From Duganella sp. (GTDB taxonomy: Bacteria > Pseudomonadota > Gammaproteobacteria > Burkholderiales > Burkholderiaceae_D), in NCBI GenBank assembly GCA_026225475.1, contig JAMFSU010000143.1, positions 1 through 64,000 on the forward strand: DNA of 64,000 bases. The letters are read 5' to 3'. The translations under genes were made by a program, and so were the position numbers. Positions 1 to 64,000 of the stretch are shown one piece after another. Numbering within the stretch: the stretch's first letter is position 1; every line of letters begins with the position of its first letter. Below the pieces are notes generated by a model. The model had not been told where the DNA came from, did not search any database, and was given only the letters and a program-made list of their open reading frames with translations.

Positions 1-661
1 GCACGATGGTGGCACCTTCGGCAATCGCTGCCGCCAGATCGGCCGACATGCCCATGGACAGGGTGTCGCATACGATACCATCGGCAGTCAATTGTTGCGC
101 CAGCTCGCGCAGGCGTCGAAACGCTGCGCGCTGTTCCTGCTCGTCCTCGCTCGGCGCCGGAATCGCCATCAATCCGCGCAGACGCAATCCTGGCATGGCG
201 GCCACTGCACGAGCAACCAGCGGTAACTCTTCCGGGCGCAGACCGCTCTTGCTGTCTTCAGCGCTGATATTGACTTGCAGGCAGATATTCAACGGCGGCA
301 AACCGGCCGGGCGCTGCTCGGCCAGACGACGGGCGATTTTCTCACGATCGACCGAATGCACCCAGTCAAAATGTTCGGCAATCTGGCGCGTCTTGTTGCT
401 CTGGATCGGCCCGATGAAATGCCAGTGCAATTGTGCCTCGGGCGCTGCCGCTTGCACCGCGGCCATTTTGTCGAGCGCTTCCTGAACATAGTTTTCACCG
501 AACGCCGACTGGCCGGCACGCCAGGCCTGCAAGACACTGTCGGCATCAAAAAACTTCGACACCGCCAGCAATTCGACAGTCTGGGTGTTGCGCCCTGCGG
601 CGATTGCCGCAGCTTGTATGCGGGCATGTACCTCTTGCAACTGTGTAGCGATTGACGACAT
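1..661 (-). CDS. yggS: YggS/PROSC family PLP-binding protein (partial, 3' end off window)
   Basis: This gene encodes a cytosolic pyridoxal-phosphate homeostasis protein with an alanine-racemase-like TIM barrel and no known catalytic activity of its own. About 220 codons are visible from ATG at 661; the C-terminal end lies beyond the left edge. Visible family landmarks are LLAVSKF near residue 31 (the PLP lysine), FGENYVQEA, HWHFIGPIQSNK, VNISAEDSKSG, and LRGLMAIPAP followed by a GMSADL block. The gene is divergent from pilT with about 50 bp between starts, an arrangement common in beta- and gammaproteobacteria. It was found by reading the reverse strand, because the reading frame has no stop inside the window. 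The family assignment is firm. Confidence 0.93.
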   Translation of the reverse strand, partial: MSSIATQLQEVHARIQAAAIAAGRNTQTVELLAVSKFFDADSVLQAWRAGQSAFGENYVQEALDKMAAVQAAAPEAQLHWHFIGPIQSNKTRQIAEHFDWVHSVDREKIARRLAEQRPAGLPPLNICLQVNISAEDSKSGLRPEELPLVARAVAAMPGLRLRGLMAIPAPSEDEQEQRAAFRRLRELAQQLTADGIVCDTLSMGMSADLAAAIAEGATIV

Positions 662-712
662 AATCCTTGGCACCGGGGAGGGTAACGCAATAGCGAGAGC
701 TAGAGATTATAA

Positions 713-1756
713 ATGGACATTCCCGACCTGCTGGCATTTTCCGTCAAGCATCACGCCTCCGATCTGCACCTGTCGGCGGGCATGCCGCCGCTGTTGCGCA
801 TCTGTGGCGACATGCGCAAGATCAATTTACCAGCGTTAGACGCGGCAGTGCTGCACGCCATGTTGACGGCCATCATGGATGACAGTCAGGCCAGTCAGTG
901 GCGCGCGACGCTGGAATGCGATTTCAGTCTGGCCGTGCCCGGACTGGCGCGCTTTCGCGTCAATGCGTTTCATCAGGCGCGCGGACCAGCGGCGGTGCTG
1001 CGCCACATCCCTGACGACATCCCGACCCTGGAGCAACTGCAGGCACCGCCGATACTGGCCGAACTTGCCTTGCGCCGGCAAGGCCTGGTGCTGGTCACCG
1101 GCCCCACCGGCTCGGGCAAGTCGACCACGCTGGCGGCCATGGTGCAGCATATCAATCGTCAGCGCCAGGCGCATATCCTGACCATTGAAGATCCGATCGA
1201 ATTCGTGCATGTGCCAGACCAGTGTCTGATCAACCAACGTGCCATCGGCAGCCACACGCAGTCGTTTTCGGCGGCACTACGTTCGGCCTTGCGCGAAGAT
1301 CCCGATGTCATCCTGATCGGCGAATTGCGCGATCTGGATACCATACGGCTGGCGCTGACGGCAGCAGAAACCGGCCATCTGGTGCTGGCCACGCTGCATA
1401 CCGCCTCGGCCGCCAAGAGCATCGATCGCATCATCGACGCCTTCCCTGGCGATGAAAAACCCATGGTGCGCGCCATGCTGTCAGAGTCGCTCAGCGCTGT
1501 GGTGTCACAAGTGCTGCTCAAGCGTGCCAACGGCGATGGCTTGATTGCCGCCCACGACATCCTGATCGGCAATGCGGCCATCCGCAACCTGATCCGCGAG
1601 GGCAAGGTGGCGCAAATGCAGGCAATCATGCAGACCTCGGCTGCCAGCGGCATGCAGACGCTGGATCAATGTCTGACCGGCTTGCTGCGCAAACAACACA
1701 TCAACGCCGCCAGTGCACGAACAGTCGCGCACGCGCCCGAGAATTTTGCCGGATGA
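713..1756 (+). CDS. pilT: Type IV pilus retraction ATPase PilT
   Basis: This is the hexameric cytoplasmic ATPase that powers pilus retraction and twitching motility. In the 347 residues the Walker A GPTGSGKST is at 130-138, the Walker B region ILIGELRD at 200-207, and the His box HLVLATLH at 222-229. The PilT-specific AIRNLIRE motif at 289-296, needed for retraction, is intact and separates it from PilB and from many PilU proteins. The usual DPDVILVGEMRD is slightly altered (M to L). The ATG at 713 follows a purine-rich stretch. The usual partner pilU does not follow; a peroxidase gene does. A pilus chemosensory cluster lies at 31-36 kb and would be the natural regulator of this motor. Confidence 0.93.
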   Translation: MDIPDLLAFSVKHHASDLHLSAGMPPLLRICGDMRKINLPALDAAVLHAMLTAIMDDSQASQWRATLECDFSLAVPGLARFRVNAFHQARGPAAVLRHIPDDIPTLEQLQAPPILAELALRRQGLVLVTGPTGSGKSTTLAAMVQHINRQRQAHILTIEDPIEFVHVPDQCLINQRAIGSHTQSFSAALRSALREDPDVILIGELRDLDTIRLALTAAETGHLVLATLHTASAAKSIDRIIDAFPGDEKPMVRAMLSESLSAVVSQVLLKRANGDGLIAAHDILIGNAAIRNLIREGKVAQMQAIMQTSAASGMQTLDQCLTGLLRKQHINAASARTVAHAPENFAG

Positions 1757-1809
1757 ACCAGGCGCGGCATGGGCTATGATGGCGCTATTTCCCCCTTAGC
1801 GAGCCGCTC

Positions 1810-2295
1810 ATGCCGACCATCTATGACTTTCATCCTGCCCTGCCCGACCAGACCCCTGCCTCGTTGGAGCAATATCGCGGTCAGGTACTGTTGGTCGTCA
1901 ACACCGCCAGCAAATGCGGTTTCACGCCGCAATATCAGGGGCTGGAAAGCATTTACAAGCAATTCAAGGATCAGGGCGTGACCGTGCTGGGCTTTCCCTG
2001 CAATCAGTTCGGTGGGCAGGAACCCGGCTCAGCGCAGGAAATCGGTGCATTTTGCGAACGCAATTATGGCGTCAGCTTTCCGCTGTTCGCCAAGATCAAT
2101 GTCAATGGCGACCAGGCCGACCCGCTGTTTCGCTACCTCAAGACAGCCGCACCGGGCCTGCTCGGCAGCAAATCGATCAAATGGAATTTCACCAAGTTCT
2201 TGATCCGCAAGGACGGCAGCGTCTACAAACGCTACGCGCCCGCCACCAAGCCGCAAGACCTGCTGGCCGACATCCAGAAGTTGTTGGCCGAGTAA
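1810..2295 (+). CDS. Glutathione peroxidase family thiol peroxidase
   Basis: This 161-residue thioredoxin-fold peroxidase reduces hydrogen or organic peroxides. The catalytic residues are visible: Cys36 in NTASKCGFT, Gln70 in NQFGGQEPG, and Trp125-Asn126 in KWNFTKF. Cys82 in AFCERNYG stands where the resolving cysteine of thioredoxin-dependent, non-seleno Gpx proteins sits. From family knowledge, the physiological reductant is therefore more likely thioredoxin than glutathione. There is no signal peptide, so it is cytosolic. The gene stands alone after pilT and converges on a GST gene, with a GC-rich hairpin between them. The ribosome binding site before ATG 1810 is weak. Confidence 0.93.
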   Translation: MPTIYDFHPALPDQTPASLEQYRGQVLLVVNTASKCGFTPQYQGLESIYKQFKDQGVTVLGFPCNQFGGQEPGSAQEIGAFCERNYGVSFPLFAKINVNGDQADPLFRYLKTAAPGLLGSKSIKWNFTKFLIRKDGSVYKRYAPATKPQDLLADIQKLLAE

Positions 2296-2299
2296 GCCT

Positions 2300-2320
2300 A
2301 GCCGGCCACCCAGGCCGGCT
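2300..2320. terminator. GC-rich hairpin between convergent genes
   Basis: AGCCGGCC at 2300-2307 pairs with GGCCGGCT at 2313-2320 around a 5-nt loop. It lies just after the peroxidase stop and before the GST stop. The T tract is poor on both strands (GCTTGTTT on plus), so this is a candidate bidirectional terminator of modest strength. Confidence 0.55.
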
Positions 2321-2327
2321 GCTTGTT

Positions 2328-2963
2328 TCAAGCCGCGCGATAGGTGCCGGCACCGTAAGGTGCCGCAGCAAATTCCGGCAATTTCTCCGCCTGCAACGAC
2401 AACGCCTCCAGATGCGGATAAGCATCTGCGGTAATCACATCAGCAATGATACGGCGGCTGAAATGCCAGGCCACCGCCGTGCTCAGCGTGGCCTGATCGA
2501 TGCTGTCGCTGGCCAGTGCCGGTGCTGACTGGGCAAACTCGCGTTCCAATGCCGCATACGCGTCATGCAGTTGTCCGGTGATGCGTTCCAGCCAGGGCTG
2601 ATGCAGTTTTTCGGCTGGCCGCTGATGATGTTCGTAGACGATTTGCACGCTCTTTTCATTGGCCGCCATGGCCAGGCCGATGATGCGCAAGGAGCGCTGC
2701 AATCCGGGCAAGTCGCGCGGCACCAATGCACGTTGTTTGTTGGGATGCGCTTCAGCGTATTCGAGAATCAGATTCGAATCCATCAACAGGCTGCCATCGT
2801 CACAAATCAAGGTCGGTGCTTTGACCACCGGGTTGATTGTCCGGAAACGCTCAAAGGTACTGAACACCGATACCGACTGATGTTCGAATGGCAAACCCAG
2901 CAATTGCAGGGAAATGGCGACACGACGCACATAAGGTGAATCCAGCATGCCGATCAGTTGCAC
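2328..2963 (-). CDS. Glutathione S-transferase family protein
   Basis: The 211-residue protein has an N-terminal thioredoxin-like GST domain and an all-alpha C-terminal domain. The glutathione-site signature begins SPYVRRV at residue 9, so Ser9 is the likely activating residue. NPVVKAPTL carries the cis-proline region and DSNLILEYAE the glutamyl-binding loop. The start is GTG at 2963, chosen because AAGGAGC lies 6 nt upstream and the protein begins exactly at the first beta strand. The substrate cannot be read from the sequence; bacterial GSTs of this type act in detoxification or stress. It is transcribed toward the peroxidase gene. Confidence 0.88.
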   Translation of the reverse strand: MQLIGMLDSPYVRRVAISLQLLGLPFEHQSVSVFSTFERFRTINPVVKAPTLICDDGSLLMDSNLILEYAEAHPNKQRALVPRDLPGLQRSLRIIGLAMAANEKSVQIVYEHHQRPAEKLHQPWLERITGQLHDAYAALEREFAQSAPALASDSIDQATLSTAVAWHFSRRIIADVITADAYPHLEALSLQAEKLPEFAAAPYGAGTYRAA

Positions 2964-3122
2964 GAAAAGCTCCTTGGTAACAATGATGAATGGGGTGCTA
3001 ACGATACCATTGGAACCAAGGTAAATGCAGGCACTGGCAGATAAGCATGTGAATCTGGTGAGGCGTCAACCTCGCCTGACGTCGCCGGGCAGTTTTAATG
3101 TTTCAAACTACCCAAAAAAAAT

Positions 3123-4217
3123 TCAGGCCGCATAGGCGGGCATGGTCTGATCGCGCACATGTGGTATCTGCAATTGTCGCAATTTGCGATACAGGGACGC
3201 CCGGCACATACCCAGTTGTCGCGCCGCCGCCGAGATGTTCCAGCGACTGCCAAGCAATGCATCGATCACACGCGAGCGTTCATCGGCAACAGTGTCGCCT
3301 GCCGCAATATTGGCGGCGACGGCCTGTGGCATGACACAGCTCACGCTGGCCAGCGGCAATGGCGTCTGCGTGAGCATCAACTCTTCCGGCAGGTCGTCGA
3401 CTTCAATACGACTGCCATTCATCACTGCACAGCAATAGCGGATGACAGCATGCAACTGGCGCAAATTTCCAGGCCATGAATAGGCCAGCATGCGTTGCAA
3501 GGCCAGCGGCGCAAGGTGGCTGTCGTCAGCCGCAGGCAAGTCCAGTTCATCGGCAATCATTTGCAGAATCAGTTGCCGGCAATCGCTGCGTGAACGCAAA
3601 GACGGCAGCCGCAACACGCCGCCGGCAATGCGGTAATACAAGTCTTCGCGAAACCGGCCCTGTGCCACCAGGGTCTGTAAATCCTGATGCGTGGCGCAGA
3701 TCAACTGCACATCGACGCGCACCGGATGGGCCGCGCCGAGCGGCATCACTTCGCGCTCCGACAGCACGCGCAATAATCTGGTTTGCAAGGCAAACGGCAT
3801 GTCGCCAATTTCGTCGAGGAATAGCGTACCGCCATCGGCCTGCTGCACCTTGCCTTTCATGCCACCCGGCAGCGCCCCTGAAAACGCCCCCTTGCAATAG
3901 CCGAACAATTCACTCTCTGCCAGGCTTTCCGGAATCGAGGCGCAATTGACGGCGACCCAATTGCCATTGCGCCGCGCGCTATAGGCATGCAAGGCGCGCG
4001 ACAGGTATTCCTTGCCGGTACCGGTTTCACCGAGGATCAACACAGGAATGCCTTTGTCGATCAAGCGCTTGCCGCGCGCGACCAGCGCTTGCAGGTCGGC
4101 ATCGCCGCCGCACAAGGCATCCAGCGAGCGCGTTGATTTGGCCGAAACGGGGTTGCTGCAAAGGACAGGGAAAGGACTGACGGACGCCATCGGAATGGCA
4201 ATGCGCGTATTGGACAT
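3123..4217 (-). CDS. Sigma-54 enhancer-binding protein with no sensory domain (AAA+ and Fis HTH)
   Basis: This 364-residue activator remodels sigma-54 RNA polymerase. The AAA+ domain spans about 35-275: Walker A GETGTGKE at 63-70, sigma-54 contact loop GAFSGA at 110-115 (Ser where GAFTGA is usual), Walker B TLFLDEIGD at 131-139, and RFREDLYYRI at 188-197. A Fis-type helix-turn-helix is at about 320-355 (NISAAARQLGMCRASLYRKL). The N-terminus has only about 35 residues before the AAA+ domain, with no receiver, GAF, PAS or V4R domain, so activity is probably set by expression level or a partner protein. The sequence resembles the AcoR branch. A GGAG lies 8 nt before ATG 4217. Sigma-54 promoters with an enhancer-like cluster lie at 11.2-11.55 kb and are the natural target, by inference. 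Confidence 0.88.
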   Translation of the reverse strand: MSNTRIAIPMASVSPFPVLCSNPVSAKSTRSLDALCGGDADLQALVARGKRLIDKGIPVLILGETGTGKEYLSRALHAYSARRNGNWVAVNCASIPESLAESELFGYCKGAFSGALPGGMKGKVQQADGGTLFLDEIGDMPFALQTRLLRVLSEREVMPLGAAHPVRVDVQLICATHQDLQTLVAQGRFREDLYYRIAGGVLRLPSLRSRSDCRQLILQMIADELDLPAADDSHLAPLALQRMLAYSWPGNLRQLHAVIRYCCAVMNGSRIEVDDLPEELMLTQTPLPLASVSCVMPQAVAANIAAGDTVADERSRVIDALLGSRWNISAAARQLGMCRASLYRKLRQLQIPHVRDQTMPAYAA

Positions 4218-4234
4218 GCGGGTCTCCTGATCTA

Positions 4235-4255
4235 CATAAGCTGCTTTTTCTTATG
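4235..4255. promoter_or_regulatory. Inverted repeat upstream of the EBP gene
   Basis: CATAAG at 4235-4240 and CTTATG at 4250-4255 form a perfect 6-bp inverted repeat with a 9-bp spacer. It ends 18 bp before the EBP start codon. It could be an operator controlling the EBP gene or a small leader hairpin; nothing identifies the binder. Confidence 0.35.
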
Positions 4256-4359
4256 ATCGGTGCGTCCTTGTTGGAAACGGCTGATGGCCGCCTGCACCGG
4301 TGAAATTCTGTGCGCCCCAGTCTCGCCATGGCGAACAATTTCGATGAGCCAGTCGCAAG

Positions 4360-4393
4360 TAAGCTGACTCTGCGGCAAAGAATAGTCAGCTTA
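4360..4393. promoter_or_regulatory. Long inverted repeat in the EBP-LysR intergenic region
   Basis: TAAGCTGACT at 4360-4369 is exactly complementary to AGTCAGCTTA at 4384-4393, giving 10-bp arms and a 14-bp spacer. It lies between the divergent EBP and LysR genes, about 55 bp upstream of the LysR start. Arms of this length are unlikely by chance in 230 bp. It could be a paired operator or, if transcribed, a stem-loop. Confidence 0.5.
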
Positions 4394-4429
4394 TCCGATA
4401 ACTTCCAATACAATATACAGACACAATTA

Positions 4430-4444
4430 ATACCTTAAAGGTAT
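4430..4444 (+). promoter_or_regulatory. LysR-type box ATAC-N7-GTAT overlapping the lysR leader
   Basis: ATACCTTAAAGGTAT has 7-bp perfect arms around a single central base. It fits both the generic LTTR T-N11-A motif and the BenM/CatM consensus ATAC-N7-GTAT. It ends 3 bp before the ATG of the LysR gene at 4448 and covers its ribosome binding site. Bound here, the regulator would block its own transcription or translation. The match to the BenM/CatM motif agrees with the family of the adjacent protein. Confidence 0.65.
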
Positions 4445-4447
4445 GAA

Positions 4448-5368
4448 ATGATCGAGTTGCGCCATCTTCACTATTTCCGCACCGTAGCAGAAACACTGCA
4501 TTTCGGCCGTGCTGCGAACTTGTTGCATATCTCGCAACCACCGCTGACACGGCAGATTGCGGCGCTTGAGAAAGACCTCGGCGTGCAATTGTTCGACCGC
4601 AGCAAACGCAGTGTGCAATTGACCGAAGCGGGCAAACATTTCTATCGCGATACAGCCGAAATTTTTCATGCACTGGAGCGCGCCAAACGCAATGCGGTCA
4701 GCACCGACGCTGGCCATAGCGGGTCTTTGCTGGTGGGATTCATGATGTCATCGGCGTACAACATCCTGCCATCGGTGACGCGCCATTATTCGGCCGCCTA
4801 TCCCGAGGTCGACATGCGTCTGACCGAGCATGTGCCGAATCTGCTGGCGGTGGACATCAAGGAAGGCAAGCGCGACGTCGGCATCATGTACCGACCTGAG
4901 GATTGCAGCGGACTCGATAGCCGGATCATTTTTTCGGAGCCGCTGGTGGCGGTGTTGCCGCGCACCCATGTACTGGCGTCACGTGAAAAAATTTCAGCCA
5001 GCGATCTGGCCGGCGATCCGTTTGTCAGCATCCCGCGCGCGATTGCGCCGCCGGTCTACGACCTTATCGTCGATTACTGCCGCAGTGGCGGCTTCCGCCC
5101 CCAGATCAAACTAGAAGCCAATCTACAGCAAACCATCGTCAATCTGGTTGGTGAGGGTCTGGGTGTGGCCATGGTGCCCAATTCGATGCAGGCCATGCAT
5201 CTGGACACCACGGTGTTCATTCCACTGGTACAAGCGCCGGTAGTGGACGTGGCTGTGATCTGGAACAAGGACAATCGCAATCCTTGCATCCAGACTTTTG
5301 TGCAGACTGCCGAGGAAGTGTGGGCGAATTTACGACAGGCTCAGCCAGCCCCACTCAAGCGCCCTTGA
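4448..5368 (+). CDS. LysR family regulator, BenM/CatM-like
   Basis: This 306-residue LysR protein has a winged HTH at 1-60 (ELRHLHYFRTVAETLHFGRAA, then SQPPLTRQI) and a periplasmic-binding-like effector domain from about 90. The N-terminus and the GVQLFDRSKRSVQLTEAG segment resemble the CatR/BenM/CatM/TfdR branch, which senses aromatic-pathway intermediates such as muconates. This reading is from recall of the family, not a search. The box at 4430-4444 matches the BenM/CatM consensus, suggesting autoregulation. The gene is divergent from the EBP gene by 230 bp, and its 3' end overlaps the convergent lyase gene by 14 bp. The effector is unknown. Confidence 0.88.
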   Translation: MIELRHLHYFRTVAETLHFGRAANLLHISQPPLTRQIAALEKDLGVQLFDRSKRSVQLTEAGKHFYRDTAEIFHALERAKRNAVSTDAGHSGSLLVGFMMSSAYNILPSVTRHYSAAYPEVDMRLTEHVPNLLAVDIKEGKRDVGIMYRPEDCSGLDSRIIFSEPLVAVLPRTHVLASREKISASDLAGDPFVSIPRAIAPPVYDLIVDYCRSGGFRPQIKLEANLQQTIVNLVGEGLGVAMVPNSMQAMHLDTTVFIPLVQAPVVDVAVIWNKDNRNPCIQTFVQTAEEVWANLRQAQPAPLKRP

Positions 5369-6443
5369 GCGTACTGAGCAGCAGCCGAAGGTGCGGCGTG
5401 CTGCCCAGCTGTCGCGCCAGTGCCGCACAGGCCGGATCGTAGGCGGCTGCCAGCTCCAGCAAGGGCAGCGCGTTTTGCGGATCATAGGCGGCGCCGATTT
5501 CATGGCCTTTTTCGTGGTTGTCGGAGCGCGCCTTGTCGAACGGCACGCGGCTGCCGGCAAATTCGGCATGACTCTTTTCTCCGCGTACATACGGCAACAG
5601 CCAGCTCACGCTGTTGGCCAACGAGGCCCCATTCGGCGCTTGCCAGTGATAGTCGTCATCACCATCTTCCGCAAACGCCAGCGCCAACGTCACCAATGGC
5701 CGTAAATCATAGACGTGATACGACAGGGCATCGCGTTCAATGAAATCGATACTGCTGCCATCGGGCCGCAGGTTGTCGATGATCTGCGTGTGAAAACCTT
5801 GCTTGGCTTCATCGATGAGCCTGGTATCGGCTAGTGCATAGCCGATCAATCCAACCAGTTTCAGTCGATGGCTGTGCCAGTTGTTGGTGGCAGTGGGCCG
5901 CTTGAGCACCCGCGAGTTGATCTCGGCGCGGGCAATATTGTGCATCCATAGATCGATGCGGGTACGCGTCGGCGCTGGCAAGTCGGCCCGAATCAGGCGA
6001 TAGCCAAAGATGGCTGGTTCCAGACCGGTTTCATCGATAGGTTGGCCACTGGGTTCATTGATGCCGGCCCAGGCATCCAGGAACTCCCCTGCACGCGCCG
6101 CATAGCGCGCGTCGTCAGTTAGTTTGTAGAGCACCGCCAGCGCCTGGATTTTGTCCATATCCTTGATGCTCGTCGCCGTTTTCTGCTTGCGCGCATCGCC
6201 TTGCAACAGGCCGCCAGTCGACAGCGTGACAATCGGTTGCGGCGCTGCCTGCATGGCTTGGTCGGCTATCCGACGCTGCGCCGCCACGACTTGCCGCACT
6301 TGCGCATCGCTGGCCATGGCAGTACGCAACTGCTGCCATTGCGCCGTGGTAGGCCACAAGGTTTGTGCGCCAACAGAACCGCACAGCACGGCCAGTAGCA
6401 GCGCCACGGAGATAGACAAGCGAGGGGAGTAAAGACCCAGCAT
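5355..6443 (-). CDS. Exported alginate-lyase-like polysaccharide lyase (PL5-type fold)
   Basis: The 362-residue protein has a signal peptide ending near GSVGAQ (about residue 27), so it should be periplasmic or secreted. The mature part is an alpha/alpha-toroid of the alginate lyase superfamily. NNWHSHR at 187-193 and SYHVYDLRPLV from 241 correspond to the regions that hold the catalytic Asn/His and Tyr in A1-III lyases; Tyr242 is the likely acid/base. Canonical PL5 enzymes have NNHSYW, so substrate preference may differ. Repeated LDAWAGINEPSG and SHAEF blocks also match the family. The gene stands between LysR and the SDR genes; no alginate biosynthesis genes are visible, which points to polymer use or cell-wall trimming rather than synthesis. 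Confidence 0.75.
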   Translation of the reverse strand: MLGLYSPRLSISVALLLAVLCGSVGAQTLWPTTAQWQQLRTAMASDAQVRQVVAAQRRIADQAMQAAPQPIVTLSTGGLLQGDARKQKTATSIKDMDKIQALAVLYKLTDDARYAARAGEFLDAWAGINEPSGQPIDETGLEPAIFGYRLIRADLPAPTRTRIDLWMHNIARAEINSRVLKRPTATNNWHSHRLKLVGLIGYALADTRLIDEAKQGFHTQIIDNLRPDGSSIDFIERDALSYHVYDLRPLVTLALAFAEDGDDDYHWQAPNGASLANSVSWLLPYVRGEKSHAEFAGSRVPFDKARSDNHEKGHEIGAAYDPQNALPLLELAAAYDPACAALARQLGSTPHLRLLLSTLKGA

Positions 6444-6534
6444 GTGAATGACCTGAGAGAGAACGAGGGGGCGTCGATTACACCTCGTTCTGGTTGCCGC
6501 AGCACGACAAGTTACCTTTGCTCACACCTGCCTG

Positions 6535-7332
6535 TCATACGCACTTGAGGCTCAAGCCGCCATCGACGATGAGATCGACGCCGGTCACATAACGCGCTGC
6601 ATCCGAGGCCAGAAACAAGGCGGCATGCGCCACATCCCAGGCATCACCCATATGCCCCATGGGACACTGGGCATCGCGTTGGCGGCGCATATCGTCGACA
6701 TTGCCGCCATACGCGGCCTTGAGCGGCTCGCGGATCATCGGCGTGTCCATCAGGCCGGGCAAGACGCAATTGGCGCGAATGCCAAGTGGCGCATATTGCA
6801 TGGCGATATTCTTGGTCAGCGCCAGTATTGCCGCCTTGGATGCCGTATAGGCGGCATAGGGAAAGCCTACCCAGCGCAGGGCGGCCAGCGAGGAGATGTT
6901 CACAATGGCCCCCTTCCGCTGTTTTTCCATCACCGGCAGGACGTATTTGCAGGTCAGGAAGATGCTGGTTTGATTGACCGCAATGACACGATGCCAACTT
7001 TCTTCATCGGCTTCGACCGGTCCACCGACTTCAGCGATACCGACATTGTTGTGCAAGACATCGATGCGGCCGAAATGGTCGAGTGCGGCAGCAACCATGG
7101 CCTGGATGTCGACTTTGTTGACCACATCGGCGGCCAGTACCTGGCACTGTCCGCCCTCACTGAGGATCACGTCCCTGGTCGCTTGCGCGGCTTGCAGATT
7201 GCGATCGACCGCCAGCACCCGCGCACCTTCACGGGCATACAACACCGCTGCCGCCTTGCCATTGCCCCAGCCCTCGCCGACCGATCCGGCACCGCTGACG
7301 ATGACTACCTTGTCTTCCATTGCTCGTGCCAT
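6535..7332 (-). CDS. Short-chain dehydrogenase/reductase (SDR family)
   Basis: This cytosolic NAD(P)-dependent oxidoreductase has 265 residues from ATG 7332, chosen because ACGGAG lies 7 nt upstream and translation then begins just after the stop of the upstream SDR (13-bp gap). An alternative ATG is at 7320. The Rossmann glycine motif GAGSVGEGWGNGKA is near residue 12 and carries extra glycines, a pattern seen in some glucose/sorbitol-type SDRs. NNVG, Ser of ISSLAAL, and YTASK give the catalytic Asn-Ser-Tyr-Lys set. The protein ends with the VDGGLSLKCV tail. It is the last gene of the TRAP-SDR operon and probably oxidises a hydroxyl group of the imported substrate. Confidence 0.9.
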   Translation of the reverse strand: MARAMEDKVVIVSGAGSVGEGWGNGKAAAVLYAREGARVLAVDRNLQAAQATRDVILSEGGQCQVLAADVVNKVDIQAMVAAALDHFGRIDVLHNNVGIAEVGGPVEADEESWHRVIAVNQTSIFLTCKYVLPVMEKQRKGAIVNISSLAALRWVGFPYAAYTASKAAILALTKNIAMQYAPLGIRANCVLPGLMDTPMIREPLKAAYGGNVDDMRRQRDAQCPMGHMGDAWDVAHAALFLASDAARYVTGVDLIVDGGLSLKCV

Positions 7333-7345
7333 GCGCTCGCTCCGT

Positions 7346-8116
7346 TCAAATGTTGAGTACACCGGCGGCCACGAAACCACCGTCGACCGGCATCGTATGA
7401 CCGTTGATGTAAGACGCGTCGTCACTGGCCAGAAACGCCACCGCAGCGGCGATTTCATCGGTAGTGCCATAACGTCGCATTGGTACGCCATCGGTAAAGC
7501 TCTTGCGCGTCTCGGCCGAATGCACGGCCTGCGTCAACGGCGTATCGACCGGCCCCGGCGCCACGCTGTTGACGGTAATGCCATGCTCGGCCAGCTCGAT
7601 TGCCATTTGCCGCGTCAAGCCGATCACGGCCGCCTTGGAGGTACCATAGGCGGTGCGTCCAGTGCCGGCGCGCAAACCCGACACCGAGGAGATATTGATG
7701 ATGCGTCCCCATTTCTTGCGTACCATCATGCGTGCTGCATGCTGACCACACAGCATCACACCGCAGACGTTGATATTCATCGTCAGCAGCCAGTTGTCGA
7801 GCGGAAAATCGAGAAATGGAAAGGTCTTGGCAACGCCAGCATTGCTGACCAGTACATCGCAACGGCCGTAATCCTTTTCGACATCGGAAAACGCTTGCGC
7901 AATCGACTCGGGCTTGCTCACATCCATGACCAGCGCTGCCGCCTTGCCGTGACCGTCATTGATCTTGTCGACCGTGGCTTGCGCTGCCGCCAGATTGATG
8001 TCCGACACCAGCACGGTATAACCGTCGTGCGCCAGCCGTTGCGAAATTGCAGCGCCAATGCCCATGGCTCCGCCCGTCACGAGCGCCACGCGGGCGCCGC
8101 TATCGATTTGGTTCAT
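7346..8116 (-). CDS. Short-chain dehydrogenase, 3-hydroxyacyl/acetoin-reductase-like
   Basis: This 256-residue SDR starts at ATG 8116, with GGAGA 5 nt upstream; in-frame upstream codons lack such a site. Visible features are the cofactor motif TGGAMGIGAAI, the Asp of VSDIN (suggesting NAD preference), NAGVA, the catalytic Ser in ISSVSG, and YGTSK. The C-terminus is HTMPVDGGFVAAG. It resembles FabG-like and acetoin/butanediol dehydrogenases. It lies 68 bp after the TRAP permease gene and 13 bp before a second SDR, so three proteins of one route (uptake and two dehydrogenation steps) appear co-transcribed from the sigma-54-like promoter at 11.2 kb. Confidence 0.9.
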   Translation of the reverse strand: MNQIDSGARVALVTGGAMGIGAAISQRLAHDGYTVLVSDINLAAAQATVDKINDGHGKAAALVMDVSKPESIAQAFSDVEKDYGRCDVLVSNAGVAKTFPFLDFPLDNWLLTMNINVCGVMLCGQHAARMMVRKKWGRIINISSVSGLRAGTGRTAYGTSKAAVIGLTRQMAIELAEHGITVNSVAPGPVDTPLTQAVHSAETRKSFTDGVPMRRYGTTDEIAAAVAFLASDDASYINGHTMPVDGGFVAAGVLNI

Positions 8117-8184
8117 GTTGTCTCCGTGATGGGCGGCTTGCGCAGAAAGTGGCAAGCCGCCGTTTTTACTTAGTTGGGTTGGAC

Positions 8185-10071
8185 TTAGTGTTCCAGGAAG
8201 CCGATCGAAATCCACGGTACGGCAGCGACTACCAGCAAGGCAATCACCAGCCCTGCCAGATAACCCCAGACGCGATTGAACACCTTGTCCGGTGATACCT
8301 TGCCAATCGCGCAGGCCGCATAGAAGCCGACCCCGAACGGTGGCGCAAAGAGGCCGATGCCCATCGCCAGAATCACCACCATGGCGTAATGCACGTCATG
8401 GATGCCAAGTGAACGCGCTACCGGGAACAGCAAGGGGCCAAACAGCACGATGGCCGGTATTCCTTCCAGGATGCTGCCCAGCACGATGAAGATGACAATC
8501 GTGATCAGCAGGAAGCCGAAGCCGCCGCCCGGCACGCCCTGCATCAGCGCCACCAGCTTGGCCGAGAAGCCCGACTGCGTGAGCGCCCAGGCCATCGAGG
8601 TGGCCATGCCGATGATCAACAGGATCGCACCCGACAGGGTGGCCGCTTCCACCAGCATCGGATACAGGCGCTTGAAGTCGAGATGGCGCATGAACACATG
8701 CATGATCAAGCCGACCACAATGGTGTAAGCCACACCGATGGTCGCCACTTCGGTGGCCGTGGCGACACCTTCGATGACGGCTACCCGGATCAGCATCGGT
8801 AGCGCCAGCGCCGGAATCGCCGCCAGCAGGGTCTTGCCGATCACCGACAAGGGCGCCCGCGCCACGCTCGGCTTCGGTTCACGCCGTGCCCGCACCCAGC
8901 AGATCAGGCCGATGGCAATCGTGGCGATCACCGCCGGCATCAAGCCACCAATGAACAAGGCCGTAATCGAAACACTGCAGACCGCGCCGATGGTGATCAA
9001 TACCAGACTCGGCGGAATGGTTTCGGTCATGGCCCCCGAGGCCGCCAGCAAGGCCACCAGTTCTTCCGGCTTGGAGCCGCGCTTCTTCATTTCGGGAAAC
9101 AGGGCCGGTGCAATCGCCGCCATGTCAGCCGCCTTCGAACCGGAAATACCGGACACCAGAAACATCGCCCCCAGCAACACATATTGCAGACCGCCACGCA
9201 CATGACCGAGCAAGGAGGCCATGAAGTCGATCAATGTGCGCGCCAGGCCGCTGATTTCCAGCAATGAGCCGAGCAGCACAAACAGCGGCACCGACAACAG
9301 GATCAGGCTGGACATGCCCTCATCCATGCGGCTGACCACAATCATGATCGGGGCACTGGTGGCCAGCGTCAGGTACGCCATGGTCGCCGTGCCAAAGGCA
9401 AAGGCAATCGGAATACCGCCGGCCACGCACACACCGATGAGCAACACGAAAAACACAATCAGGTTGTAATTGCCCATCGCCATCAACACCGGCTTGCTGG
9501 CCCACAATGCCACGCCGATCAAGGCCACTACTGCCACCGCAGAAAGTACCTGCTTGACGCTGGCGCGACTGGCCATGCGCGCAATCGCCGCCAGAAACAT
9601 CAGGATCGCACCGACCGGCAGCGCTGCAGCCCGCAGACCGTCGGGAATTTCCAGTGCCGGCGTGGTGATCGCCATCTGTTCCGAGGCATGATCGATGGCA
9701 GGATGGATGATCATCAGCACAAACAGGCAAACGATCAGCGCCGCCACCGTTTCCAGCCAGACACGCCATTTTTCGGAAAGCTTGTTGACGATCGCGGTCA
9801 GGCGCATGTGTTCGCCGCGATCGAGCGCCAATACGGCACCCAGCATCGCCAGCCAGATGAACAGCGTTGAGGCCAGTTCGTCGGACCAGATCAAGGGATC
9901 ATGCAAGGCATAGCGATAGAACACGCCGGCCAGCAGCACCACTGTCTCCACCACCACCAGCGCCGCCGCCAGCGCTGCCACTACATGCATGACAGCACGG
10001 TTGCAAGCCGCCAGCAGACGTGCCAGCGGATTACTCGGCGCGGCAACTATGTAGTTCATCGCCGCGTCCAT
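8185..10071 (-). CDS. TRAP transporter permease, fused small and large subunits (DctQ-DctM)
   Basis: This 628-residue inner-membrane protein joins both membrane subunits of a tripartite ATP-independent periplasmic transporter. Residues 1 to about 170 form the DctQ-like part, with four hydrophobic segments and the RYALHDPLIWSDELA motif. Residues from about 200 form the DctM-like part, with GIPIAFAFG, GSKAADMAAIAPALFPEMKKRG, the ETIPPS motif and a C-terminal block of helices. The fusion is a known variant. The ATG at 10071 immediately follows the stop codon of the binding-protein gene, so the two are translationally linked. Transport is driven by a sodium or proton gradient. The substrate, probably a carboxylate, is not readable from this subunit. 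Confidence 0.93.
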   Translation of the reverse strand: MDAAMNYIVAAPSNPLARLLAACNRAVMHVVAALAAALVVVETVVLLAGVFYRYALHDPLIWSDELASTLFIWLAMLGAVLALDRGEHMRLTAIVNKLSEKWRVWLETVAALIVCLFVLMIIHPAIDHASEQMAITTPALEIPDGLRAAALPVGAILMFLAAIARMASRASVKQVLSAVAVVALIGVALWASKPVLMAMGNYNLIVFFVLLIGVCVAGGIPIAFAFGTATMAYLTLATSAPIMIVVSRMDEGMSSLILLSVPLFVLLGSLLEISGLARTLIDFMASLLGHVRGGLQYVLLGAMFLVSGISGSKAADMAAIAPALFPEMKKRGSKPEELVALLAASGAMTETIPPSLVLITIGAVCSVSITALFIGGLMPAVIATIAIGLICWVRARREPKPSVARAPLSVIGKTLLAAIPALALPMLIRVAVIEGVATATEVATIGVAYTIVVGLIMHVFMRHLDFKRLYPMLVEAATLSGAILLIIGMATSMAWALTQSGFSAKLVALMQGVPGGGFGFLLITIVIFIVLGSILEGIPAIVLFGPLLFPVARSLGIHDVHYAMVVILAMGIGLFAPPFGVGFYAACAIGKVSPDKVFNRVWGYLAGLVIALLVVAAVPWISIGFLEH

Positions 10072-11109
10072 TTAGGCTAACTTTCCGGTGTATTTTTCCA
10101 GCATGGCCCAGGCTTCATCACCGAATTTCTTGTGCCATTCGGCATAGAAACCGGCGCTGCGCAGCTTGGCACGGAACAATTCATTGTCGGTGTCATTGAA
10201 CTGCAAGCCCTTGCCCTTCATCTCGGCTACCAGCGAATCATTGAGCGCCTTGACATCGACCCGTTGCTTGATGCCGGCTTCGTTGACGTTGCGGGTGACG
10301 ATGTCTTGCAAATCCTTGGGCAGACGTTCGAATGACTTCTTGTTGGCCAGGAACCAGAAACCGTCCCACATGTGGTTGGTCACCGAGCAGTACTTTTGCA
10401 CTTCATACAATTTGGCTGTGGAAATGATGGCCAGCGGATTTTCCTGGCCCTCAACAATCCTGGTCTGCAATGCCGAATACACTTCGGCAAAATTGATGCT
10501 GGCCGGCGCCGCATCGAAGGCACGGAACATCGAGGTCCACAACGGGCTCGGCGGCACGCGCAGTTTCATGCCCTTGAGGTCTTCCGGCTTGGTGATGGCG
10601 CGGGTGCTACTGGTGATTTGACGATAGCCGTTGTCCCAGATCTTCTCGAAGGCAAACACGGTCGACTTTTCCTGAATCTGCTTGCGCACATGGGCGCCGA
10701 GATCGCCATCCATGGCAGCCCAGACCTGGTTGTAATCCTTGAAGGCAAAACCGACGCCACTGACTTGCGCGGCCGGTACCAGCGTGCCCAGGATCAGCGG
10801 CGACAGGGTAAAGAAATCGACCGCACCCGAGCGCACCTGGCCCAGCGTGTCGGTGTCATTGCCTAATTGATTGTTGGGATACACCTGGAAGTCGATGCGG
10901 CCCTTCGATTCAGTGGCGATCTTGGCGGCCATTTCCTTGGCGCGCAGATTCATCGGATGGGTGGCCGGTAAATTGTTGGCGTACTTCAGTGTGAATTCGG
11001 CAGCAGCATGCGCCTCGGTCGCCACCATGCCGGTTGCGGCGGCGGCGGAAGCGATGGAAACGGTCTTCAAGAAATGACGGCGAGTGAAATGACCAGTTGG
11101 ATGAACCAT
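10072..11109 (-). CDS. TRAP transporter periplasmic binding protein (DctP family) with Tat signal
   Basis: This 345-residue solute-binding protein captures the substrate and hands it to the fused TRAP permease. The start at 11109 is chosen because GGAG lies 8 nt upstream and the N-terminus then reads as a signal sequence. The signal carries a full twin-arginine motif, TRRHFLK, followed by a hydrophobic stretch ending AHA near residue 35, so export of the folded protein by Tat is predicted. In the mature domain, RVPPSPLWTSMF and the region around QTRIVEGQENPLAII hold the conserved arginine that binds carboxylates in DctP proteins. It is the first gene of the leftward operon, behind a sigma-54-like promoter. 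Confidence 0.93.
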   Translation of the reverse strand: MVHPTGHFTRRHFLKTVSIASAAAATGMVATEAHAAAEFTLKYANNLPATHPMNLRAKEMAAKIATESKGRIDFQVYPNNQLGNDTDTLGQVRSGAVDFFTLSPLILGTLVPAAQVSGVGFAFKDYNQVWAAMDGDLGAHVRKQIQEKSTVFAFEKIWDNGYRQITSSTRAITKPEDLKGMKLRVPPSPLWTSMFRAFDAAPASINFAEVYSALQTRIVEGQENPLAIISTAKLYEVQKYCSVTNHMWDGFWFLANKKSFERLPKDLQDIVTRNVNEAGIKQRVDVKALNDSLVAEMKGKGLQFNDTDNELFRAKLRSAGFYAEWHKKFGDEAWAMLEKYTGKLA

Positions 11110-11191
11110 CTGTTTGTCTCCTGTTTGTATTTTTAATAAGAATTTTGCCACCTCCCTATGTTGGAAGTGTGACCGTGCTCATGCCACTTAC

Positions 11192-11207
11192 AGCAATTTG
11201 GATGCCA
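11192..11207 (-). promoter_or_regulatory. Candidate sigma-54 promoter for the TRAP-SDR operon
   Basis: The minus strand reads TGGCATCCAAATTGCT. It matches the -24/-12 consensus TGGCACG-N4-TTGCW except for CG to TC, and has the obligatory GG-N10-GC spacing. The predicted start site is near 11181, giving a leader of about 70 nt before the binding-protein ATG at 11109. The -24 heptamer TGGCATC is identical to that of the divergent promoter. Confidence 0.65.
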
Positions 11208-11332
11208 AGCCGAGCAGATCCTCTCCGTCAACTTGTCGCCCGTCGCTGAAACCGGCATTGCACGCCCATTCTCTGCGATAAAGGCCTGGTTCGACAAGCG
11301 CTCTGGTGCCATCGCGAGGTGTTTATTTTGGC

Positions 11333-11389
11333 TGCGACACCTGTCGCATTTGCGGCGCCCAATGCAACACCTGTCACTAGCATGCGACA
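11333..11389. promoter_or_regulatory. Cluster of TGCGACA palindromic sites (candidate enhancer)
   Basis: Site 1 at 11333-11348 is TGCGACACCTGTCGCA, with perfect 7-bp arms. Site 2 at 11363-11378 is TGCAACACCTGTCACT, matching site 1 at 13 of 16 positions; the two centres are 30 bp apart, about three helical turns. A third half-site TGCGACA is at 11383-11389. Repeated same-face palindromes between two sigma-54 promoters are typical of EBP upstream activating sequences. Which protein binds is inference; the EBP at 3123-4217 is the only candidate in the window. Confidence 0.6.
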
Positions 11390-11534
11390 GCCGGTTTGTA
11401 CTGCATCGCAGCAAATTTATCTATCGCCACAACGTGCTATCGTTTCGTCGTCGCTCCCACATGGCAAGGCTTGCAGCGCCGCCAAGGCGTCTGCGCACGG
11501 GCCTGACCAGACTGCCACACAATAAAAAATTCCG

Positions 11535-11550
11535 TGGCATCGATTTTGCA
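11535..11550 (+). promoter_or_regulatory. Candidate sigma-54 promoter for the thiolase operon
   Basis: TGGCATCGATTTTGCA has GG at 11536-11537 and GC at 11548-11549, exactly 10 bp apart, and the TTGCA of the -12 element. The start site is predicted near 11561, 22 nt before the thiolase ATG; AAGGAA serves as ribosome binding site. No good -35/-10 promoter is apparent nearby. Confidence 0.68.
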
Positions 11551-11582
11551 TATTGGCACTTGTTCACTCTCAAGGAATCCAC

Positions 11583-12758
11583 ATGACAGCATCGTCACCC
11601 TGCATCACCGGCTGGAACCATTCCCAATTTGGCAAGCTCGACGGCATCGATCCGGAAGTACTGATCGGCCAGGTCGCCAAGGCGGCCATCGCGCATGCCG
11701 GATTGCAACCGGAACAGATCAACTCGATCCATATCGGCACCTTCAATGGCGGCTTCCTCTATCAGGACTTCCCATCTTCACTGGTCTTCAATAGTCTGCC
11801 GGCGTTGCGCTTCAAACCAGCCACACGGGTCGAGAATGCCTGCGCCACCGGCTCGGCGGCGATCCACTCGGGCATGCAGGCGATTCTGGCGGGCCAATCC
11901 AAACATGCGCTGGTGATCGGCTTTGAAAAAATGACCGAACTGGCCACCGCGCAGGTCGGCGAAGTTTTGCTCAAATGCTGCTACACCAAGGAAGAAGCCG
12001 GTATTGCCGGTGGCTTTGCCGGGGTATTCGGCAAAATTGCGCAAGCCTACTTCGACCGTTACGGCGATCAATCGGATGCACTGGCCGCCATTGCGGCCAA
12101 GAATCACAAGAATGGCATGAGCAACCCGTATGCCCACATGCGCAAGGATTTTGGTTTCGATTTCTGCCGCAACGTTTCTGAAAAAAATCCGTTTGTTGCC
12201 GGACCACTCAAGCGTACCGACTGCTCGCTGATTTCCGACGGCGCGGCGGCATTGATCTTGAGCGCAGCCGATGTGGCCAAGGCCATGCCGCGCGCTGTGC
12301 AATTTCGCGCAGCGGTGCATGTCAATGACTTCCTGCCGCTGTCGCGGCGCGATCCAACCCGCTTCGAAGCAGGCACGCTGGCCTGGCAGCAGGCGTTGAA
12401 ACAGGCCGGACTGCAGTTGTTCGACCTGTCGCTGGTGGAAACCCATGACTGCTTCACGATTGCTGAATTGCTCGAATACGAAGCCATGGGCCTGGCTGAA
12501 CCTGGCCAGGGCGCGCGCGTGATTCTCGACGGCGTCTCGGCCAAGACCGGTCGCCTGCCGGTCAATCCTTCCGGCGGCCTCAAATCGAAAGGGCATCCGG
12601 TCGGCGCCACCGGCGTATCGATGCATGTGATGGCCGCCATGCAAGCCAGCCACGATGCTGGCGACATGCAGATTGCCAATGCTCGCTATGCCGGCGTGTT
12701 CAATATGGGCGGCGCCGCCGTGGCCAACTATGTGAGCATTCTGGAACGCGTGCATTGA
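11583..12758 (+). CDS. SCP2-type thiolase (acetyl-CoA acetyltransferase family)
   Basis: This 391-residue thiolase catalyses CoA-dependent cleavage of a 3-ketoacyl-CoA or the reverse condensation. The nucleophile is Cys87 in VENACATGSAA. HDCF at 288-291 replaces the NEAF motif of classical thiolases and marks the SCP2/SCP-x branch. GGLKSKGHPVGATG at 331-344 holds the catalytic His338. The start at ATG 11583 follows AAGGAATCC; a longer in-frame start at 11553 has no support and lies before the predicted transcription start. SCP-x-type thiolases in degradation clusters usually pair with a DUF35 Zn-ribbon OB-fold protein; none is encoded here. It is the first gene of an operon with an acyl-CoA ligase and two PPC proteins. 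Confidence 0.9.
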   Translation: MTASSPCITGWNHSQFGKLDGIDPEVLIGQVAKAAIAHAGLQPEQINSIHIGTFNGGFLYQDFPSSLVFNSLPALRFKPATRVENACATGSAAIHSGMQAILAGQSKHALVIGFEKMTELATAQVGEVLLKCCYTKEEAGIAGGFAGVFGKIAQAYFDRYGDQSDALAAIAAKNHKNGMSNPYAHMRKDFGFDFCRNVSEKNPFVAGPLKRTDCSLISDGAAALILSAADVAKAMPRAVQFRAAVHVNDFLPLSRRDPTRFEAGTLAWQQALKQAGLQLFDLSLVETHDCFTIAELLEYEAMGLAEPGQGARVILDGVSAKTGRLPVNPSGGLKSKGHPVGATGVSMHVMAAMQASHDAGDMQIANARYAGVFNMGGAAVANYVSILERVH

Positions 12759-12834
12759 GTTCTGGAAGTCACCGCAGTACCCGCAAAAATAGCAACAGCA
12801 GCAACCATTACGATAAAAACACACGAGTGAGACG

Positions 12835-14439
12835 ATGTTAAAAAAAGTCATGAACCTGGGGCGACTGCTATCGGACGTCGCCCGTCGCTTGCCCGACCAT
12901 CCCGGCCTGATCGTCGGCGATGGTAGCGCGCAAGGCAAAGGCGACAAAATCGCTACCTGGAAACAAATCAATGACCGTGTCGACACGCTGGCGCACGCGC
13001 TGCAACAACTGGGCGTGCAAAAAGGCGACAAGATGCTGGTCCATTCGCGCAACAACCAGCAACAGTTTGAAAGCGCCTGGGCGGCCTTCAAGCTGGGCAT
13101 GGTGTGGGTCCCGACCAATGTCCGCATCACTGCGCCGGAGGCGGCTTATCTGGGCCAGTCGAGCGGCGCCAGTGTGATGCTGTACGACCACGGTTTTGCG
13201 CATTACGTCGATGCAGTACGTGCGGTATCGCCAGCCCTGCAACATGTGATTGCCTTGCAAGAACCCCGTGCCGGTGAGTTGCATTACGACGCCCTGGTAC
13301 AAGCGACTGGCACACATCAAGCCTTCGATGAAGTGGAAGTCGATTACGACGATGCGCTATGGTTTTTCTATACCTCCGGCACCACTGGTCATCCCAAGGC
13401 CGGCATGCTGTCGCATGGCCAGATGGCGTTTGTGGTCACCAACCATCTGGCTGATCTATTGCCTGGGCTGACGCACGAATCACGTTCGCTGGTGGTGGCG
13501 CCCTTGTCGCATGGCGCCGGTATCCATGCCGTAGTCAATACCGCGCGCGGTGCAGCCAGCGTGCTGTTGTCGGGCGAACGGCTGGTGCCGGAAGAAGCCT
13601 GGCAACTGGTGCAACGCCATCGCATCGACAATATGTTCACGGTACCAACCATCGTCAAGATACTGACCGAAGATGCCTCGGTGGACCGCTACGATCACAG
13701 CTCACTAAAGCATGTCATCTACGCTGGTGCGCCGATGTATCGTGCTGATCAGGTGTACGCGCTAGGCAAACTCGGCAAGGTGCTGGTGCAGTATTACGGT
13801 CTGGGCGAAGTGACCGGCAACATCACCTTCCTGCCGACCTATCTGCACGAAGCCGATGACAGCCACCCCAAAGCCCGCGTCGGTTCCTGCGGCATGCCGC
13901 GCACCGGCATGGAAATCGCCATTCTCAATGACGCCGGCAGCAAGCTCAAGGCCTTTGAGACCGGTGAAATCTGCGTGCGCGGCCCAGCCGTGTTCATGGG
14001 CTATCACAACAATCCGGAAGCCAATGCCAAGGCCTTCAAAGGCGACTGGTTCCATACCGGCGACCTCGGCCATGTCGACCACGATGGCTTCCTGTACATC
14101 ACCGGGCGCTCATCCGACATGTATATTTCAGGCGGCTCGAACGTCTATCCGCGTGAAATCGAAGAAGCCTTGCTGACCCATCCGGCGGTGTCCGAAGTCG
14201 CGGTACTTGGCGTACCCGACCCCAAATGGGGCGAAAGCGGGATCGCCGTCATCGTCGCCAAATCAGGCCAGCAGACTGACTGTGACCACTTGCTGGCACA
14301 TCTGGAAAGCCGCATTGCCAAATATAAATGGCCGCGCCGTTTTGTGTTCTGGGAAACCATGCCGAAATCCGGCTATGGCAAGATCGTCAAAAAGCAGATC
14401 AAAAGTCTGCTCGAAGAGAAAGGTGATTACCGCTTATGA
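12835..14439 (+). CDS. Acyl-CoA synthetase / AMP-dependent ligase
   Basis: This 534-residue ANL-superfamily enzyme activates a carboxylic acid to its acyl-CoA through an acyl-adenylate. The P-loop-like YTSGTTGHPK is at 179-188, YGLGEVTGN forms the adenine-binding core, and DWFHTGDLGHVDHDGFLYITGR contains the conserved Asp and the hinge Asp/Arg. Lys516 in KSGYGKI is the catalytic lysine of the C-terminal domain. It belongs to the fatty-acyl/aryl-CoA ligase group; the substrate is not readable. A 76-bp gap separates it from the thiolase gene, and its stop overlaps the start of the first PPC gene (ATGA), so the pathway order is probably uptake, activation, dehydrogenation, thiolysis. Confidence 0.92.
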   Translation: MLKKVMNLGRLLSDVARRLPDHPGLIVGDGSAQGKGDKIATWKQINDRVDTLAHALQQLGVQKGDKMLVHSRNNQQQFESAWAAFKLGMVWVPTNVRITAPEAAYLGQSSGASVMLYDHGFAHYVDAVRAVSPALQHVIALQEPRAGELHYDALVQATGTHQAFDEVEVDYDDALWFFYTSGTTGHPKAGMLSHGQMAFVVTNHLADLLPGLTHESRSLVVAPLSHGAGIHAVVNTARGAASVLLSGERLVPEEAWQLVQRHRIDNMFTVPTIVKILTEDASVDRYDHSSLKHVIYAGAPMYRADQVYALGKLGKVLVQYYGLGEVTGNITFLPTYLHEADDSHPKARVGSCGMPRTGMEIAILNDAGSKLKAFETGEICVRGPAVFMGYHNNPEANAKAFKGDWFHTGDLGHVDHDGFLYITGRSSDMYISGGSNVYPREIEEALLTHPAVSEVAVLGVPDPKWGESGIAVIVAKSGQQTDCDHLLAHLESRIAKYKWPRRFVFWETMPKSGYGKIVKKQIKSLLEEKGDYRL

Positions 14440-15011
14440 AGATGTCCAACAAATCCGCTGACGGCCATCCGGGATTTGTCGAGGTGCGCAAATTCTTGCA
14501 TGCTGGTCAGCAAAGCTATCCACGCACGCTGGACCTGGAAGCCGAGCCGGCCGAGGAATTGCGCCTCACGCTGGCGCCCGGCACCAAGGTCGGCGCGGCA
14601 TTGCGCGAAGTGCTGGCGCATTTTGCCCAACGCGGCCAGCGCGGTGGCGTCGGCCGCATCTGCGCCGGCACCGTCCGCGCGTTGCAATATCACCGCATCG
14701 AAAATACCAGTGACGTTGATCGTCCCTACGATTACGGCCCGCCATATTTGCTCGATGGTGTCATCACCATGGTCACGGGTGCCATTACCATTGGCCAGAA
14801 TCCGCAAGGCCAGATCCTATTGCATTGCCATGCTGGGTTTCTCGATGGAAATGGCACCATCCATGGTGGCCATTTATTGCTTGATACGGTGGAAGTGGGC
14901 GACGATCCGCTCATCATCCGCCTGTGCCTGTTTTCCCTCGGCGCCTTCGTCGTCAACAGCGATGAAGAAACGCGCTTCAGTCTATTGCATCCGACACCCA
15001 TGGAATCATGA
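14436..15011 (+). CDS. PPC (DUF296) domain protein 1, putative metal-binding histidines intact
   Basis: The 191-residue protein is one PPC/DUF296 domain preceded by about 35 residues. In bacteria these small trimeric proteins have no established function; in plants the domain accompanies AT-hooks. Key block: HCHAGFLDGNG from 130 and HGGHL at 143-147, giving His130, His132, His143 and His146. From recall, these histidines coordinate metal in several solved PPC structures. There is no AT-hook or signal peptide. Translation is coupled on both sides: its ATG overlaps the ligase stop (ATGA) and its stop overlaps the start of a second PPC gene (ATGA). A role in the ligase-thiolase pathway is inferred from this coupling. 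Confidence 0.78.
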   Translation: MKMSNKSADGHPGFVEVRKFLHAGQQSYPRTLDLEAEPAEELRLTLAPGTKVGAALREVLAHFAQRGQRGGVGRICAGTVRALQYHRIENTSDVDRPYDYGPPYLLDGVITMVTGAITIGQNPQGQILLHCHAGFLDGNGTIHGGHLLLDTVEVGDDPLIIRLCLFSLGAFVVNSDEETRFSLLHPTPMES

Positions 15012-15463
15012 TGACGACCTCCACATTGACAAAAAATACAGCGACAACCCCGATCCTATTGAGCAACAACGACGTCCAGGTAGAAGAAGGCCGACTCGGC
15101 AAGTTGATCATGGCGCGCCTGAAACCCAACCAGGACCTGACCGAAAGTGTCGAAGCCCTGTGCCGCCAGCATGGCATGCTGCGCGCCATCGTGCGTGGCG
15201 CCATCGGCAGCCTGATCGATGCGCATCTGGAATATGCCACCGCCAGCGGCTGGCGTGAAATGGAAATCAATGGCCCCGGCATCGAGATTCTAAATGTCTT
15301 CGGCGAAGTCGGCTTCAGCGGCAAACACCAGGCAGCGCCATTGCAAGGCGTGGTCGCCGATGTCGACGGCAAGATTTTTGCCGGCCGCTTCGTGCGCGGC
15401 AGCAACCTGTCATTCATCACCATCGAAATTACTTTGCAGGAATGGATCGCCGTCACCGCATAG
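15008..15463 (+). CDS. PPC (DUF296) domain protein 2, histidines lost
   Basis: The 151-residue protein is a second PPC domain: GRLGKLIMARLKPNQDL begins the domain, GAIGSLIDAHLEYA and GIEILNVFGEVGF match its core strands, and ADVDGKIFAGRFV corresponds to the H-G-G-H block of protein 1. Aligning the two, His130, His132, His143 and His146 become Leu112, Gly114, Phe124 and Arg127. The predicted metal site is therefore absent. A heterotrimer with an active and a structural subunit is one reading; simple divergence is another. The start overlaps the previous stop (ATGA at 15008-15011), and a second ATG follows at once. Confidence 0.72.
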   Translation: MMTTSTLTKNTATTPILLSNNDVQVEEGRLGKLIMARLKPNQDLTESVEALCRQHGMLRAIVRGAIGSLIDAHLEYATASGWREMEINGPGIEILNVFGEVGFSGKHQAAPLQGVVADVDGKIFAGRFVRGSNLSFITIEITLQEWIAVTA

Positions 15464-15496
15464 TGCTTGCCGACCGGCATCGTCAATGCGCTGGCG

Positions 15497-15526
15497 GCGC
15501 CGCAGTCCGAAATAGGATTGCGGCGC
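15497..15526 (+). other. Intercistronic hairpin after PPC protein 2
   Basis: GCGCCGCAGTCC at 15497-15508 pairs with GGATTGCGGCGC at 15515-15526 (12 bp with one G-T wobble) around the loop GAAATA. No T tract follows. It may mark a processed or stabilised 3' end within the operon, separating the PPC genes from the binding-protein gene. Confidence 0.5.
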
Positions 15527-15632
15527 ATCTGGTCCGTGATCTCACTTCACAATGCAGTTACGTCGAATAGCACGACGTCCCACACCGACAGCAGGGCGGC
15601 GGGTCAACGCATTGAATGGAGGAGGTAAGGCA

Positions 15633-16787
15633 ATGACGCTTCTTCGTCATCATCTGGCCAGACCATTGTGTTTGATCGCCGTGGCATTGTGCAGCTTGCT
15701 TCACAATGCCACGGGAAAAACCATCACGATCGGATTTTCCGGTCCCCTCAGCGGCGTTTCCCAAGCATATGGGCTCAGCTTGAGAAATGCAGTACAGCTT
15801 GCCATCGATGAAACCAATCAGAAAGCCGTAACGATTGAAGGCCAGCGCGTCAATTTCAAACTGCTGGCGCAGGACGACCGCCAGGATGCCAATATGGCGA
15901 CTACCGTGGCGCGTTATCTGGTGAAGTCCGACGTGGTTGTCGTGATTGGCAATACCAATACCACCAACAGCATGCTGACTGCACCTATCTTCGATACGGC
16001 CCATCTGGCGCACATTTCGCCGGCGACCTCTGGGCCGGAATTCACCCGCATGGGGCATCGCAGTTCGTTTCGTGCGATTGGTCATGACGAACAGGCGGTA
16101 CGCTGCCTGGTGCCGATCCTGCTCAATGATATGCACCTCGAAAAATTCGCCATTATCAGCACCCAGTCCAGCTTTGGCATCGGTATCAGCAAACTGTTTC
16201 AACAAGTGCTGATGGAGAAAAGCATGCCGGTGCGTCTACGCGAAAGCATCAGCGGACGCACTTATGATTTCAATAACGTGCTCGACCGGATCAAGGCAGC
16301 CCACATCGAATTGATATTTTTTGCCGGCGGAGCCGAGCAAGCAGCCATGTTGGCACGCAGCATGAAGCGCAAAAATGTCCAGGCCAGATTGGTCAGCGCG
16401 ATGGCCGGCGTTGCCAGTGTCAACTTCCTGCAGAATGCCGAGGATGCCAGCGAAGGTGTCATGGCGTTGGAATACGGCCGCCCGCCCGAAAAAATGCCCG
16501 GCTGGAAAAAATTCATGACCAGCTACAACAAGGCCTATACCGACAACATCAATCCATTTACCGTGGTTGCCTACGATGCAACCAAATTGGTGATCGAGGC
16601 GATCCGGCGCGCCAACTCCACCGATCGCGCCGGCATCGTCAATCAATTGCATCAGATTAAATACAACGGCGTGTCAGGCCTGATTTCATTTGATCAGCAC
16701 GGCGACCTGATCAATCCAGACTTCACGCTTTACGAAGTCAAGAATCAGCAATGGCGTGTGGTCAAGACCATTCAGGCAGTTCCCTGA
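15633..16787 (+). CDS. ABC-type branched-chain amino acid/amide substrate-binding protein, no permease nearby
   Basis: This 384-residue periplasmic type I binding protein of the LivK/AmiC group has a signal peptide in about residues 1-30 (hydrophobic LCLIAVALCSLLHNATG), then TITIGFSGPLSGVSQAYG. Later strands include VVVVIGNTNTTNSM, SPATSGPEFTRMG and the FFAGGAEQA loop. The start at ATG 15633 is set by AGGAGGT 6 nt upstream. No livHMGF-type permease or ATPase genes are adjacent, so it is an orphan receptor that may borrow another transporter or act in sensing. It lies 169 bp after the PPC pair on the same strand and probably ends the operon. Confidence 0.88.
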   Translation: MTLLRHHLARPLCLIAVALCSLLHNATGKTITIGFSGPLSGVSQAYGLSLRNAVQLAIDETNQKAVTIEGQRVNFKLLAQDDRQDANMATTVARYLVKSDVVVVIGNTNTTNSMLTAPIFDTAHLAHISPATSGPEFTRMGHRSSFRAIGHDEQAVRCLVPILLNDMHLEKFAIISTQSSFGIGISKLFQQVLMEKSMPVRLRESISGRTYDFNNVLDRIKAAHIELIFFAGGAEQAAMLARSMKRKNVQARLVSAMAGVASVNFLQNAEDASEGVMALEYGRPPEKMPGWKKFMTSYNKAYTDNINPFTVVAYDATKLVIEAIRRANSTDRAGIVNQLHQIKYNGVSGLISFDQHGDLINPDFTLYEVKNQQWRVVKTIQAVP

Positions 16788-16798
16788 GTGCAGGGAAC
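16779..16798. terminator. Hairpin at the convergent end of the binding-protein and glcF genes
   Basis: GTTCCCTG at 16779-16786 pairs perfectly with CAGGGAAC at 16791-16798 around a 4-nt loop. The stop codon TGA of the binding-protein gene is inside it. There is no T tract, so it is a weak terminator or a 3'-end stabiliser. Confidence 0.45.
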
Positions 16799-16805
16799 GC
16801 CGCCA

Positions 16806-18047
16806 TCAAGCAGGGCACAAAGCCTGATCCAGCAACTCGATCCAATGCCGTACCGGCGTCTCCGTGCCTGATTGCAGATGCGTCAGGCAACCGATATTGG
16901 CCGAGACGATCATCTCCGGCTCGCTGGCTTGCAGTTTGGCCAGTTTGTTGTCGCGCAGGCGGTATGACAATTCCGGTTGCAACACCGAATAGGTTCCAGC
17001 GGAACCGCAGCAAAGATGACTGTCGGCGCAGAGTTTGACATCGACACCGACGCTGGCCAGAATTTGCTCGACCTTGCCGCGAATCTTTTGGCCATGCTGC
17101 AAGGTACAAGGGGGATGATAGGCCACGCGCTTGTTGATCTTGCCGTGCAGTTTGGCTTGAATCTCCATTTCGAACGCCGGCAGGATTTCGCTGATGTCGC
17201 GCGTCAGTTGCGCGATCCGATGCGCCTTGGCAGCATAGGCCGCGTCGTGTTGCAGCAGATGGCCGTATTCCTTGACGGTGGCACCGCAGCCGGAGGCATT
17301 CATGACGATGGCTTCGACCGTGACACCGGCAGCACCATCGACATAGGGCCACCAGGCATCGATATTGCGGCGCATGTCGTCGAGACCGCCATCCTGATCG
17401 TTCAGGTGATAGCGTATCGCGCCACAGCAGCCGGCCTTGGGCGGCGTGATCAATTCCACACCGAGAGCATCGAGCACGCGTGCGGTGGCGCTATTAATGT
17501 TGGGTGACATGGCCGGTTGCACGCAACCGTCAAGCAGCAGCATCTTGCGCGCATGCGTGGTGCGCGGCCACGCACCGGCATCCTGCTTGAGCGGCACCTT
17601 GTTTTGCAATTTCTGCGGCAGCAAGGGACGCAGTAATTGCCCTGCTTTCATCGCCGGATTGAATAGCCATTTATTTGGGAGCAAGGTTTTCAGTGTGGTA
17701 CGCACCATGCGCTGCGCCAGCGGACGCGGCACTTGATCGTCCACAATCTTGCGACCGATATCAACCAGCCGACCATATTGCACGCCGGACGGGCAAGTCG
17801 ATTCGCAATTGCGGCACGTCAGGCAACGGTCCAGATGCGACTGCGTGGCTGCCGTTGCCGGCTTGCCTTCCAACACCTGCTTGATCAGATAGATACGCCC
17901 GCGCGGACCATCGAGTTCATCGCCCAGCAGTTGATAGGTCGGGCAGGTTGCCGTGCAGAAGCCGCAATGCACACAGGCGCGCAGAATCGCTTCGGCTTCC
18001 TTGCCTTCGTTGGTGTCGCGGATGAAATCGGCCAGATTGGTTTGCAT
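16806..18047 (-). CDS. glcF: Glycolate oxidase iron-sulfur subunit GlcF
   Basis: This subunit of membrane-associated glycolate dehydrogenase passes electrons from the flavin subunits to the quinone pool. It has 413 residues. Two ferredoxin-type 4Fe-4S motifs are seen: Cys25/28/31/35 in CVHCGFCTATCP and Cys75/78/81/85 in CLTCRNCESTCP. Two CCG domains follow, with AGCCGAIRYH and LCCGSAGTYS. The last of three genes in glcD-glcE-glcF order, it begins 9 bp after the glcE stop. All expected cysteines are present, so it should be functional. Confidence 0.95.
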   Translation of the reverse strand: MQTNLADFIRDTNEGKEAEAILRACVHCGFCTATCPTYQLLGDELDGPRGRIYLIKQVLEGKPATAATQSHLDRCLTCRNCESTCPSGVQYGRLVDIGRKIVDDQVPRPLAQRMVRTTLKTLLPNKWLFNPAMKAGQLLRPLLPQKLQNKVPLKQDAGAWPRTTHARKMLLLDGCVQPAMSPNINSATARVLDALGVELITPPKAGCCGAIRYHLNDQDGGLDDMRRNIDAWWPYVDGAAGVTVEAIVMNASGCGATVKEYGHLLQHDAAYAAKAHRIAQLTRDISEILPAFEMEIQAKLHGKINKRVAYHPPCTLQHGQKIRGKVEQILASVGVDVKLCADSHLCCGSAGTYSVLQPELSYRLRDNKLAKLQASEPEMIVSANIGCLTHLQSGTETPVRHWIELLDQALCPA

Positions 18048-18056
18048 AGGAGAAAA

Positions 18057-19118
18057 TCAAAAGTCCGGGTACATGCGGCCGGGATTGAAGATGCCGGCAG
18101 GATCAAACGACGCCTTGAGCCGGTGATGTATCTTGGCGATGGCCGGTGCCAGTGGCTGAAATACGCCAACCGATTTATCCCCGCCGCGATGCAGGATGGC
18201 ATGACCGCCAGCGGCCTGTGCTGCGGCACGGATGCTGACGGCGCTGGCGCTGCCGCGATACCAGCGTTGCGCCCCACCCCACTCGATCAGTTGCACACCG
18301 GGCAAGTCCAGCGGCGCTGCCACCGAGGGCAGCGACACGCGCCATAGTGCGGGTTCTGGTTCCGCAAAAAATGCATGTGTCTGTTCACGCAAATCACGCC
18401 AGAAATCGTCGCCATTGCTCAATTCGCTGCCGCCGAGTTGCTTTTCTGCGGCATCGACTGCCGCCTGGGCACCAGACAAGCGTATCGTCAGCACGCCATT
18501 GACCCAGGCACTGGCGGAGATGGGCAGCGGCTGTCCACCCCAGTCGTTGAGCAGATGCAAAGCCGCTTCCTGACTGACCTCGTACACCCGCGTGCTACTG
18601 GAAAACGCTTGCGGCAAGACCTTCAGCGACACTTGCAGTAGCAGGCCGAGCGTACCCAGCGAACCAGTGAGCAAACGCGAGACATCGTAACCGGCGACGT
18701 TTTTCATCACCTGTCCACCGAAGTGCAAGATCTGCCCTTGCCCATCCATCAAATCGACGCCCAGCACAAAGTCACGCACCGCGCCGCAGAATTGCCGGCC
18801 CGGTCCCGACAGACCGGCGGCCACCATGCCGCCGACAGTTGCATTGCCGTCAAAGCGCGGCGGCTCGAATGCCAGCACCTGCCGGTGTGCCGCCAAGGCT
18901 GCATCGATTTCGGCCAACGGCGTGCCGCAACGCGCCGTGATGACCAGTTCGGTCGGTTCGTAATCGACGATGCCGCGATGGCTGCGCGTGTCGAGCACCT
19001 CACCGCGCGCGGCCTGGCCATACCAGTCCTTGCTGCCACCGCCACGCAGTTGCAGCGGTGTTTTGGCGGCGCTGGCGGCGACGATGCGCGCATTGAATTC
19101 TTGCAGTGTGGATTCCAT
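18057..19118 (-). CDS. glcE: Glycolate oxidase FAD-binding subunit GlcE
   Basis: The 353-residue accessory flavin subunit has an N-terminal FAD_binding_4 domain with LRGGGSKDWYG, TLAE-like GTPLAEIDAAL, and DGNATVGGMVAAGLSGPGR, then GGQVMKNVAGYDVSRLLTGSLGTLG. It lacks the large C-terminal oxidase domain of GlcD, as is usual for GlcE, and is required for activity of the complex. The start at 19118 follows the glcD stop by only 4 bp; a longer in-frame start further upstream would lie inside glcD. The C-terminus FDPAGIFNPGRMYPDF is typical of the family. Confidence 0.94.
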   Translation of the reverse strand: MESTLQEFNARIVAASAAKTPLQLRGGGSKDWYGQAARGEVLDTRSHRGIVDYEPTELVITARCGTPLAEIDAALAAHRQVLAFEPPRFDGNATVGGMVAAGLSGPGRQFCGAVRDFVLGVDLMDGQGQILHFGGQVMKNVAGYDVSRLLTGSLGTLGLLLQVSLKVLPQAFSSSTRVYEVSQEAALHLLNDWGGQPLPISASAWVNGVLTIRLSGAQAAVDAAEKQLGGSELSNGDDFWRDLREQTHAFFAEPEPALWRVSLPSVAAPLDLPGVQLIEWGGAQRWYRGSASAVSIRAAAQAAGGHAILHRGGDKSVGVFQPLAPAIAKIHHRLKASFDPAGIFNPGRMYPDF

Positions 19119-19122
19119 GCGT

Positions 19123-20610
19123 TTAAAACCTTGGTAAATCGGGGAAGTTGATCTGGCCGCGCTGCACATGCATCTTGCCGTACTCGGCACAGCGATGCAG
19201 GGTCGGAATCGCCTTGTCCGGGTTGAGCAGGAAGGCGGTATCGAAGGCGCGCTTGACCTGGAAGAACGCTTCGCGCTCCTGCGGTGAAAACTGCACGCAC
19301 ATGGAGTTGATCTTTTCGATGCCGACGCCATGCTCACCGGTGATGGTGCCCCCGACTTCGACACACAGTTCGAGAATTTCGGCACCAAACGCTTCGGCAC
19401 GGTGAAATTCATCGGCCAGATTGGCATCGAACATGATCAGCGGATGCAGGTTGCCATCACCGGCGTGGAAGACATTGGCACAACGCAATCCGTATTTGCT
19501 TTCCATCCTGGCGATACCGAGCAAGACCTCTGCCAGTTTCTTGCGCGGAATGGTGCCGTCCATACAATAGTAATCGGGCGAAATGCGCCCGGCCGCTGGA
19601 AAGGCATTTTTGCGGCCCGACCAGAAGCGCAAGCGTTCGGCTTCCGATTGCGACACGGCAATCGCGGTGGCGCCGCTGGCATTGAGGACCTCGCGCATGC
19701 GGCCGATTTCTTCTTCGACTTCGGCTTCGGTGCCATCGGATTCGCACAACAGGATCGCTTCGGCATCGACGTCGTAACCCGCCTTGACGAATGGTTCAAC
19801 CATGCGCGAACTGGTCTTGTCCATCATCTCCAGACCGGCTGGAATGATGCCGGCGGCAATCACATTGGCGACAGCATTGCCGCCTTTGACCACATCATCA
19901 AACGAGGCCATGATCACACGCGCCTGCTGCGGTTTGGGTATCAGTTTGACGGTCACTTCGGTGACCACCCCGAGCATGCCTTCGGAACCGATGAACACGG
20001 CCAGCAGATCGAGTCCGGGCGCATCGAGTCCGGCGTTGCCCAACTCCACGACATCACCTTCGATGGTCACCATCCGCACACGCAATACGTTATGCACGGT
20101 CAGGCCATATTTGAGACAGTGCACGCCACCGGAATTTTCAGCAACATTGCCGCCGATGGTGCAAGCGATCTGCGATGAGGGGTCCGGCGCGTAGTACAAG
20201 CCATAGGGCGCTGCGGCTTCGGAAATGGCCAAATTGCGCACACCGGGCTGGACCACGGCGGTGCGCGCATATTTGTCGAGATGGACGATCTTGCTGAGTT
20301 TGGCAGTCGACACCACCACCCCATCGGCAATCGGCATGGCCCCACCCGACAGACCGGTACCGGCGCCGCGCGGCACGATCTGTACTTGCAGGGCATAGCA
20401 GGTTTTCAGGATGGCAATGACCTGCGCCTCGTTTTCCGGCAACACCACCACCATTGGCAATTGCCGGTAAGCCGCCAGACCATCGCACTCGTAGGGGCGC
20501 GTATCTTCTTCATCGAACAGCACGCAATGCGCAGGCACTGCCGCTTTCAAGGCGGCGACCACTTCGCGCTGACGTGCGACTGTGAATAAGGGGGCGACTG
20601 GGGCGTTCAT
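19123..20610 (-). CDS. glcD: Glycolate oxidase subunit GlcD
   Basis: The 495-residue catalytic flavoprotein oxidises glycolate to glyoxylate. The FAD-binding PCMH domain includes PRGAGTGLSGGAMP, then CTIGGNVAENSGG, and VFIGSEGMLGVVTEVTVKL. The C-terminal oxidase domain contains FHAGDGNLHP and TITGEHGVGIEK, with the His and Glu residues expected of GlcD/D-lactate dehydrogenases. It heads the glcDEF operon. No glcB (malate synthase) or glcC regulator is seen; the LysR gene at 20782-21672, on the same strand just upstream, is the likeliest local regulator. A hydroxyacid dehydrogenase at 55.3 kb could recycle the glyoxylate. Confidence 0.95.
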   Translation of the reverse strand: MNAPVAPLFTVARQREVVAALKAAVPAHCVLFDEEDTRPYECDGLAAYRQLPMVVVLPENEAQVIAILKTCYALQVQIVPRGAGTGLSGGAMPIADGVVVSTAKLSKIVHLDKYARTAVVQPGVRNLAISEAAAPYGLYYAPDPSSQIACTIGGNVAENSGGVHCLKYGLTVHNVLRVRMVTIEGDVVELGNAGLDAPGLDLLAVFIGSEGMLGVVTEVTVKLIPKPQQARVIMASFDDVVKGGNAVANVIAAGIIPAGLEMMDKTSSRMVEPFVKAGYDVDAEAILLCESDGTEAEVEEEIGRMREVLNASGATAIAVSQSEAERLRFWSGRKNAFPAAGRISPDYYCMDGTIPRKKLAEVLLGIARMESKYGLRCANVFHAGDGNLHPLIMFDANLADEFHRAEAFGAEILELCVEVGGTITGEHGVGIEKINSMCVQFSPQEREAFFQVKRAFDTAFLLNPDKAIPTLHRCAEYGKMHVQRGQINFPDLPRF

Positions 20611-20781
20611 GCTGAACCTCGTTTGGCTTTGGGCTGAGACGTAGCAACGACGATTTTTAGTTGGAAATGCTTGCGTCCTCGCAATGATTGCAGTGTAGCG
20701 AATTTCGCCCGCGCATAGAAAAAACAGTGGTCTAGTCGTACTGAAAAAAATTCATCGCGCTCAATGAATTCTTTTCAGCGC

Positions 20782-21672
20782 TTAGATATTTTTGAACGCG
20801 TTTTGCATCCAGGCAATGAAGGCGTCGACTTCCGGCCGTTCGCGCGTTTGCCGCTCATAGACCACGTAATAGGCATGCGGTGGCGTACGCAGACGCACGT
20901 CAAACAATTCCACGATATCGCCGCGCGCCAGCAATTCTTCGGCGAAATGCTGCCGTGTCAGGCCGACACCATAGCCATGGCGCACTGCTTCCAGCAACAG
21001 ACCCAAATCATCGATGCGCAGACCAGTCGACGGCTCCGGCCAGTCCTTCAGGCCAGCGGCTTCGAACCACGGTTGCCACGGCTCCAGCGCCGAACGCAGC
21101 AAGGTGGCTTGTTGCAAATCCTGCGGTGTATTGAGCGGCGCAATCGATTTCAAATAGGCCGGACTGGCGACGGCAAATGCCGGCTCTTCAAACAATTTTT
21201 CGGTAACGATATTGGGATAGTTGCCAGCGCCAAAACGGATTTCGACATCGCTTTCGGACAGGCTCAAATCGTACAACGGCACCGACAGATACATCTCGAC
21301 AGAGATATCAGGATAGAGCGCGATGAATTCGGCAATGCGCGGTACCAGCAAATGGCGCGCAAAGGTCGGCGGCAACATGATCTTGACCTTGGGCTGAGCC
21401 GTCGCATTACGATGCGGCATCGGAAAATCGGTCAGTGTGCGCAGCGCCGAACGCACCACATCGAGGTAACGGCGGCCGAATTCGGACAGACCGATGGAAC
21501 GGCCATCACGGAAAAACAAGCGCTCGCCGACAAATTCTTCCAGCAGACGAATGCGATGTGACAGCGCCGAGGGAGTGATACACAGTTCTTCAGCAGCCAC
21601 TGCAAACGAGTTGTGGCGTGCCGCCGCTTCAAATGCGGAAAGGGCATGGACGGGAGGAAGGCGGGTGGCCAT
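20782..21672 (-). CDS. LysR family regulator, GcvA-like
   Basis: This 296-residue LysR protein opens with the GcvA-type sequence LPPVHALSAFEAAARHNSFAVAAEEL, followed by TPSALSHRI in the recognition helix region (HTH about 8-65). The effector domain begins near 92. GcvA-type regulators often control metabolism of small amino acids and organic acids. It sits 171 bp upstream of glcD on the same strand and 101 bp after the D-lactate-type oxidase gene, between two flavin oxidases of 2-hydroxyacids, so control of one or both is plausible. This is inference from position. Confidence 0.88.
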   Translation of the reverse strand: MATRLPPVHALSAFEAAARHNSFAVAAEELCITPSALSHRIRLLEEFVGERLFFRDGRSIGLSEFGRRYLDVVRSALRTLTDFPMPHRNATAQPKVKIMLPPTFARHLLVPRIAEFIALYPDISVEMYLSVPLYDLSLSESDVEIRFGAGNYPNIVTEKLFEEPAFAVASPAYLKSIAPLNTPQDLQQATLLRSALEPWQPWFEAAGLKDWPEPSTGLRIDDLGLLLEAVRHGYGVGLTRQHFAEELLARGDIVELFDVRLRTPPHAYYVVYERQTRERPEVDAFIAWMQNAFKNI

Positions 21673-21773
21673 GTCTTTTTATAACCTGCTAATGATGACT
21701 TGCATTGTTGGTCTGCAACCGCCCTGCCCGTTGGACACGGCGGCACTCCTCGTTATGCGTTGCTATTTGTTAC

Positions 21774-23183
21774 TTACCAGCGCACGATCTTGCCGGGATT
21801 CATGATGTTCTTGGGGTCCAGCGCATGCTTGATCGAACGCATGACGTCGATGGCACCGGCACCGTGTTCCTGAATCAGAAAATCCATCTTGTGCAACCCC
21901 ACGCCATGCTCGCCGGTGCAGGTGCCATCCATTGCGATGGCACGTGTGACCATGCGTTCATTGACCCCTTCGGCGCGGGCGATGTCGGCAGGATCGTTCG
22001 GATCGACCATCATCTGCACATGGAAATTGCCATCGCCGACGTGGCCGATGATGGCGTGAATCAAGCCGTTGGCTTCGCAATCAGCCTTGGTCTCCAGCAC
22101 GCATTCGGCCAGTCGTGAAATCGGCACGCAGCAGTCGGTGGAAATGGCGCGGCAGCCAGGACGCATTTGCAGCAGCGCAAAATAGGCATTGTGGCGCGCT
22201 GTCCACAAGCGGGTCCGATCCTCCGGCCGCGTGGCCCATTCGAAACCGCGTGCGTGATTGTCGTTGGCAATGTCTTGCACCACTTCGGCTTGCTCCTTGA
22301 CGCCGTTTTCGCTGCCGTGGAATTCAAACAGCAGCAAGGGATTTTCGGGCAAGGTCATCTTGTCGTGCGCGTTGATTGCCTTGACGCCATTTTCATCGAG
22401 CAATTCGACGCGCGCCAGCGGCACGCCGACCTGAATCGCCTGGATCACGGTATTGACCGCATCGGCCACGGTCGGAAACGAACAGATCGCAGCCGACACC
22501 GCTTCCGGTTGCGGATACAGGCGCACGGTGATTTCGGTGATGACGCCAAGCGTGCCTTCGCTACCAACGAACACACGCGTCAGATCATAGCCAGCCGAGG
22601 ATTTCTTGGCGCGCGTGCCGGTCTTGATGATATTGCCGTCAGCCGTGACCACGGTCAGTGCCAGAGTGTTTTCGCGCATAGTGCCGTAACGCACGGCATT
22701 GGTGCCAGAGGCGCGGGTCGATGCCATGCCGCCGATGGAGGCATCGGCCCCCGGATCGATCGGGAAAAACAGACCGCTATCCTTGATTTCCAGGTTCAAT
22801 TGCTTGCGCGTGACGCCGGCCTGCACGGTGGCAGTCAGATCTTCGGCATTGACGGCCAACACCCGCCCCATTTGCGACAAGTCAATCGTGATACCGCCCT
22901 GCAACGCCAGCACATGGCCTTCCAGCGACGTGCCAGTGCCATACGGAATCACCGGCACGGCATGCTGGCTGCACAATTTGATGGTGGCGGCAACGTCTGC
23001 GGTGCTGTGGGCGAATACCACGGCGTCAGGCAACATGGGATCGTAGGACGATTCATCACGGCCATGATGTTCGCGCATGGCCTGACTGGTGGAAAAGCGC
23101 TGGCCGAATAGTGCCTGCAATTCGCTCAGCAGCACTTCGGGCACTGGTCTGCGCAGTTTCTGGGCGTCAACGACGTGATTCAT
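21774..23183 (-). CDS. FAD-linked oxidase, D-lactate dehydrogenase (cytochrome) type
   Basis: The 469-residue flavoprotein belongs to the Dld/GlcD family. The FAD domain has IPYGTGTSLEGHVLA, DPGADASIGGMASTRASG and RVFVGSEGTLGVITEITVRL. The substrate domain has HVGDGNFHVQM and CTGEHGVGLHKM, carrying the family His and Glu residues. It resembles the mitochondrial-type D-lactate:cytochrome c oxidoreductases more than GlcD because of the TRASGTNAVRYGTMRENTL segment. The start at 23183 is chosen because GAGAGA precedes it and the longer frame has no good site. It is divergent from the cobalamin adenosyltransferase gene. D-lactate or D-2-hydroxyglutarate are the candidate substrates. Confidence 0.9.
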   Translation of the reverse strand: MNHVVDAQKLRRPVPEVLLSELQALFGQRFSTSQAMREHHGRDESSYDPMLPDAVVFAHSTADVAATIKLCSQHAVPVIPYGTGTSLEGHVLALQGGITIDLSQMGRVLAVNAEDLTATVQAGVTRKQLNLEIKDSGLFFPIDPGADASIGGMASTRASGTNAVRYGTMRENTLALTVVTADGNIIKTGTRAKKSSAGYDLTRVFVGSEGTLGVITEITVRLYPQPEAVSAAICSFPTVADAVNTVIQAIQVGVPLARVELLDENGVKAINAHDKMTLPENPLLLFEFHGSENGVKEQAEVVQDIANDNHARGFEWATRPEDRTRLWTARHNAYFALLQMRPGCRAISTDCCVPISRLAECVLETKADCEANGLIHAIIGHVGDGNFHVQMMVDPNDPADIARAEGVNERMVTRAIAMDGTCTGEHGVGLHKMDFLIQEHGAGAIDVMRSIKHALDPKNIMNPGKIVRW

Positions 23184-23453
23184 TGCGGTCTCTCTGTTGT
23201 TGGACATGCTGACGCTGCGACAGCGAATAAATCGCCCCCTGGCATCGAAATCTTGTGGAATTTTACTCTTTTGCAGCAGGGACATTTTATATTCGTCCGA
23301 CAACTTCGGCTGGGCTTGCAGCAAAATGCCAAAGGCGAAGTCAAAGAGCGTCTAAATAAATACCCACACAGCAACATTACGCGCCACACCACTACCAGTT
23401 ATCTGCTGTTTTGGCCTATGCTTGCCAGTTCTACATTTATTCCAGAATGCACC
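23184..23453. other. Divergent intergenic region, D-lactate oxidase / adenosyltransferase
   Basis: This 270-bp stretch separates the two divergent starts. It shows no convincing promoter, and no cobalamin-riboswitch features (B12 box) that can be recognised by eye. A stretch in the right half is AT-rich and could hold the adenosyltransferase promoter. Confidence 0.4.
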
Positions 23454-24023
23454 ATGGGCAACCGACTTTCCAAAATTGCGACACGCACCGGCGACGACGG
23501 CAGCACCGGCCTGGGCGACGGCAGTCGTACCGGCAAGGACAGCCTGCGCATTCAGGCGCTCGGCGACATCGATGAATTGAATTCGCAGCTTGGCGTGCTG
23601 CTGTGCGAAGACATGCCGACACTGCTGCGTGAGCAGTTGCTGACGATCCAGCACGACTTGTTCGATCTCGGTGGCGAATTGTGCATTCCGGGTTACAGCC
23701 TGATTAGCGAAACGCAAGTGTTGCGGCTTGATGCGTTGCTGGAACATTACAATGCCGACCTGCCGCCACTGAAGGAATTCATCTTGCCGGGCGGTTCACG
23801 TGCGGCGGCGTTGATGCATGTGTGCCGTACCGTATGCCGCCGCGCCGAGCGTAGTGTGGTCAGTCTGGCCCTGCAAGAAACCGTGAATCCGCAACCGCGG
23901 CAATATCTGAATCGGCTCTCTGATTTGTGCTTTGTGCTGGCACGGGTGTTGAACCGTTATGCCAACGGCAGCGATGTATTGTGGCAAAAGGATAGGCAGC
24001 GCTCGCCACCGAACAGCGATTGA
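23454..24023 (+). CDS. PduO-type cob(I)alamin adenosyltransferase
   Basis: The 189-residue protein transfers the adenosyl group of ATP to cob(I)alamin to make adenosylcobalamin. The N-terminal ATP-binding motif reads TRTGDDGSTGLGDGSR (residues 10-25). Later, FILPGGSRAAALMHVCRTVCRRAER and QYLNRLSDLCFVLAR carry the conserved Arg, Asn and Asp residues of the trimer active site. The start at ATG 23454 gives the normal family N-terminus; the longer frame upstream has no homology. No B12-dependent enzyme is adjacent. The gene converges on dxs. Confidence 0.93.
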   Translation: MGNRLSKIATRTGDDGSTGLGDGSRTGKDSLRIQALGDIDELNSQLGVLLCEDMPTLLREQLLTIQHDLFDLGGELCIPGYSLISETQVLRLDALLEHYNADLPPLKEFILPGGSRAAALMHVCRTVCRRAERSVVSLALQETVNPQPRQYLNRLSDLCFVLARVLNRYANGSDVLWQKDRQRSPPNSD

Positions 24024-24057
24024 TGCGACATAAGCATCTACGGTTGTAAAGCTGTTA

Positions 24058-24092
24058 TTCAGTTAAGAAAAATCGGCTTCTTCTTAGCTGAA
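24058..24092. terminator. Hairpin between convergent adenosyltransferase gene and dxs
   Basis: TTCAGTTAAGAA at 24058-24069 pairs with TTCTTAGCTGAA at 24081-24092 (12 bp, one G-T) around an 11-nt loop. It lies in the 113-bp convergent gap. The stem is AT-rich and T tracts are short, so termination is only probable. Confidence 0.45.
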
Positions 24093-24136
24093 CAGCATTC
24101 AGCTACCGCTACCTTTGTTCAGTACCGAAAACCACC

Positions 24137-25999
24137 TCACCCGTTATTGACAACCAACCGTGGCTGGTCCTTGCCAAAACGCTGGACGATGGAAGCGGCA
24201 ATACCCGCACCATCGAGGCCACAGGCTGCCAGTAATTGTGCGACATCGCCATGATCAATGAAACGGTCCGGCAAACCCAGTTGCAACAGCGGCTTGACGA
24301 TGCCGGCAGCGGCCATCGCTTCGGCCACGGCAGCGCCGGCGCCACCCATGATGCAACCCTCTTCCACCGTCACCAGTGCATCGTGACTGGCCGCCAGTTG
24401 TTTGAGTAATTCGACGTCGAGCGGTTTGACGAAGCGCATATTGGCGACACTGGCATTGAGCTTGTCTGCAGCGGCCAGACTCGGCGCGACCATGGTGCCA
24501 AACGCCAGGATCGCAATGCCCTTGCCTTCGCGCCGGAGTTCGCCCTTGCCCATCGGCAGCGTCGCCAGGCTTTGCTCCACCACAGCGCCGGTACCGGAAC
24601 CGCGCGGATAACGCACTGCCGCCGGGCCTTTATGGGCGAACGCCGTCGACAGCATCTGGCGGCATTCATTTTCATCAGACGCGGCCATGACCACCATGTT
24701 GGGAATGCAGCGCAGGAAGGCCAGATCGTAATTGCCGGCATGCGTGGCACCATCAGCCCCGACCAATCCGGCACGATCAAGCGCAAACGTGACATCCAGG
24801 TTTTGCAGCGCAACGTCATGGATCAATTGGTCGTAAGCGCGCTGCAGGAAGGTCGAATAAATCGCCACTACCGGCTTCAGACCTTCGCATGCCATGCCCG
24901 CAGCAAAGGTAACGGCATGCTGTTCGGCAATGCCGACATCGTAGTAACGGTCCGGAAACTGGCGCTCGAACTCGACCATGCCGGAACCTTCGCGCATGGC
25001 CGGCGTGATGCCGATCAGCGTGGCATCCTGGCGCGCCATGTCACACAACCAGTTGCCGAATACCTGCGTATAGGTCAGCTTGCCGGCCACCGCAGGCTTG
25101 ATTCCTTCAGCCGGATTGAACTTGCCGGGACCGTGATACAGCACCGGATCGGCTTCGGCCAACTTGTAACCCTGGCCTTTCTTGGTGACCACGTGCAGGA
25201 ATTGCGGCCCTTTGAGGTTTTTCAGGTTTTGCAGCGTCGGGATCAGTGAATCAAGATCGTGACCGTCGATGGGGCCAATGTAGTTGAAGCCGAATTCTTC
25301 AAACATGGTGGCGGGCACCACCATGCCCTTGGCATGCTCTTCCAGGCGCTTGGCCAATTCCAGCATCGGCGCCGGCAACATCGACTTGCCGACGTTCTTG
25401 GCCTTGGCGTAAAACTGGCCCGACATCAGCCGCGCCAGATAGCGGTTGAGCGCGCCAACCGGTGGCGAGATCGACATGTCATTGTCGTTCAGGATCACCA
25501 GCAGATTGACGTCTTCGCTGATACCGGCATTGTTCAGGGCTTCAAAGGCCATACCGGCAGTCATCGCACCATCGCCAATGACGGCGATGGCGTGGCGGTT
25601 TTCACCCTTGGTCTTGGCCGCCAGCGCCATGCCCAGCGCAGCGGAAATCGAGGTCGAGGAATGCGCGGTACCGAACGTGTCGTATTTGCTTTCGGCGCGG
25701 CGCGGGAAACCGGAAATGCCATTGGCCTGACGCAGCGTCGACATCTGGTCGCGTCGTCCGGTCAGAATCTTGTGGGGATACGTCTGGTGACCGACATCCC
25801 AGACGATACGATCTTCCGGGGTGTTGAATACGTAATGCAACGCAATGGTCAATTCGACCGTGCCGAGATTGGAAGAAAGGTGGCCGCCGGTCTTCGATAC
25901 CGAATCGATGATGAAGGCGCGCAATTCATTGGCCAGCGGCTTGAGCTGGGGGCGCGCCAGTTGGCGCAAATCGGCCGGGCTGTTTATCGTATTGAGCAT
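24137..25999 (-). CDS. dxs: 1-deoxy-D-xylulose-5-phosphate synthase
   Basis: Dxs condenses pyruvate and glyceraldehyde 3-phosphate with thiamine diphosphate as cofactor, the first step of the MEP isoprenoid pathway. From ATG 25999 the protein has 620 residues; an alternative ATG at 26017 adds six. The ThDP motif begins [18 protein letters not shown], the [13 protein letters not shown] block binds substrate phosphate, and [18 protein letters not shown] carries the catalytic Glu. The C-terminal transketolase domain has the VTVEEG strand. It lies 101 bp after ispA, completing the conserved xseB-ispA-dxs order, so isoprenoid entry and farnesyl synthesis are co-expressed. Confidence 0.97.
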
Positions 26000-26100
26000 G
26001 CTGGGTCTTGTTACCATTAATGTGTTTCTTTGACGTTTTGCATTTTGCAACGCCATCGTTTGCTTTGGCTAGCTTACCTTATACTACCTTGCAGCCAAAT

Positions 26101-27012
26101 TCAGGCCTTACGTTGCACAATCAGATCGGCCAGGTCGCGCAAACGCCGCGCCTTGTCTCCAAAAATCTGCAGCGCCAGTTGGGCATCATTGCGCAGCTTT
26201 TCAGCCAGCACCTGCGATTCGGCCAGGCCAAGTATCGAGACATAGGTCGGCTTGTTGTGTGCCGCATCCTTGCCAGCGGTCTTGCCCAACGTGGCGGAAT
26301 CAGCCGTGGCGTCGAGGATGTCGTCAACCACCTGGAATGCCAGGCCAATTGCCTCTGCATACGCGTGCAAGGCGTTGGTTTCATCGATCGACAACTGCTT
26401 GCCGGCCGAGGCCCCAAGCAGGACTGAGGCGCGCAGCAAAGCACCTGTCTTGAGCCGATGCATCTGTTCCAGCTCCGCCAGCGACAGCGTCATGCCGACA
26501 CTGGCCAGATCGATTGCCTGACCGCCACACATACCGACCGATCCGGCCGCCTGCGCCAGCAAATTGATCATCGTCATCTGCCGTGCCGTGTGCTGCGCAT
26601 CGTCGACCGTCGACAATACCGCAAAAGCCTGTGCCTGCAAGGCATCGCCTACCAACAGCGCGGTCGCTTCATCATAGCGCACATGCACAGTCGGCTTGCC
26701 TCGACGCAAGTCATCGTCATCCATGCAGGGCATGTCATCATGCACCAGCGAATAGACGTGAATCATTTCCACCGCAGCCGCAGCACGCGCCAACAATTGC
26801 CGTGGCGCATCGAATAATTCGCCGGCGGCATAGACCAACAATGGCCGCACTCGCTTGCCACCTTCCATGGCGGTATAGCGCATGGCGTCATGCAAGCGCG
26901 CCGGCATCTGGCTGGCCGCTGGCAGATAGACAGCGAGCATATCTTCCATGCCGCCCTGAATTTGTTGCACCCAACCAAGGAATGGCGCGACAGTGTTGTT
27001 ACTCAGGTTCAT
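26101..27012 (-). CDS. ispA: Farnesyl diphosphate synthase (polyprenyl synthetase)
   Basis: The 303-residue prenyltransferase condenses IPP with DMAPP and GPP to farnesyl diphosphate. The first Asp-rich motif is DDMPCMDDDDLRRGKPT and the second is DDILD in FQVVDDILDATAD; both bind Mg-diphosphate. GKRVRPLLVYAAGELF holds the IPP-binding Lys/Arg. The length is typical of short-chain (C15) synthases of the IspA type. The start codon shares one base with the xseB stop (TAATG), a tight coupling found throughout proteobacteria. Confidence 0.96.
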   Translation of the reverse strand: MNLSNNTVAPFLGWVQQIQGGMEDMLAVYLPAASQMPARLHDAMRYTAMEGGKRVRPLLVYAAGELFDAPRQLLARAAAAVEMIHVYSLVHDDMPCMDDDDLRRGKPTVHVRYDEATALLVGDALQAQAFAVLSTVDDAQHTARQMTMINLLAQAAGSVGMCGGQAIDLASVGMTLSLAELEQMHRLKTGALLRASVLLGASAGKQLSIDETNALHAYAEAIGLAFQVVDDILDATADSATLGKTAGKDAAHNKPTYVSILGLAESQVLAEKLRNDAQLALQIFGDKARRLRDLADLIVQRKA

Positions 27013-27260
27013 TACTCCTCCTCCGGCAAATCGGTTGCCAGTGGTTTGAGCATGTCACCTTCCAGTACCTTGACTTGGCTATCGACCTTATCCAATTGCG
27101 CAGCACAAAACTTGACCAGTTCAGCGCCACGTTTGTAGGCCGCAACCGATGCTTCCAAGGGCAATTCGCCGGCTTCCATCTGGATGACCAATTGCTCCAG
27201 CTCTTGCATGGCATCTTCAAACGAGGCGGGTGGACTGGCTTTGACAGGATTTTTTGGCAT
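27012..27260 (-). CDS. xseB: Exodeoxyribonuclease VII small subunit
   Basis: The 82-residue XseB partners with XseA to degrade single-stranded DNA. The sequence has the family core SFEDAMQELEQLVIQMEAGELPLEASVAAY (about residues 12-41; given here only in part as ELEQLVIQMEAGELPLEAS), then YKRGAELVKFCAAQLDKVDSQVKVLE. It is the first gene of the xseB-ispA-dxs operon and divergent from the Rieske oxygenase gene. The large subunit xseA is not in the window. Confidence 0.93.
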   Translation of the reverse strand: MPKNPVKASPPASFEDAMQELEQLVIQMEAGELPLEASVAAYKRGAELVKFCAAQLDKVDSQVKVLEGDMLKPLATDLPEEE

Positions 27261-27495
27261 AGTAACTATTTTGGAATATAGCCCGGTATTTTAGAGCAAA
27301 GCGTCGCGCCGTTGGCTGCAATAGCCAATTGGATACCGTCACTGGTGCAGATTTACGCAATCAGGCTGCCCGCGAGTACGGGTTTTGTGGCACAATTCAA
27401 CGTTCTGTCCAAAATTTCCTCTTCATATTATTTGAACATAGGTTTTTGCGGATTCTTTCTCTCTTAGGTTGGTGCAAATTAATTTGGGGGCGGGG

Positions 27496-28596
27496 ATGTC
27501 CGATCTTGCTACTTTTGCCAAACTGGCGCGCTCAAACGCGCAGCTACCAGTTGACGTCTATTTTGACGAGGCGCTGTTCAAGCGCGAAACTCACCACTTG
27601 TTTCAGCAGGGCCCGCGTTATGCTGGCCATGAATTGATGGTGCCCAATGTCGGCGACTATGCAACGCTGCCATGGGAAAACGAAGGTCGTATGCTGGTGC
27701 GCAATGCGCACGGCATCGAGTTGATATCTAACGTCTGTCGTCATCGTCAAGCAAAAATGCTCGACGGGCGTGGTAACGCACGCAATATCGTTTGTCCTTT
27801 GCATCGCTGGACTTACGATCTCAAGGGCGAGTTGATCGGCGCACCGCATTTCGGTGAAACACCGTGCTTGAACCTGTCCAAAACACCGCTGCAAAACTGG
27901 AACGGTTTGTTGTTCGAGCAAAATGCGGTCAATGTCGCAGAACAACTTAATCAACTCGGCGTGACCAGGGAATTGGATTTTTCCGGCTATCTGTTCGACC
28001 ATGTGGAAGTGCACGAGTGCAACTACAACTGGAAGACCTTCATCGAGGTCTATCTGGAAGATTATCACGTCGAGCCTTTTCATCCCGGCCTGGGCAGCTT
28101 TGTCAGTTGCGATGACTTGCGCTGGGAATTCGGCGCCAACTATAGCGTGCAGACCGTGGGCGTCAATCATGGCCTGGCCAAATCGGGCTCGCCGACCTAC
28201 AAGAAATGGCAAGAACAGGTATTGCGCCTTGGCAACGGCAAGCCGCCGGCCTTTGGCGCAATCTGGCTGACGCTATATCCCAACATCATGGTCGAGTGGT
28301 ATCCGCATGTGCTGGTGGTGTCGACGCTGTGGCCAAATGGTCCGCAAAAAACCACAAATGTTGTGGAGTTCTACTACCCCGAAGAAATCGCCTTGTTTGA
28401 ACGCGAACTGGTGCAAGCCGAACGTGCTGCTTATATGGAGACCTGCCTCGAGGATGATGAAATCGCCCTGCGCATGGATGCCGGTCGCCGCATTCTGATG
28501 GATCGCGGGACCAGTGAGGTTGGTCCTTATCAATCGCCGATGGAAGATGGCATGCAACATTTCCATGAATGGTATCGGGCGCAAAGCGCGCTGTAA
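27496..28596 (+). CDS. Rieske non-heme iron oxygenase, alpha-subunit type
   Basis: The 366-residue oxygenase has an N-terminal Rieske [2Fe-2S] domain with Cys81-x-His83 and Cys100-x2-His103 (CRHRQ and CPLHRW), then an SRPBCC catalytic domain. The non-heme iron site is seen in NWKTFIEVYLEDYHVEPFHP: Asp189 is the likely bridging acid, and His191 and His196 are ligands. No ferredoxin, reductase or beta subunit is adjacent, so electron donors come from elsewhere. The start is uncertain: ATG 27496 lacks a clear ribosome binding site, and a TTG at 27469 is in frame. The substrate is unknown; the YLEDYHV form occurs in several monooxygenases acting on non-aromatic substrates as well. Confidence 0.85.
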   Translation: MSDLATFAKLARSNAQLPVDVYFDEALFKRETHHLFQQGPRYAGHELMVPNVGDYATLPWENEGRMLVRNAHGIELISNVCRHRQAKMLDGRGNARNIVCPLHRWTYDLKGELIGAPHFGETPCLNLSKTPLQNWNGLLFEQNAVNVAEQLNQLGVTRELDFSGYLFDHVEVHECNYNWKTFIEVYLEDYHVEPFHPGLGSFVSCDDLRWEFGANYSVQTVGVNHGLAKSGSPTYKKWQEQVLRLGNGKPPAFGAIWLTLYPNIMVEWYPHVLVVSTLWPNGPQKTTNVVEFYYPEEIALFERELVQAERAAYMETCLEDDEIALRMDAGRRILMDRGTSEVGPYQSPMEDGMQHFHEWYRAQSAL

Positions 28597-28810
28597 CAGA
28601 CGCCGAACATGGACTAATCATGATGCGACTGCGGGATACAACATGCTGACAACACCTGGTGTTCGACGCAGCCGGGCACAACACCGCATCGATGGTGATC
28701 TGCCCGGCCACCTGTTCAGATGTCCCTTGATATAACATTATCCGAAGGCAGCGCCGGCGACAGCTTGCGCTGCTATTTTTTTTGTGCAGTTTTTTTTATC
28801 GCTCATTGCC

Positions 28811-29725
28811 ATGCAATCGCTCTGGATGCTAGTTGCCTCCCTGTTGTTTTCCATCATGGGGGTCTGCGTCAAGCTGTCCTCCGATTATTACTCCACTGCC
28901 GAAGTGGTGCTCTGCCGCGGACTGGTGGGCATGGCCGTTATTATCGGTTTGATTCGCATCAAGGGCGGCACGCTGAAGACACCATTCCCACGCGACCACA
29001 TGATCCGTGGCGGCATCGGTGTGATTTCGCTGTGGCTGTGGTTTTATTCATTCAGCCTGCTGCCGGTGGCCACAGCCACCACGCTCAATTACATGTCGTC
29101 AATCTGGATTGCCGTAATGCTGTTTGGCGCGGCATGGTGGCAAGGCAAGAAGCGCTTTGAATGGGGTCTGGCCGGCACCGTCGTGCTCAGCTTTATCGGC
29201 GTAGCGCTGCTGATGCACCCATCGATCACCGCCGATGAGATGCTGGGCGGCTCGATTGCCCTGTTCTCTGGCGTGCTGTCTGCGCTGGTCTATTTGCAAG
29301 TACGTAAGCTCGGCCTGCTCGGCGAACCGGAGTACCGGGTGGTGTTCTACTTTTCGTTCACCGGTTTTCTGGCTGGCGTCGCCGGCTGCATCGTCACCGG
29401 TAGCCTGCCGTTCTGGCATGACCATGATGTGCGCGGTGTCGCACTGATCGTCACCATCGGTCTGACCGCGACACTGGCGCAAATCGCCATGACGCGCGCT
29501 TATCGTCTTGGCAATACCTTGGTCACCGCTAACCTGCAATACACCGGCATCGTCTTCGCCAGCCTGTGGGGCTTGCTGATTTGGGGCGATGCACCAGGCT
29601 GGCGCGGGTGGGCCGGCATTGCCATCATTTTACTAAGCGGTATCGTCTCAACGTTCTACAATCATCGTTCGCAGCAGGCCTCGAAAAACCTGCCCCCGGT
29701 CGATCCGATCGCCTCTGAAGTATAG
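28811..29725 (+). CDS. EamA/DMT superfamily transporter
   Basis: The 304-residue inner-membrane protein has about ten hydrophobic segments arranged as two EamA repeats (about 1-135 and 150-290), as in drug/metabolite exporters such as RhaT or YdcZ relatives. FSIMGVCVKL, EVVLCRGLVG and ATATTLNYMSSIWIA match the first repeat; TATLAQIAMTRAYRLGNTLV matches the second. The start is uncertain: ATG 28811 or GTG 28784, neither with a good ribosome binding site. It ends 9 bp before the sulfurtransferase gene, so the two are probably co-transcribed. The substrate is unknown. Confidence 0.85.
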   Translation: MQSLWMLVASLLFSIMGVCVKLSSDYYSTAEVVLCRGLVGMAVIIGLIRIKGGTLKTPFPRDHMIRGGIGVISLWLWFYSFSLLPVATATTLNYMSSIWIAVMLFGAAWWQGKKRFEWGLAGTVVLSFIGVALLMHPSITADEMLGGSIALFSGVLSALVYLQVRKLGLLGEPEYRVVFYFSFTGFLAGVAGCIVTGSLPFWHDHDVRGVALIVTIGLTATLAQIAMTRAYRLGNTLVTANLQYTGIVFASLWGLLIWGDAPGWRGWAGIAIILLSGIVSTFYNHRSQQASKNLPPVDPIASEV

Positions 29726-29734
29726 GAAAACATC

Positions 29735-30595
29735 ATGACCTTCTCTACCTTGATTTCCGCCGCCGAACTGGCTGCTCATACTAACGATAACAATCTGCTA
29801 CTCATCGATTGCCGCCACGATCTGGCCAATCCCGCTGCCGGCCAGGATGCCTATCGCGCCGGCCATTTGCCACAGGCGCGCTTCGCCCATCTGGATCAGA
29901 TCCTGTCTGGCGCCAAGACCGGCAGCGATGGCAACTTCAAAGGCCGCCATCCCTTGCCGAAACGCGCCGACTTTGTCGCCGCCATGCAAGCGCTTGGTGT
30001 CAATGATCAAACCCAGGTAGTGGCTTATGACGCCCATGGCGGCATGTTTGCTGCGCGGCTGTGGTGGTTACTGCGCTGGGTCGGCCATGTGCAGGTCGCC
30101 GTACTCGATGGCGGCGTGCAGGCATGGCAGGCGCAAGGCGGCACGTTGTCGACCGAAACGCCGGCGCCGACGCCCGGCAATCTGCAGGAGCAATCACCGC
30201 TGGTGACGACAATTGATGCCGACGCCTTGCTGCTCAATATCGACAGCGGCAATCTGAGCGTGATTGATGCGCGAGCAGCCGATCGTTATCGTGGCGAAAA
30301 CGAGACGCTGGATGCTGTTGGCGGTCATATTCCTGGCGCCAAAAATCGCTTTTTCAAAGACAATCTGAACGCCGACGGTCGCTTCAAGTCAGCACAAGAC
30401 TTGCATACCGAATGGAGCGCTCTACTGGATAACCCGCAAACTGCGGTCATGCAATGCGGCTCTGGTGTGACTGCCTGCCACAATCTGCTGGCGCTGGAAG
30501 TGGCCGGATTGCCTGGCGCAAAACTGTATCCGGGCTCATGGAGCGAATGGAGTGCCGATCCGGCGCGTCCTGTCGCCACCGGACCGCAAGCCTAA
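29735..30595 (+). CDS. sseA: Thiosulfate/3-mercaptopyruvate sulfurtransferase (two rhodanese domains)
   Basis: The 286-residue protein has two rhodanese domains. The N-terminal one is inactive: Asp99 in AYDAHGG stands in the cysteine position. The C-terminal one is active, with Cys241 in the loop CGSGVTA, the form found in mercaptopyruvate sulfurtransferases rather than thiosulfate sulfurtransferases (CRxGxT). It moves sulfane sulfur to cyanide or thiol acceptors. A GGAAA-type site precedes ATG 29735. It lies directly after the EamA gene and converges on the chemosensory operon. Confidence 0.92.
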   Translation: MTFSTLISAAELAAHTNDNNLLLIDCRHDLANPAAGQDAYRAGHLPQARFAHLDQILSGAKTGSDGNFKGRHPLPKRADFVAAMQALGVNDQTQVVAYDAHGGMFAARLWWLLRWVGHVQVAVLDGGVQAWQAQGGTLSTETPAPTPGNLQEQSPLVTTIDADALLLNIDSGNLSVIDARAADRYRGENETLDAVGGHIPGAKNRFFKDNLNADGRFKSAQDLHTEWSALLDNPQTAVMQCGSGVTACHNLLALEVAGLPGAKLYPGSWSEWSADPARPVATGPQA

Positions 30596-30614
30596 GAAGC
30601 TCTTCCCCATAGAC

Positions 30615-30643
30615 AGCGACGCCGGTCATAGACGGCTGTCGCT
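30615..30643. terminator. Hairpin downstream of sseA
   Basis: AGCGACGCC at 30615-30623 can pair with GGCTGTCGCT at 30634-30643 with one bulged base. It lies 20 bp after the sulfurtransferase stop, in the convergent gap before the cheA stop. No T tract is present. Confidence 0.35.
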
Positions 30644-30658
30644 AACAACGCCTGGGAC

Positions 30659-30682
30659 GGCCGGCAACGGCCGGCAACGGCC
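30659..30682. repeat. Short GC-rich tandem repeat
   Basis: The 10-mer GGCCGGCAAC occurs twice in tandem and is followed by a partial third copy (GGCCG). It lies in the convergent gap between sseA and cheA. It looks like local slippage and no function is visible. Confidence 0.6.
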
Positions 30683-30748
30683 GTCGATAATGTGCGACGC
30701 ATGTCACTGCAAATGTTTTCTGGTGCGATGATACGTACGCCCCTCCGT

Positions 30749-33499
30749 TCAGGACAACACTTCTTCACCACAAAAACCGGCTGTACGCCCGTCCGTTCCG
30801 AGCAACGCGGCGATCAGCTTGAGCAAGTCTTCGTCCTGATAAGGCTTGCCAAGATACTCATTGACTCCGAGTTCCTTGGCACGCTGGCAGTGCTTGGCGG
30901 CGGTCCGTGACGTGATCATGATGATCGGCAATGTTGCGGTAGCGTCCATGTCGCGCAGGCGGCGCACCAGGTCGAAACCGTCCATGCGCGGCATTTCAAT
31001 GTCAATCAAGATGATATCGGGCTGCAAACTCTGTAAATGCTGCAAGGCATTGATACCGTCGGTTGCCGTCACGAGTTCATAACCGGCGCGCGTAAGCAAC
31101 CGCTGCATGACACGCCTGACCGTCAGCGAGTCATCCACCACTAGAATCGATTTCTTCCCCGATGGCGCAGGTATCGCTGCAGCATCTGCGGACTGCAATT
31201 GGCGCTGGTACCCCTGGCGTTGCACCAGTTGTATCGGGTTGAGAATGAGCACGACGCTGCCATCGCCCAGCACAGTGGCGCCCACCACACCGGTGAAACG
31301 TGCCAGTTGTGGACCGATGTTCTTGGTGACTACTTCACGGCTGCCCAACACACGCTCGACCAGCAAGGCGATGAAGTCATGGCCGCTCTTGATGACCAGA
31401 ATTGGTATGCCGCCCTGCATCACGATTCCGTCGTTGCTACCGAGCAGATCAGGTAATCCATGCAAAACGAGGCGGCGTCCTTGCCATTCCAGACTGCCGC
31501 AACGCAATAACTGCTCCTGCTGTTGTGATTTCAAGTGCAGCACCTGTCCTACCAACAATGAGGGAATCGCATAAGTTTGACCACCAGCCTGCACCAGCAC
31601 CACTTGCGTAACTGCCAGCGACATCGGCAAATGAATAATGAAAGCAGTACCGCATCCGGCGACGCTCTCCACACTGATGCGCCCCCCTAGCGAAGCCACC
31701 TCGGTGCGCACTACGTCGAGACCAACACCACGCCCGACAATGGTCGTCACGGTGGCACTGGTGGAAAAACCGGGATGAAAGATGAAACCGGTAAGTTCAA
31801 CCTCCGACAATACCTGGCCGCCAGAAATCAAGCCTTGGCGCACGGCAATCGCCCGGATCCGGTGCAATTTCAGGCCGTGCCCGTCATCCTCCACGCGAAT
31901 CATGACCTCGTTGCCTTCCTGCGTTGCCTGCAGCCGTAGACGTCCACTTTCATCCTTGCCGGCTGCACGCCGCTCAGCTCTCGTTTCGAGTCCATGCACG
32001 ACGGCATTGCGCAACAAATGTTCGAACGGCCCGGCCATTTTTTCGAGGATACTGCGGTCAATTTCGACAGTGCCACCGACGATTTCCAAAACCAGCGGTT
32101 TGCCGGTCTCCTTGACCATCTGCCGCACCAGTCGCTGCAGGCGATCTTCGACCTTGCTCAATTGCACCATGCGGGCATGCATTAATTCACGCTGCATGTC
32201 GCGCGTAATCCTGGCCTGCTGTAGTAGGTGATTTTGCACTCCATTGACCGTCGCCACTAGATGCTTTTGTAACGATGACACGTCATCCACGGTCTCTACC
32301 AACATGCGGGTCGATTCCTGCAATTGCGTATAGCGGTCAAATTCGAGTGGATCGAAATGCTGCCGTACTGACAGCTTTTGATGACAAGCCGAGATGCGGA
32401 TATCCGCGTCCATTTCGATTTGTCGCAACTGCGTACCGAGCCGCGCAACATTGCCTGCCAATACGGACAGATTGTGCTGCAATTGCGCTACATCGACTTC
32501 CAGCCCTGAACGTGAAATGGAAATTTCTCCAGCTTGATTGATCAGCTTGTCGAGAATGCCGGCGCGTATGCGCAACGATGGTCCTGCATGACCAGTTCTA
32601 ACACCGTCAATTTCAGCCGACATGGTGACTTCGCCATTGCCTGGCATAGCAACAGGCACCGAGATTCCTTCGTTTTCTGTCGCAGCAGCAACTGGCGATG
32701 CTGGTGACGCCTGCAAGGCATCGAACAAGTGCAGCCCCTGATCGTAACGCGTCAACAATTCATCGATCATTGCGCTCGACAATGCGCCGGCTCGCGTCAT
32801 CTCACCGATCCGACTTTCCAGAGTGTGCATGTGACACGCCAGCCGCATCGCACCGGCCATACGAGAACTTCCCTTTATGGTGTGCATAGTGCGGAGCAAT
32901 GACTGCAATTGCGCCGCGTCGTCGGGCGTCCTGTGCAGACGCTGCAGACAATCGCCGATCTGCCACAGCAAGTCGCGCCCTTCTTCCAGGAAGATGTCCA
33001 GAGACTCCAAATCCAGCACGTCCTCCACCTCCGACGGCATCTGTCCTGCCAGCGCATCGTCACTGATATCGACACCGGGAAATACGGCCTGCAAAGCAGC
33101 GATCAAACCATCCGGGCGAAGCTGCGAGCTGCCTTGTTTGGCAATATCGACGGTCCAGGCATGCAGTTCCTGCTCAGCGCGCAACAGCAGCGCATATTTG
33201 TCTACTAGGCCATCATCGGCCTGCGCCAGCCAGGCTTTCACAAACGCTTCCAACGCGGCGGCAGCGCCGGCCCAAAGATGCAGTCCGACCGCACGACTGC
33301 TGCCCTTGAATGCGTGAAAGCTACGCCGCAAATCAGCCAAATATGCCGTATTGCCCATCTCCGAGCGCAACAGCTTGAGCGTCACACCGAGACTGGTCAA
33401 AATTCCATCGGCCTCCATCAGAAATACCGACAGCAATTCAGCATCACAAGTACCACTATCGCGTGCCAGTGATGCCGCCGCGTCCATACCGCGCTTCAT
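30749..33499 (-). CDS. pilL: Hybrid CheA-type histidine kinase with two Hpt domains and a C-terminal receiver (PilL/ChpA type)
   Basis: The 916-residue cytosolic kinase is the core of a type IV pilus chemosensory system. Order: Hpt1 with phospho-His62 (HAFKGSSR); Hpt2 with His206 (HTIKGSSR); dimerisation and ATPase region with N-box [12 protein letters not shown] (about 494-505), DDGHGL, and [10 protein letters not shown]; CheW-like domain about 625-765; receiver about 783-900 with Asp789/790, phosphoacceptor Asp833 and Lys885 (GKP). It is much shorter than Pseudomonas ChpA, which has many Hpt domains. Its start overlaps the pilJ stop by 4 bp (ATGA). No separate pilG/pilH genes are seen, so the attached receiver may be the main phosphate sink. 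Confidence 0.92.
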
Positions 33500-35691
33500 G
33501 GCTTCGACGCAGAAGATTTCGTATCGGAGATCATGACGCGAAAGCGCGATACTGAACTCTTGAGCAATTCAGCCAGTTCACTCAGTTCACCAAACAGCGA
33601 CAAGGCTTGTTCGCGCCGGCCTTCAATGACCTCACTTTCATTGAGAATGTTTTGAATATCCTGCGCCACACTATTGGCCAGCGTGGCCTGATGCCCGGCC
33701 GACGATGATATATGCTGAATCAATTCCGCCAATTGGTTGGACACACGCCGAATATCCGCCAGCGACGCACCAGCGGCGTCCGACAGACGTGCCCCCTCGA
33801 CCACGCCGGCCGTCGATTTTTCCATGGCGGCAGCGGCATCGTGAGTATCATCCTGAATCATGCGCACGAGAGCGCCAATCTGACGTGTCGCAGCACTGGA
33901 GCGTTCCGCCAGCCGTTGCACTTCTTCCGCCACCACGGAAAACCCACGTCCGGCCTCGCCAGCCGAAGCGGCCTGAATGGCGGCATTGAGCGCCAGCACA
34001 TTAGTTTGCTCGGTAATGTCAGAGATCAATTCTGTAATCTCACCGATCTCCTGCGAAGAAACCCCCAGACGCTTGATACGTTTTGAGGTTTCCTGAATCT
34101 GCTCACGAATTTCCGCCATGCCTTTAACAGCATCCTCTACTGCACGGGCGCCACGTTCAGCTACCACCACAGAATGACGAGCGACATCGGCCGACTTGTT
34201 GGCAGAGATCGAAACATCGGTGGAGTGCACCGACATTTTCAGCATCGATTGTCCCGTGTCTTGGATCCGACGCGCTTGCAATTGCCCGCTACGGCTCAAA
34301 TCTTGCGCATCTTCCTTTACCTGATTGGAAGCAGCTGCGACTTGCTCGGCGGTGTGCGTTACCTGCCCCACCAAGCCACGCAGGGCCTCGACGGTGTAGT
34401 TGACCGACGCGGCAATGGCCCCGGTTAGATCATTGGAAACGGTCGTCTGCACAGTGAGGTCACCATCGGCCACTTTTTGTAATTCGTTCATCAGGCACAA
34501 AATGGCTTCTTGATTGGCAGCATTGGCACGAATCGCCAGCACCTCTTGCTGTTGTGCATGCAAACGTTGCGCTTCCGCTTCCTGCCGCCGCGAATCGGCT
34601 GCCGCTGCACTGCGCCGGCTGTTTTCCAACTGCAGCCGCGCAATCCCAACAGCGCTAAGCAATGCCCCTGCCATAGACGCCAAAATCATCCAGAAGTACC
34701 AATGGCGAGTGTCTTTTATCCTGCGATAGTCATTTTGGAGGATACTCAAATGCTCCTTGAGTGCTTCGTTCTCTCCAGAAACCAATTGTCCTGCCTGATT
34801 GGCGAGCATGAAATTTTGCAAGTTGACGAGGATACTAGCGACCAAGGGCTCGTAATCATCAAAGAGCCGTTCCAATTCACGCAATTTCTCACTGATCTGC
34901 TTGTATTCCACGCCAGACATTGTGCGTTTATCTATGCTTTTCAGATAGGTTTCGAGCGTCCTGCGAAACATCGCCACATCCTTTCCCAGCGACCGAGCGG
35001 ACTCCGAATTAACACCATCCACCGCCAGCAACTCACTGACACTGCGCCCCAACCTTAGTGTCAGCATGACCAACTGCGCAGTTGCTTCCTTTTGCATCAC
35101 CGAGCCACGCAAGGATTGCAGCGCCGCCACTCGCTCACTCGCATCTAGCATCGGCTGCGACAGCTGACATAGTCGGGTCAGTGTTACACCAAACGTAGTG
35201 AGTTCATTCTGTAATTGCAAGATCGTTCCTGTCGCTTTGTCGGTTCGCTCCCACAGACGCTGTACTTGGTAGAGTTCAATTTTCTCGTCGGGCTCAGATT
35301 GATGAATCACCGCCCCCTGATCGGAGCCACCATGCCGCAACAGATTGATGCCGCGACTAAATTGCTGACGACTTTCCGACAATTGGCCGAACGCCGTCGG
35401 ATTGCCTTGGATTGCATTGGGCACAACCTTGCCAATGCGTTGCGAATGCATAACCAGATCACTGGCGATATGGACATGCGCGCTGGCATAATTGCAATGG
35501 CTTGCCTTCAACCATAAAAACATGCTCGTCAACGCGGCGATCAACAAGCACAACAACAACCGTGTTTGCACCCGCATAGAACATCTTCGCAGCAGGTTCC
35601 GGCCAGGTATATCCGATGCCATGGAGGTACGTGCTCTGCGTGGAATCAAGGCGATCTTACTTTTCAACCAATTTGACAATGCGAACGCCAT
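33496..35691 (-). CDS. pilJ: Methyl-accepting chemotaxis protein PilJ
   Basis: This 731-residue membrane chemoreceptor feeds the pilus kinase. Transmembrane segments are at about 44-62 and 331-351; between them is a periplasmic domain of the PilJ type (two helical repeats, QRIGK near 84). A HAMP-like linker ([24 protein letters not shown], here cited only as VADGDLTVQ) precedes the cytoplasmic coiled-coil signalling domain, whose hairpin tip includes [19 protein letters not shown] and [18 protein letters not shown]. The start at 35691 has only a weak GGGGAAA site; later ATGs in the first 40 residues are possible. It lies 49 bp after pilI. Confidence 0.93.
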
Positions 35692-35740
35692 GATGAAATT
35701 TCCCCGTGCTCAGATGATGTAATGCGTCGGTTTCGTCACT

Positions 35741-36277
35741 TCAGAGAGCGACATGCAAAAACCGAGCGTCATTCATGACGCCCGCAAAATTGATTTCGAA
35801 CCATGCGCGCTTGTCCCGATCAAGGTAGACACTGGCAAATGGCCAAGTCGGCGGGAATTGGCAGTTGTCCTGCAAGTGCATATCCTGCACATACCGTAAG
35901 CCCAGCACGCTGGACACAAGAAACCCACACAACCCAAGGTGAGCCCCGCGCAATAAGATGACACGACTATCTTTGCTGCGTACCTGCGGCGCGCTGCCAC
36001 AAAAGCGATCAAGATCAATCACGCTGATTAGGTTGCCGCGGACATTGGCCAGTCCCAGATACCAATCCTTGGTCAAAGGAACCGGGGTGATTAACATGAC
36101 ATGCAGGATTTCCTCCGCTTCGCGCAAATCAACCAGACTATGCCGACCACAAACGACCACGCCTAAACGGCTTTCGCGCGTGTCGGTGCCGTTGCAGGCG
36201 GCATGCATGCGACCGAGCAATTGGGTCTGGAATTCGTGCAGACGTCCGCTTTTCCGTTGTTTGGCTGCTGCCCCCAC
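35741..36277 (-). CDS. pilI: CheW-like coupling protein PilI
   Basis: The 178-residue protein links PilJ to the CheA kinase. It has the N-terminal RLHEFQTQLLGRM segment typical of PilI and a CheW fold with GLANVRGNLISVIDLDRF, the conserved core of the family. The start is GTG 36277, preceded by AAAGGA 9 nt upstream; an ATG a few bases further up is out of frame. It is the first gene of the cluster. In related genomes pilG and pilH (single receiver proteins) normally come just before it, but here a 393-bp gap leads straight to the rubredoxin gene. Confidence 0.85.
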   Translation of the reverse strand: MGAAAKQRKSGRLHEFQTQLLGRMHAACNGTDTRESRLGVVVCGRHSLVDLREAEEILHVMLITPVPLTKDWYLGLANVRGNLISVIDLDRFCGSAPQVRSKDSRVILLRGAHLGLCGFLVSSVLGLRYVQDMHLQDNCQFPPTWPFASVYLDRDKRAWFEINFAGVMNDARFLHVAL

Positions 36278-36346
36278 TGACCATTTCCTTTTCCACTAAT
36301 GATGACCTTTGTTTTGGTTGTTTTTGATGACGGCACCACCCGAAAA

Positions 36347-36375
36347 GTTGCAACAAGGAAATTAATTGATGTCAA
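36347..36375 (-). promoter_or_regulatory. Possible sigma-70 promoter for pilI-pilJ-cheA
   Basis: A perfect -35 TTGACA (36375-36370) is followed after 17 bp by a poor -10 TGCAAC (36352-36347). It lies about 70 bp before the pilI start and after the rubredoxin terminator, where a promoter is needed. The weak -10 keeps this tentative. Confidence 0.4.
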
Positions 36376-36536
36376 CTCCCGTACAAATCCTAATAAGTAC
36401 GAAATATTTAGCCGAGCACACAGCGTGACGCGAACTCACATTGGCGCATCACGTCGTGCCGTAGGATCAGGAAAGGAGGAATGAAGCTGCATGGCGGATC
36501 GCCATATCAGTAGGTCGAAAGGCTTGAAGAAAAGGA

Positions 36537-36576
36537 AAAAGCCTGCCTCAAGTCAGCGAGTGACGAAAGCAGGCTT
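36537..36576 (-). terminator. Intrinsic terminator after the rubredoxin gene
   Basis: On the minus strand AAGCCTGC and GCAGGCTT form the outer stem, with an inner GTCA/TGAC stem, followed by a T-rich run. It lies about 95 bp after the rubredoxin stop. It uncouples the rubredoxin gene from the pilus chemosensory genes downstream. The rest of the 393-bp gap shows no gene. Confidence 0.75.
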
Positions 36577-36670
36577 GCTCATGCGGAGCTGGCTGGCAGC
36601 AAACGAAGGATCAGCAAGGGCTGCTGTTGCAGTCCGTATGTGTATGCCGCCTGTAGGGGGAGAGTATTGC

Positions 36671-36856
36671 TTACAGAGCAACCATCTCAAAATCTTCCTT
36701 ACGGGCCCCACATTCCGGGCAAGTCCAGTTAATGGGAACGTCTTCCCATCGCGTACCGGCAGCAATGCCCTCATCCGGCAAACCGGCTTCTTCGTCGTAG
36801 ACCCAACCACAGATCAGGCACATCCAGGTCTTGAATTCTGTTTTGCTATCGCTCAC
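36671..36856 (-). CDS. Rubredoxin
   Basis: The 61-residue electron carrier binds one iron through four cysteines: Cys13 and Cys16 in CLICG, Cys46 and Cys49 in CPECG. Tyr20, Pro27 and Trp44 complete the hydrophobic core of the fold. It is cytosolic and donates electrons to oxygenases or peroxide/superoxide systems; the partner is not encoded next to it. It is divergent from the ThiD-like kinase by 62 bp, an arrangement seen in many Burkholderiales. Confidence 0.96.
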   Translation of the reverse strand: MSDSKTEFKTWMCLICGWVYDEEAGLPDEGIAAGTRWEDVPINWTCPECGARKEDFEMVAL

Positions 36857-36918
36857 GGCTGACTATCCCTCAATTCAATCAAGTAAAATGGTAAACCAGA
36901 TATCTTAATCTACTCCCC

Positions 36919-37743
36919 GTGCAAAACCAAACATCTCCTCTTATATTAACTTTTGGCGCGGCCGACCCAGTCGGCGCGACCGGGATCCAGGCTGACCTGG
37001 CCACGTTTGCCGCGATGGGCTGCCATGGCTTGTCCATCATCACGTCAATATTGGTGGGAGATACGGCCCGGATCGAAGATATCCAGGTCATTGATGTCGA
37101 CTGGATGGCCGATCAGGCCCGTGTAATCCTGGAAGATATGCCTGTAGCCGCATTCAAGGTCGGCACCGTAGGCAGCATAGAAAATATTTCTGCCATAGCT
37201 GAAATTGTTTCCGACTACCCCGATATTCCCTTGATTCTGGACCCGTTTATCAGCGCCATGCCAAGCCAGGAAGGTGATGAAGACGATATCTTGATCGCCA
37301 TCCGCGAATTGCTGGTGCCGCAATCCACCTTGATGTTGGCGTCGGCCGTTGAATTGAACCGACTGGCCGAGACCTGGCGCGAACCAGTGCCAAGCGATGC
37401 CATGCAGTTGGACGCCATGCGTATCGTTGAAATGGGTTGTGAATACCTATTCGTGACCGGCATGCCCGGCGAGATGCACGAAGTCGTCAACGGCCTGTTC
37501 GACGACTCTGGTGTCATCCGGCGCGACACATGGCAGCGTCTGCCCGGCTCGTTCACTGGCGCCGGCTCGACCTTATCCGCGGCAATTTGTGCAATGCTGG
37601 CCAATGGCCTGGAAATCCCCGAAGCTGTCTTGGAAGCTCAGGAATTCACGCTGGCCGCGTTGGCCCACGCGCAACGACTTGGCATGGGCAAGTTGATTCC
37701 CGACCGCTATTTCTGGGCACGCGAGCCTGGCGATGCCAATTAA
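36919..37743 (+). CDS. ThiD-like (hydroxymethylpyrimidine kinase family) ribokinase-fold protein
   Basis: The 274-residue protein has the ThiD fold: [23 protein letters not shown] near the N-terminus matches the SSGGAGIQADLKTF motif of ThiD, and a [17 protein letters not shown] block forms the anion hole near the C-terminus. Two departures stand out. The catalytic Cys of ThiD (GTGC) is Ser217 (GAGS), and the conserved TPNxxEA segment is replaced by ASAVELNRL. It may still phosphorylate HMP-P or a related alcohol, or have changed function. No other thiamine gene or TPP riboswitch is nearby. The start is GTG 36919, with no clear ribosome binding site. It is followed 32 bp later by hemL. Confidence 0.8.
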
Positions 37744-37775
37744 CCTGTTTCCGTTTTTCTTTTTTGCCTCCACTC

Positions 37776-39080
37776 ATGACCGCATCTCATTCCAGCACGA
37801 CCGGCAAATCCAATGCCGACTTGTTTGCCCGCGCACAACAAACCACCCCTGGCGGCGTCAATTCGCCGGTACGTGCGTTCCGCTCCGTGGGCGGCACGCC
37901 GCGTTTTATTACACGTGCGCAAGGCCCTTATTTCTGGGATGCCGAAGAACGCCGTTATATCGACTACATCGGTTCCTGGGGCCCGGCCATTGTCGGCCAC
38001 GCTCACCCCAAGGTGGTTCAGGCCGTGCAAGCTGCAGCAGCGCTTGGTCTGAGCTTTGGTGCACCGACCGAAGGTGAAATCGAGATGGCAGAGGAAATCT
38101 GCAAGCTGGTGCCATCGATCGAGCAGGTACGCCTAGTCTCTAGCGGTACTGAAGCGACCATGAGCGCACTACGGTTGGCACGCGGCGCCACCAAGCGCGA
38201 TAAGATCGTCAAGTTCGAAGGGTGTTATCACGGCCACGCCGATTCGCTGCTGGTCAAGGCCGGCAGTGGCTTGTTGACGTTTGGCAATCCGACTTCATCA
38301 GGAGTGCCGCAAGACTTCGTCAAACATACCTTGGTGCTCGATTACAACAACACGCAACAGCTCGAAGATGCTTTCAAAGAAGCCGGTAATGAGATTGCCT
38401 GCGTAATTGTCGAGCCGGTGGCTGGTAACATGAATCTAGTGCGCGCCACTCCCGAATTTCTGCAAACCATGCGGCGCCTGTGCACCGAATATGGTGCTGT
38501 GCTGATTTTTGATGAAGTGATGTCGGGATTTCGCGTTGCACTGGGCGGTGCGCAATCGCTATATGGCATTACGCCTGACTTGACCGCACTGGGCAAGGTC
38601 ATCGGCGGTGGCTTACCTGTGGCAGCCTTTGGCGGCCGCACTGACATCATGCAACATCTGGCGCCACTGGGCGGCGTGTATCAGGCCGGTACATTGTCTG
38701 GCAATCCGGTCACCGTGGCCGCCGGGCTGTCGACCTTGCAGATCATACAGGAAGACGATTTCTATACCAAGCTAGGCAACCAGACCAAAAAACTGGTGGA
38801 TGGCCTCTGCGCCGCTGCCAAGGCCGCTAATGTGCCATTTGCCGCTGACTCCTTGGGCGGCATGTTCGGCCTCTACTTCGCCGACGCGATTCCTACTAGC
38901 TATGCAGAAGTCATGCAGGGCGACAAGGAACGCTTCAACGCGTTCTTCCACGCCATGCTTGATGCCGGTGTGTATCTGGCACCCTCAGCGTTTGAAGCTG
39001 GCTTTGTGTCGGCGCAACATGACGATGCGATCATTGCAGCGACGGTAGAAGCCGCGCGCGCTGCATTTGTGGCCGCATAA
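37776..39080 (+). CDS. hemL: Glutamate-1-semialdehyde 2,1-aminomutase
   Basis: HemL converts glutamate 1-semialdehyde to 5-aminolevulinate in the C5 route to tetrapyrroles. The 434-residue PLP enzyme shows the start motif [12 protein letters not shown], the EGCYHGHAD cofactor region, FDEVMSGFR with the PLP-pyridine Asp, and Lys274 in [10 protein letters not shown] as the Schiff-base lysine. The ATG at 37776 gives the family N-terminus; longer in-frame codons lie inside the ThiD-like gene. A strong terminator follows. Confidence 0.97.
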
Positions 39081-39103
39081 AGCGCACTGCAACGGCGGGC
39101 AAC

Positions 39104-39131
39104 AAAAAAGGACGCTCACGCGTCCTTTTTT
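39104..39131. terminator. Bidirectional intrinsic terminator, hemL/erpA
   Basis: AAAAAAGGACGC at 39104-39115 pairs with GCGTCCTTTTTT at 39120-39131 around a 4-nt loop. The A and T tracts make it a good terminator on both strands, serving hemL (plus) and erpA (minus). Confidence 0.9.
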
Positions 39132-39171
39132 ATTTTCTCGCAGGAAAAACTTCCTGAGCGACTTGCTTGGA

Positions 39172-39537
39172 TCAGGCAGAGAACGAGGATCCACAACCAC
39201 AAGTGGTCGTGGCATTCGGATTTTTGATCACGAATTGCGCACCTTCCAGATCGTCCTTGTAATCGATTTCTGCGCCCACCAGATACTGGTAGCTCATCGA
39301 ATCGATCAACAGCTGTACGCCGTTCTTGGACATCGTAGTGTCATCCTCGTTGACAATTTCATCAAACGTGAAACCATACTGGAAGCCCGAGCAGCCTCCA
39401 CCTTGCACGAAAACGCGCAGTTTCAGGTCAGGATTACCTTCCTCTTCGATCAACTGTGCCACCTTGGCGGCAGCACTGTCGGAAAAGATCATCGGGGAAG
39501 GGATGGAGATATCTTGTATTTCAGCAACGGCATTCAT
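39172..39537 (-). CDS. erpA: Iron-sulfur cluster insertion protein ErpA
   Basis: The 121-residue A-type carrier delivers [Fe-S] clusters to target enzymes, in E. coli including IspG/IspH of isoprenoid synthesis. The three cluster cysteines are Cys49 in [11 protein letters not shown] and Cys113 and Cys115 in TCGCGSSFS. The start at 39537 is set by AGGAGC 6 nt upstream; an upstream in-frame ATG five codons earlier overlaps that site. It lies 53 bp after the bactofilin gene. Confidence 0.96.
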
Positions 39538-39590
39538 GTTGAGCTCCTGCATCAGCGGACAATAGAGACATTATAAGGTCTCTGGAAATT

Positions 39591-39989
39591 TCATGCATCG
39601 CCGCTGGAAACTGCCAGTTTCAATACCGGCACTTCTTCGGTCTGGCCGTGGCTCAGTTTACCTGAGACCAGCGCACCACCATGCATTTCCAGCGCTTTGT
39701 AATACACATCCCCAGTTATGCGGGCTTTCGGCTGTAATTCAAGCAGCTCCACAGAGTGAACGTCGCCGACGATCTCGCCATTGACAATCAGATGCACAGC
39801 GCGAATCTCGCCGATGATCTTAGCATGCTCGGAAATCACCAGTACGCTGGGTTGGCCCGGCTCTGCGTTGATATTGCCCTTGATCAGACCATCGATGCGC
39901 AGCCCCCCCTTGAAATTAACATCGCCTTGAATATTGGTTGAAATGCCAATCAGGCTGTCGATCGTGCTTTTGGATTTACGTCCCAACAT
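39591..39989 (-). CDS. Bactofilin
   Basis: The 132-residue cytoskeletal protein is a single bactofilin (DUF583) domain, a right-handed beta-helix that self-assembles into filaments. The repeating pattern is visible: IQGDVNFKGGLRIDGLIKGNI, then LVISEHAKIIGEIRAVHLIVNGEIVGDV and ELLELQPKARITGDVYYKALEM (cited in short: GLRIDGLIKGNI, GEIRAVHLIVNGEIVG). Bactofilins position cell-wall and pilus-related proteins. GAGGTG precedes ATG 39989. It starts 9 bp after the DUF6776 gene, a neighbourhood conserved in Burkholderiales. Confidence 0.92.
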   Translation of the reverse strand: MLGRKSKSTIDSLIGISTNIQGDVNFKGGLRIDGLIKGNINAEPGQPSVLVISEHAKIIGEIRAVHLIVNGEIVGDVHSVELLELQPKARITGDVYYKALEMHGGALVSGKLSHGQTEEVPVLKLAVSSGDA

Positions 39990-39998
39990 AATTTCACC

Positions 39999-40736
39999 TC
40001 ACAAATTCACTGACTGTTGGGCACGCATCTGTCCTCTGTCGAGCACACGCGCCTGAACTGCCTTGATAATGGATCCTTCGGGTAATGTCACCACACCCTC
40101 CACCCGTTGATAATACTTGAACGCGAGCTTGTAGCGCGCCAAATCCGTTACAGTAGCGTTTTGCTCAGGGAAATTGATGATAACACTTTTGCCTGCTTGC
40201 AATACCGTCACACTTAACTGTAGATTACCGGCAAATTCGCGCCCGGCATTGCCGCCTTGCATTGCCAGCAACTGGTAACGCACCTGATTCGGCACGATGA
40301 TATCGGCCTTCAGACGTTGAATCGTGATGCCCTGCGTGCCAACATTGGTGGGCAACAAACTTTGAAAGAATGATAAGTCTTCCTTCAATTTGGAATTCTC
40401 TGCCACCAGCGTCTTGATCTGATTGGCCAATTGCTCCTGTGCCGAACGCTCGATATTAAGCTGGCTTTCAGCCGCATTGGCCGTGGTCGAAAACTTGTCG
40501 CGTTCGGCACTGATGCTTTTTACCTGCTCGGATAAGGTCTCCACCCGGTCCTTCATGCCATCTGGATTCAAACCGGCAAAGTTGCGACCAAGATCATAAG
40601 CCCACATTGCCAGCGCACCACCGACTCCCACAACCAGTACCAGAAGCACCGCGCGCAACGGCCACGGCATATGACGCTTGATCGTCATCTTCGGCGCAGA
40701 GATCGACATGCGCCGGACCCATAGGCGATATTTCAC
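39999..40736 (-). CDS. DUF6776-like inner-membrane protein with coiled coil
   Basis: The 245-residue protein has a short cytoplasmic N-terminus, one transmembrane helix (about 19-38, [18 protein letters not shown]), a coiled coil (about 50-115), and a C-terminal beta-rich domain. It matches proteins of unknown function found beside bactofilin genes in betaproteobacteria (from recall). The start is taken as GTG 40736, because it overlaps the argC stop as GTGA and gives MKYRLWVRR before the helix; an ATG at about 40709 is possible. The topology suggests a periplasmic domain acting with the bactofilin scaffold; this is inference. Confidence 0.72.
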
Positions 40737-41770
40737 GGCAGTACCGGCACGTGCAACAGGCCGGTAGTTTCTTCCAGGCCGAACATCAGGTTCATGCACT
40801 GCACAGCCTGGCCGGAAGCACCTTTGACCAGATTATCCTGCGCCACCAACACGACCACCATATCGCTATCGGCCGGACGATGCAATGCAATACGCAACAT
40901 ATTTGAGGCACGCGTGGTGCGCGTCTCAGGATGCGAGCCAAATGGCATTACATCGACAAACGGCTCGTCCTTGTAGGCATCCTCGAACAAGGCTTGCAGG
41001 GCTGTATTGTCAATCGGCTTGGTCAAACGCGCATAGAGCGTCGAGTGCATGCCGCGAATCATGGGCACCAGATGCGGCGTAAACACCAGCCCCAGCTTGT
41101 CGTTGGTCATTTTGCCGAGTTGCTCCAGTGTCTCTGGCAAATGGCGGTGACCGGAAACGCCATAGGCCTTGAAGTTATCCGATGCTTCCGAGAACAGCAG
41201 TGACAGCTCTGCCTTGCGACCTGCGCCGGAGACACCCGACTTGCAGTCGGCGATCAAATGCGAAGCATCGACCACACCGGCCTTGAGCAGCGGTGCGAAA
41301 CCCAGTTGCATCGTGGTTGGATAACAGCCTGGGTTGCCGACGATGCGCGCCTTGCGAATATTTTCGCGGTTGAGCTCAACCAGGCCATAGGCCGCTTCCT
41401 TGAGCAATTCTGGACAACTATGCGGGAGCTTGTACCATTTTTCAAACAGCACCGTATCCTGCATCCGAAAGTCCGCGGCCAGATCGATCACCTTGACGCC
41501 TGCGGCCAACAATTCAGGTGCCTGTGCCATGGCCACGCCATGCGGCGTAGCAAAGAACACCACGTCGCAGTCAGTCAGTTTTGCCTTGTCCGGCGACGAA
41601 AATGCAATATCGACACGACCGCGCAGCGAAGGATACATCTCGGCCACCGGCATGCCATCTTCCTTGCGCGAAGTCACGGCCTGCAACTGCACTTCGGGGT
41701 GCGACGCAAACAAGCGCAACAATTCCACGCCCGTATATCCTGTGCCGCCGACTATGCCTACCTTGATCAT
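40733..41770 (-). CDS. argC: N-acetyl-gamma-glutamyl-phosphate reductase
   Basis: ArgC makes N-acetylglutamate semialdehyde in arginine synthesis, using NADPH. The 345-residue protein begins with the Rossmann motif [16 protein letters not shown]; the catalytic Cys149 lies in [10 protein letters not shown], and [10 protein letters not shown] and the His of SGHRHLPE complete the active site. It is the long type-1 form. The ATG at 41770 follows AGGATTAAAC. It lies 190 bp after rpsI, beyond a strong terminator, so it has its own promoter. Confidence 0.96.
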
Positions 41771-41908
41771 GTTTAATCCTTGCTTGAATGCCTGCTTGAG
41801 AACGTTTTATTTTAACAGGAGAATATTTCCCCATCATGATTCTTAAACCGCGAGCAAGCGACCATTTTGCACGTTGATCGCGTCACTGCAACCACGGCAT
41901 CAAATGCA

Positions 41909-41939
41909 AAAAGCCGCCAGCGTAATGCTGGCGGCTTTT
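41909..41939. terminator. Intrinsic terminator after rpsI
   Basis: AAAAGCCGCCAGC at 41909-41921 pairs with GCTGGCGGCTTTT at 41927-41939, a 13-bp stem with a 5-nt loop. On the minus strand it is followed by TTTTTG, closing the rplM-rpsI operon about 20 bp after the rpsI stop. Confidence 0.92.
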
Positions 41940-41959
41940 CGATCTTCCAAAACTGCAGA

Positions 41960-42352
41960 TTAACGCTTGGAGAATTGCTTTGCGCGACGTGCCTTGCGCA
42001 GACCAACCTTCTTACGTTCGACTTCACGTGCATCACGCGTGACGAAACCTGCCTTGGACAGTTCTGGCTTCAGGGTTGCATCGTAGTCAATCAGGGCACG
42101 TGTGATGCCGTGACGAACAGCACCTGCCTGGCCCGACTCGCCGCCGCCGTGCACATTGACCATGATGTCAAAGCGCTCAACGTTGCTGGTCAGTTCCAGT
42201 GGCTGACGAATCACCATCAGACCGGTTTCGCGCGAAAAATATTCGTTCGCTGGCTTGCCGTTGACGACGATCTTGCCCGAGCCGGACTTGATGAAAACAC
42301 GCGCCACTGCACTCTTGCGACGGCCGGTTCCGTAATTGTAGTTACCGATCAT
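41960..42352 (-). CDS. rpsI: 30S ribosomal protein S9
   Basis: The 130-residue protein is uS9. It opens with [18 protein letters not shown] and ends in the conserved basic tail [18 protein letters not shown], whose final Lys-Arg contacts the P-site tRNA. It is encoded 9 bp after rplM in the universal rplM-rpsI operon. Confidence 0.98.
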
Positions 42353-42361
42353 GTCTATTCC

Positions 42362-42790
42362 TTAGAGTTCGAGTGCTTTAGGTTGCTGAGCAGCGTGCGG
42401 ATGGTTGCCATCTGCATAAACCTTCAGCTTCTTGATCATCGCGTAGCCGAGCGGGCCCTTAGGCAACATGCCCTTGACCGCTTTTTCCAGCGCGCGACCT
42501 GGAAAACGCTGTTGCATTTTCAGGAAATTGGTTTCGTAGATGCCGCCTGGATAGCCGCTGTGACGGTAGTATGTCTTTTCAGTTGCTTTGGTACCAGTAA
42601 CACGCAGCTTACCTGCGTTGATCACGACGATGAAATCGCCCGTGTCGACGTGAGGAGTAAATTCCGGTTTGTGTTTGCCGCGCAGTCGGAGTGCCACTTC
42701 GCTGGCAACACGTCCGAGGACTTTGTCCGTCGCGTCAACCACGAACCAGTCGCGCTTTACCTCATGGGCTTTAGCGGAAAAGGTTTTCAT
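42362..42790 (-). CDS. rplM: 50S ribosomal protein L13
   Basis: The 142-residue uL13 protein has the expected length and sequence ([20 protein letters not shown], then [20 protein letters not shown], and [20 protein letters not shown]-like region with YADGNHPH). It heads the rplM-rpsI operon. A strong promoter lies about 170 bp upstream, giving a long 5' leader that could hold an autoregulatory L13-binding structure, as known for rplM in other bacteria. Confidence 0.98.
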
Positions 42791-42962
42791 GTTGACTTCC
42801 TAATTTAAAAATAAACGCTCAATTTGGCGGTTCCACCACTGCCACAACCATGCTGCACAGACACCTTCCCTGCACCACACCGCCATGTCAGGCCGCCACA
42901 ACTTCGTAACGGCTGGCAGACTCTTCCTTGTTATCTTTCCCAGAGCGAACGGAAAGCCGATA

Positions 42963-42992
42963 ATTATAGCCTTTTCAAGCACTTAGGGTCAA
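42963..42992 (-). promoter_or_regulatory. Strong sigma-70 promoter of rplM-rpsI
   Basis: The -35 TTGACC (42992-42987) and a perfect -10 TATAAT (42968-42963) are 18 bp apart. Transcription should start near 42956, giving a leader of about 165 nt before rplM. The position and strength fit a ribosomal-protein promoter. Confidence 0.82.
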
Positions 42993-43078
42993 TCCCTTTG
43001 TTTTCCTGCGCGCCTGAATGTGGTATGGCGCCACTGCGCCCCTATGACCCAGAGCGCAGACATATAGAGCCAGCACGC

Positions 43079-43176
43079 AAAAAAAACCCGAAACGAGGGT
43101 TTCGGGTTTAAATCCACACCAAAGGAGGAGGGTGGAGGAGACTCGGTATAGTTAGCAACGAAATGCGCTAACCAGT
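43079..43176 (-). ncRNA. Candidate small RNA with two CUCCUCC anti-Shine-Dalgarno motifs
   Basis: About 98 nt on the minus strand between rplM and the OsmC gene. In order: a stem-loop with GUUAGC/GCUAAC arms (43172-43151, 10-nt loop), single-stranded CUCCUCC at 43140-43134 and again at 43130-43124, and an intrinsic terminator with a perfect 10-bp stem AACCCGAAAC/GUUUCGGGUU (43108-43085), loop CCUC, then eight U. A promoter with 17-bp spacing sits just upstream. No open reading frame lies on this strand in the interval. The design (stem-loops plus repeated CCUCC) resembles the anti-SD 'cuckoo'/alpha-r14-type sRNAs, which pair with ribosome binding sites. Its targets and regulator are unknown. 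Confidence 0.78.
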
Positions 43177-43182
43177 GAATTC

Positions 43183-43211
43183 AATATAGCAAATGGAATT
43201 GTGCGACGCAA
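43183..43211 (-). promoter_or_regulatory. Promoter of the candidate small RNA
   Basis: The -35 TTGCGT (43211-43206) and -10 TATATT (43188-43183) are exactly 17 bp apart. The predicted start is near 43176, four bases upstream of the first stem. The flanking sequence is AT-rich, unlike nearby coding DNA. Confidence 0.65.
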
Positions 43212-43395
43212 GAATTAAATCAGACTCTATAACTCAACAAAAATTACGCATAATCAACTTAATTTGCTGCTATGCAATATATGTTTTTTGAACATTTTCC
43301 TGTATTGCGCCAAATTCAGCATCAGACAGGAAAGAAGCAGTTTGCCGGAAAAGCTACAATAGCTGCTTGTCCCCAATTAACCAACGAGAACGCAC

Positions 43396-43845
43396 ATGGA
43401 ATGCACAGTACGCTGGACCGGACTTTCCGGCATGACATTTTTGGCTGAGACCGGTTCCGGTCACGTGGTCGCCATGGATGGTGCGCCCGACGGCGGTGGC
43501 CGCAATCTGGCGCCGCGTCCGATGGAGGTAGTGTTATTGGGTACCGGCGGCTGCACAGCGTACGACGTCGTGGTGATTTTGCGAAAAAGTGGCCAGGATA
43601 TCCGTGGCTGCGAAGTCACACTGAAGTCACAGCGCGCCGAGCAGGATCCGAAAGTGTTTACCAAAATTCACTTCCATTTCACGGTGCGCGGTCGCAACCT
43701 CAAGCAAAATGTGGTCGAACGCGCAATCAAGTTGTCGCATGACAAATATTGCTCAGCATCCATCATGCTGGAAAAGACTGCAGAAATCACACACTCGTTT
43801 GAAATCGTCGACGACCTTGCTGAGCTGCCACCAGCAGTTCAATAA
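43396..43845 (+). CDS. OsmC family protein (YhfA-like)
   Basis: The 149-residue protein has the OsmC/Ohr fold. Cys53 in GTGGCTAYDVV and Cys119 in DKYCSAS are the two conserved cysteines that reduce peroxides in this superfamily. The RPMEVVLLGTGGCT and IHFHFTVRGR segments place it with the YhfA group rather than Ohr. It is probably cytosolic and may act in thiol-peroxide defence, although many YhfA relatives have no proven activity. It is preceded by a long AT-rich region and converges on coq7. Confidence 0.9.
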   Translation: MECTVRWTGLSGMTFLAETGSGHVVAMDGAPDGGGRNLAPRPMEVVLLGTGGCTAYDVVVILRKSGQDIRGCEVTLKSQRAEQDPKVFTKIHFHFTVRGRNLKQNVVERAIKLSHDKYCSASIMLEKTAEITHSFEIVDDLAELPPAVQ

Positions 43846-43882
43846 GAGTACGGCTGGCGCAGGTGGCCAGCCTGTTCGCTAA

Positions 43883-44509
43883 TTAGATGCGGTAAGCCAC
43901 TGTCGTCATGACCTTGGACATGATTTTCATCAGCCCACGCACTGGCAATGGCGTCGCCGCAGCACCTAAGGCCTCGGCGGCTTCGGCGTGCTCGATTTCA
44001 TCCTTGCGCATCTGATCGACAATCTCACGCGATTTGGCATCCTGGGCCGGCAATTTTTCCAGATGACTGATCAGATGCTGCTCGACCTGACGCTCGGTTT
44101 CGGCCACGAAGCCGAGATTACGCGCATCACCGGCGCGCGCGGCGATGCTACCCAGCACGTAGGAGCCGACATACCACAACGGGTTGAGCAGGCTGGTGTG
44201 CGAACCAAGCTCGCGCAAACGCTCTGCGGTCCAGGCAAGATGATCCTCTTCCTCAATGCCAGCATGGGCAAATTGCTGCTTCAACTGTTGCGACTGTGTG
44301 AAGCGCGCCTGCGCATCGTACAAAGCCTGGGCGCACACTTCGCCGACATGGTTGATGCGCATCAAACCGGCGCTATGCCGTTTTTCGGCATTGCTCAATG
44401 CTGTTTCGGCCAGAACTGTGGCCGGATTTGGCCGCGATGACACCACCGCACCACCAACGACACGCAAGGCTTTGTCCAAATCGATAATCATTTGATCGGC
44501 GAATTGCAT
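43883..44509 (-). CDS. coq7: 2-polyprenyl-3-methyl-6-methoxy-1,4-benzoquinone monooxygenase (Coq7)
   Basis: The 208-residue di-iron hydroxylase performs the penultimate step of ubiquinone synthesis. Ferritin-like iron ligands are visible: Glu in NHVGEVCAQALY, Glu and His in EEEDHLAW, Glu in ETERQVEQHL, and Glu-x2-His in KDEIEHAEAA. Betaproteobacteria typically use Coq7 for this step. The gene lies 42 bp after the pyrC start region on the same strand, so co-transcription with pyrC upstream is not favoured; it begins with ATG 44509. Confidence 0.95.
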   Translation of the reverse strand: MQFADQMIIDLDKALRVVGGAVVSSRPNPATVLAETALSNAEKRHSAGLMRINHVGEVCAQALYDAQARFTQSQQLKQQFAHAGIEEEDHLAWTAERLRELGSHTSLLNPLWYVGSYVLGSIAARAGDARNLGFVAETERQVEQHLISHLEKLPAQDAKSREIVDQMRKDEIEHAEAAEALGAAATPLPVRGLMKIMSKVMTTVAYRI

Positions 44510-44551
44510 GACGAACTACCCTCTTCTAAAAAATAAACTACCAGCCTCAAG

Positions 44552-45586
44552 TCAGACCAGTTTCCAATGTATGGTTTCACCACCATTGAGAGGTACCACC
44601 GTAGCATCCCCCATTGGCAATTCCGCTGGAATCGTCCAGCTTTCGCGGCGGAGTGTCACACTGTCTTGATTACGCGGCAAGCCATAGAAAGCCGGGCCAT
44701 TCAAGCTGGCAAAACCCTCCAGCTTATCGAGCGCACCGGCCTGATCGAATGCTTGCGTGTACAACTCAAGCGCATGCAATGCTGTATAACAGCCGGCGCA
44801 GCCGCAAGCATGTTCTTTCAAGCCCTTTTCATGCGGCGCCGAATCGGTACCGAGGAAAAATTTTTCGCTCCCCGAAATCGCCGCCGCCATCAAAGCCTGA
44901 CGATGGGTTTCGCGCTTGAGCACTGGCAGGCAATAGTAATGCGGACGAATACCACCCTTGAAAATCTCGTTGCGGTTATAAAGCAAGTGGTGCGCAGTAA
45001 TGGTCGCAGCAGTCGGCCCCTCGGCAGTGGCGACATAGTCAGCGGCATCCTTGGTAGTGATATGCTCAAACACCACTTTCAGTGCGGGCATGTCGCGTCG
45101 TAATGGCTGCATCACCCGATCGATGAACACAGCTTCGCGATCGAAAATATCAATTGCCGGATCGGTGACTTCACCGTGGACCAGGAACGGCATGCCAACT
45201 TCCTGCAAGGCGTCCAGTGTCTGGTAACACTTGCGCAAATCGGTCACACCGGCGGCCGAATTAGTGGTGGCGCCGGCAGGGTACAACTTCACCGCATGTA
45301 CGAAACCGCTGGCCTTGGCCTTGCGAATTTCTTCTGGTGGCGTGTTATCAGTCAGATACAGCACCATCAATGGCTCGAATTGCATGCCAGCCGGCAAAGC
45401 CGCCAGAATACGGTCGCGATAAGCGCCAGCCTGCTCGGTGGTGGTTACCGGCGGCTTCAGATTCGGCATGACAATGGCGCGCGCAAATTGATGCGCGGTA
45501 TGCGGCAAGACACTGGCCATGGTAGCGCCGTCGCGCAGGTGCAAATGCCAGTCGTCCGGGCGGATAATGGTCACTACGTCGCTCAT
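44552..45586 (-). CDS. pyrC: Dihydroorotase
   Basis: PyrC cyclises carbamoyl aspartate to dihydroorotate in pyrimidine synthesis. The 344-residue amidohydrolase shows the metal ligands His14 and His16 in DWHLHLRD, the carbamylated-lysine region [13 protein letters not shown], His residues in FLVHGE and FEHITT, and the catalytic Asp in LGTDSAPH. It is the short class II type found in E. coli. The start at 45586 follows GGAAGAGAG; a longer in-frame start has no support. It is followed 42 bp later by coq7 on the same strand, so the two may share a transcript. Confidence 0.96.
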
Positions 45587-45763
45587 TGCTGCTCTCTTCC
45601 TGATGATTTGTTCATGAATGAATTCGGATCGCGCTCGCGCATGCCTGGCAGCAAGCGTCGTCAGTTTTGTTTCGCGCAAGCCATTATTCTACCGCAAGGG
45701 ATGCTACGACCATTGCGTCAGATCAAGCGCGACCATCGCAACACGTCGCTGGCACTCCAAAAG

Positions 45764-45796
45764 AAAAACCGCCGCGGCTTGCACCGGGCGGTTTTT
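45764..45796. terminator. Intrinsic terminator between gltL and pyrC
   Basis: AAAAACCGCC at 45764-45773 pairs with GGCGGTTTTT at 45787-45796 around a 13-nt loop. T runs follow on the plus strand, and on the minus strand TTTTTC-TTTT follows the stem. It closes the gltIJKL operon 45 bp after gltL. Confidence 0.85.
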
Positions 45797-45841
45797 CCAT
45801 ATTTTTCTGCATCAGACGCTGCCAACAGCGCCCAGCCACCA

Positions 45842-46570
45842 TCAATGCGTGATGATCTTGGCCAGGAAGTCGCGCGCGCGTTCCGAACGTGGAGAACCAA
45901 AGAAGTCATCCTTCTTGCAGTCTTCGACAATCAAACCCTTGTCCATGAAGATGACCCGGTTGGCAACCTTGCGCGCGAAGCCCATTTCATGGGTCACGAC
46001 CATCATGGTCATGCCTTCTTGTGCCAGGCCAACCATGACATCCAACACTTCATTGATCATTTCCGGATCGAGTGCCGAAGTCGGTTCATCGAACAGCATC
46101 GCAATCGGGTCCATCGACAGGGCTCGAGCAATTGCCACACGTTGCTGCTGACCGCCCGATAATTGACCTGGAAACTTGTCCTTGTGCGCCAGCAGGCCAA
46201 CGCGATCGAGGTACTTCAAGCCTTTTTCGGTCGCTTCCGACACGCTGCGGCCAAGTACCTTGACTTGACCAATGGTCAGGTTTTCGCGAATCGACAAATG
46301 CGGGAACAGCTCAAAGTTCTGAAACACCATGCCAATGCGCGCGCGCAGCTTCGACAGATTCGTCTTGGGGTCGCCAACCGACACACCATCAACAGTAATC
46401 ACGCCCTTTTGAAACGGCTCCAGGCCATTGACCGTCTTGATCAGCGTCGACTTGCCCGAACCGGAAGGGCCACACACCACCACCACATCGCCCTTGGCAA
46501 CGCTGGTGGTGCAATCGGTCAGAACCTGAAAGCTGCCATACCACTTGCTGACATTATTAAGTTCAATCAT
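45842..46570 (-). CDS. gltL: Glutamate/aspartate ABC transporter ATP-binding protein
   Basis: The 242-residue ATPase powers amino-acid uptake. Walker A GPSGSGKST is at 34-42, the signature LSGGQQQR follows, and Walker B is MLFDEPTSALDPE; the Q-loop is in MVFQNFELFPH and the switch His in VVTHEMGF. It belongs to the polar amino acid (PAAT) class. It is the last gene of gltI-J-K-L and begins 61 bp after the gltK stop. Confidence 0.95.
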   Translation of the reverse strand: MIELNNVSKWYGSFQVLTDCTTSVAKGDVVVVCGPSGSGKSTLIKTVNGLEPFQKGVITVDGVSVGDPKTNLSKLRARIGMVFQNFELFPHLSIRENLTIGQVKVLGRSVSEATEKGLKYLDRVGLLAHKDKFPGQLSGGQQQRVAIARALSMDPIAMLFDEPTSALDPEMINEVLDVMVGLAQEGMTMMVVTHEMGFARKVANRVIFMDKGLIVEDCKKDDFFGSPRSERARDFLAKIITH

Positions 46571-46631
46571 TTTTTTCTCCTAAGTCCTGAATACGGTATG
46601 CCTGCCGACCATACCGGCCGGCCTCTGCAAG

Positions 46632-47327
46632 TTAGCGAATGATGGCGATTTTGTGCTGGAAACGCTTGACGGTTTGCGACAGCGCAAAGCTGAGCACAAA
46701 GTACACCACAGCGACAAACAGGTACATTTCCACCAGGCGGCCATCACGTTGCGCAATCTTGGATGCGCTAGTGACGAAGTCCGGCACTGAACCGAGCACA
46801 TAAACCAGCGATACGTCCTGGAACAGCACAATGGTTTGTGTCAACAAGATCGGTGTGACATTACGGAACGCCTGCGGCAGCACCACATTACCCATCATTT
46901 GCCAGTAATTCATGCCAATTGCGTAACCGGCAAACACCTGGCCCCGTGAAATCGACTGAATACCGGAGCGCATGATTTCGCAATAATACGCAGCTTCAAA
47001 CAAAATAAAGGTGATCAAGGCCGACTGGAATGCGCCCACCTGGATAGGATCCTTGGAACCAATGATCCAGGCACCGATGAACGGCACCAGAAAGTAGAAC
47101 CAGAAAATCACCAGCACCAGCGGTACCGAGCGGATCAGATTGACGTAGGTGGTGGCAATGAACGACAGCGGCTTGTTGCTCGACAAACGCATCATCGCCA
47201 GAAAAGTGCCGATGATGACGCCACCGACCATGGCCGCAATCGTCAATACCAGAGTGAACTTGAGACCGGTCGTGATCAGGTAGTACCACGAGCGCTGAAT
47301 GACATCAAAGTCGAAATTCGAAAACAT
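46632..47327 (-). CDS. gltK: Glutamate/aspartate ABC transporter permease GltK
   Basis: The 231-residue inner-membrane subunit has about five hydrophobic helices and the PAAT-type EAA loop, seen as GMNYWQMMGNVVLPQAFRNVTP. It forms the channel with GltJ. RSVPLVLVIFWFYF is a conserved family segment. It starts 2 bp before the gltJ stop region ends, so translation is tightly linked. Confidence 0.94.
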   Translation of the reverse strand: MFSNFDFDVIQRSWYYLITTGLKFTLVLTIAAMVGGVIIGTFLAMMRLSSNKPLSFIATTYVNLIRSVPLVLVIFWFYFLVPFIGAWIIGSKDPIQVGAFQSALITFILFEAAYYCEIMRSGIQSISRGQVFAGYAIGMNYWQMMGNVVLPQAFRNVTPILLTQTIVLFQDVSLVYVLGSVPDFVTSASKIAQRDGRLVEMYLFVAVVYFVLSFALSQTVKRFQHKIAIIR

Positions 47328-47329
47328 GA

Positions 47330-48079
47330 TTAATGGCCTCCTGCACTGGCGCTACCGCTGGTAATGTACCCAGGCACGGCAGTGACTTTTTCCAGCAATC
47401 GTGCCATCAGCAGCGCGATCACCGAAATGACAATGTAAATGATGGTCGCACCGGTGAGCGACTCAAAGGTCTGAAAAGTGAATTCGCGCATCGAATAAGT
47501 CGCGGCAGTCAACTCGACCAAACCGATAGTCAAGGCCACCGAACTGTTTTTGATGATCGCAGCAAATTCGTTGGTCAGCGACGGAATGATGATACGGAAC
47601 GCCATCGGCAACAACACGTATCGGTAGGTCTGCGTCGGCGTCAATCCAAGTGCCGCACCAGCCATGCGTTGACCGCGCGGCAAGGCATTGATACCGGTAC
47701 TCACCTGCACCGCTACACGCGACGAGGTAAAAAAACCCAACGCCAGAAACGCGGTCACAAATGAAGCATTGGGCAGGCTCTTGAGCCAGTCGCCCATAGC
47801 TGTGGGCACCAGTTCTGGCATCACGAAATACCAGAGAAACATCTGCACTAACAGCGGAACGTTACGAAACAGTTCAACATAGCCGTTGGCTACGCGAACT
47901 GCCCATGGTTTTTGGGTAGTACGTATGGTGCCGACGATCGTGCCAAGCACCAGCGCCATGATCCAGGCCAATATGGCAGTGGCGAGGGTCCATTTCAGAC
48001 CGATCAGTAATGTATCAATATAAGGGATGCCATCGGGAGATTGCTCCCAGAAAATGCCCCAGTTCCAGTTGTATTGCAT
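47330..48079 (-). CDS. gltJ: Glutamate/aspartate ABC transporter permease GltJ
   Basis: The 249-residue membrane subunit has an N-terminal segment (WNWGIFWEQSPDG) typical of GltJ, the FRNVPLLVQMFLWYF core, and an EAA loop ALGLTPTQTYRYVLLPMAFRII. It pairs with GltK. A 200-bp gap with a strong hairpin separates it from gltI, which usually allows the binding protein to be made in excess. Confidence 0.94.
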   Translation of the reverse strand: MQYNWNWGIFWEQSPDGIPYIDTLLIGLKWTLATAILAWIMALVLGTIVGTIRTTQKPWAVRVANGYVELFRNVPLLVQMFLWYFVMPELVPTAMGDWLKSLPNASFVTAFLALGFFTSSRVAVQVSTGINALPRGQRMAGAALGLTPTQTYRYVLLPMAFRIIIPSLTNEFAAIIKNSSVALTIGLVELTAATYSMREFTFQTFESLTGATIIYIVISVIALLMARLLEKVTAVPGYITSGSASAGGH

Positions 48080-48211
48080 AGTGCCCTCGTCTTCTCAGTC
48101 TTGTCGTTTGCGATCAAAAACACCACTTGGATGGCATTTTCGGGCTGCCTGTACCGCGTTTTCTTGAAACTTGGTTTTCTGAGCAGGTCTTGCTTTCTTC
48201 GCCAACTTAAA

Positions 48212-48239
48212 CAAAACGGGGGACCGCTCCCCCGTTTTG
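48212..48239 (-). other. Intercistronic hairpin between gltI and gltJ
   Basis: CAAAACGGGGG at 48212-48222 pairs with CCCCCGTTTTG at 48229-48239; an A-T pair extends the stem to 12 bp with a CCGC loop. The minus strand continues TTTAAG, so termination is partial at most. Such stems protect the upstream binding-protein mRNA and lower expression of downstream permease genes. Confidence 0.75.
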
Positions 48240-48279
48240 CCTTTATTGCATCGCAGCGATTACATGCTGCGCTTCCAAC

Positions 48280-49227
48280 TTATTTCTTCTTGGAAGATTG
48301 CTTTTGCGCTTCTGGCACGGCTGCATAAGCAGACGGTTCGCCGGAATCGGTAGGCTTAGCGAGCACAGCCTGCAATTGCGGGCTCATTGGCACGTTCAGG
48401 TTGACACCCTTTGGCGGGATTGGCGATTGGAACCATTTAGCGTAGATCTTCTTGATGTCATCGCCCTTGTAGACGTTGATCAGCGCATCATCAACCACCT
48501 TCTTGAAGGCGGTATCGCCCAATGGCAGGATCAGACCGTATGGCTCAACTGACAAAGCTTCGCTGGACACAACATAATCACCAGGTGCTTTCGAATTGGC
48601 AGCCAACGACGACAACAGGATATCGTCCATCACGAATGCCACTGCACGGCCAGTTTCGACCATCAGGAACGCTTCTGCGTGGTCCTTGGCAGCTAGGATG
48701 TTCATGCCCAGGTTGCGTTCGGTATTCAGAGTGGTGATTTGTTTCAGGTTGGAAGTACCGGAAGTCGAGACGATCGTCTTGCCCTTCAGATCATCCAAAG
48801 TCTTCAGGTTAGCCGACTTCTTCGACAGGAAACGGTTGGCAGTCACAAACTCGGTGACGGCGAAAGCAACTTGCTTTTGACGTTCCATGTTGTTGGTGGC
48901 CGAATCGCAAGAAATATCAGCAGTACCGTTGGCAATCAGTGGAATGCGGGTTGCCGAAGTCACTGGCACCATCTTGACAGTCAACGAAGGCATGCCCAAT
49001 TTTTTCTGAATAGCAGTAGCAGCTTTCAGGCAGAGGTCAATCGAATAACCTTGATACGATTGCTTATCGTCGAGGTAGGAGAATGGAATCGATGCATCGC
49101 GTACACCCAGCGTCAAAATACCAGTTTCCTTGATCTTCTTCAGACGACCTGTCAACTCTTCAGCATGCACAGCGCCCATCAAGACACTCGCACCGACCAA
49201 AACACCTGCAAACTTTAATAACTTCAT
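48280..49227 (-). CDS. gltI: Glutamate/aspartate ABC transporter periplasmic binding protein
   Basis: The 315-residue solute receptor has a signal peptide ending AVHA (about residue 22), then EELTGRLKKIKETGILTLGVRDASIPFSYLDD (in short: TLGVRDASIPFSYLDD), the hallmark of GltI/DEBP. Arg and Ser/Thr residues in SGTSNLKQ and the NGTADISCDSATNN loop bind the side-chain and alpha carboxylates. The start at 49227 is chosen for the strong AGGAGGT 5-6 nt upstream; the longer in-frame start gives no signal peptide. It heads the operon. The C-terminus is Lys-rich (SSKKK). Confidence 0.95.
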   Translation of the reverse strand: MKLLKFAGVLVGASVLMGAVHAEELTGRLKKIKETGILTLGVRDASIPFSYLDDKQSYQGYSIDLCLKAATAIQKKLGMPSLTVKMVPVTSATRIPLIANGTADISCDSATNNMERQKQVAFAVTEFVTANRFLSKKSANLKTLDDLKGKTIVSTSGTSNLKQITTLNTERNLGMNILAAKDHAEAFLMVETGRAVAFVMDDILLSSLAANSKAPGDYVVSSEALSVEPYGLILPLGDTAFKKVVDDALINVYKGDDIKKIYAKWFQSPIPPKGVNLNVPMSPQLQAVLAKPTDSGEPSAYAAVPEAQKQSSKKK

Positions 49228-50016
49228 GTGACCTCCTGGAAAAATTTTTACGTAGTGTACCAAAAGCCCCTGATCAAAAATAGTCTTCATTCTTGAAAAG
49301 AGCCTATATTGCGCTTAAATCCCTTCAGCTTCTGAAATCCCAACTGCTACGCCTTTTTCGGGAAAAACATCGTCACCTTGCAGGGCTGATCAGACACGAA
49401 AAATATGTCTGCCTGATGTCAATTGCCTGAATCTGTAATGATCCCTCAATCTGCGATGTATGCATACTAGCAATAACCCCTAAAAAATCAGTATGTTTAT
49501 CGTGCTTTCCCGATGCAGCAGCAGTCGAATTATCATCTGCTAACAAGAAATGATATGAGCAATATCCATGCCAGAAAACCCAACAAAATCGGCATTTCCG
49601 TCGCAATGCTTTGCGTCCTGAACCCAATATGAACAATCAAGCGCCATTTGCCTGATTTCCACGTTTACCAATGACAATACCGCAGCGCTATGCGCCGCCA
49701 TCAGGTTCGCGGAGATCATTGATTGCAACATCACGGTAGGTCGTCAAACCACATCGCATGGATGGTGGAATCAACGGAATTCTGTCTCTTTATTTTCGTT
49801 GTATGTCGTGCGCAGCGTCAAATGCGCTGCATTGCTACGACCCTTGTCTCCTTCTTGTGCAGGCAATCGATTCAGCGGCGCAATGCTACGTCCGCCAAAA
49901 TCGATTCACCATTCCTGCAGCAGACTGCCGCGACAGTCTGCGTCCTACTCAGCTTGACCAACACAGCCGCCACACGATTTTTATTCTGTGCTGTTGCAGC
50001 GACTGTGTTTATTACA
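49228..50016. other. 789-bp intergenic region, gltI to gdhA
   Basis: No convincing gene is seen. Several frames of 60-110 codons are open on both strands, but none has a ribosome binding site, a recognisable family or normal composition. The part next to gltI should carry its promoter; a reliable -35/-10 pair was not found by eye. No sigma-54 pattern is present. Confidence 0.55.
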
Positions 50017-51312
50017 TCACGGGTACAAGCCACGCATTTCGCGTGCTTGTAAAACACGTGTACACGCAACGATAAATGCTGCCGTGCGCAACGATACTTT
50101 CTTTTCATCTGCCAATTGCCAGACCGCTGTAAATGCTTCACGCATGATGCGCGTCAAGCGCAGATTAATTTCATCTTCAGTCCAGAAGAAGCTGGAAAAA
50201 TCCTGCACCCATTCAAAATAACTGACCGTGACACCACCGGCATTCGCAATCACATCCGGTACGATCAACACGCCCTTGTCATTGAGAATATCGTCCGCAG
50301 CTGGCGTCGTCGGACCATTCGCACCTTCCAGAATAATCTTGGCGCGAATCGATGAGGCATTCTTTTCTGTGATTTGCTGTTCGAGTGCAGCTGGCACCAG
50401 AATGTCGCAATCGGTTGCCCAAAACTGGGCGCGATCTTGCACTTCATCGCCACCCGGGAAGCCGGCGACACTGCCGTGTTCCATAACATATGCCTGCAAT
50501 GCCGGCACATCCAGGCCACTGGCGCGAACCACGGTAGTAATGTGATCCTGCACCGCCACAATCTTGGCACCAGCTTCTGCAAACAAACGTGCAGCGATGC
50601 CACCGACGTTACCAAAGCCTTGCACCGCAACGCGCGCATCCTTGATTTCAAGGTTGCGTTTGGCAGCGGCTTCACAACCCACCACAAACACACCACGGCC
50701 GGTTGCTTCATGACGACCGAGACTGCCGCCGAGCGAGATCGGCTTACCGGTGACGACACCGGAAGCAGTGCTACCCTGGTTCATGGAGTAGGTATCCATC
50801 ATCCATGCCATGATCTGCGAATCGGTGTTCACATCGGGTGCCGGAATGTCTTTATTGGGGCCGATAATGATGCCGATTTCACTGGTATAGCGACGCGTCA
50901 TGCGTTGCAGTTCACCGCGCGACAAAGTCTTTGGATCAACCCGGATACCGCCCTTGGCACCGCCGTACGGCACATTGACAGCAGCATTCTTGACCGTCAT
51001 CCAAGCCGACAGCGCCATCACTTCGGACAAGGTCACATCCTGGTGAAAACGGACGCCACCCTTGCCAGGACCACGCGATGTGTTGTGCTGGACGCGATAG
51101 CCTTCGAAGTGCGCAATGGTGCCATCGTCACGTTCAATCGGCACATCCACCACTAGGATGCGTTTAGGCCGTTTGAGCGTTTCCACCCAACGTGCCAGTG
51201 ACCCGAGGTAAGGCGTGACGCGGTCAATTTGTTCGAGATAGTCACCCCATGGCCCAATGCCATGCGGAGTAAGATAGGAAGGGACTTGGTGCTGGACTGG
51301 TACGTTCGACAT
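50017..51312 (-). CDS. gdhA: Glutamate dehydrogenase (GdhA/GdhB, hexameric short type)
   Basis: The 431-residue enzyme interconverts glutamate and 2-oxoglutarate plus ammonia. The substrate-binding [11 protein letters not shown] and the catalytic lysine region [13 protein letters not shown] are intact, and [24 protein letters not shown] is the Rossmann dinucleotide motif. The sequence is of the clade common in Burkholderiales and archaea-like NAD(P) enzymes; cofactor preference is not assigned. The start at 51312 follows AAGGAGCG. Next to gltIJKL and a LysR gene, it links glutamate import to its oxidation. Confidence 0.95.
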
Positions 51313-51657
51313 GATGCAATCGCTCCTTTTGTTCGCCATGCGTTAGTCTTGCCCGCCGAGGCTGCTGCAAAATGAAATCAACATCCGAGAGATACCATCG
51401 TACTCTTCTTCATACGAAAAAGTCGTCCCTGGATGCTGGTGCGCCTCACACAGCCCATCGGACTGTAGCAATACGAACCCTTCAAGCAGCCATCACCGGA
51501 GAAAGTCCGGTCTGACGGACCATACAAGGCATTCGAATACGATGTAGGTACCGCCATCGACAGCGACGCAATCGTAGGGCAATGGGCCACGGCAGCGCTA
51601 ATGCTTTGTTCGCATGCAACTATGCAATCCATGCATAACCTTGCCGAAGCAGCCGAT
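51313..51657. other. 345-bp intergenic region upstream of gdhA
   Basis: It separates gdhA from the LysR gene on the same strand. It should contain the gdhA promoter and perhaps LysR sites, but no clear -35/-10 pair or T-N11-A palindrome stands out. An 84-codon frame on the minus strand has no ribosome binding site and is rich in Cys, so it is not called. Confidence 0.5.
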
Positions 51658-52629
51658 TTACCTGGCTTTGGCAGCTTTTTTTACACGCGCTGCGGCATTC
51701 TTGCGCTTTTCCTCAAGTTCGCGCAAGTGATCCCACAAGCGTGCCACCACTACCTTGCCGCTGCGTTGCGGTGTCGGCCGCTCGCGGTACAGACGGATTT
51801 CCATCTCGACTTCCCAGTCACCGTCGGCACCATCGGCGCGCGCCAATTGCTTGTTGCGCACTTCACGCAACACGGATGATTCCGGCAGAAAAGCCACGCC
51901 ATGCCCTTCCAGCGCCATCATCTTGAGACTTTCCGACATGTCCGTTTCGTAATGCTTTTCCAGATGCAAGGGTTTGCGTGCATCGGTCATGATGAGCTCG
52001 ACCATGCGTCCGAGATAGGCATTGGGCGTATAAGACAAAAATGGCAACGGTGCTTTACTACTCCCCGGAAACATATAATCAGGCCGCCCGCTACGATCAC
52101 AGCGCGAATACGGCCGCACGCTTTCACGGCCCATGGTGAGCATGTCATAACGGCTCGAATCGAGTTGCACCGGCTGGCGCGGATGGTGATAACACAGCAG
52201 CAAATCGCAGCCGCCATCGACAATCGTCATCACCGCATCATGAACGTTGAGTGCGATCAGGCGCGTATTGAGCGGTCCAAAACCAGACTCGAGTGAGCTA
52301 AGCCATTTCGGCACATAGGTCAGCGACAAGGTATGTGGCACCGCAAAATCGACCGTGGTCTGCGCCGCCGGCCGTTTGCCGCGCAGCAGCGCCCGCGTGT
52401 TATTGATCTGGCCCAACATTTCCACGGCTTGCTCATAAAACACTTCACCAGCCGCCGTCAGCCGCGTCGGATACGACGTGCGATCAATCAGATCCGAACC
52501 GAGCCAAGCCTCCAGCGACTGAATCCGGCGCGAGAATGCCGGCTGCGTGACATGACGCAATTCCGCCGAACGGCTGAAGCTGCGCGTCTCTGCCAATGAA
52601 ATGAAATCTTCCAACCACTTGGTTTCCAT
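51658..52629 (-). CDS. LysR family regulator, HypT/YjiE-like
   Basis: The 323-residue regulator opens METKWLEDFISLAETRSFSRSAE and continues VTQPAFSRRIQSLE, close to the HypT (YjiE/QseD) branch of LysR proteins. The HTH is at about 1-62; the effector domain spans about 92-295. The C-terminal tail is strongly basic (KRKNAAARVKKAAKAR), an addition not usual in the family. It is the gene just upstream of gdhA on the same strand, a pairing common in Burkholderiales, so it is the probable regulator of gdhA and perhaps gltIJKL. Confidence 0.88.
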   Translation of the reverse strand: METKWLEDFISLAETRSFSRSAELRHVTQPAFSRRIQSLEAWLGSDLIDRTSYPTRLTAAGEVFYEQAVEMLGQINNTRALLRGKRPAAQTTVDFAVPHTLSLTYVPKWLSSLESGFGPLNTRLIALNVHDAVMTIVDGGCDLLLCYHHPRQPVQLDSSRYDMLTMGRESVRPYSRCDRSGRPDYMFPGSSKAPLPFLSYTPNAYLGRMVELIMTDARKPLHLEKHYETDMSESLKMMALEGHGVAFLPESSVLREVRNKQLARADGADGDWEVEMEIRLYRERPTPQRSGKVVVARLWDHLRELEEKRKNAAARVKKAAKAR

Positions 52630-52690
52630 ACCGAATTCCCACCTCAGCAGCGCATCGGCCTACCGATGTCGCATTCATTTTTTGAATTTT

Positions 52691-54550
52691 TTACGACGCC
52701 ACCAACATGGAAGATGATGCGCCCTCCTCCAGCTCACCCTGCTCCAGCTTGGCTTGCTGACGCGCCCACATTTGCGCATAAGCGCCGTCGGCCACCAACA
52801 ATTGCGCATGTGTACCGCGCTCAATGATACGCCCCTGCTCCAGCACTAGAATTTGATGCGCATCGACGATAGTAGACAAGCGATGGGCAATCACGAGCGT
52901 GGTGCGATTCTGTGCGATTTCGCGTAGCTGTTCCTGAATCGCCTGTTCGGCCTTGGAATCGAGCGCCGAAGTCGCTTCATCGAAGATCAACACGGCCGGG
53001 TTCTTCAGCAGCGTGCGCGCGATAGCCACACGTTGCTTTTCACCGCCGGAGAGTTTTAACCCGCGTTCCCCGACCACAGTGTCATAGCCATCCGGTAGCG
53101 ATTCAATGAAGTCGTGCACATAGGCCGCGCGCGCCGCAGCGATGATCTCCACCTTGCTGCAACCCGGCTTGCCATAGGCAATGTTGTATTCGATCGTGTC
53201 GTTGAACAGCACCGTATCCTGTGGCACGATGCCAATCGCTTGCCGCAGCGAGGTTTGCGTCAGCGACCGCAAATCCTGGCCATCAATCGTAATGCTACCG
53301 GCCGCGACGTCATAAAAACGGAACAACAGTCGCGACAAGGTCGACTTGCCGGAACCGCTGTGGCCGACCACTGCCGTGGTAGTCCCGGCAGCGATCTCAA
53401 AATCGACATCGAACAGAATCTGACGCTTGACCTCATAGCTGAAATCGACATGAGAAAACCGCAGCGCCGCACCATTGGTCTGCAACGGTTTGGCATCGGC
53501 ACTGTCGGCAATTTCCCGATGCTGCTCAAGCAAGGAAAACAGCCGTTCCATATCGGCCAGGCTTTGCTTGATTTCACGATAAATCACGCCGAGAAAATTC
53601 AAAGGCACATACAACTGGATCATGAAGGCATTCACCAGCACCAGATCGCCCAGGCTCATCTTGCCGTCAATCACGCCTTGCGTGGCGCGCCACAGGATCA
53701 AGGTGACTGCAATCGCGATGATGGCCGACTGGCCGGAATTGAGCAGCGACAGCGACGACTGCGATTTGACTGCGGCGGCTTCGTAGCGCTGCAAGCCCTC
53801 GTCATAGCGACGAGCTTCGAAATCCTCATTGCTGAAATATTTCACTGTTTCATAGTTGAGCAGTGAGTCGATTGCCTTGGTATTGGCACGCGAATCGAGT
53901 TCATTCATAGTGCGGCGAAAATGCGTGCGCCATTCCGTCACCGTCACCGTAAACACGATATACATAACCAGCGCCGTTGCCGTAATCACACTGAACCAGA
54001 TGTCGTAATGCAGTACCAGATACACCAGCACCAAACCGATTTCGATCAGGGTCGGCAAGATGCTGAACAAGGCATATTGCACCAGCGACGAGACCCCGCG
54101 CGTGCCGCGTTCGATATCGCGCGTCATGCCGCCGGTCTGGCGATTCAGATGGAAGCGCAACGACAAGGCATGCAAATGGCGGAACACCTGCAAGGCGATT
54201 GTGCGCACCGCGCGTTGCGTGACTTTGACGAAGACGAATTCGCGCAATTCGGTAAACAATGTCGTAGCCAGCCGCAACGCGCCATAAGCGAATAGCAAAG
54301 CCACTGGCAGCACCAGCAGTGCATGCGGATGATTGGGACCGACCGAAATGCGGTCGACCAATTGCTTAAGCAGCAAAGGCACGCCAATATTGGCCAGCTT
54401 GGCGCCGACCAAAAATACCAGCGCCAGCGTCACCCGCCATTTATAGGTCCACAGATACGGCAGCAAGGTGCGCAGAGTCTGCCAATCGCTAGGCATGAAT
54501 GCAGCGCTGCGCGCAGGCGGCGGCGCAGAAGAATTCGAATATTGGCGCAT
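52691..54550 (-). CDS. Atm1/HMT-type ABC exporter (fused membrane and ATPase domains)
   Basis: The 619-residue half-transporter has six membrane helices (about 30-320) and a C-terminal ATPase: Walker A GHSGSGKST, signature LSGGEKQR, Walker B VLIFDEATSALD, switch His in IAHRLSTI. The segments SLRFHLNRQTGGMTRDIERG and LLNYETVKYFSNEDFE are diagnostic of the Atm1 class, which exports glutathione-linked sulfur or metal species in mitochondria and heavy-metal/glutathione conjugates in bacteria. It functions as a homodimer. It follows 61 bp upstream of the LysR gene on the same strand and is divergent from a thioesterase. Confidence 0.92.
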   Translation of the reverse strand: MRQYSNSSAPPPARSAAFMPSDWQTLRTLLPYLWTYKWRVTLALVFLVGAKLANIGVPLLLKQLVDRISVGPNHPHALLVLPVALLFAYGALRLATTLFTELREFVFVKVTQRAVRTIALQVFRHLHALSLRFHLNRQTGGMTRDIERGTRGVSSLVQYALFSILPTLIEIGLVLVYLVLHYDIWFSVITATALVMYIVFTVTVTEWRTHFRRTMNELDSRANTKAIDSLLNYETVKYFSNEDFEARRYDEGLQRYEAAAVKSQSSLSLLNSGQSAIIAIAVTLILWRATQGVIDGKMSLGDLVLVNAFMIQLYVPLNFLGVIYREIKQSLADMERLFSLLEQHREIADSADAKPLQTNGAALRFSHVDFSYEVKRQILFDVDFEIAAGTTTAVVGHSGSGKSTLSRLLFRFYDVAAGSITIDGQDLRSLTQTSLRQAIGIVPQDTVLFNDTIEYNIAYGKPGCSKVEIIAAARAAYVHDFIESLPDGYDTVVGERGLKLSGGEKQRVAIARTLLKNPAVLIFDEATSALDSKAEQAIQEQLREIAQNRTTLVIAHRLSTIVDAHQILVLEQGRIIERGTHAQLLVADGAYAQMWARQQAKLEQGELEEGASSSMLVAS

Positions 54551-54686
54551 GAAAAATATGAACGAAATAATTTGTGCATTTACGCGGGCGGGAGCCGACG
54601 CAAAAAGCGGGAGTCCTATAAACTAGACGCTTCGCTCCTTGCGCATTATAAGAGTCTGCCGGAGTTCACGCATTCAAAGGGCCGCA

Positions 54687-55169
54687 ATGACCTCTCAGCA
54701 CTACACTTCGCTTCCCGCCAGCAAGACGCCGTATTTGCGCGTCATGCCGATGCCGGCCGACGCCAATATCTATGGCGATGTGTTCGGCGGCTGGATCATG
54801 GCGCAGGTCGATATCGCCGGATCGCTACCGGCGACACGACGCGCCAATGGCCGTGTCGCCACCGTGGCGGTCAATTCCTTTTTGTTCAAACATCCCGTTT
54901 TCGTCGGCGATCTGCTGTCTTTTTATGCCGATATTGTCAAAGTCGGCAATACCTCGATCACCGTCAACGTCGAAGTGTATGCCGAACGCAACCGCCTGCA
55001 GGCAGAAATCGTCAAGGTCACCGAAGCCACGCTGACCTATGTCGCCACCGACGAAAACCGCCAACCGCGCAGTTTGCCCGCGCTAGCGCCAGGCGATAGC
55101 CTAAACATGGACAGCAATGCGGTCGCGATTGGACTGCAGGATATCGGCGGCGGCTGGCAAGCCGCCTGA
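54687..55169 (+). CDS. Acyl-CoA thioesterase, YciA-like hotdog fold
   Basis: The 160-residue hotdog enzyme hydrolyses acyl-CoA. MPMPADANIYGDVFGGWIMAQVDIAG (in short: ANIYGDVFGGWIMAQVD) is the YciA/BACH signature, with the catalytic Asp in the IYGDVFGGW turn. VNSFLFKHPVFVGDLLSFYADI completes the fold. The start at ATG 54687 follows AAAGGG. It is the only thioesterase near fadD (56.3 kb) and may balance acyl-CoA pools. Confidence 0.92.
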   Translation: MTSQHYTSLPASKTPYLRVMPMPADANIYGDVFGGWIMAQVDIAGSLPATRRANGRVATVAVNSFLFKHPVFVGDLLSFYADIVKVGNTSITVNVEVYAERNRLQAEIVKVTEATLTYVATDENRQPRSLPALAPGDSLNMDSNAVAIGLQDIGGGWQAA

Positions 55170-55293
55170 GAATACCTAAAGACGCGCCAGGTTACCGACG
55201 TATTGCATGGCGCGCTCAAGCTTTTCCCGTGGCAGGTCCGCGCGCAGTCGCGCAGATCTGTTGTTTTATTGATCATTTCGCCTAGCCATTACC

Positions 55294-56238
55294 ATGACCT
55301 CTTCCCGTCCCGACATTCTGATTGCAACGACTTTGCTGCCCCATCTGGTCACGCGCTTGCATCAGCACTTCAATTGCCATGACCTGACCAGCCTGGAACC
55401 GGCTGCACTGGCAAAGGTAGCACCGACCATCCGCGGCATCGCCTGCCGTGGCGAATCCAAGATTACGCGCGAATTCATGGCGCAATTTCCCGCACTGGAA
55501 CTGGTGTCAGTGTTCGGCGTCGGCTATGACGGCGTCGATGCAGTAGCAGCGCGTGAACGCGGTGTGGAAGTGACGCATACGCCCGATGTATTGACCGATG
55601 ACGTGGCCGATTTCGCCATGACTTTGTTGCTCTCGACTGCGCGTCAGATCGTACATGCAGACCATTACGCCCGCAGCGGCGCATGGAAAAAAGGACCACA
55701 TGCATTGACCACCAAGGTAACCGGTAGCAAATTGGGCATTGTCGGCCTGGGCCGCATCGGTAAAGCCATCGCCCATCGTGCTGCGGCATTTGATATGACG
55801 ATTTCATATCACAACCGCTCGCCGCAAAAGGATGTCAGCTATCGCTACGTCGCCGATCTCAAGACACTGGCTGCCGAAGTCGACTTCCTGGTGCTGGCCA
55901 TGCCCGGCGGCGCCGGCACGCGTGCATTGATCAATGCCGAGGTGTTGCAGGCGCTTGGCCCCAAAGGCTTCCTGATCAACGTCGCACGCGGCTCGGTGGT
56001 CGATGAGAGCGCTCTGATCAAAGCGCTGCAAGACGGCACCCTCGGCGGCGCTGGCCTCGATGTGTTCGAGGATGAACCCAACATCCCGGAAGCACTCGCC
56101 AAGCTCGACAATGTCGTGCTGACACCGCACATGGCCAGCGGCACCGTGGTCACGCGCGTGGCCATGGCCGATCTGGCATTCGACAATCTGGCGGCGCATT
56201 TCGATGGCAAACCAGTGCTCACGCCAGTACCGCAATAA
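55294..56238 (+). CDS. D-2-hydroxyacid dehydrogenase (glyoxylate/hydroxypyruvate reductase type)
   Basis: The 314-residue NAD(P)H enzyme reduces 2-ketoacids such as glyoxylate or hydroxypyruvate. The dinucleotide motif is GIVGLGRIGKAIAHRA, with Asn-Arg-Ser in SYHNRSPQ suggesting NADPH use. Catalytic residues: Arg in NVARGSVVDE, Glu in FEDEPNIPEAL and His in LTPHMASGT. FGVGYDGVDA is the substrate loop. It stands alone after the thioesterase gene and ends at a bidirectional terminator. It could dispose of glyoxylate formed by the GlcDEF enzyme; this link is inference. Confidence 0.92.
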   Translation: MTSSRPDILIATTLLPHLVTRLHQHFNCHDLTSLEPAALAKVAPTIRGIACRGESKITREFMAQFPALELVSVFGVGYDGVDAVAARERGVEVTHTPDVLTDDVADFAMTLLLSTARQIVHADHYARSGAWKKGPHALTTKVTGSKLGIVGLGRIGKAIAHRAAAFDMTISYHNRSPQKDVSYRYVADLKTLAAEVDFLVLAMPGGAGTRALINAEVLQALGPKGFLINVARGSVVDESALIKALQDGTLGGAGLDVFEDEPNIPEALAKLDNVVLTPHMASGTVVTRVAMADLAFDNLAAHFDGKPVLTPVPQ

Positions 56239-56265
56239 TCAAGATCATTTATCATCGATGGGCAA

Positions 56266-56296
56266 AAAAAACGCGACTGCATGCAGTCGCGTTTTT
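56266..56296. terminator. Bidirectional intrinsic terminator, hydroxyacid dehydrogenase/fadD
   Basis: An almost perfectly self-complementary stretch (AAAAACGCGACTGC pairing with GCAGTCGCGTTTTT around a 2-base centre) lies between the two convergent stops. A and T runs flank it, so it works on both strands. Confidence 0.92.
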
Positions 56297-56336
56297 CAAT
56301 GTTGCTGATGATTAGTCGGCAACAGCAACACCAATA

Positions 56337-58019
56337 TCAAGCAGCCTTCTTTTCATCGCGCAATTCCCGGCGCAGGATTTTGCCGACATTGGTCTTCGGC
56401 AGTTCATCGCGGAATTCAATGTATTTCGGCTTCTTGTAACCGGTGAACTGTTCCTTGCAATAGGCCATCAATTGCTCGGCTGTGAGCGACTTGTCCTTGC
56501 GTACCACGAACAGCTTGACGGCTTCGCCAGTATGTTCGTCGGGCACGCCGACACAGGCACACTCCAACACGCCCGGATGCTGCGCCACTACGCCTTCGAG
56601 TTCATTCGGATAGACATTGAAACCGGATACCAGAATCATGTCTTTCTTGCGATCGACGATACGCGTATAACCGCGCTCATCCATGATGCCAATGTCGCCT
56701 GACTTGAAGAAGCCGTCCGGCGTCATGACCTTGGCAGTTTCATCGGGGCGATTCCAGTAACCGGCCATCACCTGCGGTCCGCGTATGGCGATTTCGCCCG
56801 ATTGCCCCAGCGGCACCGGATTACCAGCGTCGTCCAGAATGCGCAACTCAGTCGATGGCAACGGCAAGCCGATAGTGCCGGTGTAATCCTTGATCGTGCA
56901 CGGATTGGCGCTGGCAATCGGCGACGTTTCGGACAAGCCGTAACCTTCAATGATGGCGCAACCGGTGACCTTCTTCCAGCGATCGGCAACCGCTTGCTGC
57001 ACCGCCATGCCGCCACCGACGCAACAACGATAGCCAGAGAAATCGAGCTTGGCGAAGTCGGGATGATTCAACAGCGCGTTGTAGAGCGTGTTGACTGCCG
57101 GGAAGGTATTAACCTTGTACTTGCCCAATTCCTTGATGAAGCCGGGAATGTCGCGCGGATTCGGGATCAGCACATTGAGCGCACCTTCACGCGTGCCCAG
57201 CATATTGCAGACTGTCAGCGCAAAGATGTGGTACAGCGGCAAGGCGCAAATGAATACCAGTTGATCGAGCTTGGCACCTTGCTTCAAGGCCGGCATCAGC
57301 CACTCTTCGGCTTGCAGCACATTGGCCACCAGATTGCGGTGTGTCAGTACCGCACCCTTGGCGACGCCGGTGGTGCCGCCGGTATATTGCAGGAAGGCGA
57401 TATCGTCGTGACTGATGGTGACTGGCGTCAAGGTCTTGTCTTCGCCGCGCGCCAGCGCTTGCTTGAAGGTGATTGCCTGCGGCAGCGTGAACGGCGGCAC
57501 CAGTTTCTTCACATGGCGTACCACCAGGTTGACAATGGCGCCCTTGAGGCCACCCAGCAACTCACCCATGCTGGCCACCACCACGTGCTTGACGCTGGTG
57601 TTGCCAATCACCTTGGCCAGCGTGCAGGCGAAGTTTTCCAGCACGAAGATTGCTTCGGCGCCGGAATCCTTGAGTTGATGTTCGAGTTCGCGAGGCGTGT
57701 ACAACGGATTGACGTTGACCGCGACATAGCCGGCGCGCAGGATGGCGGCAATCACGATCGGATACTGCAACACATTCGGCATCATGATGGCCACGCGCGC
57801 GCCCTTGTTCAGGCCGGTGCTTTGCAACCATGCACCAATGGCCAGGGAGAGCTTGTCCAGCTCGCCATACGTCAAATACTTGCCCATGCAAACATAGGCA
57901 TTGCGGTCGGCATATTTAACGAAAGCTTCGTCGATCAAATGCACCAATGACCGGTAACGGCTCGGGTCGATCTCGGCCGGGACGCCTGCGGGGTAAGATG
58001 CAAGCCAGAAATTATCCAT
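56337..58019 (-). CDS. fadD: Long-chain acyl-CoA synthetase
   Basis: FadD activates fatty acids to acyl-CoA at the inner membrane. The 560-residue ANL enzyme carries YTGGTTGVAKGAVLTH (AMP binding), GYGLSETSP, FFKSGDIGIMDERGYTRIVDRKKDMI (in short: KSGDIGIMDERGY and DRKKDMILVSGFNVYP, the fatty-acid signature), and the catalytic Lys in KTNVGKILRREL. The start at 58019 follows AAGGA; the longer frame upstream is not supported. It is monocistronic between two terminator-bounded units. It is distinct from the ligase at 12.8-14.4 kb. Confidence 0.94.
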   Translation of the reverse strand: MDNFWLASYPAGVPAEIDPSRYRSLVHLIDEAFVKYADRNAYVCMGKYLTYGELDKLSLAIGAWLQSTGLNKGARVAIMMPNVLQYPIVIAAILRAGYVAVNVNPLYTPRELEHQLKDSGAEAIFVLENFACTLAKVIGNTSVKHVVVASMGELLGGLKGAIVNLVVRHVKKLVPPFTLPQAITFKQALARGEDKTLTPVTISHDDIAFLQYTGGTTGVAKGAVLTHRNLVANVLQAEEWLMPALKQGAKLDQLVFICALPLYHIFALTVCNMLGTREGALNVLIPNPRDIPGFIKELGKYKVNTFPAVNTLYNALLNHPDFAKLDFSGYRCCVGGGMAVQQAVADRWKKVTGCAIIEGYGLSETSPIASANPCTIKDYTGTIGLPLPSTELRILDDAGNPVPLGQSGEIAIRGPQVMAGYWNRPDETAKVMTPDGFFKSGDIGIMDERGYTRIVDRKKDMILVSGFNVYPNELEGVVAQHPGVLECACVGVPDEHTGEAVKLFVVRKDKSLTAEQLMAYCKEQFTGYKKPKYIEFRDELPKTNVGKILRRELRDEKKAA

Positions 58020-58277
58020 GTTGTTCCTTTGTCTCCGATTTAGCGCGGCAGCCCGATGATGTTCGGCGCTTTTATCCCCGCAACAAAAAAGCACGGTTGT
58101 GTTTTTATTTATTGCAGATGCTATCTAGCTATCCGACTAAGGGCAAGTAGTTTAAGAAGAATTACACAATTTTCCCACTGGTGCGGGTATCGGCCACGTC
58201 ATTTGCTACTGTGCGCCAAAATTTCCCTCTGAACAAGTTTTTCGGCAAAATAATTTCCCGGAAGTAACTTTCCACTT
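58020..58277. other. Intergenic region upstream of fadD
   Basis: This 258-bp AT-rich region lies between fadD and the aminopeptidase gene on the same strand. A weak fadD promoter is possible on the minus strand (TTGCCC-N17-TAGCAT, near 58120-58150). No gene is seen. A FadR-type operator could not be recognised by eye. Confidence 0.35.
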
Positions 58278-59335
58278 TCATTGCTTTGCTATGCTTGCCT
58301 GCAAACGGTCCAACGCCAGATCGCGGGCCCCCTTGTCTAGGGCCGCCAGTTTTTTGACCTGCGCAAAAAATGCTACAAAGCTGCCACTTTGCTGGAACAA
58401 GGCGCGGAAAGCCGGAACCCGGTCGTGATAAGCACCGATCAAGGCCAGATGTGCATTCGACAAAGGCATGGCGAACCAGCGGTCATAGCCGGCAAAGCCA
58501 TTCCAGCTCTGCTTGAGTTGTTGGTAATCAGCGCGCAGGGCATCAAATAACTGCGCCTTGCGCTGCAGCTTTTCCTCATCGCTGGCACCACTGCGATAAT
58601 TGCTGTCGAGTTGCGCACGATATTTCAGCAGCAAGGCCAGAAAGCCTTGCCGGCGCGCTGCAAATACTTGATAAGCCGCACTCAGCTTGGCGTCGTCACG
58701 GCGCTGCAACCAACGCTCGACACCCAGTTCTTCCACCGTGGTGGCATAGGATTCATTGAATTGCGTATCGCCTTTGACATACAGCAACTGATGCGCCAGC
58801 TCATGAAAGATCAGGCGCGCCAGTTCGCCATCGGGATAATTGATAAAGGTCGACATGACCGGATCATTGAACCAGCCCAGCGTGGAATACGCCGGCACGC
58901 CGGCGACCTGCACATCGTAGCCTTCCTGAGCCAGGCTGTCGGCATAGGTTTGTGCTTCCTGCTCGTCGTAATAACCGCGATAGTCGACGCAACCGGCAAT
59001 CGGGAAACACCATTTGCGCGCCTGCAATGACAGCGCGGGTGCCGCCACCACATTCCACACCACGAACGGCCGTGGCAATTGCACATATGACTTGTAACTA
59101 CCGTTGTCCGGCAAATCCAATTGTTCGACTGCAAAACGGCGGATCTCGCGCACCGTTTGCAATTTGTTGCGCAACTGTTCGGAGGTCTGCGGATCGGCCA
59201 GCCATGCATCAATCGGCTTGGCTTGCGCCAGCAAGCTGTACTGGCCCTGCGCAGCTTGCGCGTAATAACCGAGCGAGGTGCAGCCGCCCAGCCACAGGCA
59301 CGACGCTGTTGTCACCGCGGCCGCGGCGACTTTGC

Positions 59336-59354
<19 letters not shown>
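58278..59354 (-). CDS. Lipoprotein with zinc aminopeptidase-like domain
   Basis: The 358-residue protein has a lipoprotein signal peptide with lipobox LGGC (Cys25), so it is anchored to a membrane on the periplasmic side. The zinc-protease motif HELAHQ lies near residue 185, followed by FNESYATTVEELGVERWL, in which the Glu-x-x-Ala-x-x-x-Glu region supplies a third ligand. The protein matches the 'predicted aminopeptidase' family (PF10023-like, from recall), whose substrate is unknown. Its first 19 bp overlap the end of the upstream molybdopterin oxidoreductase gene, so the two are translationally coupled. Confidence 0.8.
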
Positions 59355-61471
<2,117 letters not shown>

Positions 61472-61506
61472 GGCAATCGAAAATGAAACAGCAGGATAGC
61501 CACTTT

Positions 61507-61535
61507 ATCTTAAAATACGCCGACTTTTCTGACAA
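61507..61535 (-). promoter_or_regulatory. Promoter for the molybdopterin oxidoreductase-aminopeptidase pair
   Basis: The -35 TTGTCA (61535-61530) and -10 TAAGAT (61512-61507) are 17 bp apart. The start is predicted near 61500, about 30 nt before the ATG at 61471. It lies in the 120-bp gap after the peptide-transport ATPase gene. Confidence 0.55.
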
Positions 61536-61591
61536 AACACCGCAATACCATTCTCTTCCCTGGCCGCGCCCTGCCGGTCGGGCAATCAGTC

Positions 61592-62635
61592 TTAGCCCTG
61601 ACTATCGTTCAAATGACACGCTGATAAATGCCCCGCAGCGACTTCCTTCAACAATGGCCGTTCCTGCGCGCAACGCGCCATCGCCTGCGGGCAACGCGGA
61701 TGAAAATGACAGCCCGATGGTGGTTGTAGCGGCGAAGGAATTTCACCCTTAACGGCGAAATAGATCGCCTTGCCCACCTCCAGTTTCGGCGCTGACGCCA
61801 GCAGAGCTTGCGTATATGGATGATTGGCGTGAGCAAACACGGCCTCGGTCGGTGCCGATTCGACCACGCGGCCCAGATACATGATCAACACCCGGTCGGA
61901 AATATGTCGCACAACACCGAGATCGTGACTGATGAACAGATAAGTCAGATCCAGTTCGTCGCGCAGCTTGATGAACAGATTGAGCACTTGTGCCTGAATC
62001 GACACATCGAGCGCCGCCACCGCTTCATCGCAGACCAGGAAGGTCGGTTGCACTGCCAGCGCACGTGCAATGCCGATACGCGCGCGCTGGCCACCCGAAA
62101 ACTGATGCGGAAACCGGCGCAGCATATCGGCGCTCAAACCGACCCGTTGCAACAGGTCCGCGACATAGTCCTGTTGATCGCCGTGTGCGACCATGCCATG
62201 CACCACCGGCGCTTCACCGACGATATCAACCACGCGCAAGCGTGGATTGAGCGAGGCATATGGATCCTGAAAAATCATCTGGATCTGCAACTGCTGCGCC
62301 CGTTGCTGTGGCCCGCGCATGGTGTCGAGGTTTTCGCCACGCCACAGGCGCTGACCGGAACTCAAACCATGCAAACCAGTGACCATACGTCCCAGTGTCG
62401 ACTTGCCACAACCCGATTCGCCGACCAGACCGACCACCTCGCCACGTTGGATATGCAAGCTGACGTCATCGACCGCATGTACCACTTCTTCCTGCAATAC
62501 CTTGCCAAAGCGCCGCGTCAACAAATTGGCAGTCTTGGCCGCGGCATCGAGTGGCTTGACGAAGCGCTTGGCGACCTGGCGCAACTCCAGCAACGGCGTT
62601 TCCTCTGGCAAATGAGTATGCATTTTGTCGGTCAT
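61592..62635 (-). CDS. Oligopeptide/dipeptide ABC transporter ATP-binding protein (DppF/OppF type)
   Basis: The 347-residue ATPase has a family-specific N-terminus, then Walker [10 protein letters not shown], the [13 protein letters not shown]-loop, signature [15 protein letters not shown], and Walker [13 protein letters not shown] Cys-rich C-terminal oligopeptide-transporter motif [11 protein letters not shown] is present. The start at 62635 overlaps the stop of the DppD-type gene (ATGA). Together with DppC and DppD it forms a peptide or related small-molecule importer. In Walker B the usual DEPVSALD is DEAVAALD. Confidence 0.93.
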
Positions 62636-63606
62636 GGCATTGCCTCGATAGGATGAAAACAACGCAAGGCACGGCCGTCCACCGTACGTGTCGGTGGTGT
62701 ATCAGTACAGACCTCGGTGGCATAGCTGCAGCGATCACGAAAGGCACAGCCCGATGGCAGCTTCAGCAATGATGGCGTGCTGCCTGGAATCTGCCGCAGC
62801 GGACTGCCACGCGGATTGCGCGACGGCGCCGAGGCGATCAGGCCATGCGTGTAGGGATGCCGTGGCTGGCTTAGCACTTGCGCCACCGTTCCACTTTCGA
62901 CGATGCGACCGGCATACATCACGCTGACCGTATCGGCCAGCCCCGCCACCACCGACAGGTCATGCGTGATCCAGATCAACGCGGTGCCGGTTTCGCGGCA
63001 CAGCTTTTGCATTTCAAACAAAATCTGTCCTTGTATGGTCACATCGAGCGCGGTGGTCGGCTCGTCGCAAATGATCAGATCAGGCCGGTTGAGCAAGGCA
63101 ATGGCAATCGCCACACGCTGGCGCATGCCCCCCGAAAATTGATGCGGATAGGCATGCAGGCGTTCATCGGGCGCTGCGATGCCAACCCGTACCAGGGCAT
63201 CGCGCGCCAATGTCAATGCCGCTTGCTTGCCGATAGATTGATGCGCCAGCACGGTTTCTACCATTTGCGTATCGATGCGCAACACCGGGCTCAGGGTCAT
63301 CATCGGATCCTGAAAAATCATGGCGATGCGATTGCCGCGCAGGGAACGCATCTGCTCCGCCGAGACAGTGCGCAAGTCTTGCCCGTTGAGCAGGATGCGA
63401 CCGCCAACCACCCGACCTGGCGCGTCGATCAAACCCATGATCGAATAGCCGGTCATTGACTTGCCCGAGCCCGATTCGCCGACCAGGCCCATTACCTGCC
63501 CCGGTGCCACGCTGAACGACACATCGTCGACCGCACGGGCGATGCCTCCACGTGATTTGAAATGCGTCTGCAGGTTTTCTACCTGTAAGGTCGGCATCGT
63601 CATCAT
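62632..63606 (-). CDS. Oligopeptide/dipeptide ABC transporter ATP-binding protein (DppD/OppD type)
   Basis: The 324-residue ATPase has Walker A GESGSGKSMTG, Q-loop FQDPMMTLSPVLRI, signature FSGGMRQRVAIAIAL, Walker B LIICDEPTTALD, and the C-terminal GCAFRDRCSYATE oligopeptide motif. The start at 63606 overlaps the DppC-type stop. Both ATPases occur together, as in Dpp/Opp/Gsi systems. The substrate class (peptide, glutathione, nickel) is not decided by these subunits. Confidence 0.93.
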   Translation of the reverse strand: MMTMPTLQVENLQTHFKSRGGIARAVDDVSFSVAPGQVMGLVGESGSGKSMTGYSIMGLIDAPGRVVGGRILLNGQDLRTVSAEQMRSLRGNRIAMIFQDPMMTLSPVLRIDTQMVETVLAHQSIGKQAALTLARDALVRVGIAAPDERLHAYPHQFSGGMRQRVAIAIALLNRPDLIICDEPTTALDVTIQGQILFEMQKLCRETGTALIWITHDLSVVAGLADTVSVMYAGRIVESGTVAQVLSQPRHPYTHGLIASAPSRNPRGSPLRQIPGSTPSLLKLPSGCAFRDRCSYATEVCTDTPPTRTVDGRALRCFHPIEAMP

Positions 63607-64000
63607 TGCACCTGCAAACGAGGATTGAGGACGTCACGTAATTGATCCGCCACCAGATTGATGGCAATCACGGTCACCAGCAAGGCAACGCCGGGAAAGA
63701 AACTGATCCAGTATTTGCCCGACATCAGGTATTGAAAGCCATTGGAAATCAGCAAACCGAGCGATGGTTCCGTCACAGGTAAACCCAGCCCCAAAAATGA
63801 CAAGGTCGCCTCCAGCGAAATTGCCGAGGCCACCTGCAAGGCGGCAATCACGATCAAGGGCGGCAGACAGTTGGGCAGCAGATGACGGAACATGATCCGC
63901 AGCGGCGACAAGCCCAACAGGCGCGCTGCTTCGATGTACTCTTTCTTGCGCTCGACCAGTGCCGTGCTGCGCGTGGTCCGTGCATAGTAGGCCCATTGCA
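63603..64000 (-). CDS. Oligopeptide/dipeptide ABC transporter permease (DppC type), partial
   Basis: About 132 codons of the C-terminal half are visible; the 5' part lies beyond the right edge. The conserved EAA loop reads EAARLLGLSPLRIMFRHLLPN, followed by hydrophobic helices and ISFFPGVALLVTVIAINLVADQLRD, the normal DppC C-terminus. It ends by overlapping the DppD-type start by 4 bp. The binding protein and DppB are presumably further right. Confidence 0.9.
   Translation of the reverse strand, partial: QWAYYARTTRSTALVERKKEYIEAARLLGLSPLRIMFRHLLPNCLPPLIVIAALQVASAISLEATLSFLGLGLPVTEPSLGLLISNGFQYLMSGKYWISFFPGVALLVTVIAINLVADQLRDVLNPRLQVQ

Follow-up and report, generated by a model that had tools for sequence, protein, structure and literature searches.

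Burkholderia cenocepacia carries four members of the RNA family RF02278, ncS03, ncS05, ncS27 and ncS62, and the family takes its name from the blocked growth of E. coli upon cloning (PMC4603805, PMC5688073, PMC10987360). According to the same three sources, NcS27 is 92 nt long and has a processing site that yields a shorter form. Its level rises 9.7-fold in biofilm, 4.3-fold in glucose medium and 3.9-fold in starvation; cells grow more slowly when it is overexpressed and faster when it is silenced. Because the increase in glucose medium is larger for ncS03 (8.0-fold) and ncS05 (6.9-fold), glucose induction does not single out the ncS27-type copy. Between 55 and 80% of the predicted interactions of the B. 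cenocepacia members lie around gene starts, and the drivers of these sRNAs' accumulation are called unknown in that species (PMC5688073).

S17 of Bordetella pertussis is Hfq-dependent, is cut by RNase E, near its C/U-rich site, to a 67-nt form and directly represses the mRNA of a sigma-54 activator; without S17, 92 genes go up, and its exposed sites have matches in 70 of them (77% of those identified) (PMC11722255). Four further RF02278 members, Hsnc059, Hsnc063, Hsnc086 and Hsnc107, are among the predicted and RNA-seq-profiled sRNAs of Herbaspirillum seropedicae, and none of the four is among the Northern blots reported in the accessible part of that paper, which describes the family as so far exclusively betaproteobacterial (PMC7011215). 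Expression, processing and repression through a ribosome-binding site (RBS) have been shown in print for relatives of the RNA described below.

A second body of work concerns the storage polymer PHB. In H. seropedicae, the PhbF motif TG[N]TGC[N]3GCAA lies within a DNase-footprinted region (PMC3206438), and PhaR acts in E. coli as a repressor of phaP1 and phaP2 fusions (PMC4873508). Strain SmR1 of this species is available with deletions of phaR and of phaC1. How riboregulation contributes to PHB synthesis in Cupriavidus necator is called undeciphered (PMC8401924). In S. meliloti, the sRNA MmgR, which carries an anti-Shine-Dalgarno (anti-SD) motif (PMC7143759), is repressed by AniA, a PhaR-type regulator (PMC8401924, PMC7143759), and PhaR-type wiring therefore has a precedent in another RNA. 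PhaR, PHB and phasins receive no mention in the accessible parts of the NcS27 papers (PMC5688073, PMC4603805), nor do PHB and PhaR in those of the S17 preprint (PMC11722255). Within the openly available literature, which set the scope of our search and leaves subscription papers and supplements outside it, we found no report linking RF02278 or NcS27 to PhaR/PhbF.

The locus studied here lies on the minus strand of a 64,000-nucleotide stretch of DNA, hereafter the window, with rplM on one side and an osmC-like gene on the other. Its features are:

42362–42790, minus strand: rplM (ribosomal protein L13; PF00572, 2.4e-44), downstream neighbour of the sRNA
42963–42992, minus strand: separate promoter-like site for rplM, TTGACC-18-TATAAT, with 11 of 12 consensus positions
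43078–43143, minus strand: RF02278 core comprising site 1, first hairpin and terminator (Rfam and our model R2), probably the processed form of the sRNA
43079–43176, minus strand: predicted primary transcript of ~98 nt, from the -10 box and the end of the T run; the 5' end at 43176 was set 7 nt after the -10 box and is positional rather than measured
43086–43079, minus strand: terminator U run, eight T (sequence)
43084–43109, minus strand: terminator stem-loop, stem of 10–11 bp, loop CCUC
43124–43130, minus strand: anti-SD site 2, CUCCUCC, placed largely in the first-hairpin loop by the predicted fold
43134–43140, minus strand: anti-SD site 1, CUCCUCC, mostly single-stranded (predicted fold)
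43149–43174, minus strand: 5' leader hairpin, possibly processed off (predicted fold; processing of NcS27 and S17)
43167–43172 and 43151–43156, minus strand: exact 6-bp inverted repeat GTTAGC/GCTAAC (sequence)
43183–43211, minus strand: sRNA promoter TTGCGT-17-TATATT (sequence)
43188–43183, minus strand: -10 box TATATT (sequence)
43211–43206, minus strand: -35 box TTGCGT (sequence)
43199–43211, minus strand: PhaR/PhbF-like operator TTGCGTCGCACAA, overlapping the -35 box (phasin-promoter matrix)
43396–43845, plus strand: osmC-like gene (PF02566, 2.7e-16), divergent neighbour of the sRNA
43883–44509, minus strand: coq7 (PF03232, 9.5e-42), next neighbour past osmC

The original prediction had described most of this anatomy from the letters alone, and its description holds. 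The promoter TTGCGT-N17-TATATT is located on the minus strand between rplM and osmC as proposed, the 6-bp stem-loop corresponds to the exact repeat, which the predicted RNA fold extends to a 9-bp stem, the two exact CUCCUCC motifs 10 nt apart start at 43140 and 43130, and the terminator has its CCUC loop, its eight U and a stem of 10–11 bp where 10 had been given. Its argument that nothing else on the minus strand needs this terminator also fits, with osmC on the plus strand and coq7 beyond osmC. A strict promoter scan of the window did not list the sRNA promoter, because TTGCGT agrees with TTGACA at only three positions; the promoter spacing and the -10 box are nevertheless conserved among orthologues. 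The strand from 43180 to 43079 (102 nt) folds at -33.1 kcal/mol (z = -5.98), and none of 200 shuffles was equally stable. Single CTCCTCC motifs are unremarkable in the window (6 against 3.55 expected, a number reached by 12 of 100 shuffles). The pair CTCCTCC-N3-CTCCTCC occurs once in the 64 kb and in none of 100 shuffles. Judged from its sequence, the locus is a real small-RNA gene.

The covariance-model search that had been proposed as a check identified the RNA as RF02278, Betaproteobacteria_toxic_sRNA, at 61.9 bits against a gathering cut-off of 50 and over the full model (positions 1–64), with no other Rfam hit passing gathering in the 64 kb. Fold and alignment display the family's architecture of two hairpins, the second being the terminator, with CU-rich unpaired sites. 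The candidate is thus not the undescribed RNA it had been taken for, since the family is already catalogued and studied, and the suggested likeness to 'cuckoo'-type sRNAs failed, the cuckoo/ar14 model (RF02344) reaching only 24.7 bits against its cut-off of 58.8. ErsA/Pseudomon-1 (RF01719; 25.5 bits against 50) and anti-hemB (RF02837; 23.9 against 49.5) were likewise rejected. The idea of an anti-SD sRNA aimed at GGAGG sites fared better, as pairing with RBSs has been predicted or demonstrated for the RF02278 members studied so far.

Eight RF02278 matches at E 1e-3 or better, three of them above the cut-off, are present in the window's own genome. Of 116 genomes of the same family, 107 have at least one match and 102 at least one that exceeds the cut-off, a single genome holding as many as 21; for 200 genomes drawn from the phylum, the corresponding counts are 14 and 6. 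Copies can lie close together. Two similar ones sit ~640 nt apart in the window's genome (G000:C138:6684-6745 and 7326-7387), and, among the matches listed, two genomes of one genus have four copies each within ~10–12 kb (G109:C42:193860-203865 and G005:C113:125971-138070). One genome, G097, has at least 21 matches. Phasins occur in 56 of 60 genomes, and all 56 also carry an RF02278 RNA, a co-occurrence confounded with genome size; the same confounding applies to three genomes of 2.0–2.5 Mb (G006, G041 and G049) that contain neither the RNA nor phasins. A further genome (G057) has no phasins, yet three RF02278 matches.

To follow the locus itself, we used as the orthologue set the best 80 osmC loci of a longer list, among which the nearest OsmC is that of Herbaspirillum lusitanum (97% identical), which makes the window Herbaspirillum-like. 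At 45 of these 80 loci the sRNA sits in the rplM-osmC gap, oriented as in the window, and these gaps measure 389–720 nt. The search for orthologues started from the motif TCTCCTCC, and the conservation of site 1, exact in all 46 rows (45 orthologues and the window), is therefore built in. Site 2 drifts (CTCCTCA, CCCTCCA, CTTCCCC, CACTCC), and two exact CTCCTCC motifs are kept in 27 of 46 rows. The expectation that the CUCCUCC repeats would be conserved in relatives was thus borne out for site 1, subject to the motif-based selection, and in part for site 2. A covariance model (R1) built from the 45 orthologues and the window found nothing at E 1 or better within the rplM-osmC gap of the 35 motif-less osmC loci; weak matches outside this gap appeared at L095 (E 0.039) and L077 (E 0.091). 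Both-sided changes were seen in 6 of 14 predicted pairs across the 46 rows, all six in the terminator stem, in counts that exclude alignment A3, in which two branches are out of register around site 1. The first hairpin is nearly invariant and therefore speaks neither for nor against its pairing. At four Caballeronia loci (L119, L133, L139 and L142) and at L129, the promoter abuts site 1 and leaves no space for a leader, consistent with the processed form as the functional one. Two Burkholderia loci, L118 and L135, adjoin rplM.

The family also extends beyond the window's order. RF02278 matched 83 of 274 genomes of the class at E 1e-3 or better; only 3 of the 83 were above the cut-off, all of the window's order. 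At the loci from other orders (L041–L067), rplM lies downstream on the same strand, at 95–416 nt, in 22 of 27 fetched, where the chance of such adjacency is ~7.5e-5 per genome (taking a genome size of 3 Mb). Eight of the 27 loci also contain coq7, and five contain osmC. Rfam annotation at gathering picked up none of 20 loci tested. We trained a second model, R2, on 24 of the 27 other-order loci alone (alignment A4, with both-sided changes in 8 of 11 pairs, all in the terminator), and it recovers the window locus at 43079–43139 on the minus strand with E 4.2e-9. At E 1e-4 or better, R2 finds the RNA in 109 of the 274 class genomes, all but three of which (106) lie outside the window's order, and 7 of 12 of its loci from non-training genomes adjoin rplM on the same strand. 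That a model from other orders finds the window locus indicates that the family is broader than its name. GTDB places Burkholderiales within Gammaproteobacteria, so that the other-order relatives are presumably gammaproteobacteria proper. Many of these relatives (L041–L067 and L237–L266, mostly beside rplM) have TTGACA-type promoters. One genome outside the order has three tandem copies at ~150-nt spacing (G378:C3:217943-218301), and one relative has two adjacent glycine-riboswitch matches near the RNA (L054:1188-1371).

Upon examination of the sRNA promoter, we noticed that its -35 box is overlapped by an element of the form TTGC-N3-GCACAA, which, exactly or in close variants, is fixed over the -35 box in most orthologues. 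Neither this element nor the linkage to rplM in distant relatives had been picked up by the original prediction. We scored it with a symmetrical matrix of 17 columns, made from 40 sites in 24 of 26 usable phasin (phaP) promoters; the 26 remained from 32 phasin loci after six whose start the script could not place were set aside, and two of the 26 lacked the core. Only sites with TGC-N3-GCA entered the training set, which contained no sRNA promoter. The window's operator reaches 17.8 bits, or 16.3 with the same genus's phasins omitted from the matrix; no other site in the 64 kb attains 14 bits. Over 375,368 background positions, the matrix found 34 sites of at least 8 bits, 4 of at least 12 and 0 of at least 16.

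With the full matrix, 39 of 45 orthologues have a site of at least 8 bits, against 2 of 34 osmC-upstream regions without the RNA (shuffles, 3.4%), and 25 of 45 against 0 of 34 have one of at least 12 bits (shuffles, 0.9%). Omitting the same genus's phasins leaves 34 of 45 against 2 of 34 at 8 bits, 25 of 45 against 0 of 34 at 12 bits and only 8 of 45 against 0 of 34 at 16 bits; the Fisher values of 1.6e-10 at 8 bits and 1.4e-8 at 12 bits ignore shared ancestry and overstate independence, because the compared species are related. The control regions come from 35 osmC loci without the RNA, one being too short to score, and were scored over 225 nt upstream of osmC, whereas the test set was scored over 150 nt upstream of site 1; as rplM is off the expected side in 9 of the 34, they are osmC-upstream regions and not strict rplM-osmC gaps.

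The window's genome contains a PhaR homologue and two phasin genes whose promoters both bear a site of the sRNA operator's type, one having TTGCGGCGCACAA plus a second site and the other TTGTGCACCGCACAA. The exact operator pattern matches this genome 21 times, compared with 5 in the reversed control; most matches are inside ORFs as called by script, one lies just before a phasin gene and one is the sRNA promoter. The sRNA promoter with its phasin-type operator looks like a member of the PhaR/PhbF regulon, in which case PhaR may control it. We consider it likely that the RNA is a trans-acting anti-SD sRNA of family RF02278, processed, placed under a PhaR/PhbF operator and de-repressed when PHB titrates PhaR.

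The main alternative keeps the same anti-SD sRNA and reads TTGC-N3-GCACAA as a promoter feature or as the site of another regulator, with the RNA answering general growth arrest. The element does overlap the -35 box, and as TTGC is a plausible start of a -35 hexamer, the promoter by itself accounts for some of the operator match, and only GCACAA is free of this. The core is present in 39 of 46 rows and absent in 7; in the 39, the best spacing to the -10 box is 17 in 35 rows, 16 in three and 18 in one. The sRNA sites also lack part of the left half seen in the best phasin sites, and NcS27 expression follows biofilm, starvation and stationary phase, and S17 is raised by BvgA (PMC11722255). Against this stand the match to a matrix learned from phasins, which reaches past the -35 hexamer, the empty background at 16 bits in 375 kb, and the distribution of the site among copies of the RNA. 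An operator of at least 12 bits is present at 13 of 14 loci of the rplM/osmC type but at 2 of 22 scored family copies elsewhere in the same group (4 of 22 at 8 bits or more; L002–L040 hold 25 copies without rplM/osmC neighbours, of which 22 were scored). Together these points make the non-PhaR reading possible but rather unlikely in our judgement. At the distant loci from other orders, the operator reaches 12 bits in only 3 of 25 scored (27 fetched); the operator therefore seems to have been added within the window's order.

The copies away from rplM share a different upstream element, approximately GATAT-N10-AATTGG, often before a TATACT-type -10 box (loci L010–L012, L017–L023, L027, L029, L035 and L037), which is probably the site of a different regulator.

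That the hairpins and terminator might form a leader or attenuator of the rplM operon, with the short RNA as its by-product, is suggested by their position upstream of rplM on the same strand, which the window shares with 22 of 27 distant loci (95–416 nt). The window, however, has the separate promoter-like site between terminator and rplM, a strict-consensus promoter is found in 7 of 21 gaps outside the order (none in the other 14), 7 of the 8 copies in the window's genome do not adjoin rplM, and relatives work in trans; we regard a cis element as very improbable. A toxin-like or selfish element, which the family's name and its multicopy occurrence might evoke, is scarcely credible given the stable rplM-osmC position across genera, the place beside rplM beyond the order, and an S17 that does not impair exponential growth of E. 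coli (PMC11722255).

What the favoured PhaR-controlled anti-SD sRNA would do can be laid out as a sequence of steps. In the absence of PHB, free PhaR on the -35 operator would keep the sRNA gene off. As PHB chains form, PhaR would be titrated and the sRNA made from its own sigma-70 promoter, after which 5' trimming would probably leave the double-hairpin form of ~65 nt. Its two exposed CU-rich sites, resembling the anti-SD tail of 16S rRNA, would pair with RBSs and block initiation, lowering the translation of a set of mRNAs; Hfq, shown to act with S17, would presumably take part. Targets in relatives include many transport and catabolic genes, and an sRNA made during carbon storage would thus lower uptake and catabolism. 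Gene anatomy, family membership, conservation, synteny and the operator match are results of this analysis, and expression in this organism, binding by PhaR, timing and local targets are what we infer from them. The loop CUCCUUU of the sRNA also resembles the 3' tail of 16S rRNA.

The pattern GGAGGAGA-N3-10-ATG has 13 matches in the window's own genome compared with 1 in the reversed control, and the ten ORFs scanned comprise three porins, two solute-binding proteins, four others and one without a family (L186 and two ORFs of 9 and 38 aa were left out of the scan). The control pattern AAAGGAGA has 15 matches compared with 2 in its reversed control; its seven scanned ORFs comprise two solute-binding proteins, one permease and four others or none, and eight were left out, three tiny or cut by a contig end and one the phasin itself among them. 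Transport functions are accordingly not enriched among the scanned genes (5 of 10 for GGAGGAGA against 3 of 7 for the AAAGGAGA control). Predicted pairing of the sRNA with the phasin mRNAs is unremarkable next to window gene starts called crudely by script. Among 52 such crudely called window genes, the third strongest predicted pairing is with the gene at 26104–27012, which has GGAGGAGGAG before its ATG and which we take to be polyprenyl-synthase-like.

Taken together, we lean towards an ancient rplM-linked mimic of the 16S tail, shared by the window's order with others of its class, that may have acquired PhaR control in Burkholderiales and would report carbon-storage status to translation initiation of uptake and catabolic genes, a betaproteobacterial counterpart of MmgR built on a seemingly unrelated RNA. 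If this is true, the PhaR operator offers a testable answer to what drives the accumulation of these sRNAs, the question raised in B. cenocepacia, and the sRNA becomes a concrete candidate for riboregulation tied to PHB. The rplM-linked relatives outside the order point to a family broader than the betaproteobacterial label, with a conserved home locus. Within the openly available literature, both the operator link and these relatives look new.

Among described systems, NcS27 of Burkholderia cenocepacia shares with the window sRNA the RF02278 core sequence, the two hairpins, the CU-rich unpaired sites, the terminator and a leader that can be processed off, and differs in species. The Hsnc RNAs belong to the same Rfam family in the closely related genus Herbaspirillum. 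S17 has the site 1 and site 2 region, the coq7 neighbour, the anti-RBS action and a sigma-A promoter with a TTGCAT -35 box and a 17-bp spacer in common with it, but lies between a glycosyltransferase gene and coq7, has a 190-nt primary transcript and answers to BvgA (PMC11722255). The cuckoo/ar14 family (RF02344), of which NfeR1 is a member (PMC7143759), has CUCCUCC-type anti-SD motifs in the loops of its model. MmgR (alpha-r8) combines an anti-SD motif, a PhaR-type repressor (AniA) and a tie to PHB, a likeness of wiring only, and differs in its alphaproteobacterial family, its induction by NtrC and its effect on phasin levels. In kind, the window sRNA is an ordinary member of RF02278; what it adds to these systems is a regulatory link that can be tested and a broader ancestry tied to rplM.
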